Notes under the pieces: generated by a model
The model's input: only the letters and a program-made list of their open reading frames with translations
Database searches by the model: none
Told to the model about the DNA's origin: nothing
Position numbers and translations under genes: made by a program
Part shown: piece by piece, positions 1 to 64,000 of the stretch
Layout of the letters: each line of letters starts with the position of its first letter
How positions within the stretch are numbered: position 1 is the stretch's first letter
From: Acidobacteriota bacterium
GTDB taxonomy: Bacteria > Acidobacteriota > Terriglobia > UBA7540
Assembly (NCBI GenBank): GCA_902812365.1
Contig: CADDZC010000003.1
Coordinates: forward strand, 39,267 to 103,266
Direction of reading: 5' to 3'
DNA: 64,000 nucleotides

Positions 1-30
1 ACATATGTAGCCTCAAGGCAGCCAGACCCG

Positions 31-1545
31 ATGGCGCCGATGATACGAAAAATGGGCTGCCTCCTGGGTACCGTCCTGGTTGGCGGGATGGTGGCAGCGC
101 TCGCCCACCCGCAGGCTTCTGCGCCGTCCCGGCGCCTGTCAAAAGAAGCCGTTTTAGGGCTCCTGAGAGGCGACGTGGCACCGGTACGGGTGGCCGAGGT
201 CGCCCGCGAGCGCGGCATCAGCTTCGCCGTGACCCGGGAAGCTGAGGCGGAGCTGCGGCAGGCCGGCGCCGACGACTTCTTGATCGCGGCGCTCCGAGCC
301 CTCGCTCCGGCACCCTCGCTGAAGCCTCGACCTGGCGAAGCTTCTCTTATCGTTCAAGCACCGTACCCGTTCGCGCGCGTGTTTGTGGACGGCTCATTGG
401 TGGGACTAATAGGCCCCGAGGGTGAACTGAAATTGACCTCTCTCAAGCCGGGCTGGCACCGCGTACGTCTGACTGTCGACGGGTATTCTCCGGAGGAGAG
501 TCGGATCAACGCCGCGGCTGGTCAGACGGCATCCGTTGCCATCCGACTCGCTCCACTTCCATCACCGACGGCTGGAAGCGCTTCCGGCGGTCGCGTCTCG
601 CCAGGACTGGCCTCACGGGAGACCCCCGGGCAAGATCCGGTCTCTCCTCCGCAGTATATCCTCGAGCGGGTACTGGACGCCCATACCGGGTGGGTCACCG
701 GAGTTGCTTTCAGCCCCCATAGCCGCTATCTCGCCACGGCGAGCTGGGACAAAACTGTCAAACTCTGGGACGTTGCCGCTGGCCGCGAGGTGGCAACGTT
801 CTCCGACGGGACTACAGGCTACGAAGCGATCGCTTTTAGTCCCAATGGAGAGCGTCTGGCGGGCGCGACGGCGGCCCGAACCGTGGAGTTATGGGATGTC
901 GCCCGGCGGGCACTGGCCGGACGGTTGGGCGCCGAACGCCGCCAGTCCGGGTGGATCTATTCGATTGCCTTTAGCCCCGACGGGCAACTCCTGGCCTCGA
1001 GTGTCGACGAAAGGACGGTCGACCTGTGGGATGTTACTACGGGCCGGCCGGTGCGGACGTTCGCCTCGTATCGTAAGCCCGTTGCGTACGCCGCCTTCAG
1101 CCCGGACGGGCGATTCCTGGCGAGCCCCGTCAATGCCCGGAGCATCGGGCTGTGGGATATCGCCACGGGCCAGCTCGGGCGCATCCTGATCGGCCACTCG
1201 AAACCAGTTTACGCGGTTGCCTTCACTTCCGACGGCAGGCATTTGGCCTCCGGCAGCGCCGACCACACGGTCAAAATCTGGGACCTCACCACAGGCAACG
1301 TCGTTCGCACTCTGGTTGGACACCGCGCGGCGGTGACGACGCTGGCCTTCAGCCCCGAAGGCCGCTATGTGGCATCGGGAAGCAGGGATCAAACCATTCG
1401 GCTTTGGGACACGCTCTCCGGCAACGTCATGCAAATCCTGACTCCCCACTCCGGCCGCATTTATACGGTGGCTTTCAGTCCCGATGGCACCTACCTGGCT
1501 TCTGGCGGCGAGGACGACACCGTCGCGTTGTGGAAGCGCCAGTAG
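31..1545 (+). CDS. Exported PEGA / seven-bladed WD40 repeat protein
   Basis: The 504-residue protein starts with a basic n-region and a hydrophobic stretch (about residues 9-25), so it is probably exported. Residues 35-90 form a small helical domain (LSKEAVLGLL ... AGADDFLIAALRAL) that I associate with acidobacterial surface proteins. Residues 105-170 look like a PEGA domain (VFVDGSLVG, LKPGWHRVRL, VDGYSP). Residues 210-504 hold seven WD40 repeats, each ending in a form of LWD (KLWDV, ELWDV, DLWDV, GLWDI, KIWDL, RLWDT, ALWKRQ), enough for one closed propeller. No catalytic residues are visible, so a scaffold or ligand-binding role at the cell envelope is inferred. Upstream sequence in the window is only 30 bases and lacks a clear ribosome binding site. 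Internal ATGs at 40 and 52 are alternative starts. Confidence 0.85.
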   Translation: MAPMIRKMGCLLGTVLVGGMVAALAHPQASAPSRRLSKEAVLGLLRGDVAPVRVAEVARERGISFAVTREAEAELRQAGADDFLIAALRALAPAPSLKPRPGEASLIVQAPYPFARVFVDGSLVGLIGPEGELKLTSLKPGWHRVRLTVDGYSPEESRINAAAGQTASVAIRLAPLPSPTAGSASGGRVSPGLASRETPGQDPVSPPQYILERVLDAHTGWVTGVAFSPHSRYLATASWDKTVKLWDVAAGREVATFSDGTTGYEAIAFSPNGERLAGATAARTVELWDVARRALAGRLGAERRQSGWIYSIAFSPDGQLLASSVDERTVDLWDVTTGRPVRTFASYRKPVAYAAFSPDGRFLASPVNARSIGLWDIATGQLGRILIGHSKPVYAVAFTSDGRHLASGSADHTVKIWDLTTGNVVRTLVGHRAAVTTLAFSPEGRYVASGSRDQTIRLWDTLSGNVMQILTPHSGRIYTVAFSPDGTYLASGGEDDTVALWKRQ

Positions 1546-1712
1546 GGCTCGGCGGGGCTTCTTCGTGACGACCGGCCTTCGGAAAAAACTATTTGCATCC
1601 GTTCCGAACTGTGAGAGAATCCCCTTGACTCAGTCACGCTGACCCGCAAGAGCCGGATTCTCCAACGCGATGCTGGACAGACACCCAGGATTACGCGAGC
1701 TGCATAGCGTTT

Positions 1713-3995
1713 ATGGCAAACCACGATAAGGGGAGTCCCGCCCCGGCCGGGGACGCGCGCCCCCTGCCCCGAGTTTTGCTGGCCACGACGGCCATGCTGA
1801 CGTTCATTTCCTTTTGGCGCGCGGCGGCCGTCGTCCTCAATGACCTGGCTTCCTCGGCCTTTTATGCCGGAGGCATTGCCGAGCAATTCATCGGACCCTC
1901 CGCTCCCTGGTACATCCTCGCTGTCATGCTGTTTGCGTACGCCGTCAGCCAGATGTACGTCGAGAGCTGCAGCATGTTCGTGCGCGGCGGCGTCTATCGC
2001 GTGGTCAAGGAAGCGATGGGGGGGACTCTTGCCAAGTTCTCCGTTTCGGCGCTGATGTTCGATTATATTTTGACCGGCCCGATTAGCGGCGTCTCCGCCG
2101 GTCAATATTTAGCTGGTTTTGTTAACGAATTCTTCGACTACGCCTACCGCGCCCATTATTTCAACTCCCGCTTCGCGGTCAACGCCAATACGACGGCGGC
2201 CGTTTTCGCCGTGGCGGTCACCCTTTATTTCTGGTGGCAAAACGTCAAAGGTATCGAAGAATCGAGCGAGAAGGCCGCCCGCATCATGAATTTCACCACC
2301 GTCATGGTGGTTCTTATGATCGCCTGGTGCGGCTATACGATCTGGACGCGACCCCAATTCCAGCACCTTCCTCCCTGGCCCAAGCCTTCAAACCTCGCGT
2401 TCTCGCCGGAGGCGAGAGGCTGGCTCCACCATCTGCCGGAAGCTATCGGCGTGATTGGCGTTCTCGTCGCTTTTGGCCACTCGGTGCTGGCGATGAGCGG
2501 CCTGGAGACCCTGGCTCAGGTGTACCGCGAGATCGAGCACCCTAAACTGCCCAATCTCAAGAAGACGGCGTTCGTCGTCTTCGTCTACAGCATGCTGTTC
2601 ACTTCGCTGGTCTCCTTCTTTGCCTTCATGATTATCCCCGACCGCTCAGCCCGCCTGGCGTACAAAGATAACCTGATCGCCGGCCTGGCCATGCATGTCG
2701 TCGGACCCTTTCCGGCTCGGCTGGCCTTTCACGCCTTCGTCGTCGTGGTCGGCATCATGATCCTTTCCGGAGCCGTGAATACGGCCATCGTCGGATCCAA
2801 CGGGGTGTTGAACCGCGTGTCCGAAGACGGCGTGCTGGCCGACTGGTTCCGGCGCCCTCATCCCCGCTTCGGCACCTCCTACCGGATCATCAATCTGGTG
2901 ACCGGCCTTCAGCTACTCACCATCGTGTTGAGCCGCGGCAACGTCATCGTACTGGGCGAAGCCTACGCCTTCGGCGTCATCTGGAGCTTCGCCATGAAGA
3001 GCTTGGCCGTCATGGTGCTCCGCTACACGGAGCCGGGCCCGCGCGAATATCGCGTGCCGATGAATTTTAAATTGTTCGGAGTGGAAATTCCGGTCGGCCT
3101 CGGCCTCATTACCCTAACTTTATTCGCCACGGCCGTCATCAATTTGTTCACCAAGGAAATTGCCACCATCTCGGGCGTGGCCTTCACCATCATTTTTTTC
3201 GCCGTCTTCACCTTCTCCGAGCGGATCACCCGCAAGCGGGGACTGGCGCACGGGGGGCTCGACCAGTTCCATTTGGAATCCGGCGAGCAGCTCTCGCGGC
3301 AGACGGTGGGATGTCGACCCGGAAACATCCTGGTGATGGTCCCCGATTATTACAAGCTCTACCATCTGGACCAGGTGCTGCGGCGCGTCAATGTGGAACG
3401 CCAGGACGTGGTGGTGCTGCACGTGCGCATTCTTTTGCGCGCCGGCTCGGGAGAACACCCGCTGGAACCCGAACAACTCTTTACAATCAATGAGCAAGAA
3501 CTGTTCAGCCGTGCCCTGAAGATGGCTGAGCAATACGGCAAGACGATCCGGCTGGCGGTCGTGGGAGCCAATGATATTTGGGACGCCATGGTTCGCGCCG
3601 CCACCAACCTGGAGTCCTCGACGATCGTGCTCGGAGCGTCCTCCAAGATGACGCCGGCGGAGGAGGCGCGGCGGGTCGGTGAGGCGTGGGAACGCTTGCC
3701 CGCCCCCAAACCCCAGTTTACGCTCCAGATTTACACGCCGAGCGGCGGGGAGTTCATCTCCTACCTCGGGCCGCACGCGCCGCATCTCACGCCCAAAGAG
3801 ATCGACCTGCTCCATAGCATCTGGCTCGAATTCAGCGCCGAGCTGGCCCCCGAGGAGCTGCACCACCACGACATCATCCACTTCGCCCTGAATGAACTTC
3901 AGGAGGAGATGCACAATGGCCGGCGCCAGGAATTGCTGGCCAAGCTCCGGCAACACCTGGAAGAGATCAAGAGCCGGCGGGTACCGCACTTGTGA
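1713..3995 (+). CDS. APC-superfamily amino-acid permease with C-terminal USP-like domain
   Basis: The first ~500 residues of this 760-residue protein contain about 12 hydrophobic segments of the APC (amino acid-polyamine-organocation) type, beginning with LATTAMLTFISFWRAAAVVL. Residues 520-690 are soluble: GNILVMVPDYYKLYHLDQVL, VVVLHVRILL, IRLAVVGAND and STIVLGASSKM resemble universal-stress-protein nucleotide-binding folds. The last ~70 residues are helical and charged. Fusion of an amino-acid transporter to a USP-like domain is known in the APC family and suggests cytoplasmic regulation by nucleotide or energy state. The substrate cannot be told from sequence. It stands alone, facing the convergent EamA gene across a 31-bp gap. 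No strong Shine-Dalgarno sequence precedes the ATG. Confidence 0.85.
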   Translation: MANHDKGSPAPAGDARPLPRVLLATTAMLTFISFWRAAAVVLNDLASSAFYAGGIAEQFIGPSAPWYILAVMLFAYAVSQMYVESCSMFVRGGVYRVVKEAMGGTLAKFSVSALMFDYILTGPISGVSAGQYLAGFVNEFFDYAYRAHYFNSRFAVNANTTAAVFAVAVTLYFWWQNVKGIEESSEKAARIMNFTTVMVVLMIAWCGYTIWTRPQFQHLPPWPKPSNLAFSPEARGWLHHLPEAIGVIGVLVAFGHSVLAMSGLETLAQVYREIEHPKLPNLKKTAFVVFVYSMLFTSLVSFFAFMIIPDRSARLAYKDNLIAGLAMHVVGPFPARLAFHAFVVVVGIMILSGAVNTAIVGSNGVLNRVSEDGVLADWFRRPHPRFGTSYRIINLVTGLQLLTIVLSRGNVIVLGEAYAFGVIWSFAMKSLAVMVLRYTEPGPREYRVPMNFKLFGVEIPVGLGLITLTLFATAVINLFTKEIATISGVAFTIIFFAVFTFSERITRKRGLAHGGLDQFHLESGEQLSRQTVGCRPGNILVMVPDYYKLYHLDQVLRRVNVERQDVVVLHVRILLRAGSGEHPLEPEQLFTINEQELFSRALKMAEQYGKTIRLAVVGANDIWDAMVRAATNLESSTIVLGASSKMTPAEEARRVGEAWERLPAPKPQFTLQIYTPSGGEFISYLGPHAPHLTPKEIDLLHSIWLEFSAELAPEELHHHDIIHFALNELQEEMHNGRRQELLAKLRQHLEEIKSRRVPHL

Positions 3996-4026
3996 ATGCG
4001 GGCCACAGGGGCGCCCCCCTACTCTT

Positions 4027-5022
4027 TTAGCCGTCGCCGCCGATGGCTTCCGCTGCTTCTTGGTGGCGCAGCAATTGCGTCACCGTTACCCCCAGACATA
4101 TCAACACGACACCCGCCAGCATCAACTTGTTCACATACTGGTGAAGGAACCGATGCGCGAAGAGGGTCGCCATCAACGGGGTCAGCGATGAGACGGCGTA
4201 GACGCGCGCGACTTCCATCAACCGGAGTGCCGTAAAGATGCAGTAAATAGCGACAACGCCCGAAAGCGTCCCGCTCAACAGAAAACTGAGCCAACTGGGC
4301 CACGGTGTTTCAACGAGTAATCGCAGCCGCCCGGCCAGGGCCAGGCCCGCCAGCCCCACAACCAGGCTGGTGACAAACTGGAGCAGGATCGCCGTCGACT
4401 GGTGTGCGCCGCGAAGCTGCCCGTCCCGCCACAGAACTCCCGAAATGCCGTAGGAGACGGCCGAGAGCGCCGCCAAAGGCATGGCCCAGTACCACGCCGG
4501 AGACAGCGCGACACCACGGACTTGGCCGAGAATAAGGGCTAGAAGACCCACGCCGATCAGCGCCCACCCAAACAGCAAGAACCCCCGCAGTCGCTCGCCG
4601 AGCATGAACCAAGCGGCCACCGTTCCCCAGACTACCCAGGTCTCCAGCACCGGTACGGTAATCACGACGCCGCCCAGACGAATCGCAAAGTAATAGATGA
4701 ACAGGCCCAAGGTGGAAAGGAAGCCTGCCCAAAGAAAGGGCAAAATCGCTCGGCGACCGATGTACGCCTTCGATCCCGGCCAGAGCTGGCGGAACGTCCG
4801 ATTTTTGATCACCAGGGCGATGCCCAGCACGACACTCGGCAGCCCGCGCAGAAACGGCCCAACCAGCGGATCGCCGGCCGTGACCGCCATTTGATCGAAA
4901 ATGTTCGCCGCCGCGTAGCCAAAGACTGCCCCGAGCGCCCACAGCTCACCCGAGCGACGCGAACCGGCCGGGGCGCCAACCGTTGCCGCCGATTTCCCTG
5001 ATTTCTTCCCGAGCGTGGCCAT
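4027..5022 (-). CDS. EamA/DMT-superfamily permease, possible flavin or metabolite transporter
   Basis: The 331-residue protein has two repeated halves of five hydrophobic helices, typical of the EamA (drug/metabolite transporter) family. Visible landmarks are LWALGAVFGYAAANIFDQ near the N-terminus, VPVLETWVVWGTVAAWFMLGE in the first half and YAVSSLTPLMATLFAHRFL in the second. The reading frame stays open for 80 more codons upstream, but that part is basic and non-hydrophobic, so I start at the ATG at 5022 (MATLGKK...). Substrates of EamA proteins cannot be read from sequence. The gene is divergent from an FMN-riboswitch-controlled TonB receptor, and RibN, a known bacterial riboflavin importer, belongs to this superfamily. 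A flavin-uptake role is therefore a context-based inference only. Confidence 0.85.
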   Translation of the reverse strand: MATLGKKSGKSAATVGAPAGSRRSGELWALGAVFGYAAANIFDQMAVTAGDPLVGPFLRGLPSVVLGIALVIKNRTFRQLWPGSKAYIGRRAILPFLWAGFLSTLGLFIYYFAIRLGGVVITVPVLETWVVWGTVAAWFMLGERLRGFLLFGWALIGVGLLALILGQVRGVALSPAWYWAMPLAALSAVSYGISGVLWRDGQLRGAHQSTAILLQFVTSLVVGLAGLALAGRLRLLVETPWPSWLSFLLSGTLSGVVAIYCIFTALRLMEVARVYAVSSLTPLMATLFAHRFLHQYVNKLMLAGVVLICLGVTVTQLLRHQEAAEAIGGDG

Positions 5023-5136
5023 GGTGGAGTGAGCGATTATAGCCGTGTATGCGAGTTCGTGGGTCGCGTTCGTCACCGCGCGGCGCACGGATTTTCTCCC
5101 GTGCTGGGTTGGAAGGTGCGCCGGCAACGATGATTG

Positions 5137-5145
5137 TGCTATATT
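5137..5145 (+). promoter_or_regulatory. Possible extended -10 element upstream of FMN riboswitch
   Basis: TGCTATATT fits an extended -10 (TGn plus TATATT) and lies about 20 bases before the riboswitch P1 helix, so a transcript from here would begin just upstream of the aptamer. I see no good -35 hexamer at 17 bp. Confidence 0.4.
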
Positions 5146-5164
5146 AACCGAGACAATTCGATGT

Positions 5165-5327
5165 GACCTTCGGGGCAGGGTGAGGGAAGAGGTTTTTCCC
5201 AATTCCCGATCGGCGGTACAGCCCGCGAGGGAGGAAGAACAGGGGCTGATGGCGATGGCCACTGCGATTCATCCCACGATCCGGTGAAACTCCGGGGCCG
5301 ACGGTACAGTCCGGATGGAAGAAGGTC
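5165..5327 (+). promoter_or_regulatory. FMN riboswitch (RFN element)
   Basis: The aptamer is closed by a perfect 7-bp P1: GACCTTC (5165-5171) pairs with GAAGGTC (5321-5327). Conserved RFN segments follow in order: CGGGGCAGGGTGA, ATTCCCGATCGGCGGT, AGCCCGCGAG, the CCGG-TGAAACT-CCGG hairpin (5281-5295), GGCCGACGGT and AGTCCGGATGGAAGAAG. The P2 hairpin is longer than usual, with an inserted GGGAA...TTTCCC arm. The element points into the TonB receptor at 5521. In the ~190-base leader between aptamer and start I see no GC hairpin followed by a U-run. GCCCTCC (5409-5415) can pair with GGAGGGC (5494-5500) near the start codon, so translational control is more likely than termination (inference). Confidence 0.95.
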
Positions 5328-5520
5328 AGGGGTGATTTCGACGCTCGAGAAGCCTCGACGCCGGGACAGCGCGCCCGTGGAGCGCCGGCGGAACGATTTC
5401 TCTGGCGTGCCCTCCTTTCTTTCTCTTGCCCCGAAAAAACAGCTTTGAGCCAGCCGCTCTGGCCGAGGTGTCCGCTGGGATGGCACCGCCGCCGGAGGGC
5501 GACCTGGCGTGAGGACTGTC

Positions 5521-8500
5521 ATGACCAATATCATCCGACAAGCCTGGCTCGGCGGGTGTCTCGCGGTCTTAGGCGCGGGACTCTCCCCGGCTTCAGGTCA
5601 GTCTTGGAACAGCAGTTTGGAGGGCGTCGTTTTTGATCCTTCCGGTGCGGCTGTCCCTGCGGCTTTGGTTGAGTTGCGTAATGAGGCCACCGGTCAGACG
5701 CGCCGGACCCTCGCCGCCGCCGACGGCGCTTACAGCTTTCCGCTGTTGCCCGTCGGCACCTATGATTTGCGCGTCGAGAAACCAGGTTTTACCCCGCAAT
5801 TCGAGCGAGGCTTGGTTCTCGAGGTCGGCGAAGCGGCGCGCGTCAACGTGACTCTGCTGCTCGCGCATCGCCACACGGCCATCAGCGTGGAAGCGCGTCC
5901 CGCGCTGGTGGACACCGGTTCACCGGCGATCGGCGAGGAGATCGGCAACCGGCGGGTCAACCAGCTTCCCCTCAACGGCCGCCAGTTCTCCCAACTGGCC
6001 CTTCTCGCCGCCGGCACCGTGCCTCCCTACCCGAACGGCGCGACGCAGCAATTTAACACCCCAGCCCTGGGGCTGGGATTCTCCGTCAACGGCCAACGCT
6101 CGGAGCGCAATAATTTCACCCTGGACGGCGTCAGCATCACGGAGCCCTTTGCATATAGCCTCACCGTCAACCCGTCGGTGGATGCTATCCGCGAGTTTCG
6201 CGTGGTCGAGAATTCTTACTCCGCCGCCCAGGGCGTCACCTCCGGCGCCCAGGTGGAGATCGCCACGCGGTCGGGCACAAATCGGTTCGCCGGCACGGCC
6301 TATGAGTTTCTGCGCAACAGTGCGCTCGATGCTCGGAACTTTTTCGACGCTCCCAGCCGCCCCGTCCCGCCTTACCATCAGAACCAGTTTGGCGGTAGCC
6401 TGGGCGGGCCGATTCAACGGGATCGGTCGTTTTTCTTTGCCAATTACGAGGGCCTGCGAATCCACCAAAGTATAACCAACACGACGCTGTTGCCTTCGAT
6501 CGCTTTGCGAAATGGCGACTTCAGCGGCCTCAATCCGCTCACGGGAAGGCCATTTCCGCCCCTGATCGATCCGGCGACGGGCCGGCCGTTTGCGGGCAAC
6601 CAGATTCCCCTGTCGCGGATCGATCCTCTGTCGAACGCCATCCTGGCGCGCATCCCCTTGCCCAACCAACCCGGTGCCGGGCCGGAGGAAAATAATACGA
6701 TCAACGTCGGTGATCGAAAAGTCAGCTCCGACCAGTTCACCCTTCGGATTGATCATCAGTTGACGCCCAGCCACGAACTTTTTGCCCGCTTCCTGCTTTT
6801 CAATAGCGCTCAGCTTTTCCCCTTTGTGCCCAATTCGTTTGCCCAGAACCCCTCAGCTCCGCCGGGTTTCGGAACCAACAAGGACGACAGCGGGCGAAAT
6901 CTGGCTCTGGGTCTGACGAGTACGCTTCGGCCCACGCTCGTCAATGACTGTCGCTTTGGCTACAACTACTATTTCGGAACCAAAGAAGCCCAGAACATTC
7001 ACTCCGGGTTTTTGGAAAGCCACGGTATCCGGCGGGTGCCCGGGGCGACCAACGACGGCATTCCGGCTATCAACGTGCCCGGTTATGCGGACCTCGGCGA
7101 CAGTGACATCTTCCAGCCGCAACTTCGCCGAGACAATACGTTCCAATTTACGGACGCCCTGGTTTGGGTGAAGGGTCGCCATACCCTCCAGTTCGGTGGC
7201 GACGTGCGACGGTTCCGGTTGTTTTATCTCGTCGAAGACTTCGGCCAGGGTCTGTTTTCCTTTAGCGACGGACCGAGTTCGGTTTCAGGAACAGCCTTTG
7301 CAGATTTCCTTCTCGGGCGGCCGTTTCTTTCCTTCGCCCAGGCCGGCAATTCGGGCGGAAATGATCGACTCGACTACCTCGGGCTGTATGTGACGGATGA
7401 ATTTCACGCCACCCGCCGCCTGACGCTCAGCTACGGGTTGCGGGAAGAATTCTATTCACCGCCCACCAATGCCGACGGGCGCGCCTCGATTCTGGATCCG
7501 AGCGACGCCTTGCGCTTCATCGTGAGAAACGACCGCGGGCAGGCGCAGAGTCTAATCCAGACCCCGCTCATCGCAGGACTTCAGCAGCGGTTTGGACTTG
7601 AGTTTATGACCTCGCAGCAGGCCGGGTTGCCCCCGTCCTTGATCCGGCCCGATTGGTCCAACTGGGCGCCCCGCTTCGGCTGGGCCTATGACCTCCGCGG
7701 GGACGGCCGAACGTCGTGGCGCGGCGGATTCGGTGTGTTCAATTCGCTCGGCGAACTCGATTACGCCGCTGAAACCCGCCTCAGCCCACCCCTCACCGAA
7801 TTTCTCTTCGGTCTCGATCTTTGCCGTTTCTTCGGGCCGGGCGCCTGCGGCCAGCCGTACGCCCCGCCGCCGTTGACCTATGCTCTAGCCTACCAGTTGG
7901 GCAACCAGCCTCCGGATGCGGTTTCTTCGCCTCCCAATCTTCGTAACGGGTACGCTTACGAGTATAGCCTCGCGATCGAGCATGAGCTGACACCCCACAC
8001 CGTCGTGTCCGTAGCCTATTCGGGCTCCGACGCCCACAAATTGCCCCGCCGCGCGCTTCAGAACCAAGGCATACCCAACCTGCCGGGGCTGCGTCGAGGA
8101 TACCATCCGCAACCGGGGCCCAATCAGTTCATCCGGGCTACGGACGTCAATTCCAATTACAATGGCTTGATTGTGCGGCTTGAGCGGCGGTTCGAGCCCG
8201 GGCTCTCCTTGACGACGAGCTATACGTGGGGTAAATCGATCGATACCGCCTCTGGGTTGCAAGGGACGAACCAGCCTCAGGATAACTACAATCTGCGGGC
8301 TGAACGCGGCTTGTCTGATTTTGACATTCGCCACCGGTTGGTCCTGTCAAGCACGTGGGATCTGCCTTTCGGGGCTGGGCGGCGTTGGCTGGCGGCTCCG
8401 TGGTCTAAACTGGCCGCGGGCTGGAAGTTCGCTAATATTGTCACCTTCCAAACCGGCGAGCCCCTCACGGCTATCCTCCCGACAGCCTTGAGCGGCACCG

Positions 8501-8883
8501 ATTCCAACGGCACTGATCGCCCTGATCTTATTGGTAACCCTCGACTTCCAGCCAACCAACGAAACCCCAACCGTTGGTTTAACACCGCTGTTTTCGTGCC
8601 GCCCCCGGTCTACCATGATGTTTTCGGTGCCTTCAGCATCCCCGGCAACGAGGGACGGAACGTCATCACCGGCCCCGGCCTCGCCGATTGGGACTTGAGT
8701 CTGGCTCGGGATATCCGCCTCGCAGAAAGCACGGTCCTGACCCTCCGCGGCGACGTGTTTAACGCCACCAATCATCCCAACTTCGATCGCCCCGGTCTCA
8801 TTGTCGGCACTTCCAACTTCGGCAAGATCAGTTCGGCGGAGAACTCACGGCAAGTGCAACTGTCGCTCCGCCTCAGTTGGTGA
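5521..8883 (+). CDS. Oar-like TonB-dependent receptor under FMN riboswitch control
   Basis: This ~1120-residue outer-membrane protein has a signal peptide (MTNIIRQAW ... SPASGQ), then a carboxypeptidase-regulatory-like Ig domain (LEGVVFDPSGAAVPAALVEL, GAYSFPLLPVGTYDLRV). A TonB plug follows (RRVNQLPLNGRQFSQLALLA, SVNGQRSERNNFTLDGV), then a long beta-barrel ending in the aromatic-terminated strand QVQLSLRLSW. Such receptors bring large or scarce substrates across the outer membrane using TonB energy. The FMN riboswitch in its leader suggests repression when flavin is plentiful, so flavin or a flavin-linked compound is a candidate substrate (inference). Two starts compete: ATG 5521 with GAGG six bases upstream, and GTG 5509 with GGAGGG nine bases upstream. 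Both keep the signal peptide. Confidence 0.9.
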   Translation: MTNIIRQAWLGGCLAVLGAGLSPASGQSWNSSLEGVVFDPSGAAVPAALVELRNEATGQTRRTLAAADGAYSFPLLPVGTYDLRVEKPGFTPQFERGLVLEVGEAARVNVTLLLAHRHTAISVEARPALVDTGSPAIGEEIGNRRVNQLPLNGRQFSQLALLAAGTVPPYPNGATQQFNTPALGLGFSVNGQRSERNNFTLDGVSITEPFAYSLTVNPSVDAIREFRVVENSYSAAQGVTSGAQVEIATRSGTNRFAGTAYEFLRNSALDARNFFDAPSRPVPPYHQNQFGGSLGGPIQRDRSFFFANYEGLRIHQSITNTTLLPSIALRNGDFSGLNPLTGRPFPPLIDPATGRPFAGNQIPLSRIDPLSNAILARIPLPNQPGAGPEENNTINVGDRKVSSDQFTLRIDHQLTPSHELFARFLLFNSAQLFPFVPNSFAQNPSAPPGFGTNKDDSGRNLALGLTSTLRPTLVNDCRFGYNYYFGTKEAQNIHSGFLESHGIRRVPGATNDGIPAINVPGYADLGDSDIFQPQLRRDNTFQFTDALVWVKGRHTLQFGGDVRRFRLFYLVEDFGQGLFSFSDGPSSVSGTAFADFLLGRPFLSFAQAGNSGGNDRLDYLGLYVTDEFHATRRLTLSYGLREEFYSPPTNADGRASILDPSDALRFIVRNDRGQAQSLIQTPLIAGLQQRFGLEFMTSQQAGLPPSLIRPDWSNWAPRFGWAYDLRGDGRTSWRGGFGVFNSLGELDYAAETRLSPPLTEFLFGLDLCRFFGPGACGQPYAPPPLTYALAYQLGNQPPDAVSSPPNLRNGYAYEYSLAIEHELTPHTVVSVAYSGSDAHKLPRRALQNQGIPNLPGLRRGYHPQPGPNQFIRATDVNSNYNGLIVRLERRFEPGLSLTTSYTWGKSIDTASGLQGTNQPQDNYNLRAERGLSDFDIRHRLVLSSTWDLPFGAGRRWLAAPWSKLAAGWKFANIVTFQTGEPLTAILPTALSGTDSNGTDRPDLIGNPRLPANQRNPNRWFNTAVFVPPPVYHDVFGAFSIPGNEGRNVITGPGLADWDLSLARDIRLAESTVLTLRGDVFNATNHPNFDRPGLIVGTSNFGKISSAENSRQVQLSLRLSW

Positions 8884-8947
8884 CTCAGAGCCTCCGAATC
8901 GGGGTAATATATTCAGGCGAGGTCGTTTTCATGATCGGGGAGTGAGC

Positions 8948-9778
8948 ATGCAATCGGCTCTGCTGTGGTGCGCCCTCGGTTTCTACGGATTGGGCATTTT
9001 GTTGGCCCTGCCCTCGATGATGCGGCGGAGACCTTCCCTCCCCTCATCTACCTTGGCAGCCGTTGCGGTCGGTCTGGCTTGGCACGCCATAGCCCTCCTC
9101 ACCCTGGCTCGAGCCGTGCATCGCTTGCCGGCCATCGACGTGGAAAGCGCGATCTCGCTTTTAGCGTTTGGCGTAACCCTCGCCTTTTTTGTGACTTACT
9201 TGCGCTACCGCATTACCTCGCTGGGCATTTTCATGCTCCCGTTCTCCTTTTTCCTCACCCTGCTCGCCGCTTCACCCCGGGGTCGCCCGGCAGACTTTCG
9301 GCCTTTCTCCAACACTTGGATCGTCATCCACGTCTCCGCCATGATCGCGGGCTATACGGCGCTATTCTTAACTTTTGTCGCTGCGATCATGTACCTGATC
9401 CAGGAGCGCGAGCTCAAATCGAAAGCCCCGCGAGCCTTCTATTACCGCCTTCCGTCCCTCGAAGTTTGTGATCAACTTTATTATCGGTCGCTGGTTCTGG
9501 GGCTCTTCTTGCTAACCCTCGGTATTCTGACGGGCTTCGTCTGGGCCAGCCGGGCATGGCGCGGCCCCTGGGAGCTGGACCCCAAGATTCTGGCTTCGCT
9601 GGCGGTTTGGATCATTTACCTCGTATTGTTTTCGACCCGGTACAGCGGCAACTGGCGCGGCCGGCGGTTGGCCTACGGCGCCATCCTCGGATTTGCTGTC
9701 ATCATGGTGACCTTTCTCGGGGTGACGTTTGTGAGCCGCCAGCATGGATTCCTGCCGATGTCGGGGAGAATGCCATGA
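8948..9778 (+). CDS. CcsA/HemX-type cytochrome c assembly or heme-pathway membrane protein
   Basis: The 276-residue protein has about eight hydrophobic segments and is related to the CcsA/ResC/HemX family. The last third carries a tryptophan-rich stretch (FVWASRAWRGPWELDPK) that matches the WWD-like heme-handling region, and conserved histidines lie in WHAIALL and IVIHVSAMIAGY. The ATG at 8948 has GGGGAGTGAG just upstream. The in-frame sequence before it overlaps the receptor gene and looks non-coding. The gene leads hemA, hemC and hemD. HemX in this position is known to modulate HemA levels in Bacillus, whereas CcsA moves heme for cytochrome c maturation. Sequence alone does not decide between the two. 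Confidence 0.8.
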   Translation: MQSALLWCALGFYGLGILLALPSMMRRRPSLPSSTLAAVAVGLAWHAIALLTLARAVHRLPAIDVESAISLLAFGVTLAFFVTYLRYRITSLGIFMLPFSFFLTLLAASPRGRPADFRPFSNTWIVIHVSAMIAGYTALFLTFVAAIMYLIQERELKSKAPRAFYYRLPSLEVCDQLYYRSLVLGLFLLTLGILTGFVWASRAWRGPWELDPKILASLAVWIIYLVLFSTRYSGNWRGRRLAYGAILGFAVIMVTFLGVTFVSRQHGFLPMSGRMP

Positions 9779-9881
9779 TGAGGGTCGCTGTGAACTGGGA
9801 CGCCATGAAGAGTTGCCCGGCAAGGGGGCGCGACCGCGCCGCGGGCGTTCCGCCGAGCCGCAGGGCCGCTTTGGACTTGGT

Positions 9882-11147
9882 ATGAATCTCGTTCTGGTAG
9901 GTATTAGTCACCGCACCGCGCCAGTTGAAGTCCGAGAGCGGATGAACATTCAAGATCGCTATCTCGGCGGGGCGCTCGCGGAGTTGGTCCGCCGCGAGGG
10001 CATACAGGAAGGGCTTATTCTTTGCACTTGCAACCGCGTGGAGCTCGCGGCGAGCGCCGACGAGGGGGTCGAGGCGCAGCGCGCCATCCGGCAATTCCTG
10101 TCCGATTTCCACCATTGCGACCTTTCCGCTTACGAGTCCTATTTTTACTGGTATCGAAATCGCGAAGTCGTCCGACATCTGTTTCGCGTGGCATCGAGCT
10201 TGGATTCCATGATCGTTGGCGAGCCTCAAATTCTCGGTCAGGTCAAGCAGGCCTACGCGGCGGCCCGCGACGCTGGAGCCTTGAAGGGGACGCTCAACGA
10301 GGTGATGCAGCAGGCCATGGCGGTGGCGCGAAGGGTCCGGCGGGAAACCGCGCTGGGAACGGCGGCGATGACCGTTTCCTATGCCGCCGTCGAGTTGGCC
10401 AGAAAGATTTTCGGCAGCCTGGCCGGCAAGACCGTCTTTATCATCGGTGCCGGCAAGATGAGCGAATTGGCCGCCAGGAATCTGCTCGGCGCGGGGGCGA
10501 CTGCCATTTTCGTGGCCAATCGCACCTATGATCGGGCTGTGGAACTGGCCCGGGCGTTCCAGGGCACGGCCATTCGATTTGACGAACTGCTCCCGTATGT
10601 GGCGAAAGCCGACATCGTCATCAGTTCCACCGGCTCGCCGCACTTTGTCATCACTCGCCAGCAGGCCGAGCGACTGCTGGCCGCCCGCAAGAATCGGCCC
10701 ATCTTCTTCGTCGATATCGCCGTGCCCCGCGACATCGATCCTTCCATCAACGAAATGGAGAATGCGTTCGTCTATGACATCGACGATCTGGGCCAAGTCG
10801 TCGAAGCCAATAAAAAGCAGCGCCAGCATGAAGCCGCCTGGGCCGAGGAGATCATCGAACAAGAAGTCGAGCGTTCCATGTGCCGCCTGGCCTCCCGTGA
10901 TCTCGCGCCCACCATCGTGGCCATCGAGGAGCGCTTGATACAGATTCGCGACAGCGAGATGGAGCGCTTCCGCGGGCGCCTCGCCACGCTCACGCCGGAC
11001 CAACGCCAAGCCGTCGAGGCCTTGACCCAAGGCATCCTGAACAAAGTCTTGCACGGGCCGCTGCGGGAACTGAAGAGTGTGGCCGGAAGTCCGGAGCACG
11101 GCAAGCTCGTCCAGCTCGTGCGGCGGATTTTTGGTGTCGGAGAGTGA
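9882..11147 (+). CDS. hemA: Glutamyl-tRNA reductase
   Basis: This 421-residue protein makes glutamate-1-semialdehyde from glutamyl-tRNA, the first committed step of C5-pathway tetrapyrrole synthesis. The N-terminal signature GISHRTAPVEVRERM, the catalytic cysteine C50 in LCTCNRVEL, the LFRVASSLDSMIVGE motif and an NADPH-binding fold (VFIIGAGKMSELAARNL) are all present. The C-terminal helical dimerisation region is complete. The start at 9882 is set by the conserved N-terminus (MNLVLVGISHR). The frame upstream is non-homologous and overlaps the preceding gene. It sits 103 bp after ccsA/hemX and 18 bp before hemC, in one transcription unit. hemL and hemB are not in the window. Confidence 0.97.
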   Translation: MNLVLVGISHRTAPVEVRERMNIQDRYLGGALAELVRREGIQEGLILCTCNRVELAASADEGVEAQRAIRQFLSDFHHCDLSAYESYFYWYRNREVVRHLFRVASSLDSMIVGEPQILGQVKQAYAAARDAGALKGTLNEVMQQAMAVARRVRRETALGTAAMTVSYAAVELARKIFGSLAGKTVFIIGAGKMSELAARNLLGAGATAIFVANRTYDRAVELARAFQGTAIRFDELLPYVAKADIVISSTGSPHFVITRQQAERLLAARKNRPIFFVDIAVPRDIDPSINEMENAFVYDIDDLGQVVEANKKQRQHEAAWAEEIIEQEVERSMCRLASRDLAPTIVAIEERLIQIRDSEMERFRGRLATLTPDQRQAVEALTQGILNKVLHGPLRELKSVAGSPEHGKLVQLVRRIFGVGE

Positions 11148-11165
11148 CGCGGGAAGTCGCGGCGT

Positions 11166-12089
11166 ATGCAATTGACCATCGGCTCGCGCGGCAGCAAACT
11201 GGCATTGTGGCAGGCGCAATGGGTGCGTAGCCGCTTGCTGGCGGCCGGCCATTCGGTCCAGATTGAGGTCATCAGAACCAGCGGCGACCGGCTGCCCGCC
11301 TCCTCCCTGGTCGGTTCGGGCATCAAAGGCCTGTTTATCAAGGAGATTGAAGAAGCCCTCCGGGAGGGTAAAATCGATATCGCCGTTCACAGTTGTAAGG
11401 ACCTGCCGACCGAACAACCGCCGGGCTTGGTCGTGGCCGCAGTCCCCGAGCGCGGCGACGCCCGCGATGTTTTGATCAGCCGCGACGGCCGCGGCTACCA
11501 GGAGCTCCGAGCCGGCTCCGTCGTCGCCACCGGCAGCCCGCGAAGGCAGGCGCAGCTCCTGGATTGGCGCCGCGACGTGAAGTTGGTCGCGATTCGGGGC
11601 AACGTGGACACGCGCCTGCAAAAGCTCGATCGCGGCGAGTGTGACGCGCTGGTAGTAGCCGCCGCCGGAATGAGCCGCCTGGGCCTGGCGGAGCGAATCA
11701 CGGCGTACTTCGATCCGGATGAACTTTGCCCGGCCGTCGGCCAGGGAGCGTTGGCGATCGAGATTCGGCAGGACGACGCGGCGGCCGAGCGTGCCGTCCA
11801 ACCGCTCGACCATGAGACGACGCATCGCGCCGTACGGGCGGAGCGAGCCCTGTTGCGAGAATTGGGCGGAGGATGCTCCGTGCCCGTGGCCGCCCACGCC
11901 GTCGCCGAGGGCCACTCTCTTTATTTGCGGGCCGTGGTGGCCAGCCCGGACGGCCGGCGGCTGATTCGAACCGCCGGCAACGGCCCGATTGGGAAGCCGG
12001 AGGAGCTGGGCGGGAGGCTGGCGGCGGACCTGCTGAGGCAAGGAGCCCGCCGGATTCTGGAGGAGGTCGCCTCGCTTCATCAGGCCTGA
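11166..12089 (+). CDS. hemC: Hydroxymethylbilane synthase (porphobilinogen deaminase)
   Basis: The 307-residue cytoplasmic enzyme joins four porphobilinogen units into hydroxymethylbilane. It shows the family start (LTIGSRGSKLALWQAQWV), the substrate-binding stretch DIAVHSCKDLPTE, the arginine-rich ATGSPRRQAQL and VAIRGNVDTRL segments, and the dipyrromethane cofactor cysteine C237 in LGGGCSVPVAAHA. The length is normal. It lies directly behind hemA with an 18-bp gap and before hemD, so the three are almost certainly co-transcribed. Confidence 0.97.
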   Translation: MQLTIGSRGSKLALWQAQWVRSRLLAAGHSVQIEVIRTSGDRLPASSLVGSGIKGLFIKEIEEALREGKIDIAVHSCKDLPTEQPPGLVVAAVPERGDARDVLISRDGRGYQELRAGSVVATGSPRRQAQLLDWRRDVKLVAIRGNVDTRLQKLDRGECDALVVAAAGMSRLGLAERITAYFDPDELCPAVGQGALAIEIRQDDAAAERAVQPLDHETTHRAVRAERALLRELGGGCSVPVAAHAVAEGHSLYLRAVVASPDGRRLIRTAGNGPIGKPEELGGRLAADLLRQGARRILEEVASLHQA

Positions 12090-12141
12090 CGCTTTCCGAA
12101 CCGGGTCCCGGCGGCCGGCCGCCAACTTTGGCCTCAAAGGG

Positions 12142-12990
12142 ATGAGTAAAGCTGACCAGGTCGATGCGCGTGAACGGCCGCTCGAAGGGTGGCGGATTGT
12201 GGTGACGCGGGCCCGCGAGCAGGCACGCGTCTTGAGCGACGCGCTGCGCCAGCTCGGGGCCGAGCCAGTCGAAATCCCCGCGATCGAAATCCGCGACCCT
12301 CCATCCTGGGAGCCGATGGATAACGCCATCGCCCGCCTGAAGGAATTTCATTTTCTGCTTCTGACCTCGGCGAACGGAGTCCGCAAGTTTCTCGGGCGGC
12401 TGCGCCTGGGCAACCGGGATATTGGCGATCTCTCCCATCTCGAAGTCGGAGCGATCGGGCCGGCGACGGCAGCGGAGCTGACCCAGCGCGGCGTGCGAGT
12501 GGCGTTCGTGCCGCGGGAGTATCGCGCCGAAGGGCTGCTCGCCGCGCTCGAGGGGCGCGATGTGCAAGGCCGGGCCTTTCTGATTCCTCGCGCCCGGGTG
12601 GCCCGCGATTTGGTTCCGCGCGTCCTCCGCGAGCGGGGAGCAACCGTGGAAGTGGTGCCGGCTTACGAGACCGTGACTCCGGTCTTTGCGCCCGGAGAGC
12701 TCGAACGCTTGCTGTCTCCCCCGCCCCACATGCTGACGTTTACCAGCTCGTCGGCCGCCGCGCACTTCTTCTCCTTGCTGGCCCGGCACCGGCTCGCCGA
12801 TCGCGTCTCCGCCTCGGCCATCTCTTCCATCGGACCGGTGACCTCGGCCGCGCTGCGCGAACTCGGCCTGACCGTGGACCTCGAGGCGCGCGACTTCACC
12901 ATTCGCGGCCTGGTGGAAGCGATTCTGCAATACCGTCGCCGCCTTGCCACCCCTCAGCCGCACTCCGCAGCCAGGAGCCTGGGGCCTTAG
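12142..12990 (+). CDS. hemD: Uroporphyrinogen-III synthase
   Basis: The 282-residue protein is a HemD-type enzyme that cyclises hydroxymethylbilane with inversion of ring D. HemD proteins are poorly conserved. The supporting features are the N-terminal GWRIVVTRAREQARVLSDAL, the FLLLTSANGVRKF motif, the internal pseudo-repeat (VEVVPAYETV, LTFTSSSAAAHFF, ISSIGPVTSAALRELG) and the position directly after hemA-hemC. The last four bases overlap the stop of the convergent M55 peptidase gene. Confidence 0.92.
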   Translation: MSKADQVDARERPLEGWRIVVTRAREQARVLSDALRQLGAEPVEIPAIEIRDPPSWEPMDNAIARLKEFHFLLLTSANGVRKFLGRLRLGNRDIGDLSHLEVGAIGPATAAELTQRGVRVAFVPREYRAEGLLAALEGRDVQGRAFLIPRARVARDLVPRVLRERGATVEVVPAYETVTPVFAPGELERLLSPPPHMLTFTSSSAAAHFFSLLARHRLADRVSASAISSIGPVTSAALRELGLTVDLEARDFTIRGLVEAILQYRRRLATPQPHSAARSLGP

Positions 12991-13865
12991 AAGGAAGAAA
13001 ACTTCAGCCAGGCGTCCATCAGGTCCTGGCCTCGGAAGACCCAGGTGCGTCCGTCCAATTGCTCTACGCCCGGGCGGGGGGCGAACTGACGATGGGCGTT
13101 GGTGGTGAACTCCACCTTCACTTCCACCGGACCCGGCAGCGAGTACGGCGCGACCTCGCCGGCGTGGACCATCGCTTCGAGCGCCTGGCGGCGGATCAGC
13201 TCGCAGGCGGCCGCGTGCGGCATCATGAATCCGGCGCTCGCACTGGCAGCGGACTTGACCTCCGCACAACGCCCGCGGGGCACCAGATCGCGGAATTCCT
13301 CGCAGGCGGCGCGATCGCCCGAAAGCATGATGGCCGGAATGCCCAAGGCGCCGGCCAGCATCACCCGCCCACCGATCTCGCCGACGGCTTTGCCGTTGAC
13401 CCAGATGTTCTCAATGTCCCAGCTGTAGGAATGCGCCAGAATGGCATTTTTCGCTCCCGCCATGGCGTGCAGCCCGATGAAAACCAGCGCCGTGTAAGTT
13501 GAATCCAACTCCAGGGTAGGAGAGATAGGCTGGCCGAGCAGCAGCCGAACCTTGGGACTGTCAAAGTCCGCCACCGAGAGATTCTGCCCTCCGTAGTGCC
13601 CGTCATAGACAACGATGTCGGTGGCGCCGCCGGCGATCAATCCGCCTACAGCCGCCTTGGTTTCCTCAGTCAGGAGCTTTCGCGATTCTTCATAGCGAGG
13701 ACTCTGGTGCGGAATGCATTGCAGATCGAAATTGAAGATGCCATCCACGCCCTCAAGATCGGTCACCACGTAGACTTTCGCCCGCCGCTGGCCGTGAGCG
13801 AGCGCCGCCGCCACCAGGAGCGACAAGGCGCCGCTGGCAGCTCCCTTGAGAATTCTGCTCGGCAT
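12987..13865 (-). CDS. M55-family D-aminopeptidase (DppA-like), exported
   Basis: The 292-residue protein begins with a signal peptide (MPSRILKGAASGALSLLVAAALAHGQ) and then the M55 metallopeptidase core. The metal-binding start KVYVVTDLEGVDGI, the VYDGHYGG segment, LAHSYSWD and VNGKAVGEIGG match the aspartate, glutamate and histidine zinc ligands known from DppA. The LSGDRAACEEF motif is also present. DppA cleaves D-amino-acid dipeptides, and export suggests work on peptidoglycan-derived or external D-peptides (inference). The start at 13865 is chosen because the signal peptide begins there. The frame upstream overlaps argS. It follows argS by 31 bp on the same strand. Confidence 0.88.
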   Translation of the reverse strand: MPSRILKGAASGALSLLVAAALAHGQRRAKVYVVTDLEGVDGIFNFDLQCIPHQSPRYEESRKLLTEETKAAVGGLIAGGATDIVVYDGHYGGQNLSVADFDSPKVRLLLGQPISPTLELDSTYTALVFIGLHAMAGAKNAILAHSYSWDIENIWVNGKAVGEIGGRVMLAGALGIPAIMLSGDRAACEEFRDLVPRGRCAEVKSAASASAGFMMPHAAACELIRRQALEAMVHAGEVAPYSLPGPVEVKVEFTTNAHRQFAPRPGVEQLDGRTWVFRGQDLMDAWLKFSSF

Positions 13866-13896
13866 AGCGTCATCTCCCGCGCCGCCAGACTCAGCG

Positions 13897-15981
13897 TCAC
13901 ATCCGCTCCGGAACCTCGATGCCCAGCAGCTCGAGCGACCGCGCGAGCGTCCGGCTGACGATGTCGACCACGAAAAGCAGGAACCGCTGCCGCGCCGCGT
14001 CGGGTTCCGCAAGAATCCGGTGCCGGTGGTAGAAATTGTTGAAGGCTTGGGCCAGGCGAAAGGCGTATTTGGCCACCGTGGCCGGCTCCTCGCCCGCAAT
14101 CGCCTGCTCGACGATCATTTCCAGTTGGGCCGACCCAAGCACCAGCTCCCAAAAGTCGCCGCCCGACTCGCCGCTCAGAAAGGTGCGGAGCTGCTCGAGC
14201 GGAACCTCCAGGGGCCGTGCCTCGGAAAACTCGGGGTGGGCATCCCGAAATTTGCGGAAAATGTTGCGGGCCCGCACCACACTGTATTGCAAGTAGGGTC
14301 CGGTCTCGCCCTCGAACGCCAGGGCCTCCTGGAAATCGAACGTAATGATCGAGCGCCGCGTATATTTCAACAGGAAATACCGGAGGGCGGCGACGGCGAT
14401 CTGGCCGGCGCTGGCCTCCTGCTCCGCCCGATCCTCGGTCATGGCGCGCGCCTGGACCTCGTCCCGCGCTCGCCTCATCAGCAGGTCAATCAGATCGTCG
14501 GCCTTCACCCCCGAACCCTTGCGCCCGGAGACTTCCACGTAGTCGCGGACCCGGTCCTCCTCCGTCACCTCCATGCCTAGGTCTGCCGCCGCGCGAAGCG
14601 AAAGGTTCACAACCTGATAGGCGAAGTGATGCAGATTGTCGGCCTGCGCCGAGTAGCCCAAGGCGCGCAGGGCCGCGGCCACCACACCTTGCAAATACGC
14701 CTGGCGCGTGTCGATGACGACGTAGGCCGCCGACGCCCGCCCAAACGCCGGAGCGCGCCCGTCGCGCCGATCCTCGACTGCGGTCCGCCAAATCACATGA
14801 CCGTCCGGGCAGGTGTGAAACGGCTCGTAGCCGAAATCCTCCCCCAGCAACCCGAATTTCCACAAGTGGTAAGCGATGTCTTTGCCGACGTAGGTCACCG
14901 TGCCGTTCGACCGCACGATGATTTTGATGTCTTCTTCCGCTTCCTCCTCGCCGGGGCCGGAGTCCGCTGCCGTCTCTTCGCCCGGCGAGCGCCCGTTTCC
15001 CGCCAGGCTCATGACCCAGCAGCCGCGATTTTTGCCCGCGTCTTCGTAGCGCAAGGCGCCGCGGCTCTTCAGCAGCTCGAAGGCGCGGCTCCAAAAGTTG
15101 AGCCGCAGAATCTCGCTCTCGCGAACGAGCAGATCGTAGTCAATGTTCAATCGCCGCATGGTGGCGAGGTGGAGGCGGACGATGGCGGTGGAAACGGCTT
15201 CGGCGACGGCCGCCGGTTCGCCGCGTCCTTCCTCGATGTCCTTGAGAGCGGCGGCGCGCCACGCCAGGGACTCGGGATGGCCGTCGTACCACTGAAAGAC
15301 CCGCGCGTAGAGGTCCCAGCAATAGTAGTCGAAGCGCAGGCTGGGATCGTCGATGAGCCGGCGCACCTCCGCCAGGCTTTTCTTCTCCAGATGAATGAAA
15401 CCCACCACCACGTCGGCCACCTGGACCCCGGTATTGTCGATGTAGTTCTGCACTTCGACGGGGCGGCCGCGGTAGCGCAGCAGGCGCGCGAACGTGTCGC
15501 CCAAAACGGCGTTGCGCAGGTGACCGATGTGGGCGGCTTTGTTGGGATTGATGCTGGTGTGTTCGACGAGGATCTTCGCCGCCCGGGCGGCCGCCTCCGC
15601 ACTCTCCGCCCCCGCGGATATCCCCTCCGCCGCCCTCGACCGGCCCTCCCCGGTTTCACTCGCGCGGTGCCGGAAGACGGCCTGAGCCAGCAGGGCCCGG
15701 TCCAGGTGAAAATTGAGATACCCGGCCCCGGCCACGCTGACGCGCTCGATGCCATCAAGCGGCACCAAGCGAGGCGCCAGTTGCTCGGCAATCTGGCGCG
15801 GCGACTGGCGAAGCGCCCGGGCGAGCTCAAAACACGAGGCAATCGAAAGTTCGCCCAAACGGGAGCTGGGCGGGTATCCGAGAACCGGCTCGGCGAGCTC
15901 GATGCCGAAGAGTTGTCGGACGGCTTGAACAAACCTCTCTCGAACCGCCTGCTGAATTTCCAGGTACAAACGCTCTCTCAC
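13897..15981 (-). CDS. argS: Arginyl-tRNA synthetase
   Basis: This 694-residue class I synthetase charges tRNA-Arg. The N-terminal Add-1 domain is followed by the HIGH motif in NPNKAAHIGHLRNAVLGD and the anticodon-stem domain containing RAREIF-like elements (VVRARNIFRKF). The KMSKS position reads VSGRKGSGVKADDL, the form seen in ArgRS enzymes lacking a canonical KMSK. The C-terminal DALR anticodon-binding domain ends in RSLELLGIEVPERM. Two low-complexity insertions are visible: about residues 105-135 (Ala/Glu rich, between the Add-1 domain and HIGH) and about residues 325-350 (acidic). The gene probably shares a transcript with the downstream M55 peptidase. Confidence 0.96.
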   Translation of the reverse strand: MRERLYLEIQQAVRERFVQAVRQLFGIELAEPVLGYPPSSRLGELSIASCFELARALRQSPRQIAEQLAPRLVPLDGIERVSVAGAGYLNFHLDRALLAQAVFRHRASETGEGRSRAAEGISAGAESAEAAARAAKILVEHTSINPNKAAHIGHLRNAVLGDTFARLLRYRGRPVEVQNYIDNTGVQVADVVVGFIHLEKKSLAEVRRLIDDPSLRFDYYCWDLYARVFQWYDGHPESLAWRAAALKDIEEGRGEPAAVAEAVSTAIVRLHLATMRRLNIDYDLLVRESEILRLNFWSRAFELLKSRGALRYEDAGKNRGCWVMSLAGNGRSPGEETAADSGPGEEEAEEDIKIIVRSNGTVTYVGKDIAYHLWKFGLLGEDFGYEPFHTCPDGHVIWRTAVEDRRDGRAPAFGRASAAYVVIDTRQAYLQGVVAAALRALGYSAQADNLHHFAYQVVNLSLRAAADLGMEVTEEDRVRDYVEVSGRKGSGVKADDLIDLLMRRARDEVQARAMTEDRAEQEASAGQIAVAALRYFLLKYTRRSIITFDFQEALAFEGETGPYLQYSVVRARNIFRKFRDAHPEFSEARPLEVPLEQLRTFLSGESGGDFWELVLGSAQLEMIVEQAIAGEEPATVAKYAFRLAQAFNNFYHRHRILAEPDAARQRFLLFVVDIVSRTLARSLELLGIEVPERM

Positions 15982-16120
15982 TGATCCGTGGAGTTACTCC
16001 GGCCCATCCGGCGATTATAGCCGAAGCGCCCGTTTCTGGGTCCTCGCGGAACCCGATGGCTGGGCCGGCCGCAGACCCGGCGAGCCGTTCCCGCGGCCGA
16101 ATGATGACGCTGCGGCGGCC

Positions 16121-19100
16121 TCAGAAGTAGAACTTCAACCCGAACTGGATATTGCGGGCGCCCTGCGAGCTCAGCACCTCGCCGAACTGGGAGCTGACGA
16201 CGGAGCGGTTGGGCGCATTAAAGATCGGGGTGTTGGTCAAGTTGAGGAATTCGGCGCGAAACTCGAAGCGCTTGGCTTCGGTCACGGGGAATTCCTTCTC
16301 GACGCCCAGATCGAAGTCGCGTAGCCCCGGCCCCACCACCGTGTTGTTGCCGCAGGTTCCGAAACCGCTCAAAGGTTGCGCGAAGGAGGCGGTGTTGAAC
16401 CACGTGGTTCCCAGTCCGACACCGTGATTGCCGCCAGCCGGCCCGATGCAGTTGGCGCGGGGCCCGCGCGAGTTGGTGCCCGACTTGTCACGCGCCGTAA
16501 TGGTGACCGGAAAGCCGGTGTGGAGGCTCAAGATTCCGCTCACCTGCCAGTTCCCGAAGATGCCGTTGGCGGCCGGATTCCAGTGGCTGCCCCAGCGTTT
16601 CTTGCTGCCGAAGGGCAACTCATAGATGTAAGAGGTGACGAAGTTATGGGTGGCGTCAAAGTAGGCACGGCCCCATTCGGCTCGGGAATCGTAAAGGTTC
16701 TGCCAATAGGCGGAATTCGAGGCCGACTGGCCGCCATCGCCGTAGTAGCCGATGGAATTAGTCATGGTCTTCGACCAGGTGTAGGAGACCTGGAATTGCA
16801 AGCCTTGGGTGTATTGTTTGGTCAGGCTGGCCTGCAAGGCGTCGTAACGCTGTTTCCCGTTCGACTCGGTGCCGGAAATCTGCTGAATCACTGCCAGCGC
16901 CGGATTCCCGGCCAGATAGGGGCTGGGGCACGGAGCGGGCGACGAAGCGGGGCATTGATCGATGCCGGGCAGCCGCTTTTGGAAATAGGGCATCGGCACC
17001 ATGAGGTGGGTCCCGTGTTGGCCGACGTAGCCGATCGAGAACAGGGTCTCGCCGGGTAACTGATGCTCGGCGGAAAAGTTCCACTGCTGCACCTTGGACG
17101 GCCGGACGTTGGGATCCCACAGGCGGATCAGGGCATTGGCGAAGGGGTTGCTTTTGGGAACCAGTACCGACAGGCCTTGATCCGTGGTCGAGCCGGGGAA
17201 GGTGAGATTGGCGTAATTGGTATCGAATTCCTCGTTAAACGGAGGGTTGAGAGGCAGGCGGAGGTTAGTTCCCGTGCCTTCCAGGAAGGAGGAGATGGTG
17301 TAGGCGCCGCGGAAGACGGTTTTGTTGCCCAGGAACGCGGGAGTCCAGGCGAAGCCGAAGCGCGGCTGGAAATCGGCATGGTACGAGTTATAGAGGGCGC
17401 GACTGTTGCCATTCTGACCGGGGAATTCCTGCACGCCGCTGAACGGCGAAAAGTTGGTCTGCCGGTCGTGGACCTCATACCACGGGGTGTGGTCCTCCCA
17501 GCGCAAGCCCAGGTTGAGCGTCACGTGATCGGTCGCTCGCCAGTCGTCCTGGAAATAGGCGCCGATCACGTTGTCGCGCTGCCCCCAGGTCCCGGTGTTA
17601 ACGCCGCGTCCGATGTGCTCCGGTAGACCGAGGAAGAAATCGGCTTCGGCTAGTCCCGTGAACTGGCCATCGAAGGCCAAAAAGCCGGTACGGCCGTTAT
17701 TACCCGCATAGAAGATATTGAGCTGCTGCCGGATATACTGCGCGCCGGTCTTCATGATGTGGCGGCCACGGGTGATGATCAAGGTGTCTTCGTATTCAAA
17801 CTCGTTGTTGACGAAGTTCTGCTGAGTGCCGATGTTGGCGCTGCCGATCGAGCTGGCCAGGCCGTTCGGGAATTGGATGGACATCAGGCCGGGACCGCGA
17901 TCGTTGCCGTTCTGAATCCCCAGGCTCTGCGCGATGTTGCCTTCGCCTTTGTCCAGTCCGCCGTTATGGAGCACGACGCGGTTGAAGCCGATGCGGGCGT
18001 CATTGACCAGCGTCGGGCTGACGGCGCGGGTCCAGTCGGCGACCGCGCCGCGGAACGGCGCATCGTTGAAGCTGTTGAAGAACAGCGGAAACGAGTTGAA
18101 GCCCGGATTATGCTGGTTGCTCATCGAGAAGCGGCCGAAGATGCTGTCTTTCTCCGAAGGCTTCGCGTCCACCCTCACGTCACCCTGATCGGTGTTGATC
18201 GCGCTGTGGGAGGTGTTCAGGGCATTGTTGAACAGGTTGCCGTTGATCGGCTCCGGATAGAGGCTGGACGAAAACAGCTTGGCGGCCACGGGATCGATCA
18301 TGCTGGGGTCGATCTTGTTGTTGGGAAACGGCTGCGGGCTGGCGCCGGGCGGGAGCGGTTGACAGGGTCCGGAAAACGAGGCGCACGGGTTCATCAGTTG
18401 GACTTTTTTGACTCCGGGAGGCGGATTCAAGAAAGCGGAAAAGTCGCCCTGCCGCTCGGCGGGCGTGAAGACGGTGAGGAAGCCGGTGACGGGCGGATTA
18501 TCGAACCGCTCGCCTTGGTAGTCTCCAAAATAGAAAAGCTTGTCTTTCTTTAGGGGGCCGCCGATGGTTCCCCCGAACATGTTCCAGCGCACGGCGGGTT
18601 TCGTCAAATGTTGCCAATTGCGCGACCAATTGTTGGCGTTCAAAACGTCGTTGCGAATGAACTCAAACGCATCCCCGTGAATCTGATTGGTTCCCGATTT
18701 GATGGTGGTGTTGATGACGCCGCCCTCGAAGTTGCCGAACTCGGCCGGCGCGTTGTTGGTGATCATATTAAATTCCTGGATGGCGTCGACATTGGGTTCG
18801 TAGGCGGTCAGGTTGTCCGATATCTGGTTATTGTCCATACCATCCAACAGAAAGTTGTTCGCTTCCTTGCGGTTACCGTTCACATAGGGACGGCCGCCGC
18901 CGCTGGTGCGCATGCCGCTGTTCATACTCGAGGGGTCGGGGGTGATGACTCCCGGGGCGAGCAGCGTCAGTTGCACAAAATTGCGCGTGGCCAGCGGCAA
19001 TTCGGTGTTGGTGAGCGAGTTGGTGACGTAGCCGATCTGCATGGTGTCGGTCTGGAGCAGCGGAGGAGCGGCCGTCACCTCCACGGTCTGGGTCACCGCT

Positions 19101-19474
19101 CCCACCTTGAGCTGGAAATCCAACCGGGCGGTCTGGTTGATCTGCAGCGGAACGGCGGTTTGTACCGCGGTCTGAAAACCTTGAGCCTCCACGCGGACGT
19201 CGTAGGTGCCGACGGGAATGCGAGGCAAAGTATAAAAGCCAGCGCTATTCGTTTGCGTCGACCACGCGGTGCCTCGTAGCACGTCGGTGGCGGTTACTCG
19301 GGCGTTGGGAATCGGGGCACCGGAAGGATCGGTCACCGTCCCGGTGATGCCGGCGGTAATTTCCTGTCCCTGGGCCGGCACGGGAGCGATAACGCCCACC
19401 CCGGCCGCGAAAGCTAAAACCATAGCCAAGAAACAGATACAGGCTTCGAAGCTAGCCACTTTCTGGCGTCGCAT
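16121..19474 (-). CDS. Oar-like TonB-dependent receptor (second copy)
   Basis: The 1117-residue protein has an N-terminal membrane or signal segment (CICFLAMVLAFAAGVGVIAPVPAQGQ) and an Ig-like carboxypeptidase-regulatory domain (ITGTVTDPSGAPIPNARVTATDV, GTYDVRVEAQGF). The plug follows (NTELPLATRNFVQLTLLAPG, NNFLLDGMDNNQI), then a barrel closing with RNIQFGLKFYF. It is one of the two more divergent receptors in the window. No dedicated transporter or enzyme gene is adjacent, so the substrate is unknown. The leader (19475-19620) has an extended -10-like TGATATACT on the minus strand about 125 bases upstream, and the ATG is preceded by GGGAGGAGG. Confidence 0.9.
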   Translation of the reverse strand: MRRQKVASFEACICFLAMVLAFAAGVGVIAPVPAQGQEITAGITGTVTDPSGAPIPNARVTATDVLRGTAWSTQTNSAGFYTLPRIPVGTYDVRVEAQGFQTAVQTAVPLQINQTARLDFQLKVGAVTQTVEVTAAPPLLQTDTMQIGYVTNSLTNTELPLATRNFVQLTLLAPGVITPDPSSMNSGMRTSGGGRPYVNGNRKEANNFLLDGMDNNQISDNLTAYEPNVDAIQEFNMITNNAPAEFGNFEGGVINTTIKSGTNQIHGDAFEFIRNDVLNANNWSRNWQHLTKPAVRWNMFGGTIGGPLKKDKLFYFGDYQGERFDNPPVTGFLTVFTPAERQGDFSAFLNPPPGVKKVQLMNPCASFSGPCQPLPPGASPQPFPNNKIDPSMIDPVAAKLFSSSLYPEPINGNLFNNALNTSHSAINTDQGDVRVDAKPSEKDSIFGRFSMSNQHNPGFNSFPLFFNSFNDAPFRGAVADWTRAVSPTLVNDARIGFNRVVLHNGGLDKGEGNIAQSLGIQNGNDRGPGLMSIQFPNGLASSIGSANIGTQQNFVNNEFEYEDTLIITRGRHIMKTGAQYIRQQLNIFYAGNNGRTGFLAFDGQFTGLAEADFFLGLPEHIGRGVNTGTWGQRDNVIGAYFQDDWRATDHVTLNLGLRWEDHTPWYEVHDRQTNFSPFSGVQEFPGQNGNSRALYNSYHADFQPRFGFAWTPAFLGNKTVFRGAYTISSFLEGTGTNLRLPLNPPFNEEFDTNYANLTFPGSTTDQGLSVLVPKSNPFANALIRLWDPNVRPSKVQQWNFSAEHQLPGETLFSIGYVGQHGTHLMVPMPYFQKRLPGIDQCPASSPAPCPSPYLAGNPALAVIQQISGTESNGKQRYDALQASLTKQYTQGLQFQVSYTWSKTMTNSIGYYGDGGQSASNSAYWQNLYDSRAEWGRAYFDATHNFVTSYIYELPFGSKKRWGSHWNPAANGIFGNWQVSGILSLHTGFPVTITARDKSGTNSRGPRANCIGPAGGNHGVGLGTTWFNTASFAQPLSGFGTCGNNTVVGPGLRDFDLGVEKEFPVTEAKRFEFRAEFLNLTNTPIFNAPNRSVVSSQFGEVLSSQGARNIQFGLKFYF

Positions 19475-19600
19475 GACCTCCTCCCTTTTGAGAAGCGGTA
19501 AGACCCTGTCCGGACGCTGAGAAATAGGGGCAGTAATAAGACTCTACCCTGAGGCTGGTGGTGAATCGCGTCACCCCGAGCCTCTAATTTTATACGGGCA

Positions 19601-19609
19601 AGTATATCA
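19601..19609 (-). promoter_or_regulatory. Possible extended -10 for TonB receptor 2
   Basis: On the minus strand the bases read TGATATACT, an extended -10 form, about 125 bases upstream of the receptor start codon. There is no recognisable -35 hexamer at 17 bp, so support is weak. Confidence 0.35.
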
Positions 19610-19724
19610 CAAGCGGAAAATGCGGGCGTGACGGCGGACTTTCGAGCACTCCGCGAACCGGAGTCTGCTAGCTCGCGTCCGGCCTGACTCGCGTATTGCT
19701 GGCGGTGACAAACGATCTTGTTTG

Positions 19725-19955
19725 TTTTCATCAACCTAGTGGCTTCCACGCGAGCGCTCATCGAAGGGCCGCAGACTGCCCGCGTAATTTCAACGCGTTA
19801 CAAACATCGCTGGCCCACCGTTTTCGCGTATCTGCCTTATTTTCATATACCTAGTGGCTTTCCGTGACACCCTCGACGGGTTTTCAATAACTTAGCGGCT
19901 TCGTTTTTGCAGCGAAGCCACTAGGTTACTTATTTTCAACAACATAGTGGCTTCG
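19725..19955 (+). repeat. Cluster of five 23-bp repeats (four direct, one inverted)
   Basis: The unit is TTTTCA-nnn-ACCTAGTGGCTTCS. Direct copies lie at 19725-19747, 19840-19863 (one extra T), 19881-19903 and 19933-19955. An inverted core copy (CGAAGCCACTAGGTTA) lies at 19913-19928. Start-to-start spacing is 115, 41 and 52 bp, too irregular for CRISPR. The third copy and the inverted copy can form a hairpin (GGCTTCG/CGAAGCC). The arrangement resembles multiple transposase-binding repeats at a transposon end, tyrosine-recombinase arm sites or iterons. No transposase, integrase or Rep gene is adjacent. Confidence 0.8.
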
Positions 19956-20181
19956 TTCCCCCACATAAAGATGTTTTGATCCCCCTCGCCACCAGCCTGA
20001 CATCGGCCTAGTCTGAAAGCTCCACGGAAGCACGGTCAATATAGTCTTCCTAGTAAAATCCTTCCGCGAACAAACCTCGGCCGGTCTATTTTTCAATGAC
20101 TTGCGCCTAGCAGGCGACTTAGGGAAAGCGGCGGGACGGGTATAGCGGCTCGAGTCGTGGATGAGAATTGGGCTAGTCATG

Positions 20182-20216
20182 TCAGAATATATTATCGACC
20201 TGACATCGATTGTCAA
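20182..20216 (-). promoter_or_regulatory. Strong sigma70-type promoter with overlapping inverted repeat
   Basis: Read on the minus strand there is a perfect TTGACA (20216-20211), a 16-bp spacer and TAATAT (20194-20189). An inverted repeat, TGTCAG ... CTGACA, brackets the -10 and looks like an operator. It fires away from pal, through the repeat cluster and toward the receptor at 19474. An 84-codon frame could start at 20180, almost at the predicted transcription start, but I do not recognise its product. Confidence 0.55.
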
Positions 20217-20297
20217 CAATTTTTAATCCCCCGGCGGCTTCCCCGCCCTAGTTTCACCCCGGCACTTCCGGCCGTACCCACTCCGCGACATCTCAGG

Positions 20298-20303
20298 TAT
20301 ACT
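20298..20303 (+). promoter_or_regulatory. Possible -10 element for pal
   Basis: TATACT lies about 110 bases before the pal start codon. No matching -35 element is visible at 16-18 bp, so support is weak. Confidence 0.3.
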
Positions 20304-20413
20304 AAGCTTCCGAGGGGAAACCCGCTGTGACGCCGGCAGCGCGAAGGCGGGCGGGGTCGCTGGTCTCAAGGTCTTGCGGTTAGCCCACGTTCCGAAGGAG
20401 AGGCCGACAATTC

Positions 20414-21166
20414 ATGTCCAAAACCGCGCCCCTGGTCCTGGCGCTGCTCGCAGCGCCCGCTCTATGGCTTTTGTCCTGCCACCGCCAGATTCCGCCCCCC
20501 GTGACCCCCGCGCCCGTCACCGAAGCTCCCCCGGCGCCGAGCGCGCCTTCCTGCACGCTGACGGCGGAGCCGGCCATGGTCGAGCAGGGCAAGTCCGTGA
20601 CCCTCAGTTGGACCACCCAGTCCGCAACCCAGATTGTACTCGAGCCGGGACTGGGCCCCCAGCAAGCCCAAGGCTCCACCTCGGTGACGCCCGGCGGCTC
20701 CACCACCTACAGTCTCCACATCAGCGGCCCGGGAGGCCAGACGACCTGTAGCGCCCGCGTCACCGTGAGCGTGCCCGAACAACCAGCCGCCTCGGTGCGC
20801 GAAGAGAACCTCGGCCCGGGTCCGGCCGGTGTCCAGTCGGAGCTCAAGGATGCATTTTTCGATTACGACAAGTCGGATATCCGCCCCGATGCCGCCGAAG
20901 CCCTCACCTCCGACGCCAAGCTCCTCAATGCCCATCCGAACATTCAATTCGTGATCGAGGGTTACTGCGACCAGCGCGGCAGCGAGGAATACAACCTTGG
21001 GCTGGGCCAGCGGCGCGCCGACGCGGCGCGGGCGTTTCTCGCGAACCTCGGGGTCAGCCCCGACCGCATGTCCACCATTTCTTACGGAAAGGACCGGCTG
21101 ATCTGCACCGAGGCCACCGAGGACTGTTATCAGAAGAATCGGCGCGTGCATCTGAGGGTGAAGTAG
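20414..21166 (+). CDS. pal: Peptidoglycan-associated lipoprotein (Pal/OmpA family)
   Basis: This 250-residue lipoprotein has a signal peptide ending in the lipobox LLSC (C22) and a proline-rich linker. A beta-sandwich segment follows (SVTLSWTTQSATQIVLEPG ... GSTTYSLHISGPGG). The C-terminal OmpA-like peptidoglycan-binding domain carries FDYDKSDIRPDA, IEGYCDQRGSEEYNLGLGQRRADAA and KNRRVHLRVK. Pal links the outer membrane to peptidoglycan within the Tol-Pal system. The added beta-domain between lipid anchor and OmpA domain is a feature I associate with acidobacterial Pal proteins. No tolA, tolB, tolQ or tolR gene is adjacent. Confidence 0.93.
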   Translation: MSKTAPLVLALLAAPALWLLSCHRQIPPPVTPAPVTEAPPAPSAPSCTLTAEPAMVEQGKSVTLSWTTQSATQIVLEPGLGPQQAQGSTSVTPGGSTTYSLHISGPGGQTTCSARVTVSVPEQPAASVREENLGPGPAGVQSELKDAFFDYDKSDIRPDAAEALTSDAKLLNAHPNIQFVIEGYCDQRGSEEYNLGLGQRRADAARAFLANLGVSPDRMSTISYGKDRLICTEATEDCYQKNRRVHLRVK

Positions 21167-21191
21167 CATTGGGGAACCGGAGGAGAGAGTC

Positions 21192-21680
21192 ATGAACCCG
21201 CTGGATTTTTTCCGCCAACTTTTCGAGTACGATTACTGGGGCAACCGCGAGGCGCTGGCCAGCGTGCGAGCCTTGAGCGGCGCGGCGGACCGGCCCCTGA
21301 AGCTTCTCAACCACATCGTCGGAGCGGAGCGCATCTGGCTGGGGCGCTTCGAGCCTTCGGGCGCGCCCGGCGGCGACCCCTGGCCGGCGCTCCCGCTCCC
21401 CAACTGCGCGGCGGCCATCGAAGAACTCTATCTGGGCTGGCGCCGGCTTCTCGCCGGCTTCACCGCCGAGCGCCTCTCCGAGGCGCTGTCCTATCGCAGC
21501 ACCCAGGGCCGGGAATTCAAGACTCCGGTGCGCGATGTGCTGCTGCACCTGGTGATGCACTCGGCTTACCATCGCGGCCAGATCGCCGCCGCGGTGCGGG
21601 AAGCCGGAGGCCGGCCGGCAGCCACCGACTACATCGTCTGGGTGCGCCAAGCCCAGGCCGCCACCGCGGAAAGCCGATGA
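21192..21680 (+). CDS. DinB-family four-helix metal-binding protein
   Basis: The 162-residue protein shows the DinB/YfiT four-helix bundle pattern. The metal-binding histidines are visible in KLLNHIVGAERIWLGR and in HLVMHSAYHRGQIAAAV. Family members include thiol transferases (bacillithiol-linked) and many proteins of unknown function. I cannot assign a substrate. Its stop codon overlaps the pyrE start by four bases (ATGA), so it is translationally coupled to pyrE. Its ATG has GGAGGAGAGAG just upstream. Confidence 0.9.
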   Translation: MNPLDFFRQLFEYDYWGNREALASVRALSGAADRPLKLLNHIVGAERIWLGRFEPSGAPGGDPWPALPLPNCAAAIEELYLGWRRLLAGFTAERLSEALSYRSTQGREFKTPVRDVLLHLVMHSAYHRGQIAAAVREAGGRPAATDYIVWVRQAQAATAESR

Positions 21681-22258
21681 CGCCCGAGCAAATCCTGGCC
21701 CTCCTGCGAGATCACTCGGCCCTGCTTGAGGGCCACTTCGTTCTCTCCTCCGGTCTCCACAGCGACCGCTACATCCAGTGCGCGCTGGCGCTCCAGCACC
21801 CGCCGGTGGCGGAACGGCTCGGGGCGGAACTGGCCGCCCGGATGCAGCCCTGGGGCGCGACGGTGGTGGTGGCGCCGGCGCTCGGCGGGGTGCTGGTGGC
21901 CCACGAAGTGGCCCGCGCGCTGGGCGTCCGCGCCCTGTTTGCCGAACGGCAGGAGGGCGTGATGACGCTGCGGCGGGGCTTCACGCTTTCACCCGGCGAG
22001 CCGGCCCTGGTGGTGGAAGATGTCATCACCACCGGCCTTTCGACGCGCGAAACCATCGAGAGCGTGGAGCGGGCGGGCGGGCGCGTGGTGGGCGTCGGAG
22101 CTCTCGTCGATCGCAGCGGGGGCGGGGTGGATTGGAAGATCCCGCACGCCGCCTTGGTGACCCTGGCCGTGAAGAACTACGCGCCGGCAGAGTGTCCGCT
22201 GTGCCGGTCAGGCCTGCCGGCGTCGAAGCCCGGCAGCCGCACGGTGGCGGCGCGCTAA
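21677..22258 (+). CDS. pyrE: Orotate phosphoribosyltransferase
   Basis: The 193-residue enzyme converts orotate and PRPP to OMP in de novo pyrimidine synthesis. The PRPP-binding signature is clear (LVVEDVITTGLSTRETIESV), preceded by VVVAPALGGVLVAHEVARAL and the flexible-loop stretch FAERQEGVMTLRRGF. HSDRYIQCAL near the N-terminus matches the orotate-binding region. The C-terminus has a CPLC motif seen in some OPRTases. The start overlaps the dinB-like stop. pyrC lies 5 kb away on the other strand. Confidence 0.95.
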   Translation: MTPEQILALLRDHSALLEGHFVLSSGLHSDRYIQCALALQHPPVAERLGAELAARMQPWGATVVVAPALGGVLVAHEVARALGVRALFAERQEGVMTLRRGFTLSPGEPALVVEDVITTGLSTRETIESVERAGGRVVGVGALVDRSGGGVDWKIPHAALVTLAVKNYAPAECPLCRSGLPASKPGSRTVAAR

Positions 22259-22315
22259 TTCCCTCCGCTAAGAAGCGGATGGACGCCGCTCTGCACGGCC
22301 CCGGCTCAAGACCCC

Positions 22316-23386
22316 TCACTCCAACCGCCGGACGGAATTGCGCACGACCAGTTCGGTGCGCACCAGACGCTTGACGGCCCGAGCCCCCGGCTGGCGCAGC
22401 TTCTCGAGCAACAGCTTCATGAGGGCGCGGCCGATCTCTTCTTTGTGCACCCGCACCGTGGTCAGCGTCGGGTCGGTCAGGAGCGCCTCTTCCCGATCAT
22501 CGAATCCCACCAAGCTGATCTGTTCGGGGACGCGGACCCCGGCCCGTGCCAGGGCCTGCCAGAGGCCGTACGCCACTTCGTCGTTGCCCGCCACAACTGC
22601 CGTCGGACGGGGAACGGCGGCGATGATCCGCGCCGTCATGCGCTCTCCATATTCGCGAAAGCCGCCGCCGTGCGACTCGGTGAAGCTCAGGGGTGGCAGA
22701 TTGGCGGCCCGCATGGCGCTGAGGTATCCCTTCTCGCGGTCGCGCATCCAGGGATAGGAGACGTCGCCAACGAAAGCGATCAACCGGTGGCCTTGCTCGA
22801 TCAGGTAACGGGTGGCCTCCGCCTCCGCCTTGGCGCCGTCGAAGCAGACCTGATCAAACGACCGCAGCCGGCCGTCGGCAATCACGTTGTTCCCAAACAC
22901 GACGTACGGCAGATGAATGGCGCGAACGCGCTCGAGAAAATTCGGGTAAATGGTGCCGGCCAGAATCAAGCCGTCCACCCAGCCGCGCTCTTCCAGGATG
23001 GGCGGCAAGGGAATGGATTCAGGGGGCGTTTTCTCGCTGTAGTGGAGAGCGGCAAAAACCACGTGTTGCTTGAGGGCGCTGGCGTAGTTCTCAACGCCTT
23101 GGAGAATCCGGGCGTGAAACGAATGAAGAAAATCGCGGTTGCTGAGGAGAAAACAGACCATCCCGGCGCGATGGCGCAGGATGCGCCGGGCGCCGGCATT
23201 GGGACGAAATCCCGAGTGGCGGATGACGGCCAGCACCCAGTCCCGGGTGAGCGGATTAACCTTGGCGCCGCCGTTCAAGACGCGAGATACGGTGCCCACC
23301 CCGACTCCGGCGAGACGGGCCACATCGCGGATCGTGATCGGCTTGGGCGAACCTCTTCTGACCTCCGAATCTCTCTGACCCAACAT
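22316..23386 (-). CDS. LacI-family transcriptional regulator
   Basis: This 356-residue repressor-type protein has a LacI helix-turn-helix at residues 16-40 (ITIRDVARLAGVGVGTVSRVLNGG). A periplasmic-binding-protein-like effector domain follows (GMVCFLLSNRDFLHSFHARILQGVE, VDGLILAGTIYP, TAVVAGNDEVAYGLWQAL, ISLVGFDDREEALLTDPTLTTV). The effector is probably a sugar or related small molecule. It lies 148 bp downstream of the third TonB receptor on the same strand, which suggests it controls that receptor (inference). Confidence 0.93.
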   Translation of the reverse strand: MLGQRDSEVRRGSPKPITIRDVARLAGVGVGTVSRVLNGGAKVNPLTRDWVLAVIRHSGFRPNAGARRILRHRAGMVCFLLSNRDFLHSFHARILQGVENYASALKQHVVFAALHYSEKTPPESIPLPPILEERGWVDGLILAGTIYPNFLERVRAIHLPYVVFGNNVIADGRLRSFDQVCFDGAKAEAEATRYLIEQGHRLIAFVGDVSYPWMRDREKGYLSAMRAANLPPLSFTESHGGGFREYGERMTARIIAAVPRPTAVVAGNDEVAYGLWQALARAGVRVPEQISLVGFDDREEALLTDPTLTTVRVHKEEIGRALMKLLLEKLRQPGARAVKRLVRTELVVRNSVRRLE

Positions 23387-23534
23387 GAACCCCGTACGAT
23401 TCCCCGCTTCCGGAAGCCGGGCGCCGCGCCGCCGGCGGCTCCGCCGCCCCCGGCTTACGATACCACAGCTTTTCGGCCGGCGTTCGGGCCGGGACGGCCT
23501 CCGGTCGAAAGGCGGCGAAGAGCCGCCCGAACCT

Positions 23535-26500
23535 CTAAAAGCTCAGGCGGGCGCTGAACTCAAACTGCCGCTGGTCGATACCGTCGCGGGCCAAGTTCGT
23601 GGTCGACGTGATTTGACCGAAGGAACCGCTGGAGCAGCCGGTGGCGGCGCTGTAGCTGCCGCAATAGCCGCCCGGATTGGAGAAGTGCGGCGTATTGGTG
23701 AAATTCATGCTCTCAATCCGAAACTGCAGGTTGAAGCGCTCGGAGAGCTTGAAGTTCCGGTAAAGGCCGGCATCCAGATTGAAAACGCCGGGCCCGTGCA
23801 GCGGATAAAACGGCGACGTGCCGAAGCGCTGATCGGTCGCGCTGAGCGGCGATCCGGTGACGCCGGCGAACGCGGTGGTGTCAAACCAGGTTGTGCCCGG
23901 GCCCACCTGACCGGTGATCCGGACGGGCGACTTCACCAGGTCCGGGCGCTGGGTGTTGCCGCTGGCGTTCAGCGAGGAGCCGTCCGCCGACACGCCGACC
24001 ACCGGCCCGGAGATGACCGACAGCAGCCCGCTAATCTCCCAGCCGCCCAAAATCTTAGAGCCGATCCCGGTGCTGGCCCAGCGCTTGCCCGACCCAAAGG
24101 GCGAATCCGCAATGAAAACCGCCTCGAAGTTCTGGGGACGATCGATGGGCGAAAGGCCCCGATTCAGATAGGAGAAGCTGGGGACTTGGATGGCAGGGCT
24201 GTTCTTCTCGTTTTCCACCCCCGCCATGCCAATCGTCTTGGACCACGTGTAGCTCACTTGCACCTGGTAGCCCTGGGCGAAGTAGTGCATCAGCGAGGCC
24301 TGCAGGGAATCGTAATGATTATTGGTGATGGGCGTAATGATCGACGTTACCGCCGTCCGGTTTCCATAGGCGGCGTTGTAGAAGGGCAGGCTGGCATTGC
24401 CACCGCAGGTCCCCGGGACGCAGCCCGGCGGCAAAATGGGGCTGCCCACGTTCAGGTTGAGGATCCCGAGCTGGTTGACGGTCCGGGAAGCGACGTAGCC
24501 GGCTTGCGCCAGCCACCCGCCGCTCAACTGTTTTTCGAGGGTGAAATTCCAGGACTGGATGTAGCCGCGTTTGATCGAATCCCCCGGCGTGGCCACGGCC
24601 ACGTTGGGCGGCAAAGGAATTTCAGGCGTCGTCAAGCTCGGAATGGCCGGGAGCGGGATTCCGACGGGCAGCACTTGGCCCACCGGCGAGTTCGCCAGGC
24701 TCGTGCCGTCCAGAACGCCGGCCGCCAGCAGCGACGACGGACTGCTGACGTAAAACGGAATCAGGATCGGGTAGTTGGTGCGCAAGTCGTCGACCAGGTT
24801 GTAGGGTTCATAGGTGAGCCCGTAGCCGGCGCGAACCACCAGCGTGTTGGTGGCGCGATAGGCCAGTCCGATGCGAGGCGCGAAGTTTCGCTTGCTAATG
24901 GCCACCCCGCAGTCGGTCGGAATGTTGCCCACCCCGCACAGTTCCGTCTCGTTTTTGGCGAAATCGAAACGTTCGAGGCCCCGGCTGCCGCCGCGGGTGG
25001 GCATGGGAAAGTACTCCCAGCGGACGCCCAGGGTGGTGGTCAGCTTGCTGGTCGTTTGCCATTGATCGCCGACGTACAGTCCGTATTCGTGAGTGACGGT
25101 GTGGAAGAAATCCGGCACCTGGATATTCTTGCCGTAAGCCGTGTCCAGGCCCAACAGGAAAGTGGCGAAGCTGTTGTAAGCGTTGGACGGCGTCGTTTTG
25201 CCCTTGGCCACACACCCTTTGCACTGAGTGGGCCCGCTTCCGAAGGCAAATCCGCCTTGCGGGCCGTACGACGGACCCCCGCCGTTCCATTCCGGTTGCT
25301 GCTGATTGAGGTGCTGGGCGATCACGTCGACCCCGAAGCGGAGGGTGTGCCGCCCTTGGATCCAGCTCGCGTTGCCGGTGCCATTAAACTGCGGATCGTT
25401 GCGGAAGTACGGCATGAAGTTGTGCTGGGTGCCGATGACGGAAAAGCTGCTGATATCGAACTCCGGCCAGCTTCCCTCGAAGCGCCGCGTGCCGTTCGTG
25501 CCCGGGATGCCGAGAATATCCCGGCCGGGATCCTGGCTGAGATCGAGCTGCTGGGAGTTGGTGACCATGCGCGTCATGCCGAAGTTGCCGTCGATCACGA
25601 AATTGGGCCGCGCGACGTAGTCGCCGGTCACGCTGAAGCTGACGGTGTGACCGTACGCCTTGCCCTCGTTGCCGATAAAGCCGCTGGCCTGAGGGCCGCC
25701 GATGGGAGCGAGGATTTGAGGGTTAAAAGTGTTGTAATCGGCCAAGCCGAGATGGCCGTACATCGTCAATTTTTCGGTGGCGTTCCAGTCAATCTTGGAA
25801 TCCGACGTGAGGCGGTTGAACGCCACATCAGCCGCTCCAAGGTAGTTGTTGTGGGGCACATTGGGGCTGGCGTTGGGATTATTCGGCAGGGGGAGCATGG
25901 AGAGCATCTTGGCGGCCACCGGGCTGATGCGGCTCGCACAGACCGTATTGGGGACGCCGTTGCAGGCGATCGGGGTTCGGCCGGTGCCGTCGGCTTTGCC
26001 GGTAGTCGGATCGTAAACTACATCCGGATTGGGCTGAGCTAGATCCAAGCCTCTCAGGTCGCCGTTCCGCATCGCCACGGTGGGGACGGTGGCGAAGGAG
26101 GTGGCAAATTGGCGCTGGCGGATCGCTTCGACGTTGACGAAATAAAACAGCTTGTCCTTCTTGATCGGGCCGCCGACGCTGCCTCCGAACTGGTTAAAGA
26201 CGTCTTTGGGATTTCGTCCGTAAAAGAAATACGGCCGCGCCTCGAGGCCATTGTCGTAATGGTACTCGTAGACATCGCCGTGGAGCTGGTTGGTGCCGCT
26301 CTTGATCTGGACGTTGATCGTGGATCCGCCCGCCAAGCCCTGTTCGGGATTGAAGGTGCCGGTCACGATGTTGACCACCTGAATGGCGTCGGCGGACGGG
26401 ATGTAGGCCGCGTTCTCGGGCACCCAAATGTTGTACTGGCTGATGCCGTCAATCCGCACGTCATTCCCATAGCTGCTGGCGCCGTTCACGTTGAACTGTA

Positions 26501-27056
26501 AGGAGCGCGACGGATTGGTGGCCACCGAGTGGGCGCTGACGGGAGGATTAAAGCCGGGAACCGCCCGGAACAGTTGCTCAAAGTTGTTGCCCGGCGCCAG
26601 GGGCACGTTTTGAATCGTCGTCGAGGTCAGCTCGTGACGAACATCGGCGCGATCGGTTTGCAAGGCCACTGCCGCCGCCGACACTTCCACCGTCTGGGTC
26701 ACGGCCCCAAGCTGGAGCGAGGCGTCGACGCGGGCGACGGTGTTGATGCCAACCGGCACGTCGGTTTTCTCAAAGGTCTTGAAACCCGGGGCCGAAATCT
26801 TGACGTCGTAAGTGCCGGCTGAAAGAGTCGCGATCGTGTAGCTGCCGGCCCGATCCGTCACCGCCGACCGCGTCAGGCCGGTTTCCGTCTGCACCGCCGT
26901 GACCGTGGCGCCGGGAACCGCGGCGCCCGAAGCGTCGGTCACGTTGCCGACGAGCGACCCGTAGAGCACTTGGCCGTCCAGACGCCCCGCGGAGAGAATC
27001 GCCAAACTGATCCCGATCAGGCAAACCATCGGCCATTTCTTCCCCCTTGCCAACAT
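23535..27056 (-). CDS. Oar-like TonB-dependent receptor (third copy)
   Basis: This 1173-residue outer-membrane receptor has an N-terminal signal (WPMVCLIGISLAILSAGRLDGQ), a carboxypeptidase-regulatory-like domain (LVGNVTDASGAAVPGATVTAV), a plug and a long barrel ending QRQFEFSARLSF. It closely resembles the fourth receptor at 42894: both share the LQTDRADVRHE/LQTDTPEVHAN region, the VNGASSYGND/VNGTSNNQNN motif and the C-terminal RDGIDQRQFEF/REGIDERQFEF. The ATG has GAGGAGGG nine bases upstream, itself preceded by a perfect 12-bp hairpin (27076-27101). The LacI gene downstream suggests carbohydrate-linked regulation. Confidence 0.9.
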   Translation of the reverse strand: MLARGKKWPMVCLIGISLAILSAGRLDGQVLYGSLVGNVTDASGAAVPGATVTAVQTETGLTRSAVTDRAGSYTIATLSAGTYDVKISAPGFKTFEKTDVPVGINTVARVDASLQLGAVTQTVEVSAAAVALQTDRADVRHELTSTTIQNVPLAPGNNFEQLFRAVPGFNPPVSAHSVATNPSRSLQFNVNGASSYGNDVRIDGISQYNIWVPENAAYIPSADAIQVVNIVTGTFNPEQGLAGGSTINVQIKSGTNQLHGDVYEYHYDNGLEARPYFFYGRNPKDVFNQFGGSVGGPIKKDKLFYFVNVEAIRQRQFATSFATVPTVAMRNGDLRGLDLAQPNPDVVYDPTTGKADGTGRTPIACNGVPNTVCASRISPVAAKMLSMLPLPNNPNASPNVPHNNYLGAADVAFNRLTSDSKIDWNATEKLTMYGHLGLADYNTFNPQILAPIGGPQASGFIGNEGKAYGHTVSFSVTGDYVARPNFVIDGNFGMTRMVTNSQQLDLSQDPGRDILGIPGTNGTRRFEGSWPEFDISSFSVIGTQHNFMPYFRNDPQFNGTGNASWIQGRHTLRFGVDVIAQHLNQQQPEWNGGGPSYGPQGGFAFGSGPTQCKGCVAKGKTTPSNAYNSFATFLLGLDTAYGKNIQVPDFFHTVTHEYGLYVGDQWQTTSKLTTTLGVRWEYFPMPTRGGSRGLERFDFAKNETELCGVGNIPTDCGVAISKRNFAPRIGLAYRATNTLVVRAGYGLTYEPYNLVDDLRTNYPILIPFYVSSPSSLLAAGVLDGTSLANSPVGQVLPVGIPLPAIPSLTTPEIPLPPNVAVATPGDSIKRGYIQSWNFTLEKQLSGGWLAQAGYVASRTVNQLGILNLNVGSPILPPGCVPGTCGGNASLPFYNAAYGNRTAVTSIITPITNNHYDSLQASLMHYFAQGYQVQVSYTWSKTIGMAGVENEKNSPAIQVPSFSYLNRGLSPIDRPQNFEAVFIADSPFGSGKRWASTGIGSKILGGWEISGLLSVISGPVVGVSADGSSLNASGNTQRPDLVKSPVRITGQVGPGTTWFDTTAFAGVTGSPLSATDQRFGTSPFYPLHGPGVFNLDAGLYRNFKLSERFNLQFRIESMNFTNTPHFSNPGGYCGSYSAATGCSSGSFGQITSTTNLARDGIDQRQFEFSARLSF

Positions 27057-27075
27057 GTTGATCCCTCCTCACTCT

Positions 27076-27101
27076 GGACGCCAGCCCGAGGGCTGGCGTC
27101 C
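27076..27101 (-). repeat. Perfect 12-bp inverted repeat in receptor leader
   Basis: GGACGCCAGCCC (27076-27087) and GGGCTGGCGTCC (27090-27101) are separated by two bases. On the minus strand the hairpin ends about 20 bases before the receptor start codon, just upstream of the Shine-Dalgarno sequence. It could act on translation, be an operator for the LacI protein, or be a terminator for anything transcribed from upstream. Confidence 0.75.
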
Positions 27102-27192
27102 GATCTGCTGCCTGTCCTTACCATCGCGGTTGGGCATTCGGCCCCGCCCGCTCAGGCACAGTCGCCGTTGTCACGCCGGGCCGGCCGGCCGT

Positions 27193-27315
27193 TCAGAAAA
27201 TCAGCTTCGCCCCAAAGGCCACCGACCGAGCCCCTGACTCGTGACTCTGGAACCATTTCCAATCAGGCGCGAACTCCGGTGGCGCGCTCACTGATAACAC
27301 AGCCGCAAGGGACTG
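27193..27315 (-). pseudogene. Possible remnant of a beta-barrel outer-membrane protein gene
   Basis: On the minus strand 40 codons are open between a stop at 27316-27318 and a TGA at 27195-27193, without an ATG. The translation ends WKWFQSHESG then ARSVAFGAKLIF-stop. A C-terminal amphipathic strand with terminal Phe is the hallmark of outer-membrane beta-barrels, and the ending resembles those of the receptors here. This suggests the 3' end of a deleted barrel gene. The fragment is short, so chance cannot be excluded. Confidence 0.3.
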
Positions 27316-27688
27316 TCAAGGCCCGGCTGGAAGTTTTTCGGACGGGATCGGCGATCGTGGCTTCGAGGCACCATTTCCGCCATCTCCTTCACCCTTGCCC
27401 TGACCACAGCCGCTGTATGCAGTTGATTCCGTGGTGAATATTCAGAAAACGACCGCGTCCGTTCATCTCGACGTTTTTGTCCAGGCGCCGGATCGGCTTA
27501 AGGGAGCGAAACCGTAGGCGCGGAGTCGTGACGGCTCGCCCCCAACGTCCAAGGTCCGCTCAATCGTAAAAAGTTCATAAAACTGATTCCATCAAGCCGC
27601 CTCTGCCGACGGGACCTGACCAAAAATGGGCGCGTCGCAAAGCCAAGGAACGCTTCGCTGGTAGAAGGCTAACACCAAGCAAAAACTG

Positions 27689-28984
27689 TCAACAGCGCCG
27701 ATAGGCCACGCATCCACCGACGATCGTGGCCGTCACCCTGCCGGTGAACTCCCATCCGTCGAAAGGAGTATTCCGGCTCTTCGAGCGCCCCTCGGCGGCG
27801 CGATAGGTCCAGGTGAGGCGAGGGTCGAAAACGGTGATGTCCGCGGGGCCGCCGGTCTGCAGGCGCCCGAGTCCGGCACGCGCCAGTTGGGGGATCACGC
27901 GGGCCGGATTGGTGCTCAGGAGTGCCACCGCTTGCCACAACGAAATCTTGCGGGGATGGACGAGCCTGGTGAGCGTCAGGCCGAGCGCGGTCTCCAACCC
28001 GGTAACTCCGAAAGCAGCTTCACTCAGTGATCGTTCTTTGAGGCTCGCGGCGTGGGGAGCGTGATCCGTGGCAATGGCGTCGATGGTGCCATCGGCGAGG
28101 CCCGATTGGACAGCCTCGACATCCCGGACGCTGCGCAGGGGCGGATTCATCTTGGCGTTCGCTCCGTGTTCGAACACCGCCTCGTCGGTCAGTGTGAAAT
28201 GATGGGGCGTCACCTCGCACGTGACACGAACGCCACCCCGTTTGGCGGCTCGCACCGTGCGGACCGCGCCGGCCGTCGAAACGTGAGCGATGTGCAACCG
28301 GCCGCCCGTCGCTTCGGCCAGCACCACGTCGCGGGCCACACCAACATCCTCAGAAGCGTTTGGGATGCCTCGGACACCCAGGGCTTCCGCCACCGGGCCT
28401 TCATTGACCACGCCGCCGGCGCTCAGACTGGCATCTTCACAATGGTCGATGATGGGTACGTCGAGCTCACGGCTGGCTTGGAGCGCCTGGCGCATCAGGG
28501 CCGCCGTTTTGACGGGCTTGCCATCGTCCGAAAACGCCACCGCGCCGGCCGCCAGCAGTTCGGAGAAATTCGTCAGCGCCTCGCCGCCGCTCTCAAACGA
28601 CACCGCGGCGATAGGATAGAGTCGCCCCAGGCCGATTCTGGCGGCCCGATCGAGCAGGGCGCGCGTGTGTTCAGGTCGGTCGTTGACCGGGCAGGTGTTG
28701 GGCATGGCGCACAACGCCGTGAACCCGCCGGCCACGGCAGCCCGAAGGCCGGTTTCCAGCGTCTCGGAGGCTTCCCCGCCCGGCTCCCGCAAGTGCGCGT
28801 GGATATCCACGAAGCCGGGGGACACGATTTGGCCGGTGGCGTCGATGGTTTCGTCTGCCGATGACATCGGGATCTCGGCGGCAATCTGCCGGATGCGGCC
28901 ACGCTCACAGAGAACGTCCAGGTGGGCGTCCAGCCCGTCTTCGGGAGAAATGATCCGCCCGCCTTTAATCAACAGCAATGCCAT
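27689..28984 (-). CDS. pyrC: Dihydroorotase
   Basis: The 431-residue amidohydrolase interconverts carbamoyl-aspartate and dihydroorotate. The zinc-binding motif DIHAHLREPGGE, the NTCPVNDRPEH segment, IIDHCEDASL, LHIAHVSTAGAVRTVRAAK and the metal-ligand loop IDAIATDHAPH are all present, as in class I bacterial dihydroorotases. The ATG has AAGGAG just upstream and overlaps the permease gene by 20 bases, so the two are coupled. The usual partner pyrB is not next to it. Confidence 0.95.
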   Translation of the reverse strand: MALLLIKGGRIISPEDGLDAHLDVLCERGRIRQIAAEIPMSSADETIDATGQIVSPGFVDIHAHLREPGGEASETLETGLRAAVAGGFTALCAMPNTCPVNDRPEHTRALLDRAARIGLGRLYPIAAVSFESGGEALTNFSELLAAGAVAFSDDGKPVKTAALMRQALQASRELDVPIIDHCEDASLSAGGVVNEGPVAEALGVRGIPNASEDVGVARDVVLAEATGGRLHIAHVSTAGAVRTVRAAKRGGVRVTCEVTPHHFTLTDEAVFEHGANAKMNPPLRSVRDVEAVQSGLADGTIDAIATDHAPHAASLKERSLSEAAFGVTGLETALGLTLTRLVHPRKISLWQAVALLSTNPARVIPQLARAGLGRLQTGGPADITVFDPRLTWTYRAAEGRSKSRNTPFDGWEFTGRVTATIVGGCVAYRRC

Positions 28985-30413
28985 TTTGCTCCTTAACCGG
29001 CGACGCCGCGCCGACGGCGGGCGCGGGCTTGACTTCGCAGCTACGCCGGCGACCCGCGTACATCAGGATGCCGGAAAGAATGACCGCCAGAAGAATTCCC
29101 GCCTGCCATGAGTCCGCGCCCCCGGCTTCGACGCAGGCCACCGTCACGACGCCCGCGAGCCCTATCGGCAAGGCCGACGTCAGGACCGCCCCAGGCAGAC
29201 CACCCGGAACGCGAACGGCGCGCTCCGCGCCCGGCCGCTTCCTTCGGAGGGCGATGAGCGCGAGAAATTCCAGAAGCAGCTCAGCGGAATAGAGCAGAAT
29301 GTCCAAAACGACCAATTTGGTGAACGGGAAGGCGGCCAGAGCTGCGGCCACGGCGCACGCCAAGCCGAGGGACACGACGGGGACGCCCTGGCGAAGGGAG
29401 ACTCGGCCCACGATCCCCGGCAGCCAGCCGTCGACGGCCATGGCATATGGCAGGCGCGAGACGTAGAGCAATTGGCTGTTAAAGAGCGACCACGCGGAGA
29501 CCACCGCGACGGCGGCGACCAGCAACCCGAGCCAGGGTCCAGCGACTGCCTGAGCGATATTTGGCCATCCCGCCGACTCCCTCCAGACAGCCGGGTTGGT
29601 GACCGCCGAAAGGCCGGCGAGAAGCGGTAGAACGTAGGCTCCGACGATGAGAGCCTGGGCGATCGCCAGGGCAGCCGGGTAGGTGCTGCGAGCGTCGCGC
29701 ACTTCACCCGCGAACGTGGAAACGTTGTCCCAGCCGGAATAATTCCACATCACGGTGGAGAGTCCGAGCGCCAGCAGGGACGCCCCGCGACGCCGCGAGA
29801 AACCCGCCTTGAGGGCTTCCGCCATGGCTCCCAGAGCGCCCCGGCGCAGGAATCCCGCGACGGTGAGCACCGCGAAGGGAGCCAACACCAGAGACATGGC
29901 GACGATCGCGCTCTGACCCACCCGCCGAGCCCCGCGCAGGTTCAGCAGAAAGGCGGACACGACGACGCCCAGCGCCACCAGCCAGCGCGCCGCGAAGACC
30001 CTCACCGGCACCGGCCCCGCGAGCGGCAGGGCAAGGAGCGAGGGGTGAAAGTAAGCCAGATAATCCACGAACAGGACCGGGTAGAGGGCCATGTCAACGG
30101 CGGTGTAACAGATGGTCCACCAACCTTCCTGAAAGCCCCAGAACTCTCCCAACCCCTCGCGAACCCAAACGTAGTAGCCGCCTTCGGCGGGCAACAAGGC
30201 GCTCAGCTCAGCCACCATCCAAGCCGTTGGGATGCTCCACACGAGCGGCGTCACCAGAACGAGCAGCAGCGCCCAGCCCGCGCCGAGCGATCCGACCAAG
30301 GATTCGATGCCGTAAGCGCCTCCCGACACCGTGAAAAAAATGAGGGCCACCAGCTCGGCGTGTCCGAGCCGGGCGCGGGGTTCGGCGAGAGCACACGAGC
30401 GTTTGTTGTTCAT
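28965..30413 (-). CDS. APC-family permease, PUT-like polyamine/amino-acid transporter
   Basis: The 482-residue protein has about 12 hydrophobic segments and the APC start (LGHAELVALIFFTVSGGAYGIESLV). The stretch EGGYYVWVREGLGEFWGFQEGWW, followed by MALYPVLFVDYLAYF, is characteristic of the plant-type PUT/RMV1 polyamine-proton symporters and their bacterial relatives. Polyamine uptake is therefore more likely than general amino-acid uptake, but this is not proven. It precedes pyrC with a 20-base overlap. GGCGAGG precedes the ATG. Confidence 0.85.
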   Translation of the reverse strand: MNNKRSCALAEPRARLGHAELVALIFFTVSGGAYGIESLVGSLGAGWALLLVLVTPLVWSIPTAWMVAELSALLPAEGGYYVWVREGLGEFWGFQEGWWTICYTAVDMALYPVLFVDYLAYFHPSLLALPLAGPVPVRVFAARWLVALGVVVSAFLLNLRGARRVGQSAIVAMSLVLAPFAVLTVAGFLRRGALGAMAEALKAGFSRRRGASLLALGLSTVMWNYSGWDNVSTFAGEVRDARSTYPAALAIAQALIVGAYVLPLLAGLSAVTNPAVWRESAGWPNIAQAVAGPWLGLLVAAVAVVSAWSLFNSQLLYVSRLPYAMAVDGWLPGIVGRVSLRQGVPVVSLGLACAVAAALAAFPFTKLVVLDILLYSAELLLEFLALIALRRKRPGAERAVRVPGGLPGAVLTSALPIGLAGVVTVACVEAGGADSWQAGILLAVILSGILMYAGRRRSCEVKPAPAVGAASPVKEQNGIAVD

Positions 30414-30673
30414 CCTCGCCGGTCGTCGCGCCGTGAATGTGAGCCTTCCCTGCCCTGCTTCACGCCGCCATCATAATACATTCCGCCCTCCGCAAGGCCC
30501 TCGCTCTCCCGCCGCTTTCAGCCCGGTCAGGCCGGCCGCGACGGCACGCCCGAGGGCCACGGAGCAAATATTTCTTGCGCTGCGGAGCCAATAGGTGTAA
30601 TTTCTCAGCTAGCCGGTAGTCGAAAGGAAAGACTCGCGATAACTGGTTGGTGTCAGGACCTGGAGGAGGCGCC

Positions 30674-33085
30674 GTGGCTACGTATCTGCAGGCCGACAGA
30701 CCGCTGGCGATCACCACACCCTTGGGCGAAGATGCCTTGCTGCTGACCGCGGTGCGGGGCTACGAGGCGATCTCGGCGTTGTTTCATTTCCAGCTGGAGC
30801 TGCTGGCCGAACTCGATAGCGAAGTCCCGTTTGAGCGCATCCTCGGGCAAAGTGTGACGGTCACCCTGCGGGTGGCCAAGGGGGAACACCGTTACCTCAA
30901 TGGCATCATCAAGCGCTTCGCGCAGGGGGCCCGCGACGAGCGGTTCGTCCGCTTTCGAGCCGAACTGGTCCCCAAGCTCTGGCTGCTGACGAAGACCGCC
31001 CGCAGCCGCATATTTCAGCGCCTCTCCACCCCCGATATCCTGCAGCGGGTGCTCTCCGGCCTGGATGTCAGTTACGAGCTGGCGAGCACCTACTATGCGC
31101 GCGACTACTGCGTTCAGTACCGGGAATCTGACTTCAACTTCGCCAGCCGGCTCATGGAAGAGGAAGGTATCTACTACTACTTTCAGCACCGCGACGGCAG
31201 TCACCGCATGGTGGTGACCGACATGCCCCACCGCCACCCCTCAGTTCCCGGACCGAGCAGCGTCATTTACGACGAAGAGCTTGGGGGCGTGCGGGATGAT
31301 ATGCGGATTACGGCGTGGGAAAAATCCCAAGAACTGCGTTCCGGGGCCTGCGCCTTGCGCGACCACTGTTTTGAGTTGCCGGGCCAGCCGTTGGAGGCCA
31401 AAGCCGAGATTCTCGACAGCGTTCTCGTGGGCCAGGTCACCCATAAGCTCAGCGTGGGCGGCAACGACCGCCTCGAGGTTTACGAGTACCCCGGCGGCTA
31501 CGCCCAGCGCTTCGACGGGGTGGACGGCAGTGGCGGCACGAGACCCGAGTGCCTCGAGCACATTTTCAAAGACCGTGACCGAGCCGTCCGCATTCGCATG
31601 GAGCAGGAGGAGAGCGCCAGCCTGGAGATTCACGGCGCGGGCGATTGCGCCAACTTCGTGGCCGGCCACAAGTTCAGCCTGGAGCGCCACTTCGACGCCG
31701 ATGGCGACTATCTTCTGACGAGTGTCGAGCACGACGCCCGCCTCGAGGGAACCTACCGCGCCGGAGAAAACTTGCCCTTCAAGTACGGCAACCGCTTCAC
31801 CTGCATCCCCGTCACCCTGCCGTTCCGGCCGCCGCGCACGGCGCCTAAGCCGCTCATTAGCGGAGCCCAAACGGCAACCGTCACCGGCCCGGCCGGCCAG
31901 GAAATCTTTTGCGACCCATACGGACGCATCAAGGTGCAGTTCCACTGGGATCGTGAAGGCAAAAAAGACGGCGACAGTTCCTGCTGGCTGCGGGTGGCTC
32001 AGGTGTGGGCGGGTAAGCGCTGGGGAGCGTTTTTCTGGCCCCGCGTCGGTCACGAGGTGGTGGTCGTGTTCGAAGAGGGCGACCCCGATCAGCCTCTGAT
32101 CGTGGGCAGTGTGTACAACGCCGAGAACATGCCTCCTTATCGGCTACCCGCGAAAAGCAGCCTGGCCGGCTTCAAATCCGCCAGTTATCGCGGGGCCCCG
32201 TTTCAGAACTTCAACGGCATTGTCTTTAACGACGAGAAAGGCAATGAGCATCTGGCTTTTCATTCCGAGCGAAGCATGAGCTTCAACTCGGAATACGACA
32301 AGATGCAACATGCGGGCCGTCACCGCGGCGAGCGGGTCTCGAGCGCCTGCATGTTGACCGTTGGCAATCTGCCGCTCGGCGGCGGCAGCGGCGGCGGCCA
32401 CTTTGACGACGACTCCGCCCCCATGCCCCATCCTAAGCCCCTCGCCATCCTCGGCCTCAATTCCCAGTGGACCTACGGAGAAAACCTCCAAGTGGCCTTC
32501 GGTCTCAACAACCAGCTCGCCTTCGGAAGTAATCTTCAGATTTGTGTCAGTCCTGTGGGCGGTCTGGGGGCGGGCGATCCGGGAACCTGGCTGGCGCCAT
32601 ACGAGGCGGGGCTGATCGGCAGCGGCCCGGGCGGCAACATGCAGTTGACCTTTGGAACGAGCGCATCGTTCGTTCTGGGGCAGTCGTTTCAGATCAACCT
32701 CGGTCCGACGCCCATCAACGTTACGGCCAAAGATACCGACCACCCTATCACCCAATACCTCTGTGGCCTCCTCTATGTGGTGGTGGCCGCCTGGGGCATC
32801 CTGTACGGGCTATTCGACGGCCCTTCCGATGACGTCAAGCGCGCCGCTTCGGCGATGGTCTGCCAGGCTCTCCTTGATGCCCTCTTGGTGGGGATTATGC
32901 TCGCCGAAATGGGCTACAAGAAGGCAGACACGGAAATCGACAAAGCCTTGCGGCCCCTCTTCCGCCTCGACTATCCGGAAAAAGAACCAGACGAGCAGAC
33001 AATCGCCCAATTTGTGACAGAAAACGCCGTGTTGCTGGCCATTGCCGCGGCACCGATGGCGGCGACTTTAGCCGAATCGCTCTAA
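30674..33085 (+). CDS. vgrG: VgrG-type contractile injection spike protein with membrane-like C-terminal extension
   Basis: The 803-residue protein has the gp27-like VgrG N-terminus (residues 1-370; ALFHFQLELLAE, RESDFNFASRLMEEEGIYYYFQH). The gp5-like OB-fold follows (IFCDPYGRIKVQFHWDREGKKD, WLRVAQVWAGKRWGAFFWPRVGHEVVV), then a beta-helix needle (HSERSMSFNSEYD onward). The last 117 residues are unusual: two or three hydrophobic helices (CGLLYVVVAAWGILYGLF, ALLDALLVGIMLAEM, VLLAIAAAPMAATLAESL) replace a standard end. This could be a membrane-active effector domain or a cargo-binding tail. I choose GTG 30674 because GGAGGAGG precedes it. A TTG at 30647 is a weaker start. It leads a five-gene same-strand cluster. 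Confidence 0.93.
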   Translation: MATYLQADRPLAITTPLGEDALLLTAVRGYEAISALFHFQLELLAELDSEVPFERILGQSVTVTLRVAKGEHRYLNGIIKRFAQGARDERFVRFRAELVPKLWLLTKTARSRIFQRLSTPDILQRVLSGLDVSYELASTYYARDYCVQYRESDFNFASRLMEEEGIYYYFQHRDGSHRMVVTDMPHRHPSVPGPSSVIYDEELGGVRDDMRITAWEKSQELRSGACALRDHCFELPGQPLEAKAEILDSVLVGQVTHKLSVGGNDRLEVYEYPGGYAQRFDGVDGSGGTRPECLEHIFKDRDRAVRIRMEQEESASLEIHGAGDCANFVAGHKFSLERHFDADGDYLLTSVEHDARLEGTYRAGENLPFKYGNRFTCIPVTLPFRPPRTAPKPLISGAQTATVTGPAGQEIFCDPYGRIKVQFHWDREGKKDGDSSCWLRVAQVWAGKRWGAFFWPRVGHEVVVVFEEGDPDQPLIVGSVYNAENMPPYRLPAKSSLAGFKSASYRGAPFQNFNGIVFNDEKGNEHLAFHSERSMSFNSEYDKMQHAGRHRGERVSSACMLTVGNLPLGGGSGGGHFDDDSAPMPHPKPLAILGLNSQWTYGENLQVAFGLNNQLAFGSNLQICVSPVGGLGAGDPGTWLAPYEAGLIGSGPGGNMQLTFGTSASFVLGQSFQINLGPTPINVTAKDTDHPITQYLCGLLYVVVAAWGILYGLFDGPSDDVKRAASAMVCQALLDALLVGIMLAEMGYKKADTEIDKALRPLFRLDYPEKEPDEQTIAQFVTENAVLLAIAAAPMAATLAESL

Positions 33086-33100
33086 CAGGAGGAGTCTCCG

Positions 33101-33577
33101 ATGCCCGACAGTTCTTCAAATCGTGCCGAATCGACAAACGGCAGTTACTCGATTCGGGCCAATCAGATCGAGATGCTCAGCCGCCCGCCGCTGCCGCCCG
33201 CCATCCCAGCGCCCAGTGTGATCAAGATTTGGGCGCCCGGACTGGGCACGGACGGCATGGTGAACGTGCGCGGAAGCCAGGGTGTGCGCGTCACGGCGGG
33301 TCCGCCGCCGCTCCCTCCGGCGGAGTCCGGCTCGACCAACGGAGTTGAGATCGCTGTCGGGGAGGCGCAAAATGTGACCATCCAGCGCGGCCTGTTACCC
33401 GGTGTGGACCAGACCATTGAAATGACGCCGACCGGTATCACCGTCGATGCCGGCTCCATGCCCGTGACCATCCAAAGCCTGACCCAGATCACGCTTTCGG
33501 TGGCGGGCGGGCTCAGCACCATCACGCTGACGCCCGCGGGCGTAACGATCCAGGGGATACTCGTCCAAATTAATTAG
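33101..33577 (+). CDS. VgrG-spike-like beta-helix protein
   Basis: The 158-residue protein has a proline-rich first half (LSRPPLPPAIPAP, GPPPLPPAE). Its second half has alternating valine, isoleucine and threonine strands ending in TLTPAGVTIQGILVQIN, which looks like the very end of VgrG needle domains. It lies 15 bp behind vgrG and has AGGAGG before its ATG. It may extend or cap the VgrG needle, or adapt cargo to it. I know of no named family for it. Confidence 0.75.
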   Translation: MPDSSSNRAESTNGSYSIRANQIEMLSRPPLPPAIPAPSVIKIWAPGLGTDGMVNVRGSQGVRVTAGPPPLPPAESGSTNGVEIAVGEAQNVTIQRGLLPGVDQTIEMTPTGITVDAGSMPVTIQSLTQITLSVAGGLSTITLTPAGVTIQGILVQIN

Positions 33578-33621
33578 CGAATTCGCGATCAACTGCCGAA
33601 TTCGCCCCGGGAGTCGGGACC

Positions 33622-34209
33622 GTGGACCGTCCAGAGCTGCTCCGGCTTGGCCAAGTAACGGCGAGCGAGATTGGCAGGCGCTTCCCCTTGCCCCAGGAGG
33701 CCCAACGCTGGCTACGCGACGATATGGGAGCGCGGGAATTCGTCGAGACCCTGCTGGCCAACCGGTTATATGTGGCCGGCATCGACTTTATGGCTCACGC
33801 GCTGCCGACTTGCGAAGCCGTTTGGTGGGGCTGCCTATGCGTGCAGCACGCCAGCGGGAAGTTATCCTCTGCCGACGCCGCGGCCGGCCGCGCGGCCGCG
33901 CGATGGGTGCTCGAGCCGAGCGAGGAGAATCGATTGGCGGCGCGGGAGCCCGCCGAGGCTGCCGGCCCGTCTTCGTTGGCGGGCCGCCTGGCCATGGCGG
34001 CTTACCAGACGGATGTGGGCTGCGCTGGCCCCGGCGCTCCGCCCGTTCGGCCCGCGCCGTTTGCGGCGGCGAAATCCGTCGCCGAGGCGGTCAAGATGGC
34101 TTGCACTCAAGCGGAACCGGCGAAGATTGCCGAAACCCAGCGCTTATTCGTAGAACTCGCGATCGCCGTGGCCGAGGGGCGCTTCCGGTGGCCGGAAGTC
34201 ACGCGCTAG
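33622..34209 (+). CDS. DUF6931-like protein of VgrG/PAAR clusters
   Basis: The 195-residue, mostly alpha-helical protein contains FVETLLANRLYVAGIDFMAHAL followed by PTCEAVWWGCLCVQHA, a pattern I recall from the DUF6931 family found next to VgrG and PAAR genes. The function of that family is unknown to me. An adaptor or chaperone role in loading cargo onto the spike is inferred from position only. The GTG start has GGGAG upstream and lies 44 bp after the preceding gene. Confidence 0.7.
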   Translation: MDRPELLRLGQVTASEIGRRFPLPQEAQRWLRDDMGAREFVETLLANRLYVAGIDFMAHALPTCEAVWWGCLCVQHASGKLSSADAAAGRAAARWVLEPSEENRLAAREPAEAAGPSSLAGRLAMAAYQTDVGCAGPGAPPVRPAPFAAAKSVAEAVKMACTQAEPAKIAETQRLFVELAIAVAEGRFRWPEVTR

Positions 34210-34248
34210 GTCTGACGGCGGGGCGGCCACGATAAGGAGACCGGGAAA

Positions 34249-34542
34249 ATGGGACAGCCAGCCGCGCGCATGACCGACATGCATGTGTGCCCGATGGTCA
34301 CCGGGCTTGTGCCCCACGTCGGAGGGCCGATTCTTCCGCCCTGCTGTCCGACGGTGCTGATTGGCGGCCTGCCGGCGGCCCGCGTCGGCGATATGGCTAC
34401 CTGCGCCGGACCCCCTGACGTGATCGCCTTGGGCTCATTCACGGTGCTCATCGGCGGCCAGCCGGCGGCGCGAATGGGTGACCTGACGGCTCACGGCGGA
34501 GCGATCGTGATCGGCTTCCCAACGGTGTTGATCGGTCCGTAA
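34249..34542 (+). CDS. PAAR-domain spike-tip protein
   Basis: The 97-residue protein is a bare PAAR domain: MGQPAARMTDMHVCP, VLIGGLPAARVGDMATCAGPPD and VLIGGQPAARMGDLTAHGG are the repeats. The histidine and cysteine residues (H13, C15, C51, H83 or neighbours) fit zinc coordination at the cone tip. PAAR proteins cap VgrG trimers and carry effectors. No toxin domain is fused, so a separate protein such as the next gene product may be the cargo. GGAG precedes the start. Confidence 0.92.
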   Translation: MGQPAARMTDMHVCPMVTGLVPHVGGPILPPCCPTVLIGGLPAARVGDMATCAGPPDVIALGSFTVLIGGQPAARMGDLTAHGGAIVIGFPTVLIGP

Positions 34543-34567
34543 GCGGGCAAGCCACGGAGATCTGGCG

Positions 34568-35677
34568 ATGATGAGCGAAGTGCCGTTTGCCATTCCGTAT
34601 GAGCGGCAATCCGACGCGCAGGCCCAGCGGGGGTGCGGCGCGGCGTGCCTGAGCATGATCTATGGGTCGTTGGGCCTGAGGATTCCGCCGGCTGAGATCT
34701 GGCCGGCCATTGCCAAGGTGAACCGTTTCGGAAGTCTGTGCTCGACAACCCATCTGATGGTCCAGCACGCCCTCAGCCGAGGTTTCGCCGCCCTCGCCGT
34801 TCAGGCGCGGCACCCGCTTCAGGTCTTGCAGCTCAGCCGCGACTCCGGCATCCGCACCATCCTGAACCTCCGCCTGGGGAGCGACTCGCCGGCGGGTCAT
34901 TATGCGGTACTGGTGGATGTTGGCAAGCACGACGTGGTCTTGCATGACCCGCTGTACGGTCCCTTCCGCCGCCTGCCTCACGCCGAACTGCTGAAGCTAT
35001 GGTGGCCGAACGTGCCCGATTCGGAGATCACGGGCTACGTGCTCGTCGGCGTGGCCCCGCGCTCTGCCGCGGCCGCGCCCTGCTGGCTTTGCCGAGCGCC
35101 GATGCCGTCTCACGTCGCTTGTCCAAACTGCCGGAAGCCGGTCGGAACCCAGCCGAGCGCGTTATTGGGTTGTATGAACCAAGACTGCCTCGTTCGAACG
35201 TGGAACTATCTCTGCTGCCCTTCGTGCGACTACACCTGGAGCTTTAGCGTGCCAGCCGCAGCGCCGGGTGACGAGGCTCCGGCGGCCGTGGGCGGTGCGG
35301 GCGCTCCCGCGTCGGGGTTGCCGGATCGCCAGGCGGCCGCAGCGATCGAAACCGGCGCGCTCAATCTGGACAAACTATTCGCCGAACTCGATCGGTTTCG
35401 CCGTCACGTGCTCGGTTTGCCGGAAGCGGCCCGGCATCCCGACCTCAAGAAGCACCTCGATTTCATGGCCCGCAGCCAGGAGCGCATTAAGCTGGCGCAG
35501 GCCGAGGCGTTGGTCCATCGAAACGCCTCTCAGCAACAGCTGGCCCGGCTCGCCGAAATGGCGAGACAAAACGAGCAAGCTCACGCCAAGCGAGTTGAGG
35601 AAGCCAACCGCCCATCGCCACCGCTGGACGGGGACGCCCTGGGGCACGCCTGGTTGAGAAATCTGGGCTTGCTGTAA
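34568..35677 (+). CDS. C39-like papain-fold cysteine peptidase with double zinc ribbon; candidate effector
   Basis: Residues 1-165 of this 369-residue protein resemble a C39 (bacteriocin-processing type) peptidase domain. The catalytic cysteine is C23 in RGCGAACLSMIYGSLG, with a glutamine just before it (Q18 or Q20) for the oxyanion hole, H111 in AGHYAVLVDV and D127 in LHDPLYG. Residues 172-220 carry two zinc-ribbon-like pairs (C172-x2-C175 with C185-x2-C188; C202-x4-C207 with C217-x2-C220). The tail, residues 255-369, is helical and charged. There is no signal peptide and no ABC transporter domain. As last gene of the VgrG/PAAR cluster it could be the delivered toxin or a maturation protease. 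No obvious immunity gene follows. Confidence 0.75.
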   Translation: MMSEVPFAIPYERQSDAQAQRGCGAACLSMIYGSLGLRIPPAEIWPAIAKVNRFGSLCSTTHLMVQHALSRGFAALAVQARHPLQVLQLSRDSGIRTILNLRLGSDSPAGHYAVLVDVGKHDVVLHDPLYGPFRRLPHAELLKLWWPNVPDSEITGYVLVGVAPRSAAAAPCWLCRAPMPSHVACPNCRKPVGTQPSALLGCMNQDCLVRTWNYLCCPSCDYTWSFSVPAAAPGDEAPAAVGGAGAPASGLPDRQAAAAIETGALNLDKLFAELDRFRRHVLGLPEAARHPDLKKHLDFMARSQERIKLAQAEALVHRNASQQQLARLAEMARQNEQAHAKRVEEANRPSPPLDGDALGHAWLRNLGLL

Positions 35678-35691
35678 GACTCCCGTTCCCT

Positions 35692-35721
35692 CCGCGGAAA
35701 GCCACGCCGGCCCTTCCGCGG
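35692..35721 (+). terminator. Hairpin after vgrG cluster, possible terminator
   Basis: CCGCGGAA (35692-35699) pairs with TTCCGCGG (35714-35721) across a 14-base loop, just after the last gene of the cluster. No U-run follows, so termination is uncertain. Confidence 0.35.
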
Positions 35722-35791
35722 CGCCCGAGGTTTCGTTCTCTGATACACTTGGGCGTTGCTCCGAGTCCCTGGCGTCCCCCCGGAGGCTCAA

Positions 35792-37417
35792 GTGCGCAAG
35801 AAGCTTCTCTCCGTGCTGCTCGTTGCTGCGGCATTGCCGCTCTTTATTCCTTTCTCAGGCCTCGCCGGCCAGACCGAGGGAACGATCTACCTCGCCCGGC
35901 CGCGGCTCATCGTCATGCTGGTGATCGATCAGTTCCGGTATGACTACCTGGTGCATTTCCGGCCCTACTTTGTTGCCAGCGGGTTCAACCTGCTCCTGGC
36001 GGGAGCCGATTTCATCGATTGTCGTTACGACTATGCCATCACCGCGACGTGTCCGGGACACTCGACCCTGTTTACGGGAGCCTATGCCGACATTCATGGC
36101 ATCGTCGGAAACGAGTGGTGGGACGCCGCGGCCCATCAGTCGGTGTATTGCGCGGCTGATCCGAGCGTCCAGATCGTGGGGGCGACCGGTCCCGGCATGT
36201 CGCCACGCAATCTTACCGTGAGCACCATCGGCGACGAGCTGCGCATGGCCACGGGCTTTGAATCCAAAGTTATCGCTATCTCGTTGAAAGATCGGGCTTC
36301 GATCATGCCCGGCGGGCATCTTGCCAATGCCGCGTACTGGTATGACCCAAAGACCGGACGGTTCGTAACCAGCACGTATTACCTGGCAAAGCTTCCCGAT
36401 TGGGTAGCCGCCTTCAACGCCGAGCTGCCCACCAAGGCTTATTGCGGCCAAGACTGGAGGGCGCTGCCCGAAACTCCGGGAGCGAACCGCGAAATTTTTA
36501 GGAAATTCGCGCCTGCGCCCGGGGAGCCTTGTCCGGACGAAAGATTTACGGAATGGTTGGATAACACACCTGTTATGAATGAGATAGAGCTGAATTTCGC
36601 TTTGGCGGCGATCCGGGGCGAGCACCTCGGCTCCGGTCCAGGAACTGACCTGCTGGCCGTGTCGTTAAGCGTCAACGACTACGTCGGTCACGCGTATGGT
36701 CCGTACAGCGAGCAAGTGGCAGATACCACGCTTCGGACGGATCGGTATCTGGCGGAGTTTTTCCATCGTCTCGATCAAACTATTGGCCTCTCCCACGTCT
36801 GGATTACCCTCTCCGCCGACCACGGCGTGGCTCCTAACCCGCGCTATATCCGGCAACACCATCTGGGAATGGGCAACTTTCCGGTGGACGTGTTAGAGCA
36901 GCGGGTTAATGAGGCTCTGAATCAAGTCTTTGGCCAGGATCACTGGGTGGACAAATTCGGCGAATTTTACATCTCCTTAGACAGGAACACACTGAAAAAA
37001 CACGGGTTAGATCTAACCAAGGCCGCCGAAGTCGCCGCTCAAGCTGCAGCCTCCTCCCCCGGTGTACGGGCCGCTTTCACCCGCCAACAGTTCCTCACCG
37101 GTGCTCTGCCTCACACGGACCTGGCGAGAAAGGCTGCCCATAGCTTCAATCCCCAGCGCAGCGGGGATGTTTTCCTGATCCTTGAGCCATACGCTGTACC
37201 GGTTACCGGCGAAACCGGCACAACCCACGGTAGTCCTTGGAACTACGACGCCCAGGTACCCCTGGTTTTGTGGGGATCCGCCTTCAAACCGGGGATCTAT
37301 GCGGCTGCCGTTCAACCGATCGACCTGGCCCCTACGCTCGCGGCCGCCCTTGGGATCAGTCAACCTTCCGGGGCGCAGGGCCGGCCACTGACCCAAGCCT
37401 TGGCCGCGCCGAGATAG
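35792..37417 (+). CDS. PafA-type alkaline phosphatase / phosphodiesterase superfamily protein, exported
   Basis: The 541-residue protein has a signal peptide (VRKKLLSVLLVAAALPLFIPFSGLAGQ), then the alkaline phosphatase superfamily core. LIVMLVIDQFRYDYL supplies the first metal aspartate, ITATCPGHSTLFTG the nucleophile threonine region, and ISLKDRASIMPGGH the Lys-x-Arg pair known from PafA phosphate monoesterases. Further metal-ligand motifs are NDYVGHAYGP, LSADHGV and a late histidine (TTHGSPWNYD). It probably releases phosphate from organic monoesters in the periplasm. GTG 35792 is chosen because GGAGG precedes it and the signal peptide begins there. Confidence 0.9.
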   Translation: MRKKLLSVLLVAAALPLFIPFSGLAGQTEGTIYLARPRLIVMLVIDQFRYDYLVHFRPYFVASGFNLLLAGADFIDCRYDYAITATCPGHSTLFTGAYADIHGIVGNEWWDAAAHQSVYCAADPSVQIVGATGPGMSPRNLTVSTIGDELRMATGFESKVIAISLKDRASIMPGGHLANAAYWYDPKTGRFVTSTYYLAKLPDWVAAFNAELPTKAYCGQDWRALPETPGANREIFRKFAPAPGEPCPDERFTEWLDNTPVMNEIELNFALAAIRGEHLGSGPGTDLLAVSLSVNDYVGHAYGPYSEQVADTTLRTDRYLAEFFHRLDQTIGLSHVWITLSADHGVAPNPRYIRQHHLGMGNFPVDVLEQRVNEALNQVFGQDHWVDKFGEFYISLDRNTLKKHGLDLTKAAEVAAQAAASSPGVRAAFTRQQFLTGALPHTDLARKAAHSFNPQRSGDVFLILEPYAVPVTGETGTTHGSPWNYDAQVPLVLWGSAFKPGIYAAAVQPIDLAPTLAAALGISQPSGAQGRPLTQALAAPR

Positions 37418-37519
37418 CCATAATGTGCAGAAAATAAACACCTTATATGGATTTAGCCGCAGAATAGGGACGGTCGCCGCTGTATACTATCCAGTTACTC
37501 TCGGGTGGAAATTATTATG

Positions 37520-37548
37520 TTGACATCGGACGGCCAATTTGCTAGCCT
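37520..37548 (+). promoter_or_regulatory. Probable promoter for rlpA
   Basis: A perfect TTGACA (37520-37525), a 17-bp spacer and a TAGCCT -10 (37543-37548) lie about 85 bases before the rlpA start. Confidence 0.5.
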
Positions 37549-37633
37549 GAGGCTTCCCTACACAGAACCAGTCTTCGTAAAACTACAGGAGAAAGACACT
37601 GGGTGGGGATTTTACTATCGCAAGGGAGGTTGA

Positions 37634-38107
37634 ATGAGAAATCTGGTTATGGGCTGTGCCGTGGCCGCCCTGGTAGCTTTATCCGCCAGGTCGGAGGCCA
37701 GGCCGCCAGCCACCTACCAGCCTAAAGCGCCGCTCCAGGTACTGCCCCTCCATCCGACGGAATTCGGGGTGGCTTCCTGGTATGGAGTTGAATCTCAAGG
37801 GGAAACGGCCAGCGGTGAGCTGTATGACATGGAAGCCATGACGGCTGCCCACCGCACACTGCCGTTGCAATCTACCGTGAGGGTTACCAACCTGAAAAAC
37901 CTCAAATCAGTTGTCCTGCGGATCAATGACCGGGGCCCGAACGTCGCCGGCCGCACGCTTGATGTCTCGGAGGCGGCCGCTCGCCGATTGGGCTTCATCG
38001 GCCGGGGGCTGATTCCCGTCAAAATTACCGTGCTGCGCTACCCGAGAGGGTACGTGGTTCAGCCCGGTCCCTTTGACCTGATGGCCTGCTCCGGCCCCCT
38101 CAAATAA
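37634..38107 (+). CDS. RlpA-like double-psi beta-barrel lytic transglycosylase, exported
   Basis: The 157-residue protein has a signal peptide (MRNLVMGCAVAALVALSARSEA) and one RlpA double-psi beta-barrel domain: GVASWYGVESQGETASGELYD, MTAAHRTLPLQSTVRVTNL, VVLRINDRGPNVAGRTLDVSEAAARRLG. RlpA proteins cleave glycan strands lacking stem peptides at the septum. The SPOR domain found in longer RlpA proteins is absent, so septal targeting must be by other means. GGGAGG precedes the ATG. Confidence 0.92.
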   Translation: MRNLVMGCAVAALVALSARSEARPPATYQPKAPLQVLPLHPTEFGVASWYGVESQGETASGELYDMEAMTAAHRTLPLQSTVRVTNLKNLKSVVLRINDRGPNVAGRTLDVSEAAARRLGFIGRGLIPVKITVLRYPRGYVVQPGPFDLMACSGPLK

Positions 38108-38135
38108 CCCCCGCTATCCGGCGTTAACCTCACAA

Positions 38136-38164
38136 GAAGAGGCGGTTGACCAGATCGCCTCTTC
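38136..38164 (+). terminator. Terminator-like hairpin after rlpA
   Basis: GAAGAGGCG (38136-38144) pairs with CGCCTCTTC (38156-38164), a 9-bp stem followed by a pyrimidine-rich but C-dominated tract. It lies between rlpA and mtaB. Confidence 0.5.
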
Positions 38165-38179
38165 CCCCTTCCTCCTCCG

Positions 38180-39586
38180 ATGTTTCGGTTACAATGGAAC
38201 CCTGTGGCAGCCACTTTTCAGTTGATCAGTTTCGGCTGTCGCGCCAGCCAGGCGGACGGCGCAGCCCTCAGGAAGCTGTTCCTGGAAGCCGGGCTGAACG
38301 AGGCCGAGGGGCCCGAAGCGTGCGATGTGGCAGTGCTCAACACGTGCACGGTTACGGCCCGCGCCGACGCCGAAGTCCGCCAAGTGGTCCGGCGCATCCA
38401 CCGCGCCAATCCTCAATGTCAAATTCTGGTTACCGGCTGTTACGCTCAGCGGGCGCCGGAAGAACTGGCCCAACTCGAAGGCGTCACGTGGGTTGTGGGA
38501 AATTCGCACAAGCACAAGATCGCCGAAATCCTCGGCTTGCCGGCCCGCTCCCCCGAGCCGGCGGATACCAACGGGCAAGCGGATGCCGAAAGCCGTTACC
38601 TTGAAGCCCCCGGGCGGCATCCGGCGGTCTCACCCCTAATCGCCGTCGGGGAAATTTCGAACAACTTTCATTTTGCACCGGTCTTAGCCGATGACCGCAC
38701 CCGGCCCACGCTCAAGGTTCAGGATGGCTGTGACGCCCGTTGCTCGTTCTGCATTATTCCCGCCGTGCGCGGCCGCAGCCGCAGCCTCCCTCCCCATATC
38801 GTCATCGAGGAGGTGCGGCGACTGGAACGGCAGGGCTACAAGGAAATCGTGCTGTCGGGGATTAACCTGGGCGGCTACGGGCGCGATCTCAACCGCTCCA
38901 TTACTTTCCTGGGACTACTCGAAAGAATTCTGGCGGAAACCGCCCTCCCGCGCCTGCGCATCAGCTCGATCGAGCCGATGGATGTGAGCCCGGCCCTCAT
39001 TCGCCTGGCCGCCACGGAGCCCCGCCTGGCCCAGCATTTTCACATCCCGCTCCAGAGCGGATCCGACCGCCTGCTGCGCGCCATGCACCGGCGCTACTGG
39101 ACCAGCCAGTACGCCGAGCGCCTCCTCGCTATCCGCCAGGCGATGCCCCATGCCGCCCTAGGCGCCGATGTCATGGTCGGGTTTCCCGGCGAAACCGAGC
39201 ACGACCACCAAACCAGCGCCCGTTTCATTGACTCGTTGCCCTTCACCTATCTCCACGTCTTTCCGTTTTCCCCCCGGCCCGGAACTCCGGCAGCGGCACT
39301 CGCCAATCCCGTCAGCAGCCACGTCGCCCAGGAGCGGAGCCGAGAACTGCGACGGCTCGCCGCCCAAAAACACCGTAATTTTCTCGAATCGCAAATCGGC
39401 CGCACCCTCTCTGTTCTGACGCTGGAGTCAACGTCCTCTGACGGCCGCTCGGCCCTGAGCACCAACTACCTCAAGATCAGCCTCCCAGCCTCGGCCGCTC
39501 CCCCCAATGCGCTGCTCGATGTTCACGTCGCCCGCGCCCGCGAGGGCACACTCTATGGCTACCCGGCCGAAACGCGCGCGACGTAG
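38180..39586 (+). CDS. mtaB: tRNA t6A37 methylthiotransferase (MtaB-like radical SAM enzyme)
   Basis: The 468-residue enzyme belongs to the MiaB/RimO/MtaB methylthiotransferases. The N-terminal cluster cysteines are C20 (SFGCRASQADG), C56 (LNTCTVTARAD) and C87 (VTGCYAQ). The radical-SAM CxxxCxxC is C184-C188-C191 (DGCDARCSFC). The core motifs LSGINLGGYG, ISSIEPMDV and HFHIPLQSGSDRLLRAM RRY fit MtaB, which adds a methylthio group to t6A at tRNA position 37. A TRAM-like C-terminal domain is present. ATG 38180 lacks a Shine-Dalgarno sequence. GTG 38204 just before the conserved start is an alternative. Confidence 0.9.
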   Translation: MFRLQWNPVAATFQLISFGCRASQADGAALRKLFLEAGLNEAEGPEACDVAVLNTCTVTARADAEVRQVVRRIHRANPQCQILVTGCYAQRAPEELAQLEGVTWVVGNSHKHKIAEILGLPARSPEPADTNGQADAESRYLEAPGRHPAVSPLIAVGEISNNFHFAPVLADDRTRPTLKVQDGCDARCSFCIIPAVRGRSRSLPPHIVIEEVRRLERQGYKEIVLSGINLGGYGRDLNRSITFLGLLERILAETALPRLRISSIEPMDVSPALIRLAATEPRLAQHFHIPLQSGSDRLLRAMHRRYWTSQYAERLLAIRQAMPHAALGADVMVGFPGETEHDHQTSARFIDSLPFTYLHVFPFSPRPGTPAAALANPVSSHVAQERSRELRRLAAQKHRNFLESQIGRTLSVLTLESTSSDGRSALSTNYLKISLPASAAPPNALLDVHVARAREGTLYGYPAETRAT

Positions 39587-39605
39587 TGCCCGCGGCGCGA
39601 TCCCG

Positions 39606-40859
39606 TTACGGTCGCTCGAAACGAAACGCCGACTCGTTCTGCCACTGCCGAAGCTCGCCGAGGGCCCATTCGTTGCTCTTGTCCGCATGACATGACGTGC
39701 ACGGATTGGGTATGCCGTATTGGATCGTCTCCAAGGGAGAAATGAACCGGAACGTGTGGTTGTGGACCTTGAATCCAGCAATCTCGGTCGCCAGGCGAGG
39801 CATGTGGCAAGCCAGACAATCGCTGCCCGGGCTGCCCGCCCGGTGGTGAGTATGTTCCTCGAGGGTACCGCGGGGCCCGTTCGGAGATCGCGGCCCGTGA
39901 CACTCGAGGCACATTTCGCTGCCCGGCTTGATCAGCAGCCCGTCGTTGTCGGTTCCGTGCGGATCATGGCAATCGAAGCAGGTGACCCCGCGCGCATACA
40001 TGACGCTGGTCACAAAGTCGTTGCCCTGCTCGCGGTTCTTGTGGGCGGAGCCGTCCGGCCAGTAAAAAAAGCTGGCTTGACCCAGGCGGCCTTCCTCCAG
40101 CCGCACGAAGTCAGCGAGACGGCCGCCCGGTTCATACCCCACGGCCCAGTCGTAGTAGACGCCGTGGATGGGATTCGCCCGAGGCCGGAACTGCGCGTGA
40201 CACTGAATGCACACGTCGTTGGCGCGCACAAAATCGAGCCGCGCCGGGTTCACGATATTATGCCGGTAATCGGCCGGATTCTTGACGTGCTCGCCGCCCG
40301 GCCCGTGACAGCGCTCGCATCCCACGTTCCATTCGGTCACGCTCTTCGTCTCGATATCGTAGTTCACCGAGTGACAGCCATCGCACAGCGGCCCCGTCGG
40401 CCGCTGCATTTGATCCTCAGGATAATCGGCCACCCACCAATCCTCGCCCTTGCTCGGGTGATACGGGAGCCAGGTTTGATGCACCAGATCCCACTGGACC
40501 GGCAGCACATAGTAGTCATGGCCCCGCCGGACGAAGTAGCGCTGCTTCCAATGGCTCCCGTACACGAACGCAATGTCTTCTCGCCGAAACTTCCAGAATG
40601 GGTTGGGTTTCGAAAAATCGCAGAGAAAGGCGTGCGGATTCGCCTTCGGATCCTGCACCACGTTGGCCATCCGCGTCGCCGTCCAGCGCCGGTAGATGTC
40701 GGCGTGACACGGTTGGCAGACTTCGGACCCCACGTAGGCCGTCGCCGGCCGCGCCCCGGATGCGCCCAGACCACAGCCGGCGAGCAGAGCGGTCGCTCCC
40801 AGCACTCGGTATCCCATAACGCTGTGGCGGCGCCCCAGCGCCGAATTCCAAATGGACAC
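39606..40859 (-). CDS. Octaheme c-type cytochrome, probable lipoprotein
   Basis: The 417-residue protein carries eight CXXCH heme-binding motifs, at residues 48, 159, 181, 217, 294, 317, 348 and 387. The N-terminus has a hydrophobic segment ending in a lipobox-like LLAGC (C29), so it is exported and perhaps anchored as a lipoprotein. The early CQPCHADIYRRWTATRM and late NPCTSCHADKSNEWALGEL resemble cytochrome c554/c'-type multiheme proteins, often followed by TPRs, which are absent here. Its electron partner is unknown. No quinol oxidase or reductase gene is adjacent. GTG 40859 is preceded by GGGAGGTGAGGGG. ATG 40817 is an alternative. Confidence 0.88.
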   Translation of the reverse strand: MSIWNSALGRRHSVMGYRVLGATALLAGCGLGASGARPATAYVGSEVCQPCHADIYRRWTATRMANVVQDPKANPHAFLCDFSKPNPFWKFRREDIAFVYGSHWKQRYFVRRGHDYYVLPVQWDLVHQTWLPYHPSKGEDWWVADYPEDQMQRPTGPLCDGCHSVNYDIETKSVTEWNVGCERCHGPGGEHVKNPADYRHNIVNPARLDFVRANDVCIQCHAQFRPRANPIHGVYYDWAVGYEPGGRLADFVRLEEGRLGQASFFYWPDGSAHKNREQGNDFVTSVMYARGVTCFDCHDPHGTDNDGLLIKPGSEMCLECHGPRSPNGPRGTLEEHTHHRAGSPGSDCLACHMPRLATEIAGFKVHNHTFRFISPLETIQYGIPNPCTSCHADKSNEWALGELRQWQNESAFRFERP

Positions 40860-40897
40860 GAACCCCCCCTCACCTCCCGCTTTCCGTTTCGCCCAGC

Positions 40898-42493
<1,596 letters not shown>

Positions 42494-42609
42494 AACGGGA
42501 CCATTATAATTGTCTCGAGTCGAGCGGTGGGTGGCGACGACACCCGGATGGCCATTCGGCGGGCCGGCCGATTGCTGAAAAGTTTCAATATCCGCCTGCA
42601 AAAAGCGCC

Positions 42610-42639
42610 TTGACACCCCCCTATCCCCTTTGCTAGCAT
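42610..42639 (+). promoter_or_regulatory. Probable sigma70-type promoter for TonB receptor 4
   Basis: A perfect TTGACA (42610-42615) and TAGCAT (42634-42639) are 18 bp apart. The transcript would have a leader of about 248 bases. Confidence 0.55.
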
Positions 42640-42693
42640 GCGCCCCGTTCATCAAGGTACGAGCGAGTCGGCCTGGGAGTCTTCGCCCCGCTT

Positions 42694-42714
42694 TCGCCGA
42701 ACCCGGTTCGGCGA
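42694..42714 (+). repeat. 10-bp inverted repeat in receptor leader
   Basis: TCGCCGAACC (42694-42703) and GGTTCGGCGA (42705-42714) are separated by one base, forming a near-palindrome about 60 bases past the predicted transcription start. It could be an operator. Confidence 0.6.
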
Positions 42715-42893
42715 GCCGGGCGGATCGACTTTCCATGACACTGCCGAGGAGGGTTGGGTCCCGCTTCCTGGCCTTCAGACGCGCAGGCTGGGCAGGCCGT
42801 TGCCAGGAGACGACTGCCAACGGTTTTGAGTCCGTCTCAGCCGCACCCTCGTCGCGGCCGGAAAGCCGGGCCACTGTTTGCCGGAGGTGAACC

Positions 42894-45800
42894 ATGAAAA
42901 CCACGTCCCGGATCCAGGGATCATGCGTCGTGTGGGTGGCGCTCAGCGCGATCACGATGGCGACATTGACCGAGTCCCGTAAAGCCAGTGCTCAAGTGCT
43001 GTACGGTTCGATTGTCGGTCACGTGACGGATTCGACCGGCGCCGCCGTGCCGGCCGCCAAGGTGCGCATCGTCAGCAAGGATACGAACGTCTCCAAGCTC
43101 ACGACGACCAACGCGAGCGGCGACTACAGCATTACGGACGCCGTGCCGGGAACCTATACCGTGGAGATCATGCGGGAGGGCTTCAAGACTTACGCCCGCG
43201 GCGGGGTATCCGTCACGCTGAATGCCGTGACCCGCGTGGATGCGGTTCTGGAAGTTGGGGCCGTCACCCAAACGGTGGAGGTGAGCGGGGCCCCTCCGTT
43301 GCTCCAGACCGACACGCCGGAAGTGCATGCCAATGTCGACGCTCCGGTGCTCGAGAACCTTCCCGTGCCGCTCGGAAGGAACTACCAGCAGATTTACCGC
43401 GGACTGCCGGGCTTCAGTCCTCCCACCAATAGCCACTCGTATCCCACCAATCCGGCGCGCTCGCTGTCGTTCAATGTCAACGGGACGAGCAACAATCAGA
43501 ATAATACGCGGATTGACGGCGTCAGCACGTACAACGTCCAGCTGCCCCACGTCACCTCGTACGTTCCGACGCTCGATTCGATCGAGCAAGTCAACGTGGT
43601 CACCGACAGCTTTGACGCCGAACAGGGTTTCGCGGGCGGGGCGGCGATCAACGTTGAGACCAAGAGCGGCACCAACCAGTTTCACGGGGACCTGTTCGAA
43701 TACCACAACGATAACCACTTGAAGGCCTGGCCCATGCTCTTCGACGCCGCCGGCCAGAACATCGGCAACAAACCGAAGTATATCTACAATGACTTCGGGG
43801 GTTCGGCCGGAGGGCCCATCAAAAAGGACAAGGTCTTCTTCTTCGCCAGTTACGAAGGCCTGTTCAACAATTTCACCGCGCAGACGTTTGCCACCATCCC
43901 CACCCAGGCCATGCGCACCGGTGACCTGTCCGCCTCCGGAACGCCGATTTACGACCCTCTGACGGGCGACCCCACCACCGGCCTGGGACGCGCCCAGTTT
44001 GTGGCCTCCTCGAACCCGGCCAGCCCCACCTATAACCCCGCCTGCACGAATCCGGCCGGCTGTCCCAATATCATCCCGACGGCGCGGCTCGATCCGATCG
44101 CGCAGAAAATTCTGACCTTTGTCCCGCTCCCCAACCGCCCCGGAGTCAAGCGCGATTATTTCGTCTCCGGCAGTCGCGTCTTCCACCGCCAGCAGGTCGA
44201 TACGAAATTCAATTACAACACCAGCCCAAAACTCAACTTCATCGGCACGTTCGGCGTGCTCCACTACATCAATGACACGCCGACCGTCTTTCAGTCGACG
44301 AACGCCGGAGGGGACCATTTTGGTAAAGGAGGCAACTCCGGGCACGGATACGGGAATACCTACCGGACAACGGTCATGGGCACCTATTCTTTCAGCCCTA
44401 ACTTCCTGCTGGATGCTCACTTCGGGTACGCCCGCCAGGGCACGGCTTCCGTTCCCCGGGACCTTGGAACCAACTTTGGCAGCAAGGTCTTGGGCATTCC
44501 GGGCACGAACGGAACCCGCAACTTCGAGAGCGGCTGGCCGGAATTCGACATCTCCGGTTTCAACACGATCGGCCAGGTGGACAACTTCATGCCCTACTAC
44601 CGGCACGATCCGCAGTACCAATACGCCGCGAACTTTAACTTAATACGGGATACTCATAACATCCGCTTCGGCACCGAGTTCTATCGCCAGGAACTCAATC
44701 AGACTCAGGCCGAGTTCTTGAGCGGCGCTTACGGCGCTCAGGGCGGCTTTCACTTTGGCGAGGGCACCACGTCGACGTGCACCGCGGTCAGCGCCGGAAG
44801 TTGTACGGCCACCTCCAACACCTCGCGGTTCAATGGCCTTGGATCGTTTTTGCTGGGCGAGGCCGACTTTCTGGGAAGAAACCTCCAAGTTCCCGACGTC
44901 TTTCACATCCACGCCAATCTCTTCTCCGCCTATGTTCGAGACCGCTGGAACTTCACTCCCAAGCTGACTTTGGATTACGGGGTGCGGTGGGAGTATTACC
45001 CCATACCGGGGCGGCCCGACCGGGGCATCGAGGTATACGACCCGGCCACCAACCAGATTAAGCTTTGCGGGTTCGGAGTGGTGCCGGCCGGCTGCGGGGT
45101 GCACATCAGCAAGAAGCTCTTCGGACCGCGCGCCGGCTTCGCCTATCGGGCCACGGATACCTTCGTGATCCGAGCCGGGTACGGCATCACCATCGACCCC
45201 TACGAGGCGATGGAGCCGCTGCGCAACAACTACCCAATATCCGTCCCTCTGAACGTCACCAACCCATTGGGGAATCTATTCCCGGCCGGAACGCTCGAGA
45301 CCGGCATCCCTCCGATTGCCGTGCCGAGCAACGGGAATGGGATTATCCCGCTGCCGCTCGACGTCGGCTACGAAGGCTATCCGAGCCAGCATTTCGACCG
45401 TGGCTACGTCCAGTCCTGGAACTTCATGCTCCAGAAGCAGTTGCGATGGGGCTTCACGGGCCAGGCCGGGTACGTGGCCACGCGGCAGGTGCGCGAGCTG
45501 GGCTTCCTGGACCTCAACGCCGGCCAAATCATCGGGGCCGGCTCGGCGGGGCAGCCCTTGTTCGTCCAATGGGGCCGCACCGCTCCGACCATCAACATCA
45601 CGCCGGTCGGCTCCGGCCACTACGATTCCCTCCAGGCCAGCCTCCAGCGCCGCTTCACTCAGGGTCTGATGCTTCAGGTCAACTACACGTGGGGCAAGGC
45701 GATCTCCAACATCGACAACAGCGACGGCAGCCCGGGTGACGAAAAGCTCCAGGTGTTCCGGCTCATGCATCTCAACGAGACGGTGACCGACTTTGATCGC

Positions 45801-46400
45801 ACTCACAACCTCGAAATCCTCCACGTTTGGCAGTTGCCCTTCGGCCACAATCAGCGTTGGCTGGCCAACCGAGGCGCCTGGAGTTACCTGGCCGGCGGCT
45901 GGCAGGTGAGCGGCCTGGCCAGCTTTATGTCGGGTGCTCCGTTTAGTGTTTATGCCAGCGGTTCCGGTTTCAATACCCCCGGCAGCAACCAGACAGCGGA
46001 CCAGATCAAGCCCCGCGTCGCTTACATCGGCGCTACCGACCCGGCCCGTTATTTCTACGACCCGCTGGCGTTCGCCGACGTCAGCGGCGCGCGGCTCGGC
46101 AACACGGGCTTCAACTTTCTGCGCGGCCCGGGCATCGCCAACTACGACTTCAGCCTGCAGCGCGAATTTGTCATTACCGAGCGCTACCGGCTTCTGTTCC
46201 GCCTGGACGCGTTCAACTTCACCAACACGCCGCACTTCAGCCAGCCGGATAATTGTGTTTGCGATGCCAATGCGTTCGACCCCGTCACCAATGCCGTCAC
46301 GGATCCGGGCAGTTTCATGACCGTCACCGGCGTGCAGGATTTGGCTCGGGAAGGCATCGACGAACGGCAGTTTGAGTTCAGCCTGCGGCTCAGCTTTTAG
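42894..46400 (+). CDS. Oar-like TonB-dependent receptor (fourth copy)
   Basis: This 1168-residue outer-membrane receptor has an N-terminal signal region, a carboxypeptidase-regulatory-like domain (IVGHVTDSTGAAVPAAKVRIV, GTYTVEIMREGFKTY), a plug (VLENLPVPLGRNYQQIYRGLPG, NTRIDGVSTYNVQLP) and a barrel ending DERQFEFSLRLSF. It is a paralogue of the third receptor. Substrate unknown. GGAGGTGAACC precedes the ATG. Transcription probably ends at the hairpin at 46422. Confidence 0.9.
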   Translation: MKTTSRIQGSCVVWVALSAITMATLTESRKASAQVLYGSIVGHVTDSTGAAVPAAKVRIVSKDTNVSKLTTTNASGDYSITDAVPGTYTVEIMREGFKTYARGGVSVTLNAVTRVDAVLEVGAVTQTVEVSGAPPLLQTDTPEVHANVDAPVLENLPVPLGRNYQQIYRGLPGFSPPTNSHSYPTNPARSLSFNVNGTSNNQNNTRIDGVSTYNVQLPHVTSYVPTLDSIEQVNVVTDSFDAEQGFAGGAAINVETKSGTNQFHGDLFEYHNDNHLKAWPMLFDAAGQNIGNKPKYIYNDFGGSAGGPIKKDKVFFFASYEGLFNNFTAQTFATIPTQAMRTGDLSASGTPIYDPLTGDPTTGLGRAQFVASSNPASPTYNPACTNPAGCPNIIPTARLDPIAQKILTFVPLPNRPGVKRDYFVSGSRVFHRQQVDTKFNYNTSPKLNFIGTFGVLHYINDTPTVFQSTNAGGDHFGKGGNSGHGYGNTYRTTVMGTYSFSPNFLLDAHFGYARQGTASVPRDLGTNFGSKVLGIPGTNGTRNFESGWPEFDISGFNTIGQVDNFMPYYRHDPQYQYAANFNLIRDTHNIRFGTEFYRQELNQTQAEFLSGAYGAQGGFHFGEGTTSTCTAVSAGSCTATSNTSRFNGLGSFLLGEADFLGRNLQVPDVFHIHANLFSAYVRDRWNFTPKLTLDYGVRWEYYPIPGRPDRGIEVYDPATNQIKLCGFGVVPAGCGVHISKKLFGPRAGFAYRATDTFVIRAGYGITIDPYEAMEPLRNNYPISVPLNVTNPLGNLFPAGTLETGIPPIAVPSNGNGIIPLPLDVGYEGYPSQHFDRGYVQSWNFMLQKQLRWGFTGQAGYVATRQVRELGFLDLNAGQIIGAGSAGQPLFVQWGRTAPTINITPVGSGHYDSLQASLQRRFTQGLMLQVNYTWGKAISNIDNSDGSPGDEKLQVFRLMHLNETVTDFDRTHNLEILHVWQLPFGHNQRWLANRGAWSYLAGGWQVSGLASFMSGAPFSVYASGSGFNTPGSNQTADQIKPRVAYIGATDPARYFYDPLAFADVSGARLGNTGFNFLRGPGIANYDFSLQREFVITERYRLLFRLDAFNFTNTPHFSQPDNCVCDANAFDPVTNAVTDPGSFMTVTGVQDLAREGIDERQFEFSLRLSF

Positions 46401-46421
46401 TCGCACCCACCCGCCGCCGCG

Positions 46422-46455
46422 ACGAAAAGACGCGCCCGAGGGCGCGTCTTTTCGT
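46422..46455. terminator. Perfect 16-bp hairpin, probable bidirectional terminator
   Basis: ACGAAAAGACGCGCCC and its exact complement are separated by two bases. It sits between the convergent receptor and anmK genes. Each 3' arm contains TCTTTT, so it can terminate from either side. Confidence 0.85.
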
Positions 46456-46505
46456 CAAGCGACTGCCGCCCGGCGCACGTCCGGTGACAGGCCGAGCCAG
46501 AACCG

Positions 46506-47744
46506 TCATCCTGCCGGCCGGCTGCGCTTTGACGCCGGCACGGCCGGTGGCCACACCACCTTCCCCAACACCCGGCTGCCCCGCGCACCGGTCACGCTGG
46601 GTAGGTTCCCCGCCCGGCCATGCCACGTCCGGTCGGCTAACAGGGCAAAGGCGATCGCTTCTTTGGCGTCAACGGGGAGACCCCATTCCTCTGAACGATG
46701 AAGGGAGAGACAGGGAGCGAGCTCGCGGATGCGTTCCACGAGTATGCGGTTATGCGCGCCGCCCCCTGAAACCACCAGGCGGTGAAACTGGCCGCGCGGT
46801 TGTACGAAGCGCCGCAGCGCTTCCGCGATGGAGCGGGCCGTCAGTTCGGTCGCCGTCCGAACCAAATCGGCCGGCGGAAACCGGCGCTGCGGCCAGAAGT
46901 AGCGCTCGATAAAGTCCTTGCCAAACTGCTCGCGACCGCAGCTTTTCGGCGGTGGACGGCGAAAGAAAGGCAGCCGGAGCATTTCACTGAGCAGCGGCTC
47001 CAGCACCCGGCCCCGGGCCGCCATCCTCCCGTCCCGGTCATACCTCCTCCTGCCGCCCGTCAACTCGCAAACCAGGGCGTCGATCACCATGTTGCCCGGA
47101 CCGGTATCGAAGCCGGAGATCTCTTCGGGACGGGCGGAGGCGGGAATCGCGGTCATGTTAGCAATACCTCCCAGGTTCAGCGCCACGGTGCCCAGCCGTC
47201 GGTCGCGCAGCAGCAGATAATCGACAATCGGCACGAGCGGAGCTCCCTGGCCGCCGGCGGCCATGTCGGACGGGCGGAAGTCCGCCACGACCGGCGCGCC
47301 CGTCAGTTCCGCGATTACGGCCGGTTCGCCGATCTGCAGCGTGCTGGGCCGCCGCCCGTCGGCTCCGCCATGGTGGAAGATCGTTTGGCCATGGGATCCG
47401 ATATAGGCGAGCCGAGATGGGGAAATCCTTGCCTTGCGGCAGACGCTTAGCGCCGATCGGCCAAACAACTCACCCAACTGAAAATTCAGGTCGCTGATCT
47501 CGCCCGCCGTCACCGGCTCTCCGCTTGTTGCCTTCCAGATTCGGGCCCGTACCGCCGGCCTGTAGGGAAACGTCTGAAACGCCAGCAACCGTACAAAAGG
47601 GCTGCTGGCGGAGCCGTGGATAGCCACTAAGGCCGCGTCAATCCCGTCCAGAGACGTGCCGGCCATCAGGCCGACAACGAGCCGTTCCCTGGCTGGTCGC
47701 GGCCGTCTCCGCCAGAGCTGGTCAACTGCGGAAGCCTGAACCAT
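46506..47744 (-). CDS. anmK: Anhydro-N-acetylmuramic acid kinase
   Basis: The 412-residue enzyme phosphorylates and opens 1,6-anhydro-MurNAc during cell-wall recycling. Family motifs are GLMAGTSLDGIDAALV (ATP-binding start), YIGSHGQTIFHHG, VVADFRPSDMAAGGQGAPLVP, NLGGIANMT, SGFDTGPGNMVIDAL and VVSGGGAHNRILVERI. All are intact. ATG 47744 is chosen; the frame is open for 35 more codons, but those are basic and unlike the family. No other recycling gene (nagZ, murQ) is near. Confidence 0.95.
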   Translation of the reverse strand: MVQASAVDQLWRRRPRPARERLVVGLMAGTSLDGIDAALVAIHGSASSPFVRLLAFQTFPYRPAVRARIWKATSGEPVTAGEISDLNFQLGELFGRSALSVCRKARISPSRLAYIGSHGQTIFHHGGADGRRPSTLQIGEPAVIAELTGAPVVADFRPSDMAAGGQGAPLVPIVDYLLLRDRRLGTVALNLGGIANMTAIPASARPEEISGFDTGPGNMVIDALVCELTGGRRRYDRDGRMAARGRVLEPLLSEMLRLPFFRRPPPKSCGREQFGKDFIERYFWPQRRFPPADLVRTATELTARSIAEALRRFVQPRGQFHRLVVSGGGAHNRILVERIRELAPCLSLHRSEEWGLPVDAKEAIAFALLADRTWHGRAGNLPSVTGARGSRVLGKVVWPPAVPASKRSRPAG

Positions 47745-48535
47745 GGTACGCTCGGGTTTCGCCGTTACGGCCGCGGCTCCAAGCCCCTCACGCCGGCGTC
47801 GAGCTCGGAGCTTACCACGACCAATTTGGTGCTCGAGGCCCTTCCGCAATCATACTCGAACTCCCCATTTGGTTAGACCACAAACCAAATGGTTAGTCCC
47901 ATGAACTGCAATTGAAATGGAGTCAAACGCTCACGGGGAAAGATTTCGATGTTGGAATGTTACGTAAGTAGTTGGAATCACGTGGCTTTGAGTCCTGCCG
48001 AGAGGCAACATTGACCAGACGGCCATGTTCGTTCATGTGGCAGATGAATTGCTTACAGGCCATCATTGGTACCAGGGCTCGGGGTACCCGCAAATCGAGA
48101 TTGAGGCTGACTGATGAAGCGCCATCCCAGCAACGTTCTCTCTGGCGCTCGACCCGAAGACCGCGACCTGTCTATTCTTCGTGTGACCGCCATCGAACTC
48201 GTGATGCTGGCCGCGGTTTTGACACCTCTCGTTCTCTGCGCCCTCCTCCGCTAAGCCGAACAGCGATCACCACGAACCACGATACTTTTCCACCCGAAAT
48301 CGGTCCGGAACGAAGCCATGCGCCCTGTTTGAGCGGAGGATCCCACGATCTCCGGCTTTCGATTTGGCAGGTTGCTGGCGGTCATTGTCTATAAGATGTT
48401 GAAAACAAAGCTTCATTTATTATTGATAATATAGGACTCATGTTTTATGATTGAGAGCAACTAAATTACGGCGACGAGCATCTATGAGGGCGTAGAGTAA
48501 GAAGGTACAACCAAACCGCATAGGAGGGTACAAAC
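47745..48535. other. 791-bp intergenic region upstream of hsp20
   Basis: This divergent gap between anmK and the first hsp20 has an inverted repeat at 47865-47892 and an AT-rich stretch at 48395-48480 that probably holds the heat-shock promoter (TTGAAA at 48399, GATAATAT at 48425, spacing too long for a standard site). The open frames inside look non-coding, and I recognise no RNA gene. Confidence 0.6.
47865..47892. repeat. 10-bp perfect inverted repeat upstream of anmK
   Basis: CCATTTGGTT (47865-47874) and AACCAAATGG (47883-47892) are separated by eight bases. It is about 120 bases upstream of the anmK start and might be an operator. Confidence 0.6.
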
Positions 48536-48991
48536 ATGGCGATCGTTCGATGGGAACCGTTCCGAGACCTGCTGACAACCCAAGATCGTTTTAACCGTCT
48601 GTTTAATGACACACTTTCTCAGTTTTTTGGAGACGAAGGCACCTTGGCGAGCGCCTCGTGGGCTCCGGCGGTCGATATTTACGAGACCGACCACGATGTC
48701 GTAATGAAGGCTGAACTGCCGGGGATCGATCCGAAAGATGTGGAGGTTCGGGTCGAGGACGGGACGCTGTATCTGAAGGGCGAACGGAAGTTCCAAAATG
48801 AAATCAAGAAAGAAAACTATCATCGGGTCGAGCGGAGCTACGGATCCTTTACGCGGTCCTTCACTCTGCCGAACTCGGTTGATGCTGACAAGGCTAAGGC
48901 TGAGTACAAGAACGGCGTCTTGACTCTGACGATGCCCAAGAAAGAGGAGGCCAAGCCGAAAACGATTCAGATTGCCGTCAGCAAGAATTGA
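48536..48991 (+). CDS. Small heat-shock protein Hsp20 (first copy)
   Basis: The 151-residue protein has an alpha-crystallin domain: PAVDIYETDHDVVMKAELPGID, DGTLYLKGERKF, YGSFTRSFTLPNSVD and KNGVLTLTMPKKEE. It is an ATP-independent holdase that binds unfolding proteins and passes them to ClpB/DnaK. The N-terminus (MAIVRWEPFRDLLTTQDRFNRLFND) is nearly identical to the second copy, so the pair is a tandem duplication. TAGGAGGG precedes the ATG. Confidence 0.96.
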   Translation: MAIVRWEPFRDLLTTQDRFNRLFNDTLSQFFGDEGTLASASWAPAVDIYETDHDVVMKAELPGIDPKDVEVRVEDGTLYLKGERKFQNEIKKENYHRVERSYGSFTRSFTLPNSVDADKAKAEYKNGVLTLTMPKKEEAKPKTIQIAVSKN

Positions 48992-49145
48992 GCTGGACGG
49001 GGCGGGCTGGCCGTTCCGGCTGTAACCTTGCACGGGCGGCTGAAGCCGCTGAATGGAAAGGTTTTGGGTGGCCAGCTCCGGAGCTGGCCCCCGCTCACTC
49101 TCAATCTGCGAAAGAACTTGAAAAACGCTACAGGAGGTAACTACC

Positions 49146-49628
49146 ATGGCGATCGTCCGATGGGAACCATTTCGTGATTTGCTCACGACTCAGGAACGCT
49201 TTAACCGTCTGTTCAACGAGGCCTTCTCTCAGATCTTTAGTGGAGAGGGCGAACTGACGACCCGAGGGTGGACTCCGGCGGTTGATATCTATGAAAACGA
49301 CCAGAACCTGGTGTTCCAGGCCGAACTGCCCGGGGTCGATCCGAAGGATGTCGAGGTGCGCGTCGAAGACGGGACGCTGTATCTGAAGGGCGAGCGAAAG
49401 TTCGAAAAGGAAACCAAAGAAGAGAACTATCATCGCATGGAGCGCTCCTACGGGGCTTTTGCTCGCAGCTTCGCGCTCCCGAACTCGGTCGACACTGACA
49501 AGGTGGTGGCCCACTATAAAGACGGCGTGCTCACCTTGACCATGCCCAAGCGCGAGGAGGCCAAGCCCAAGACGATTAAAATCGAAGTGGCGGGCGAAGG
49601 CACGAAGGCCGCAGCCTCCCGGGCTTGA
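49146..49628 (+). CDS. Small heat-shock protein Hsp20 (second copy)
   Basis: The 160-residue paralogue shares the N-terminus and alpha-crystallin domain with the first copy (PAVDIYENDQNLVFQAELPGVD, DGTLYLKGERKF, KDGVLTLTMPKREE). It differs mainly in the early variable region and in a nine-residue C-terminal extension. A 154-bp spacer with two GC hairpins separates the copies. ACAGGAGGTAA precedes the ATG. Confidence 0.96.
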   Translation: MAIVRWEPFRDLLTTQERFNRLFNEAFSQIFSGEGELTTRGWTPAVDIYENDQNLVFQAELPGVDPKDVEVRVEDGTLYLKGERKFEKETKEENYHRMERSYGAFARSFALPNSVDTDKVVAHYKDGVLTLTMPKREEAKPKTIKIEVAGEGTKAAASRA

Positions 49629-49634
49629 TCTGCG

Positions 49635-49668
49635 GACGAGTGGGACGTGATTTCACGTCCCACTCGTC
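49635..49668 (+). terminator. Perfect 16-bp hairpin after hsp20 pair
   Basis: GACGAGTGGGACGTGA (49635-49650) pairs exactly with TCACGTCCCACTCGTC (49653-49668) around a two-base gap. It follows the second hsp20 and precedes clpB. There is no U-run, so it could be a terminator, an mRNA-stabilising hairpin or an attenuation site before clpB. Confidence 0.6.
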
Positions 49669-49812
49669 ATCGATAACGGCTGATGCGGCCGATGCACACT
49701 CACCGCACATGCGGTTACGACCAGCGAATGAAACCGTTGCGAGACGGCACGGCAATGCTGAGAAATTTTCAGTTGCGGAGCTGAATTCATTGAGAAAGGT
49801 TGAAATCCTATC

Positions 49813-52461
49813 ATGGCAACGCGCTTTGACAAGTTGACCATTAAGGCTCAAGAGGCCCTGCAGGCCACCCAGGAGATTGCCAGCCGATACGGCAACCAGC
49901 AGATGGAGCCTCTCCACCTGCTCCTGGCGCTCGTCGAGCAGAAGGACGGCATTATGCCGGCCATCCTGTCGCGGCTCGGAGTATCCTCCGCCACTTTGTC
50001 GGCGGAAGTCGAGCGAGCCATTCAAAGTTTGCCGAAGGTGGGGGGCGTGACAGACCATTACCTCTCGGTTGCCCTCAAGGAAACCCTGGATCAGGCGTTC
50101 AAAGAGGCGGAGCCCTTCAAGGACGAGTTTGTTTCCACCGAGCACCTCTTGCTGGCCATCGCCAAAAGACCCGCCGACCCGGCCGCGCGGATTCTCGCCC
50201 GCCTAGGAGTCAGCCACGATGCTATCCTCAAAGCGCTGGTGGCCGTGCGCGGCACGCAGCGAGTGACCGACCAGAATCCGGAGGATAAGTATCAGGCCCT
50301 CGAACGATATGCGCGCGACCTGACGGAGCTGGCGCGCCGCGGAAAGCTGGACCCGGTGATCGGTCGCGACGACGAAATCCGCCGCGTGATCCAGGTGCTG
50401 TCGCGTCGAACGAAGAACAATCCGGTCCTGATCGGCGAGCCGGGCGTGGGCAAGACGGCTATCGTCGAAGGCATCGCGCAGCGAATCGTGGCCGGCGATG
50501 TTCCCGAATCCCTGAAGTCTAAACGCATTGTGGCGCTTGACTTAGGAGCGCTTGTGGCCGGCTCCAAATATCGCGGCGAGTTCGAGGATCGCCTTAAGGC
50601 GGTGCTGAAAGAAATCGAAGAATCGGACGGTCAAATCATCCTTTTTGTCGACGAGCTGCACACGTTGGTGGGCGCCGGAGCAGCGGAAGGCTCCGTCGAC
50701 GCTTCCAACATGCTCAAGCCAGCGCTGGCGCGCGGCGAACTGCGCTGCATCGGCGCCACCACCCTCAACGAATATAAGAAATACATTGAGAAGGACGCCG
50801 CTCTGGAACGGCGTTTTCAGCCGGTTTACGTCGGCCAGCCGTCCGTAGAAGACTCCATCGCTATTCTGCGCGGCCTCAAGGAGAGATACGAAGTCCACCA
50901 CGGCGTGCGGATCAAGGATTCCGCCATTGTCGCCGCCGTGATGCTCTCCAACCGCTACATCTCCGACCGCTACCTCCCCGACAAGGCGATCGACTTGATT
51001 GACGAGGCCGCCTCCAGCCTGCGTATCGAGATTGACTCGATGCCCGCGGAGATTGACCAGATCGAGCGCAAAATCACGCAACTCGAGATCGAGCGCCAGG
51101 CCCTCAAGAAGGAAGATGACCCGGCGTCGAAGGAACGCCTGGAGGCCATCGAGCACGAACTGGCGGAACTGCGCGAGCAATCCTCGAGCCTCAAGCTCCG
51201 ATGGAAGGCCGAGAAAGAAGCCATTGCCCGCATCCGCCAGCTCAAAAGCGAGATCGAGCAGGCGAAAACCGAGGAAGCCCGGGCCACCCGCGAGGGCGAT
51301 TTAAACCGGGCCGCTGAAATCCGCTACGGCAAGCTCGTGGCCCTCGAAAAGCAGCTGGCCGAGGCGAACCGCGAGCTCCAAGAGAGGCAGAAAGGCCAGC
51401 CCATGCTCAAGGAGGAAGTGGACGAGGAAGACGTGGCGCGCATCGTCTCCAAGTGGACGGGTATTCCGGTGACGAAGATGCTCGAAGGCGAGATGGCGAA
51501 GTTGGTGCAGATGGAAGACCGGCTGCGCCAGCGAGTCATCGGGCAGGACGAAGCCTTGCGTCTGGTCGCGAACGCTGTGCGTCGCAGCCGCGCCGGTCTG
51601 TCGGATCCCAAAAAACCGATCGGTTCGTTCCTGTTCTTGGGGCCGACCGGCGTGGGGAAGACGGAGCTGGCGCGGGCCCTGGCCGAGTTCCTCTTCGACG
51701 ACGAGCGCGCGATGCTGCGCATCGATATGTCGGAGTACATGGAGAAGCACTCCGTGGCGCGCCTCATCGGAGCGCCTCCCGGCTACGTCGGCTACGAAGA
51801 AGGCGGCCAGCTCACCGAGCCGGTGCGCCGCCGGCCCTATTCCGTGCTGCTGTTTGACGAAATCGAGAAGGCCCACCCGGATGTCTTTAACATCTTCCTT
51901 CAGATTCTTGATGAAGGCCGCCTGACCGACGGCAAGGGCCGCACCGTCGACTTTAAAAATACCGTCATCATCATGACCTCCAACATCGCCAGCCACGAGA
52001 TCCACGAGGCCATGGGGGAAAACGGACGCGGACGGGGTGTTACCGAAGAGCTTCGAAAACGGATTCACGAGACCCTGTTGCGGCACTTCCGGCCGGAATT
52101 CATCAACCGGATTGACGAGATCGTGATCTTCAACGCGCTCGGCAAGGAGCAAATCGAGCAGATCATCGACCTGCAGCTCGAAAACTTGAAACGCCTCCTG
52201 GCGGAGCGCAAGATCCAAATCGAGCTGACCGCGGACGCGAAGGAGCTCCTGTTCCGGGAGGGTTACGACCCTCAGTTTGGGGCGCGGCCGCTCAAGCGCG
52301 CTATTCAGCGGCTGATCCAGGACCCGCTGGCCCTGAAACTGCTCGACGGTGACGTGCTTCCCGGCGACACCGTCCGCGTGGACGCCGACCTGAAGAAAGG
52401 CGTGATGAAATTCGAGCGCGAGGTCACCAAAACCGCCCGGGCGGTGGCGCACAATCCCTAA
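49813..52461 (+). CDS. clpB: ClpB protein disaggregase
   Basis: This 882-residue AAA+ chaperone rescues aggregated proteins with DnaK. Domains in order: Clp N-domain (1-150), AAA-1 with Walker [14 protein letters not shown] and Walker B ILFVDELH, the M-domain coiled coil (about 410-525), and AAA-2 with Walker [14 protein letters not shown] and Walker [13 protein letters not shown]. The C-terminal domain ends near [20 protein letters not shown]. The length matches ClpB, and the ClpP-binding loop of ClpA/ClpX is not seen. It follows the hsp20 pair, giving a local heat-shock block. Confidence 0.97.
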
Positions 52462-52550
52462 CCGGCGGCAAGTCGGGCAGCGAGCGGCCGGGTTTGCTTG
52501 GTCCCCCGTCGGTTCGATAGAATCATGGTCGGGATGGATCGAGGAATCCC

Positions 52551-54080
52551 GTGAGGATCAGGCCAGGCCGGATGCGTGTGTTTCCCAATTTCCGTTTTCG
52601 AACGCGGCTGGCGCTCATCGTTTTTCTCACCATGGCCTGTACGAGCGCCATTTTGATCTGGACTTACGTCTACCAGATTCGCCGCATGCGGATTTACGTG
52701 ACCGGCATCACTTCCGACTTGCTGGCCATCAGCCAGTTGACCCAGCAGAAGATTCCGCCGAAAGCCGATCGCAACCAAGTCTATTTGGCGTACAAAAAGG
52801 CGCTCGAGGACGCCGGCCTCACGATCGACGTAGCCTCCCCCGCCGGCGATATCGTGGTGAGCAGCAATCCCCGCCAAGTGGGCAAGAAGATCAACCCCAA
52901 GAAACGGCGCGCGGAGAAGCAAGAGCCCATCAATATCGAGGCGGAGTTCAAGGACATCAACATCGACCCGGGGGTTGAACAGCACTCCTACGTTGTGGAG
53001 TTCCCTATCGTGCAGGGCGAAAAGGTGATTGGTTACGTGCGGGCGCGGGGCGTGGGCGACGAGGTGGTGCAACTGATGCGGCGCACTTACCTGACGCGCT
53101 TTTTCTGGATTGTCGCCACGATGCTGGCGGGATTGATCGCCGTGGTCTACCTGGCGTTTCGATTTACCAAACCGGTGGATATGCTGGTGACCGGGGCCAA
53201 CCAGGTGGCTCAAGGCAACCTTTACGTGTCTCTTCCGACGACGGGGACGGATGAGATGGGGCGGCTGGCCGAGACGTTTAACCAGATGGTGGAACGCCTG
53301 CGTGAAAACCGCAAGCTGCAAGAGCGATTCAACGAAGTGGAAAAAATGTCGCTGCTCGGGCGTTTTGCCGGAACCGTGGCCCACGAAGTGCGCAATTCGC
53401 TCAACTTCATCAATCTCAGTATCGATCAGGTGCGCGCCAAGTACGCGGGCGCCGATGAGCGAACGCGCCGCGAGGTCGAGAGAAATCTGGCCAACGCCAA
53501 GGAAGAAGTCAGTCGCCTCAACCGTCTCGTCAATGACTTCCTGGCGGCGGGCCGCCAGTCTCCGCCGGCGTTCGCACCGTGCGACGTTCGCGCCACTCTC
53601 CAAGAGGCGATCACCGTGGTCGAGAAGCAGGCCCACGCCCAGGATATCGAGATCACCGAAGACTTGCCGGCGGAACTGCCGGTGCTCAGAGCCGATCCGG
53701 CCCAGATCAAAACGTGTTTCTTGAACATTCTCACCAACGCCGTGCAGGCCATGCCGAGAGGAGGCCGAATCCGCGTAACGGCGGAAACGGTTTCCGGAAA
53801 CGGGACCGCAGGAAGATTGGTTTTGCGCTTCGCCGATACCGGGCCGGGCATCCCCCGCCAGGATCGGGAGAAGATCTTCGCACCCTACTTCTCCACGAAA
53901 GCCACGGGTTTTGGACTCGGCCTGGCGATTACCAAGAAGATCGTTGAAGACCACGGCGGCCGCATCTACGTGACCGACAGCCAGGCTCCGGGAACGGTCA
54001 TGGTGGTGGAGTTGCCGCTTCCCGGCGGCTGGGCGGATGCGGGTCAAGGGCCGGCGCCCAGACTGGCAACTAGGGCGTAA
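52551..54080 (+). CDS. Membrane sensor histidine kinase (NtrB-like partner)
   Basis: The 509-residue kinase has a first membrane helix (about residues 17-38), an extracytoplasmic sensor region (39-182) and a second helix (FFWIVATMLAGLIAVVYLAF). A HAMP linker follows, then a HisKA-type H-box with the phospho-acceptor H278 in VAHEVRNSLNFINLS. The ATPase domain shows LNILTNAVQAMP (N-box), FADTGPGIP (G1) and TGFGLGLAI (G2). The signal sensed is unknown. GTG 52551 has GAGG six bases upstream. It lies 71 bp before its probable partner regulator. Confidence 0.93.
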   Translation: MRIRPGRMRVFPNFRFRTRLALIVFLTMACTSAILIWTYVYQIRRMRIYVTGITSDLLAISQLTQQKIPPKADRNQVYLAYKKALEDAGLTIDVASPAGDIVVSSNPRQVGKKINPKKRRAEKQEPINIEAEFKDINIDPGVEQHSYVVEFPIVQGEKVIGYVRARGVGDEVVQLMRRTYLTRFFWIVATMLAGLIAVVYLAFRFTKPVDMLVTGANQVAQGNLYVSLPTTGTDEMGRLAETFNQMVERLRENRKLQERFNEVEKMSLLGRFAGTVAHEVRNSLNFINLSIDQVRAKYAGADERTRREVERNLANAKEEVSRLNRLVNDFLAAGRQSPPAFAPCDVRATLQEAITVVEKQAHAQDIEITEDLPAELPVLRADPAQIKTCFLNILTNAVQAMPRGGRIRVTAETVSGNGTAGRLVLRFADTGPGIPRQDREKIFAPYFSTKATGFGLGLAITKKIVEDHGGRIYVTDSQAPGTVMVVELPLPGGWADAGQGPAPRLATRA

Positions 54081-54151
54081 GACCCGGCGTTGTTCCGGGC
54101 CGCTTCGGTCACCAGCGTTGCCGCCTCTTCTGGCTACCTTGAGCGGACTCC

Positions 54152-55525
54152 ATGCCGAGCGCTTCCATCCTTGTGGTTGACGACGAAGAGCGCCAGCGGG
54201 CCATCTACCGCGACATTCTTAACGACGAAGGCTATGAGACCGAAACCGCCCCGAGCGGCGAAGTCGCCCTTCGCCTGCTTCGACAGAAACGCTTCGATCT
54301 GGTCATCACCGACCTGAACTTGACCGGCATGACGGGGGTGCAGTTGCTGAGCGAGATCGTTCAAGCGGATCCGACCGTCGCCGTGATCCTGGTCACGGGT
54401 TACCCCTCGATCCAGTCGGCCATTGAGGCTACCAAGAAGGGCGTTTATACGTATCTGGAAAAGCCGCTGGACCGGGACAAGCTGCTCCGCGTGGTGGGCG
54501 AAGTCTTCGAGCACTTGACCGCTTTGCGCGAGACCATCATCGGCGACTCCCCCGCCACCAAGGCCATGCTGCGGATGATTTTGAAAGTGGCGCCCACGTC
54601 TCACACGGTGCTGATTCTCGGCGAAAGCGGTACCGGCAAGGAACTGGTGGCGCGCGAAATTCACAAGCACAGCCCCCGGCATGACAAGCCGTTTCTGGCC
54701 GTCAACTGCGCCTCGCTGACCGAGACGCTGCTCGAAAGCGAACTCTTCGGCCATGAGAAGGGCGCCTTTACGGACGCCCATCAGCAAAAGAAGGGGCTCT
54801 TCGAACGCGCCCATCACTCGACGCTGTTTCTGGATGAGATCGGCGACACGAGCCTGGCGTTGCAAGCCAAAATTTTGCGCGCCTTGCAGGAGCGCGAGAT
54901 CATGCGGGTAGGCGGCAGCGAAGCCATCAAAGTCGACGTGCGCATTATCGCCGCCACCAACCGGAATCTCGAACAGATGCTGAAGGAGGGCAAGTTCCGC
55001 GAGGATCTGTATTACCGCCTGAAAGTCATCCCCATTCAATGCCCGCCCTTGCGGGATCGAGCGGATGACATCGAGCTGCTGGCTCGACATTTTATGCGCA
55101 AAGCCGCCCTCGCCGCCAACCGCAAGGTGAAGGGTATTTCACCGGAAGCCCTGGAAGCGCTTCGCGCCTACACCTGGCCGGGCAACATCCGGCAGCTCGA
55201 GTGGGCCATTGAGCGGGCCGTCCTGCTGGGCGAGACTGACCGCATTGAAGCATCCGATCTGCCACCCGAGGTACTGGAGCGCGCCGTACCGGCGCCGGTT
55301 CACGAGCCGGCCGACGGCCCGGCCGCCGCCGGCGTCATGACCGCGCGCGCTAACGGGCTCGAGCCCATTATTCCGGAAGGCAGTTGGGAAGAGCACGAAA
55401 AAGCGAAGATCATGGAGGCCCTGCAGCGCACCAACGGCAACATCACGCGGGCGGCGCAGTTGTTGGGCATGACATTTCGAACTCTCCAGTATCGCCTGGA
55501 AAAATTCGGCATCAAAAGGCCCTGA
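54152..55525 (+). CDS. Sigma54-dependent NtrC-family response regulator
   Basis: The 457-residue regulator has a receiver domain (acidic pocket DDEER, phospho-acceptor D54 in DLVITDLNLTGMTG, lysine in EKPLDRDKL) and a sigma54 AAA+ domain. The latter shows Walker A GESGTGKELVAREIH, the GAFTDA loop and Walker B STLFLDEIGD. A Fis-type DNA-binding helix follows (ITRAAQLLGMTFRTLQYRLEKFGI). It should activate RpoN promoters when phosphorylated by the upstream kinase. Its end overlaps the convergent comEC gene by 14 bases. Confidence 0.96.
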   Translation: MPSASILVVDDEERQRAIYRDILNDEGYETETAPSGEVALRLLRQKRFDLVITDLNLTGMTGVQLLSEIVQADPTVAVILVTGYPSIQSAIEATKKGVYTYLEKPLDRDKLLRVVGEVFEHLTALRETIIGDSPATKAMLRMILKVAPTSHTVLILGESGTGKELVAREIHKHSPRHDKPFLAVNCASLTETLLESELFGHEKGAFTDAHQQKKGLFERAHHSTLFLDEIGDTSLALQAKILRALQEREIMRVGGSEAIKVDVRIIAATNRNLEQMLKEGKFREDLYYRLKVIPIQCPPLRDRADDIELLARHFMRKAALAANRKVKGISPEALEALRAYTWPGNIRQLEWAIERAVLLGETDRIEASDLPPEVLERAVPAPVHEPADGPAAAGVMTARANGLEPIIPEGSWEEHEKAKIMEALQRTNGNITRAAQLLGMTFRTLQYRLEKFGIKRP

Positions 55526-58253
55526 GGCTGGCGAGGTCGCGGCGCCCGCTACCTGGCGGGCGGCCGGCCGAGAAGCTCCCGATTGCACTCGTCACGCGGT
55601 TCGAAAACGCCTCGACCCGGATAGCCGACTCGCTCATAACCACGGTGACGGCTCCGGCGAGGTCAGTTCGCCACACCGCCACGCCGGCCTGCCGGAGCTC
55701 GTCAAGGATTTGAGGAGCAGGCAGATTCCTGGCGTTGTCACGCTCCACCGCCATCAGCGCGACTCTCGGCTGCAGGCACCGGAGCCATTCGGGAGTGAAG
55801 GCCAACTTGGCTCCCTGATGGCCAACCCGGACCAGCGTGCTCGCGAGAGACGCCCCGGCGCCAACGAGCTGCTTCTCGACCGAAGCGGTGATGCTTCCGG
55901 GCAGAAGGACCGAGCGTGTTCCGCTGACCAGCCGGAGCGCGAGAGTACCGGAGCTTGAAGCCCGCCGGCTGGTCGGAGCCCGCGCGGCCAGACGGCGCGG
56001 TGGCCAAAGAATGTCAACCCGCGCGCTGGCGATGCGGACGGAATCTCCGGCCGCCGTTTCCCTAACGCGCACGCCGAGAGCGTCGGCATCGCTCAGAAGG
56101 GCGGCCCAGCGCGGATCAGGGAGTTCGTCAGCCAAGGGAGGATGCCATAGTTGCCCGACGCGAAAATTCTTCAGCACGGAATCAATTGCGCTTAAATCGC
56201 TGCTGCGATCCTCCGCCGCGACCACGATGTCGATTTTCTTAAGACCGCGCGACCAAAGATACGGCGAGACGATGTTCTCCCCCGGGTCCCAGGCGTGTTC
56301 GCGAAGGCGGCCTTGAGATCGCCCCCATCCATCTGGCGCTCCACAAGCTCCGACCAGGACCGTCGTGCCGTCCGGCAACACGATGAACGTGGCGTCGCCG
56401 CCGCCGCAGTCGAGCGCCGTCACCTCCACGATGCCGCGAGGAAGATCCGGCGCGAAGGGATAGACCACAACCAGGGCACTCATCACACCGAAAGCGGCCG
56501 CAGCGGCGAGACCGATCGACCGCCAGCGCCCGAGCGCGATCGCACCCACAACGATGGAGCTGGCGAAACCCCAAGCCACCCAGTCGGGCGGCGACGGAAC
56601 ACGGTACGACAGCCACGCCGGCACGTGGTGCAGCCGGGTCAAGGCAAAAAGCATCTCGACAATGCCAGCCACTGGCCGGGCAAAACATGCGGCCGGCCTC
56701 GGAATCGTCGCGCTCAGAACCATAGTGGGGAAGCCAACCGCCAGCAAGACGGTCATCAGGGGGATGGCCAGCGCATTGAGTCCGATTCCGACTAGCGTGA
56801 CACGATGAAAGGTTTCGGCCATGGGCAGAAGGAGACCCACCTGGAGAAGGGCCGAGAACCACACGATGTTGATGATCCAGAGGACAGCTCGAGTGGATAA
56901 GGTGACGGCATGCTGCGCCAACCGTGGATGAGCGTCGAAAAACTTCCACCGCGCCTCCAGCGCCGCGATCAGCGAACGCAGGTCCAGCCGGAACTGGACT
57001 TGGCGCGGATCCAGAAGAACATCCCGTTCTGGCGACGGTAGCTGTTCAAGGGCCCGCCGATAAGGCTCAGTCGAGCGTTCAAGGACCGGGACCGCCACGC
57101 CCGCGATTAACAAGGCCGCGGCAAACGAGAGCTGAAAGCCGGATTCGAACAACCACGCCGGACGATCCACCAGCAACAGAAGGGCCGCAAGGCCGAGGGC
57201 ATTCAACGCGCGATGGTCGCGATCGAACAAACCCGCCAGCAGAAATGCCATGATCATGACGGTGGCCCGCAACGTAGGCGCGCGCTGCTCGACCAGCAAT
57301 GCGTACACCAGCAAAAAGCTGAACAGAACGGCCAATCTTGGCGTTTTCCTCAGTCTCAGGAGACGCAGTAACCCGCCAGCGAGCATAGCCAGCAGGCCGA
57401 CGTGCAGACCGGCAATCACCAGGAGGTGATACAGGCCGCTTTTGCGAAAATGATCCACCGTTTCTGAATCCAACGAGGAGCGGTCCCCGAGCAAAACAGC
57501 CTTGAGCACGGCACCATCGCCGCCCTGCCGCGTCCAGGGCGGAAACAGGCGGTCGATTCCAGCCAGCAGTTGGCGACGCGTGTTCTCGACCAGCGGGAAG
57601 AGTCTCGGACTACCGGCGCTCGGAAGCTTCTGGATCAACTGCGGATCGCGAATCGTGCCCGTCCAGTACAAGTCTTCAATTGACTGCATTCGCGTGCGAA
57701 AATCGAAACTTCCCGGATTGCGGTACACCCGAGGCTGGCGCAACCGAACCTCCGCGACAACGCAGTCGCCATATCGAAGGCGCGGCAACGCCATTTGGGC
57801 GAGTTGACCACGATCGTTTGGCCATTCGAGCCACAGGCGGATGCGCCCCGACGCCGGCCGGCTCACGGCAGCCGTTTCCATGCGGGTCAGAGCTACATCA
57901 AATTGCCAACCCAAAGCCGTCTGAATAGGATCGCTCATCAGACGCCCGGCAACGCGCACCGGCTCCTTGGGATTAATTCCCCATTCCGCCAGATGAGAAA
58001 TATGGGAAGGTGGAAAACGGAGATCGAACAGATAGGCGGCAGCAGAACCCGAGAACACAAAACCCGAAAGGGCAAAAGTTAATGCTAACCATCGCCGGTC
58101 GTGCCGGAGCAACACCAAACCTACCACCAGACACACGGCGGCGCATGCGGTAGCCACCGCCGCGCCTTTCGAGGGAACGAAACCCGCGCCGCACCGCGTC
58201 AGGCTGATCCCGAGCGCAAAGGAGCACGCCAATGCCAGCATGGGGTACTTCAT
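55512..58253 (-). CDS. comEC: ComEC/Rec2-type DNA-uptake channel with degenerate metallo-beta-lactamase domain
   Basis: The 913-residue protein has an N-terminal DUF4131-like region with membrane helices and an OB-fold-like part (residues 70-190). The Competence multi-helix domain is present (LKAVLLGDRSSLDSETVDHF, SGLYHLLVIAGLHVGLLAMLAGG). A C-terminal metallo-beta-lactamase-like domain spans about residues 605-895. ComEC forms the inner-membrane channel for single-stranded DNA in transformation. Here the lactamase domain keeps the fold markers but lacks the usual ligands: the HxxxDH motif reads AAEDRSSDLSA and the HHGS motif reads VGHQGAK. No comEA or comF gene is adjacent. Confidence 0.88.
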   Translation of the reverse strand: MKYPMLALACSFALGISLTRCGAGFVPSKGAAVATACAAVCLVVGLVLLRHDRRWLALTFALSGFVFSGSAAAYLFDLRFPPSHISHLAEWGINPKEPVRVAGRLMSDPIQTALGWQFDVALTRMETAAVSRPASGRIRLWLEWPNDRGQLAQMALPRLRYGDCVVAEVRLRQPRVYRNPGSFDFRTRMQSIEDLYWTGTIRDPQLIQKLPSAGSPRLFPLVENTRRQLLAGIDRLFPPWTRQGGDGAVLKAVLLGDRSSLDSETVDHFRKSGLYHLLVIAGLHVGLLAMLAGGLLRLLRLRKTPRLAVLFSFLLVYALLVEQRAPTLRATVMIMAFLLAGLFDRDHRALNALGLAALLLLVDRPAWLFESGFQLSFAAALLIAGVAVPVLERSTEPYRRALEQLPSPERDVLLDPRQVQFRLDLRSLIAALEARWKFFDAHPRLAQHAVTLSTRAVLWIINIVWFSALLQVGLLLPMAETFHRVTLVGIGLNALAIPLMTVLLAVGFPTMVLSATIPRPAACFARPVAGIVEMLFALTRLHHVPAWLSYRVPSPPDWVAWGFASSIVVGAIALGRWRSIGLAAAAAFGVMSALVVVYPFAPDLPRGIVEVTALDCGGGDATFIVLPDGTTVLVGACGAPDGWGRSQGRLREHAWDPGENIVSPYLWSRGLKKIDIVVAAEDRSSDLSAIDSVLKNFRVGQLWHPPLADELPDPRWAALLSDADALGVRVRETAAGDSVRIASARVDILWPPRRLAARAPTSRRASSSGTLALRLVSGTRSVLLPGSITASVEKQLVGAGASLASTLVRVGHQGAKLAFTPEWLRCLQPRVALMAVERDNARNLPAPQILDELRQAGVAVWRTDLAGAVTVVMSESAIRVEAFSNRVTSAIGSFSAGRPPGSGRRDLASLRAF

Positions 58254-58625
58254 GGCACGGTTAACCCTGCGGACGAGGCCCGCAACTCGTCAGTACCCGA
58301 ACGACTGGGCCGCAACCCGTTGCCCGCCTTCCCAGTCCGGTGCGTCGTCTTCGTGGCGAATCGTCGGGGCACTAGGCCGGCCCGTGGGGGCATGGCTTGG
58401 CCTCTCACAACCACCGCCCAGCACTTGCCCGACCTCCCAGGCGTCGCAGCCGAGGTCTTGCCCTGCGAGGACTCAGCTTCAGGAAGCCTCCGCAGGCCTC
58501 TCCGAATTCCGAGGTTCCACGTCGGTCTCCACGGTCTCGAAAATCGCGTCCCCAACATTCACCGACTTCCACGGCTTCTAAATCTATGCTCCGACCGGCG
58601 ACCTCAGAGTATACTGCGGTAGGAA
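58254..58625. other. 372-bp intergenic region
   Basis: Between the divergent comEC and acetyltransferase genes I find a rightward TATACT (58610-58615) just before the first ATG and no recognisable RNA gene or repeat. Open frames on both strands look like shadows of high GC content. Confidence 0.55.
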
Positions 58626-59762
58626 ATGTTTCGGGCAGCCTGGACGGCGCGCCAGCGCAGTCGGCAAAGGGGCGGTTCCTCCATGTTGCGCTTTACTTTC
58701 GCCCCATCGCCCGACCACAAAATGTGCATGGCTTGCGGCGAGTTGCCGACCGGCCCTGTGCCTGAATGCGGCCACCCGATAAGCCGGAGAGGAGGGCTTC
58801 TGTCGGCGGTCGAGATCATTGACATTCGTCAATTCAGAGCGTCAGACTTCGCCCCCTTGATCGACGCAGAGTCTCGCGCATGGTACGAAGGCCTCAAATG
58901 GGACTATCGAGCGTCGGCACAACTCATTTACGGGTGCCTGGCCGAAAAGCGGCTGGCCGGTTTCGCCCTCGTCCATGGAAAGCAGATTAAGGGTTATAGC
59001 TTTTTTGTCTATGAACGCGGCAAAGGTCTGATTGGCGATCTGTTTGTCGACTCGGGAACTCACACCTTCGAGCACGCGTGGCTCCTTTTGGACCATGTGA
59101 TCGAGACGGTGACGGCTACTCCCGGAACGGTGCGGGTAGAGGCGCAGTTGCCGCATTTTACACTCGACGAACTAGCGCCGCGCTTCCGCGCCCGAGGCTT
59201 TGAAGCCTACGAGCGGCGCTTTATGGTGCGGGCGCTGGAGGACCAGGCTGCCGCTCTCGGCCAGCACGCCGGGCGCGATGTGTTGCGAGAATTTACGTTG
59301 GAGCCCTGGGAACGCTCGCATGATCGAGACGCCGCCGTTCTCCTTTACGAGAGCTACCGGGACCACGTGGACACACTCATCAATGATCAATACGCGTCAC
59401 TAGGGGGCGCGAGCCGCCTGATTGAAAACATCACCCACCTGCGAGGCTGCGGCAACCAAATTCCACAAGGTTCGCTGGTGGCCATTCATCGACCGACACG
59501 AAAACTGGCGGCGGTCCTCGCCTTGACGGCCGTGCGTCCGGCGACCGCCCATATTCCCCAGATTGCAGTCGCCACACCTTTCCAGGGCCGCGGTCTCGGC
59601 ACCGCGCTGATGACCCGCGCGCTTGGACAAGCAGCACAGCAAGGACACCGTGAAGTCTCCCTCACCGTCACGAGCGCAAACCGCAGAGCGGTGCGGTTCT
59701 ATGAGCGATTGAAGTTTGAAACGTTTCGCACTTTTGGCGCTTATGTTTGGAACCATCGATAG
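58626..59762 (+). CDS. GNAT-family N-acetyltransferase with two GNAT-like halves
   Basis: The frame codes for 378 residues. Conserved sequence begins near residue 62 (VEIIDIRQFRASDFAPLI). The C-terminal GNAT core is clear: IPQIAVATPFQGRGLGTALMTRAL is the acetyl-CoA loop and VTSANRRAVRFYERLKFETF the final strand-helix. The first half looks like a second, weaker GNAT fold. The substrate is unknown. The true start is uncertain. ATG 58626 lies only about 11 bases after a TATACT. ATG 58683 has GGGG upstream, and an AGGAGGG at 58789-58795 has no standard start codon after it. The extra N-terminus contains a CxxC ... CGH pattern. Confidence 0.8.
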   Translation: MFRAAWTARQRSRQRGGSSMLRFTFAPSPDHKMCMACGELPTGPVPECGHPISRRGGLLSAVEIIDIRQFRASDFAPLIDAESRAWYEGLKWDYRASAQLIYGCLAEKRLAGFALVHGKQIKGYSFFVYERGKGLIGDLFVDSGTHTFEHAWLLLDHVIETVTATPGTVRVEAQLPHFTLDELAPRFRARGFEAYERRFMVRALEDQAAALGQHAGRDVLREFTLEPWERSHDRDAAVLLYESYRDHVDTLINDQYASLGGASRLIENITHLRGCGNQIPQGSLVAIHRPTRKLAAVLALTAVRPATAHIPQIAVATPFQGRGLGTALMTRALGQAAQQGHREVSLTVTSANRRAVRFYERLKFETFRTFGAYVWNHR

Positions 59763-59869
59763 CACCGGGGAGGAAATATCGACATCCGATCATCGCCAGG
59801 GTCGCGCGCCGACCACGCGCATCCTGCCGGCCAAACTGAGGAGCGTACTCCTGCTGGCGCTCCGTCTCC

Positions 59870-60334
59870 TCAGACCTTACCCTTTGATTTCAGCAAATCC
59901 TTGAGTTCATCCATGAATTCGCGGACGTCTTTGAAATCCAGGTACACCGAGGCGAACCGCACGTAGGCCACTTTGTCGAGTGCTTTCAGCCGGTTCATCA
60001 CCAGTTCTCCCACTGCCGAACTGGACAACTCACGGTCAGGCGACTCGGCCACGTAGGTCTCCGCCTGGTTGACAATCTCTTCGAGTTGATTCATCGCCAC
60101 CGGGCGCTTCTCGCAGGCTTTCAGCAGCCCGGCCAGGATCTTTTGCCGGTCGAACTTTTCGCGGCGGCCGTCCTTCTTGACAATCATGTGCGGAATCTCA
60201 TCCAGTCGCTCGTAGGTGGTGAATCGTCGCCCGCACTTCGTGCATTCGCGCCGCCGACGAACCATGTCGCCTGTCTTGCTTTCACGCGAGTCTACAACCC
60301 GATCCTGGAGTGTCGAACAGAACGGACAGCGCAT
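59870..60334 (-). CDS. nrdR: Transcriptional repressor NrdR
   Basis: The 154-residue repressor has the zinc ribbon MRCPFCSTLQDRVVDSRE ... ECTKCGRRFTTYER and an ATP-cone domain (VKKDGRREKFDRQKILAGLLKACEKRPV). NrdR senses ATP/dATP and represses ribonucleotide reductase genes by binding NrdR boxes. No nrd gene is in the window. It is convergent with the acetyltransferase and divergent from the TPR gene. Confidence 0.97.
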   Translation of the reverse strand: MRCPFCSTLQDRVVDSRESKTGDMVRRRRECTKCGRRFTTYERLDEIPHMIVKKDGRREKFDRQKILAGLLKACEKRPVAMNQLEEIVNQAETYVAESPDRELSSSAVGELVMNRLKALDKVAYVRFASVYLDFKDVREFMDELKDLLKSKGKV

Positions 60335-60533
60335 CGCCTCTCGTCCGCAACTTTACTCACTTTCACCCGCGCAGGCGAGGTTACAACGTTCGAGGCCGTC
60401 ATGTCGAGTCCAGTAGGATGCCGATTCGGCACCAAAGCGGGCACGCCGGGTACAGCGGATCAGGTGGAACTTTGATACGATTGGACATAGCTTGCATCGG
60501 TTTGATGGCTCGGAAGCGGACGGAGGTTCACCC

Positions 60534-63260
60534 GTGGCGCTGAGACGTGCTTTTTCCATCTCGCTGGCCTCCGCAATGACGAGATTTTTTGAATCCGACA
60601 TTTCCCGCACTGAACGGTCGGCGTGGGATGAGTTCAACGAAGCCGGTACGCGCGCCTATAACGAGGGGCGCTACGCGGAGGCCGAACAGCACCACCGGGC
60701 CGCCCTGCGGGAAGCCGCGACCTTTGCGCCCGAAGACGCCCGACGCGCCGCGAGCCTCAACAATCTGGGTGAGGCTTGTCGCGCCCAGGGCCGTCTGGAA
60801 GAGGCCGAACCGCTTTTTCTCGAGGCCCTTGCCATTCGCGAAGGCGCGCTGGGGTGGGAGCACCCGAGCGTTGCCCAAACTCTGAACAACTTGGCCGCGC
60901 TCTATGCCGCCCAAGGCAAGCTGAACGAAGCCGAGCCGCTCTACCGGCGCGCGCTGGCTATCGAAGAAGATACCCTCGGCCGCGAACATCCTTCCGTGGC
61001 GGCTAGCCTGAACAACCTCGCCTTGCTCTACAAGGCCCAGGGTGATTATCGCCAGGCCTTGCCGCTGCTTTCCCGCTCGCTCCATATCTGGATCAACGCC
61101 CTCGGCCCCGAACACCCGTTCGTGGCCACTTGCTTCAACAATCTCGCCGCGCTTTCGGCCGCTCAGAATATGCTGGCCGAGGCGGAGGCGTTCTTCCAGC
61201 AGGCTCTGGCCATTAAGGAAGCCGTGCTCGGCCCGGAACATCCCGACGTGGCCATCATTCGCGATAATCTGGCCGAGGTGCACCGCCGCCAGGGACGGGG
61301 CGAGGAATCGGAGGCGTTGGCGGATCGCGCGCTCCCCGCCGAGCCCAAGACGGGGCCGAAGGGAATATCCGACTATTCCTCGCCCGCGGACGTCTCCCGT
61401 CCGCCCCGCAGCCACGCCGGCGCGGACTCACTGGCCATGCCCGCGTTCAGCCAGAGCTCCCCGATGGCTGTCCCTAACGAGGGCACCAAGCCCGATCGCA
61501 CGGCTGTCGCCCGCGCCCTCGAACGCCTGGCCTCCCTTGCCGAAACAGACGGCGGGCTCCCCGAAGTGCCTTCGGCGTCCCACGATGAGGTCGAGCATGC
61601 GACAGAAACTAGTTCCAACCCGAGCGGGCCGCCCGTCAATTCAGTCTCCGAACCGGCTCCAACATTGGCGGCAGACCCGCCGATTTCTGCTCCGCCCTCA
61701 CCTCATCCCCTCGCGCTGCCCCTGGATCACGCCACCCTGGAAGCCTCCGGCGCCGGGGAACGCGCCGCGAGTGTGGCTGCGCCGGCGGCGAGTCCCGCCC
61801 GCCGGCCGTTGGAGGCTACTTTACTCAGCATGCTTCAGGACGCCGAGCGATCCATCGGACCTCAACACGCTAGCCTAGCGCCAATTTGGAATCGGTTGGG
61901 ACTTCTTTATCGGATCGAAAACCGCACCAGCGAGGCCCAAGCGGCTTGGAGGCGCGCGCTCGACCTCCGCGAAACATCCCTGGGAGCCGAGCACCCCGAC
62001 GTTGTGCTCCTGGCCAAGCGGCTTGCCGAACTCTGCTTGGAAGAGAACGACTGGGCTCGGGCCGAGCCGCTTTTTTCCCAGGTGCTGGCCAGCGATGAAC
62101 GGAATCTCGGTCCAGGGCATCCGGCGGTGGCATTTGATCTGAGCGAGCTGGCTCTGATTGGCGAGGCCCGGGCAGACGATGCGAAAGCGGCGGAGCTCTA
62201 CCGGCGCTCTCTAGCCATCCTGGAGCGACACCGGGGTAGCAGCCATCCCGATGTCGCCTCCCTGTTGGTCCGGCTTGCCTTGATTTTGCGGCGATCCGAA
62301 GCGAACGCCGAAGCGCGGGAACACCTCGAGCGCGCCGTGGCTATTCAGGAAAAGTGGCTGGGGCCCCAGCACCCGGAACTCGCCTCGACGCTGAACCATC
62401 TGGCGTCGATCTACCTCCGGATGGGAAAGACGGTTGCGGCTGCCGAGCTCCTGCGGCGCGCCCTGGACATCCAGCATACGACGCTCGGACCCGACCACCC
62501 GAGCCTCGCCCAAAGTCTCAACAATCTAGGAACGCTTTACAGTACCGAAGGCAAGTACCACGAGGCGGATCAACTGTTGCAAAGGGCGCTTGAGATCAAG
62601 TGCGCATCGTTAGGGCCGGAGCATCCGTCGCTCGCCACGAGCCTCAACAACTTGGCGTTGCTTTATAAGACCCAAGGGCGGTACAGCGAAGCCGAAGATT
62701 TGTGCCGCCGTTCGATCGCGATCCGGCAAAAGGCCTTCACGGCAGATCATCCGGCAGTGGCGGAAGGGTTGAGCGGTCTTGCGGCCATTTACGCCGCGCA
62801 AGGAAAATACCCGGAAGCCAAACCGTTGTTAACCCGTGCCATCGAGATTCGCCGCAAGGCCTTCGGGGAAGCCCATCCGCGTGTGATGGAAAGCCTTAGC
62901 GATCTAGCCGGGCTTTACTGTGCCGATGGGAAATACGCGGCAGCGGAATCGCTTTACCAGCACGCCCTCTCGATTCGGCAGAAGGCGGGCGGGGATGATC
63001 AGAGCCTTGCTGCCTTGCTGATCAAACTAGCCGAGGTTTTTGAGGCCCAAGGTCGCGACGCCCAGGCCGAACCACTCTATGCCCGCGCCGTCAACCTCCT
63101 CGACCGCTCCGACGTAGCGGTGCCGGTTCGGATTTCGACTCTGGAGCGCGAGGCTCGCGTGTTGCGGCGCCTCGGCCGCCATGCCGAAGCGCAATCGGCT
63201 GAAGAGACGGCTCGCGTCCTGCACTCTCAGCTTGGCAAGGAAAGCATCCATGCCCAGTAA
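60534..63260 (+). CDS. Large kinesin-light-chain-type TPR protein in two blocks
   Basis: The 908-residue protein consists of two arrays of 42-residue TPRs of the NphP3/kinesin light chain type (repeating LGPEHPSVA-SLNNLALLYKAQGKYxEAExLYxRALAI). The first block is about residues 35-280 (six repeats), the second about 440-895 (ten to eleven). They are joined by a ~150-residue Pro/Ser/Ala-rich linker without repeats. There is no signal peptide and no catalytic domain, so a scaffold or protein-binding role is inferred. GTG 60534 has GGAGG seven bases upstream. TTG 60492 and ATG 60576 are alternatives. The stop overlaps the next start by 11 bases. Confidence 0.85.
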   Translation: MALRRAFSISLASAMTRFFESDISRTERSAWDEFNEAGTRAYNEGRYAEAEQHHRAALREAATFAPEDARRAASLNNLGEACRAQGRLEEAEPLFLEALAIREGALGWEHPSVAQTLNNLAALYAAQGKLNEAEPLYRRALAIEEDTLGREHPSVAASLNNLALLYKAQGDYRQALPLLSRSLHIWINALGPEHPFVATCFNNLAALSAAQNMLAEAEAFFQQALAIKEAVLGPEHPDVAIIRDNLAEVHRRQGRGEESEALADRALPAEPKTGPKGISDYSSPADVSRPPRSHAGADSLAMPAFSQSSPMAVPNEGTKPDRTAVARALERLASLAETDGGLPEVPSASHDEVEHATETSSNPSGPPVNSVSEPAPTLAADPPISAPPSPHPLALPLDHATLEASGAGERAASVAAPAASPARRPLEATLLSMLQDAERSIGPQHASLAPIWNRLGLLYRIENRTSEAQAAWRRALDLRETSLGAEHPDVVLLAKRLAELCLEENDWARAEPLFSQVLASDERNLGPGHPAVAFDLSELALIGEARADDAKAAELYRRSLAILERHRGSSHPDVASLLVRLALILRRSEANAEAREHLERAVAIQEKWLGPQHPELASTLNHLASIYLRMGKTVAAAELLRRALDIQHTTLGPDHPSLAQSLNNLGTLYSTEGKYHEADQLLQRALEIKCASLGPEHPSLATSLNNLALLYKTQGRYSEAEDLCRRSIAIRQKAFTADHPAVAEGLSGLAAIYAAQGKYPEAKPLLTRAIEIRRKAFGEAHPRVMESLSDLAGLYCADGKYAAAESLYQHALSIRQKAGGDDQSLAALLIKLAEVFEAQGRDAQAEPLYARAVNLLDRSDVAVPVRISTLEREARVLRRLGRHAEAQSAEETARVLHSQLGKESIHAQ

Positions 63261-63924
63261 GGCGGCCGACCCGTTCGAGAGCCGGCGGCGTCTCCGATTC
63301 GTGCCTCGGTTCCTTTTTGCCGCCGGCACCCTGACCGTCGTGACCGTCCTGCTGACTCTCCGCTTTGCCGGCCGGTGGCTGGTTGTTCGCGATCCCCTAC
63401 CTTCCCATGCCGATGTGGCTGTCATGCTGGATGGTGCGGCGGAAGAAGTGCGGCTCCGTCGCGCGGCGGCAATGGATCTGCTGGCCGAACGGCGGGTGGA
63501 TCATGTGCTGATCAGCCTTCCCCAGAGTAACGCGTGGGATGAGCCCTTTTTGGAGATCGCCCGGTCATACCTGGACAGGGTTTACCCGCGCGGACTCGTG
63601 GAACGCGTCGCGTTCTGCGTGCTCGATCCGAGCGTCAACTCGACGGCCGAGGAGGCCGTCGCGCTCGAACGGTGTCTCGAGCAGCATGGCTGGTACTCGG
63701 TGGTTGTGGTGACGTCGGATTTTCACACCCGGCGGGCTCGCATGATTTGGAGGAGAACCCTGAAAGAAGCCAGCCCCGCCTTTTCAGTGGTGGTTTACCC
63801 TGTCGCCAGCCGGGAATTCAGGCCTCGTGGCTGGTGGCGCCAGCGCGAGTATGCCAAAACTTGGTTGCGGGAGACTGTGAAGACGATCTGGATTCTGGTT
63901 GTCGGAATCAACCACTGGCGCTAG
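63250..63924 (+). CDS. Membrane-anchored YdcF/DUF218-like protein
   Basis: The 224-residue protein has one N-terminal membrane helix (FLFAAGTLTVVTVLLTLRFAG) and then a DUF218-like fold. ADVAVMLDGAAEEVRLRRAAAMDLL opens the domain, NSTAEEAVALERCL is the usual N-[ST]-x-E motif, and WYSVVVVTSDFHTRRARMIWRR contains the TSxxHxxRA signature. DUF218 proteins are linked to envelope polysaccharide metabolism, but the reaction is unclear. The start lies inside the TPR gene (11-base overlap), so the two are translationally coupled. AAGGAAAG precedes the ATG. Confidence 0.82.
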   Translation: MPSKAADPFESRRRLRFVPRFLFAAGTLTVVTVLLTLRFAGRWLVVRDPLPSHADVAVMLDGAAEEVRLRRAAAMDLLAERRVDHVLISLPQSNAWDEPFLEIARSYLDRVYPRGLVERVAFCVLDPSVNSTAEEAVALERCLEQHGWYSVVVVTSDFHTRRARMIWRRTLKEASPAFSVVVYPVASREFRPRGWWRQREYAKTWLRETVKTIWILVVGINHWR

Positions 63925-63933
63925 AGCTAAGGG

Positions 63934-64000
63934 ATGATGAAACCGGCGGCGGGCGGCCAACACTTCAGCCCCACACGAAATGCCCTTTCCCATCCTACGC
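63934..64000 (+). CDS. Possible 5' end of a further gene, cut by window edge
   Basis: ATGATG at 63934, ten bases after the YdcF-like stop and with AAGGG just before it, opens a frame that stays open to the window end (MMKPAAGGQHFSPTRNAL). It is too short to identify. Confidence 0.2.
   Translation, partial: MMKPAAGGQHFSPTRNALSHPT

What the first reader, a model, noticed from the sequence alone, without database searches (positions are those of the whole stretch)
5165..8883. FMN riboswitch in the leader of an Oar-like TonB-dependent receptor
The sequence shows a near-consensus RFN element with a perfect 7-bp P1, reading into an 1100-residue outer-membrane receptor. Established knowledge: FMN riboswitches normally control rib biosynthesis genes or inner-membrane flavin importers, and cobalamin is the usual riboswitch ligand for TonB receptors. 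Inference: this receptor may import riboflavin, FMN, a flavin precursor or a flavin-bearing compound across the outer membrane, a step with few known dedicated carriers.
Basis: partly seen in the sequence, partly recalled or inferred. Interest (0 to 1): 0.78.

Follow-up and report, generated by a model that had tools for sequence, protein, structure and literature searches.

The report
Outer-membrane flavin importer under FMN riboswitch
In a group of Acidobacteria in whose draft genomes no genes for making riboflavin (vitamin B2) were found, the RNA switch that in close relatives sits before those genes sits instead before an outer-membrane receptor gene, so the receptor likely imports the vitamin, a job for which our paper searches showed no dedicated outer-membrane carrier.

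Summary
RF00050 scores 94.1 bits (cut-off 66.2) at 5162-5330, with a perfect 7-bp P1, and is the only FMN riboswitch found in this genome. It leads into a 1120-aa receptor of the PF13620 + PF25183 type, predicted to fold like TonB-dependent transporters. In the window's own family (39 genomes held), 25 of 26 riboswitches can be assigned to a gene: 15 to this receptor, 10 to a rib operon. All 15 receptor-type genomes lack lumazine synthase and a full RibD; all 10 operon-type genomes have both. RibF is retained in 22 of 24 tested, so these bacteria are predicted riboflavin auxotrophs that must import flavin. A divergent EamA gene (4027-5022, minus strand) occurs in 20 of 24 rib-minus and 0 of 15 rib-plus genomes and is the likely inner-membrane step. 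In one rib-plus genome the riboswitch and rib operon follow the same flanking permease gene, as if the target had been exchanged in place. A leader element complementary to the aptamer's 5' strand is conserved. Substrate, FMN response and TonB dependence are untested. New variant of a known kind.

The parts
5162..5330 (+). FMN riboswitch aptamer (RFN element)
   Evidence: RF00050, 94.1 bits, E 2.3e-20, full length; only one found in the genome
5165..5171 (+). P1 5' strand GACCUUC, pairs with 5321-5327
   Evidence: sequence and cmscan alignment
5321..5327 (+). P1 3' strand GAAGGUC
   Evidence: sequence
5424..5435 (+). anti-aptamer element, complementary to the aptamer 5' strand 5169-5180; likely the switching partner
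   Evidence: 12 pairs 5169-5180 with 5424-5435 in the minimum-energy fold of 5162-5545, with 5165-5168 of P1 left unpaired; duplex -22.0 kcal/mol; own-aptamer 7-mer complement found in 14 of 25 leaders, shuffle mean 1.08
5511..5514 (+). GAGG, presumed Shine-Dalgarno of the receptor
   Evidence: sequence, 6 nt before ATG 5521; function inferred
5521..8883 (+). outer-membrane receptor, 1120 aa: N-terminus that looks like a signal peptide (read by eye), CarboxypepD_reg domain, plug-like region, beta barrel
   Evidence: Pfam PF13620 and PF25183; AlphaFold model with 22 long barrel strands by my count; Foldseek matches to TonB-dependent transporters
4027..5022 (-). EamA/DMT-family transporter, divergent from the riboswitch; likely inner-membrane flavin step
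   Evidence: Pfam PF00892 on the longer frame 4027-5262; orthologue in 20 of 24 rib-minus, 0 of 15 rib-plus family members and 0 of 112 other genomes
1713..3995 (+). amino-acid permease, convergent with EamA; marks the chromosomal place (flank, not part of the system)
   Evidence: PF13520; an orthologue also lies upstream of the riboswitch and ribE in rib-plus genome G016

Best explanation
The FMN riboswitch at 5162-5330 stands before the gene for an outer-membrane receptor that likely takes up riboflavin (or another flavin) in a bacterium in whose genome no riboflavin-synthesis genes were found. Shown by computation: the riboswitch, its position before the receptor in 15 related genomes, the absence of ribB, ribE, ribH and full-length RibD where they were sought, the retention of RibF, and the matching distribution of the divergent EamA gene. 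Inferred mechanism: flavin at low concentration is bound by the receptor and carried through the barrel with TonB energy, crosses the inner membrane through EamA, and is turned into FMN and FAD by RibF. When FMN is scarce, the anti-aptamer element at 5424-5435 pairs with the aptamer's 5' strand and the receptor is made. When FMN is plentiful it locks the aptamer (P1 formed), the element is released, and expression falls, most likely at translation start. The receptor unit appears to have replaced the rib operon beneath a riboswitch that stayed in place.
For: Riboswitch. In the window's family (39 genomes, G000-G038), 26 have RF00050; 0 of 112 other genomes in the same search do. Targets: 15 receptor, 10 rib operon, 1 at a contig end (G011). 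Rib genes: DHBP synthase, riboflavin synthase and lumazine synthase are present in the same 10 and absent in the same 14 of the 24 family genomes tested with all three. Lumazine synthase in the other 15: 5 present, 10 absent. Full-length RibD (143 bits or more) only in the same 15 rib-plus genomes of 39. RibF in 22 of 24 tested. Receptor orthologue (66-77% identity) in 18 family genomes, plus a contig-end fragment in G027: 19 of 24 rib-minus, 0 of 15 rib-plus. EamA in 20 of 24 and 0 of 15. All 8 rib-minus genomes of 90% completeness or more (G000, G001, G002, G003, G004, G009, G024, G034) have riboswitch, receptor and EamA. Synteny: permease-riboswitch-ribE in rib-plus G016 against permease-EamA-riboswitch-receptor in rib-minus genomes. 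Leader element: exact 7-mer in 14 of 25 leaders, shuffle mean 1.08, maximum 5 in 1000; 0 of 25 when the A/G position is swapped. In 8 of 15 receptor leaders (G001, G002, G008, G027, G031, G034, G036, G038) an in-frame start codon follows GAGG or GGGGG just after that element, which suggests control of translation. Structure: 279 Foldseek matches at E 0.001 or better; the 50 shown are all outer-membrane proteins that I recognise as TonB-dependent, among them PqqU and BtuB. The RpoB+RpoC tree rejects the 13 uptake-bearing rows as one clade, p-AU 0.00013, so more than one change of state is needed on it.
Against: No binding, transport or expression data. Independent contrasts on the tree are too few for a sign test (2 pairs on well-supported branches, 5 on all; median p 1), and the Fisher values ignore kinship. 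Three rib-minus genomes (G017 80%, G025 75%, G033 77% complete) show neither receptor nor EamA. G011 and G024 carry EamA away from the receptor. EamA is divergent, so not under the riboswitch in cis. An FMN riboswitch alone does not prove a flavin role: PMC4418817 (section read) lists two FMN-riboswitch genes with no obvious flavin role. Leader by leader, the longest duplex with the aptamer is below p 0.05 in only 6 of 25 (the window among them, p 0.025; mononucleotide shuffles); 5 of 15 receptor leaders lack the exact 7-mer, and of the five A-type aptamers only one (G012) has it. In the window the hairpin over the ribosome-binding site suggested by relatives is not evident, and 5316-5560 folds no better than shuffles (z 0.01). 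The receptor reads in more than one frame near its N-terminus in G003 and has no in-frame start in G037, so those two may be broken or misassembled. The receptor model has modest confidence (mean pLDDT 64.7), and the Plug family was not reported at E 0.001.
Confidence: 0.82

Rival explanations
1. The receptor imports something other than free riboflavin whose use depends on flavin status, for example a flavin-binding protein, FMN/FAD, an iron complex or a cobamide, and the riboswitch only reports flavin state.
For: Oar-like receptors are numerous in Acidobacteria and their substrates are mostly unknown (recalled); the first look gave 11 to 141 candidates a genome in the 41 genomes listed. The best structural match is FusA, a ferredoxin receptor. 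FMN riboswitches before genes without an obvious flavin role are on record (PMC4418817).
Against: Receptor and missing rib genes go together (19 of 24 against 0 of 15). An auxotroph needs flavin itself, and this receptor carries the only RF00050 found in the genome. A flavin-bearing ligand would still be flavin uptake.
Confidence: 0.12
2. The EamA gene is an amino-acid or drug exporter linked to the neighbouring permease and unrelated to flavin; another, unrecognised inner-membrane carrier brings flavin in.
For: EamA/DMT members have many substrates (recalled). EamA is convergent with, and near, an amino-acid permease in the 11 genomes where both lie in one fetched locus, about 3 kb apart in G007, and is not downstream of the riboswitch. 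NCBIfam gives only weak, below-cut-off names.
Against: Orthologue in 20 of 24 rib-minus and 0 of 15 rib-plus genomes although the permease also occurs in rib-plus G016. Divergent from the receptor in all 11 genomes where EamA and receptor lie in one fetched locus.
Confidence: 0.25
3. The riboswitch is a remnant left when the rib operon was deleted, and the receptor lies behind it by chance.
For: The same chromosomal flank precedes the riboswitch and ribE in G016.
Against: The three core blocks of the aptamer match the pattern in 13 of 14 receptor leaders counted and in G008; the miss, G037, lacks the middle block where its sequence holds N. The anti-aptamer 7-mer is present in 10 of 15 receptor leaders. 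The same riboswitch-receptor order is seen in distinct branches of the RpoB+RpoC tree.
Confidence: 0.04
4. The rib genes are missing only because the genomes are draft assemblies.
For: All members are assemblies in many contigs, and the rib genes form one operon, so one missing contig removes all of them.
Against: 8 rib-minus genomes are 90% complete or more, and all 8 have riboswitch, receptor and EamA; none of the 11 rib-plus genomes of that quality has receptor or EamA.
Confidence: 0.03

Closest known systems
FMN riboswitch (RF00050) before bacterial riboflavin transporter genes (ribU, ribM, ribN, impX, ribXY, rfuABCD-like)
   Same: Same riboswitch family; control of a flavin uptake gene in place of, or beside, biosynthesis genes (PMC4418817, section 13 with Table 1 and passages; PMC3766115, passages).
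   Different: The gene here encodes an outer-membrane receptor. Table 1 of PMC4418817 (ten entries) names no outer-membrane receptor, and 'outer membrane' and 'TonB' do not occur in that text.
Cobalamin riboswitch before TonB-dependent receptors (BtuB type)
   Same: A riboswitch for a cofactor before an outer-membrane receptor gene; an example is listed in Gluconobacter oxydans (PMC5756330, passage).
   Different: Ligand is FMN, not cobalamin; the receptor has the CarboxypepD_reg plus PF25183 make-up.
PqqU (YncD), TonB-dependent PQQ importer
   Same: Outer-membrane TonB-dependent import of a scarce redox cofactor by bacteria of which many do not make it (PMC12124388, start of abstract and passages); 9c4o is the fifth structural match.
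   Different: 9% identity in the structural alignment; other cofactor; the words 'riboswitch' and 'flavin' do not occur in PMC12124388.
RibN / ImpX riboflavin transporters
   Same: Single membrane proteins for riboflavin import (PMC4418817); that RibN is an EamA/DMT protein like the divergent gene here is recalled.
   Different: No sequence comparison with RibN or ImpX was made. The gene here is opposite to the riboswitch, not behind it. RibN is reported from Proteobacteria only (PMC4418817, passage).

Membership tests
FMN riboswitch (RF00050) | Covariance-model score above the curated cut-off over the full aptamer | tested here: met
   94.1 bits against 66.2, model 1-138
FMN riboswitch (RF00050) | P1 and conserved core blocks intact | tested here: met
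   7-bp P1; three core blocks present in the window
FMN riboswitch (RF00050) | Expression platform mutually exclusive with the aptamer | tested here: inconclusive
   12-bp competing duplex in the minimum-energy fold and 7-mer conserved in 14 of 25 leaders, but the step controlled in the window is not resolved
FMN riboswitch (RF00050) | Binds FMN and lowers expression | not testable with these tools
   needs in-line probing and a reporter assay
TonB-dependent outer-membrane transporter | Export signal, N-terminal plug and 22-strand barrel | tested here: inconclusive
   barrel domain PF25183; 22 long strands by my count, short ones left out, in a model of pLDDT 64.7; Foldseek matches to such transporters; Plug family not reported at E 0.001; signal peptide read by eye
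TonB-dependent outer-membrane transporter | Energised by TonB through a TonB box | not tested
   no search for TonB or a TonB box was made
Bacterial riboflavin transporter | Linked to the FMN riboswitch or to rib genes, or found in riboflavin auxotrophs | tested here: met
   15 of 25 assigned riboswitches of the family precede the receptor, all in genomes without lumazine synthase
Bacterial riboflavin transporter | Moves riboflavin (complementation of a rib mutant) | not testable with these tools
   bench test proposed
EamA/DMT transporter (divergent gene) | EamA domains and DMT fold | tested here: met
   PF00892, 82.3 bits against 28.2, two stretches; Foldseek matches to SLC35B1, 5i20 and LicB, which I recognise as DMT-fold transporters
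RibN or ImpX family (divergent gene) | Orthology to RibN or ImpX | not tested
   no RibN or ImpX sequence was compared

The most novel reading that the evidence does not exclude
A dedicated outer-membrane flavin importer, working with an EamA protein as a two-membrane vitamin B2 uptake system, arose in Acidobacteria when the biosynthesis operon under an FMN riboswitch was exchanged for an import receptor while the riboswitch stayed in place.
Probability: 0.7. Interest if true: 0.85.

Novelty: new variant of a known kind. Interest (0 to 1): 0.77.

Why it matters
I found no dedicated outer-membrane flavin carrier in the papers I could search, so how Gram-negative riboflavin auxotrophs get flavin across the outer membrane is open. 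This locus names a receptor, a probable inner-membrane partner and a built-in sensor, which makes the question directly testable. It also shows one riboswitch whose target differs between close relatives (make the vitamin, or likely import it), and it predicts dependence of these bacteria on vitamin B2 from their neighbours.

Tried and rejected
Independent contrasts: too few pairs to give a sign test; reported as such. The first two-gene tree used RpoB twice by mistake and was discarded; one search was discarded because one row (G016) was read from the wrong strand. One search is the corrected tree.

Could the low Rfam scores of seven leaders (G002, G008, G009, G024, G027, G034, G037) mean decayed aptamers? 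Rejected: the core blocks are present in six of them, outside the truncated hits, and G037 misses one block where its sequence holds N.

Could the rib operons of G005, G014, G021, G026 and G030 carry a missed riboswitch? A sensitive scan of the five loci found none. Regain of rib genes in that branch was considered; the RibBA tree (G047 left out) does not settle it.

Sequence search of solved structures gave, for the receptor, four matches to the N-terminal carboxypeptidase-like region only, and for EamA three matches near E 0.01 to a human receptor that I take for chance. The plasmid collection gave only matches under 60% identity; the best five listed were 26 to 29%.

Prior report: the listings (2 of 2 papers; 25 of 196; 25 of 43; 20 of 125; 20 of 81; 15 of 31; 2 of 2) showed no FMN riboswitch before an outer-membrane receptor and no flavin TonB-dependent transporter; passages of PMC12405394, PMC5756330, PMC12702654 and PMC11475020 did not either. 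The library is open-access only; Vitreschak 2002 was not held.
Full report
OBSERVATION. Infernal finds RF00050 at 5162-5330 on the plus strand with 94.1 bits, cut-off 66.2, E 2.3e-20, over the whole model. It is the only Rfam match above threshold in the window and the only RF00050 found in the window's genome. P1 is a perfect 7-bp helix, 5165-5171 with 5321-5327. The next gene on the strand is a 1120-residue receptor from ATG 5521 to 8883, with PF13620 and PF25183.

COMPARISON WITHIN THE FAMILY. The tool gave 39 genomes of the window's own family (G000 to G038). RF00050 occurs in 26 of these 39 and in 0 of 112 other genomes in the same search, which used stricter filters that can lose weak matches. 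I fetched the surroundings of the 25 others and read the downstream genes. Fifteen riboswitches lead into an orthologue of the window's receptor (G000, G001, G002, G003, G004, G008, G009, G020, G024, G027, G031, G034, G036, G037, G038). G008 was assigned from the receptor's N-terminal residues in its leader DNA. Ten lead into a riboflavin operon (G006, G010, G012, G013, G016, G022, G023, G028, G029, G032), in the order ribE, ribH, ribBA, ribD where complete; in G016 the contig ends inside ribE. One lies at a contig end (G011).

RIBOFLAVIN GENES. In the 24 family genomes G000 to G023, DHBP synthase (PF00926), riboflavin synthase (PF00677) and lumazine synthase (PF00885) are present in the same 10 and absent in the same 14. 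All 15 non-family genomes in those calls have all three. For G024 to G038 only lumazine synthase and RibD_C were tested: lumazine synthase in 5 of 15. RibD_C (PF01872) was tested in all 39: a full-length RibD-like match (143 bits or more) occurs in exactly the 15 rib-plus genomes; of the other 24, 9 have no match and 15 only weaker ones (100 bits or less, frames of 82 to 305 aa). In the window's genome none of the four families was found. RibF (PF06574), which makes FMN and FAD from riboflavin, is present in 22 of the 24 family genomes tested, this one included; G004 and G008 gave none. These bacteria are therefore predicted to need external riboflavin and to be able to use it.

CO-OCCURRENCE. 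All 15 receptor-type riboswitches are in rib-minus genomes and all 10 operon-type ones in rib-plus genomes. A receptor orthologue at E below 1e-180 is found in 18 family genomes (only the best 4 first-look candidates of each genome were scored), and a contig-end fragment in G027: 19 of 24 rib-minus, 0 of 15 rib-plus. Three genomes of another family have a 40% identical protein but no RF00050. The divergent EamA gene has an orthologue in 20 of 24 rib-minus, 0 of 15 rib-plus and 0 of 112 other genomes. Three rib-minus genomes have neither (G017, G025, G033; 75 to 80% complete). Among genomes at least 90% complete, all 8 rib-minus ones have riboswitch, receptor and EamA, and none of 11 rib-plus ones has receptor or EamA. 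Fisher values of 1.5e-7 to 7.7e-7 ignore kinship and are descriptive only.

PHYLOGENY. A tree of RpoB plus RpoC for 29 genomes (27 of the 39 family members and 2 outgroups; 2648 columns) scatters the rib-minus genomes: at least 5 changes of state, 4 without G017 and G025. The other 12 family members were left out for want of a whole or nearly whole RpoB among the loci fetched. Holding the 13 uptake-bearing rows together is rejected, p-AU 0.00013. The number of independent pairs is too small for a sign test. In the receptor tree (21 rows; G027 fragment left out) G011 and G024 fall among genus g3, unlike their place in the RpoB+RpoC tree. In G024 the leader still carries the riboswitch, which suggests that riboswitch and receptor moved together (inference).

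SAME CHROMOSOMAL PLACE. In the window the order is amino-acid permease (plus), EamA (minus), riboswitch, receptor. In rib-plus G016 an orthologous permease (70% identity) is followed by the riboswitch and the start of ribE; the rest of ribE and the operon lie at the end of another contig. That is the basis for saying the target was exchanged in place. It rests on one of the 10 operon-type loci; no permease match was found in the other nine fetched stretches, some of which are short. EamA and receptor are divergent in all 11 genomes where both lie in one fetched locus; in G011 and G024 they are apart.

LEADER MECHANISM. About 80 to 140 nt after the aptamer many leaders carry CUGCCCCG or a close form, complementary to the aptamer's 5' strand. 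The exact complement of each leader's own 7-mer occurs within 180 nt in 14 of 25 leaders, against a mean of 1.08 and a maximum of 5 in 1000 dinucleotide shuffles; among 15 receptor leaders 10, against 0.63 and 4. With the variable A/G position swapped the count is 0 of 25; for a 6-mer the counts are 18 own and 2 swapped. A weaker test, the longest duplex in each leader against mononucleotide shuffles, is below 0.05 in 6 of 25 leaders, the window's (0.025) among them. The five A-type aptamers are all from rib-plus leaders of two genera; only G012 has the exact 7-mer, and G006 and G032 a shifted one, so the covariation may rest on one or two events. In the window 5169-5180 pairs with 5424-5435 in the minimum-energy fold of 5162-5545 and the first four bases of P1 stay free; the duplex is worth -22.0 kcal/mol. 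In 8 of 15 receptor leaders an in-frame start codon (seven UUG, one AUG) lies a few bases after GAGG or GGGGG that follows the element (G001, G002, G008, G027, G031, G034, G036, G038), and in G008, G031, G036 and G038 these Gs can pair with the element's CCCC (read by eye). This suggests control of translation. In the window the ribosome-binding site lies 75 nt further on, this hairpin is not evident, and 5316-5560 is no more stable than shuffles (z 0.01).

PROTEINS. The AlphaFold model of the receptor has mean pLDDT 64.7; I count 22 long barrel strands from residue 257 to 1119, leaving out short ones. Foldseek gives 279 matches at E 0.001 or better; the 50 listed are outer-membrane proteins that I recognise as TonB-dependent: FusA first, then Cir, PirA, PqqU with PQQ, BtuB and others. 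The EamA model (pLDDT 72.8) matches DMT-fold transporters. In G003 the receptor's aligned part begins at residue 227 with its N-terminal part in another frame, and in G037 no in-frame start was found; these may be frameshifts or assembly faults.

OTHER ACIDOBACTERIOTA. In 396 genomes drawn over the phylum, 8 have RF00050, this one included. Six others are above the cut-off; five of these precede a DHBP synthase (four by Pfam, one by motif) and one a RibD. The seventh scores 26.8 bits and was not assigned.

NAMES. In the pattern scan of named genomes, 10 of 39 loci encode a receptor 66 to 76% identical; their records are titled Acidobacteria bacterium (three of them gp13) or Terriglobia bacterium; the next is 34% identical.

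LITERATURE. PMC4418817 (section 13 with Table 1, and passages) lists ten genes or units outside biosynthesis that carry the FMN riboswitch and names no outer-membrane receptor; two have no obvious flavin role; 'outer membrane' and 'TonB' do not occur in it. PMC3766115 (passages) divides FMN regulons into biosynthesis and riboflavin transporters and does not contain 'TonB' or 'outer membrane'. The review PMC11658791 (passages) does not contain 'flavin' or 'riboflavin'. Searches showed no earlier report in their listings, which were partial in five of the seven.

VERDICT. The riboswitch is ordinary; the gene behind it, in a rib-minus lineage, is not. I judge it 82% likely that this is a flavin uptake receptor under FMN control, and a new variant of a known kind.

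Noticed in passing
riboswitch stems of L043, L045, L046, L050 and L051 (G004, G002, G008, G027, G009): The variable stem inside several aptamers of this family carries AGTGACAAGTGAC-type repeats that look like an imperfect inverted repeat. The exact 13-mer was found in 20 of 227 loci: 19 are overlapping fetches of these five riboswitch regions, and one (L179) is an rpoBC stretch of G017. It may be a small mobile repeat that settled in a tolerant stem.
   Followed up: partly
L192 to L196 (G005, G021, G014, G030, G026): Five rib-plus genomes have rib genes in a cluster without any detectable FMN riboswitch; four of them are in the RpoB+RpoC tree and branch near rib-minus genomes. Loss of the riboswitch or regain of the operon is possible.
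   Followed up: partly
L041, L047, L198, L219, L220 (G011, G024): In genus g12 the receptor falls with genus g3 in the receptor tree and lies apart from EamA, as if the receptor, in G024 with its riboswitch, had moved between genera.
   Followed up: partly
L032 (G003) and L049 (G037): The receptor's N-terminal part is in another frame from the rest, or has no in-frame start; frameshift or assembly fault not decided.
   Followed up: no
window 8801-9778 (+): A cytochrome c assembly (CcsB-like) frame follows the receptor; no match to it was seen among the frames of the 25 other loci, so the receptor is probably transcribed alone there.
   Followed up: no
window 12142-12990 (+) and 12987-14099 (-): A uroporphyrinogen-III synthase (HemD) and an M55 D-aminopeptidase lie further downstream.
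   Followed up: no
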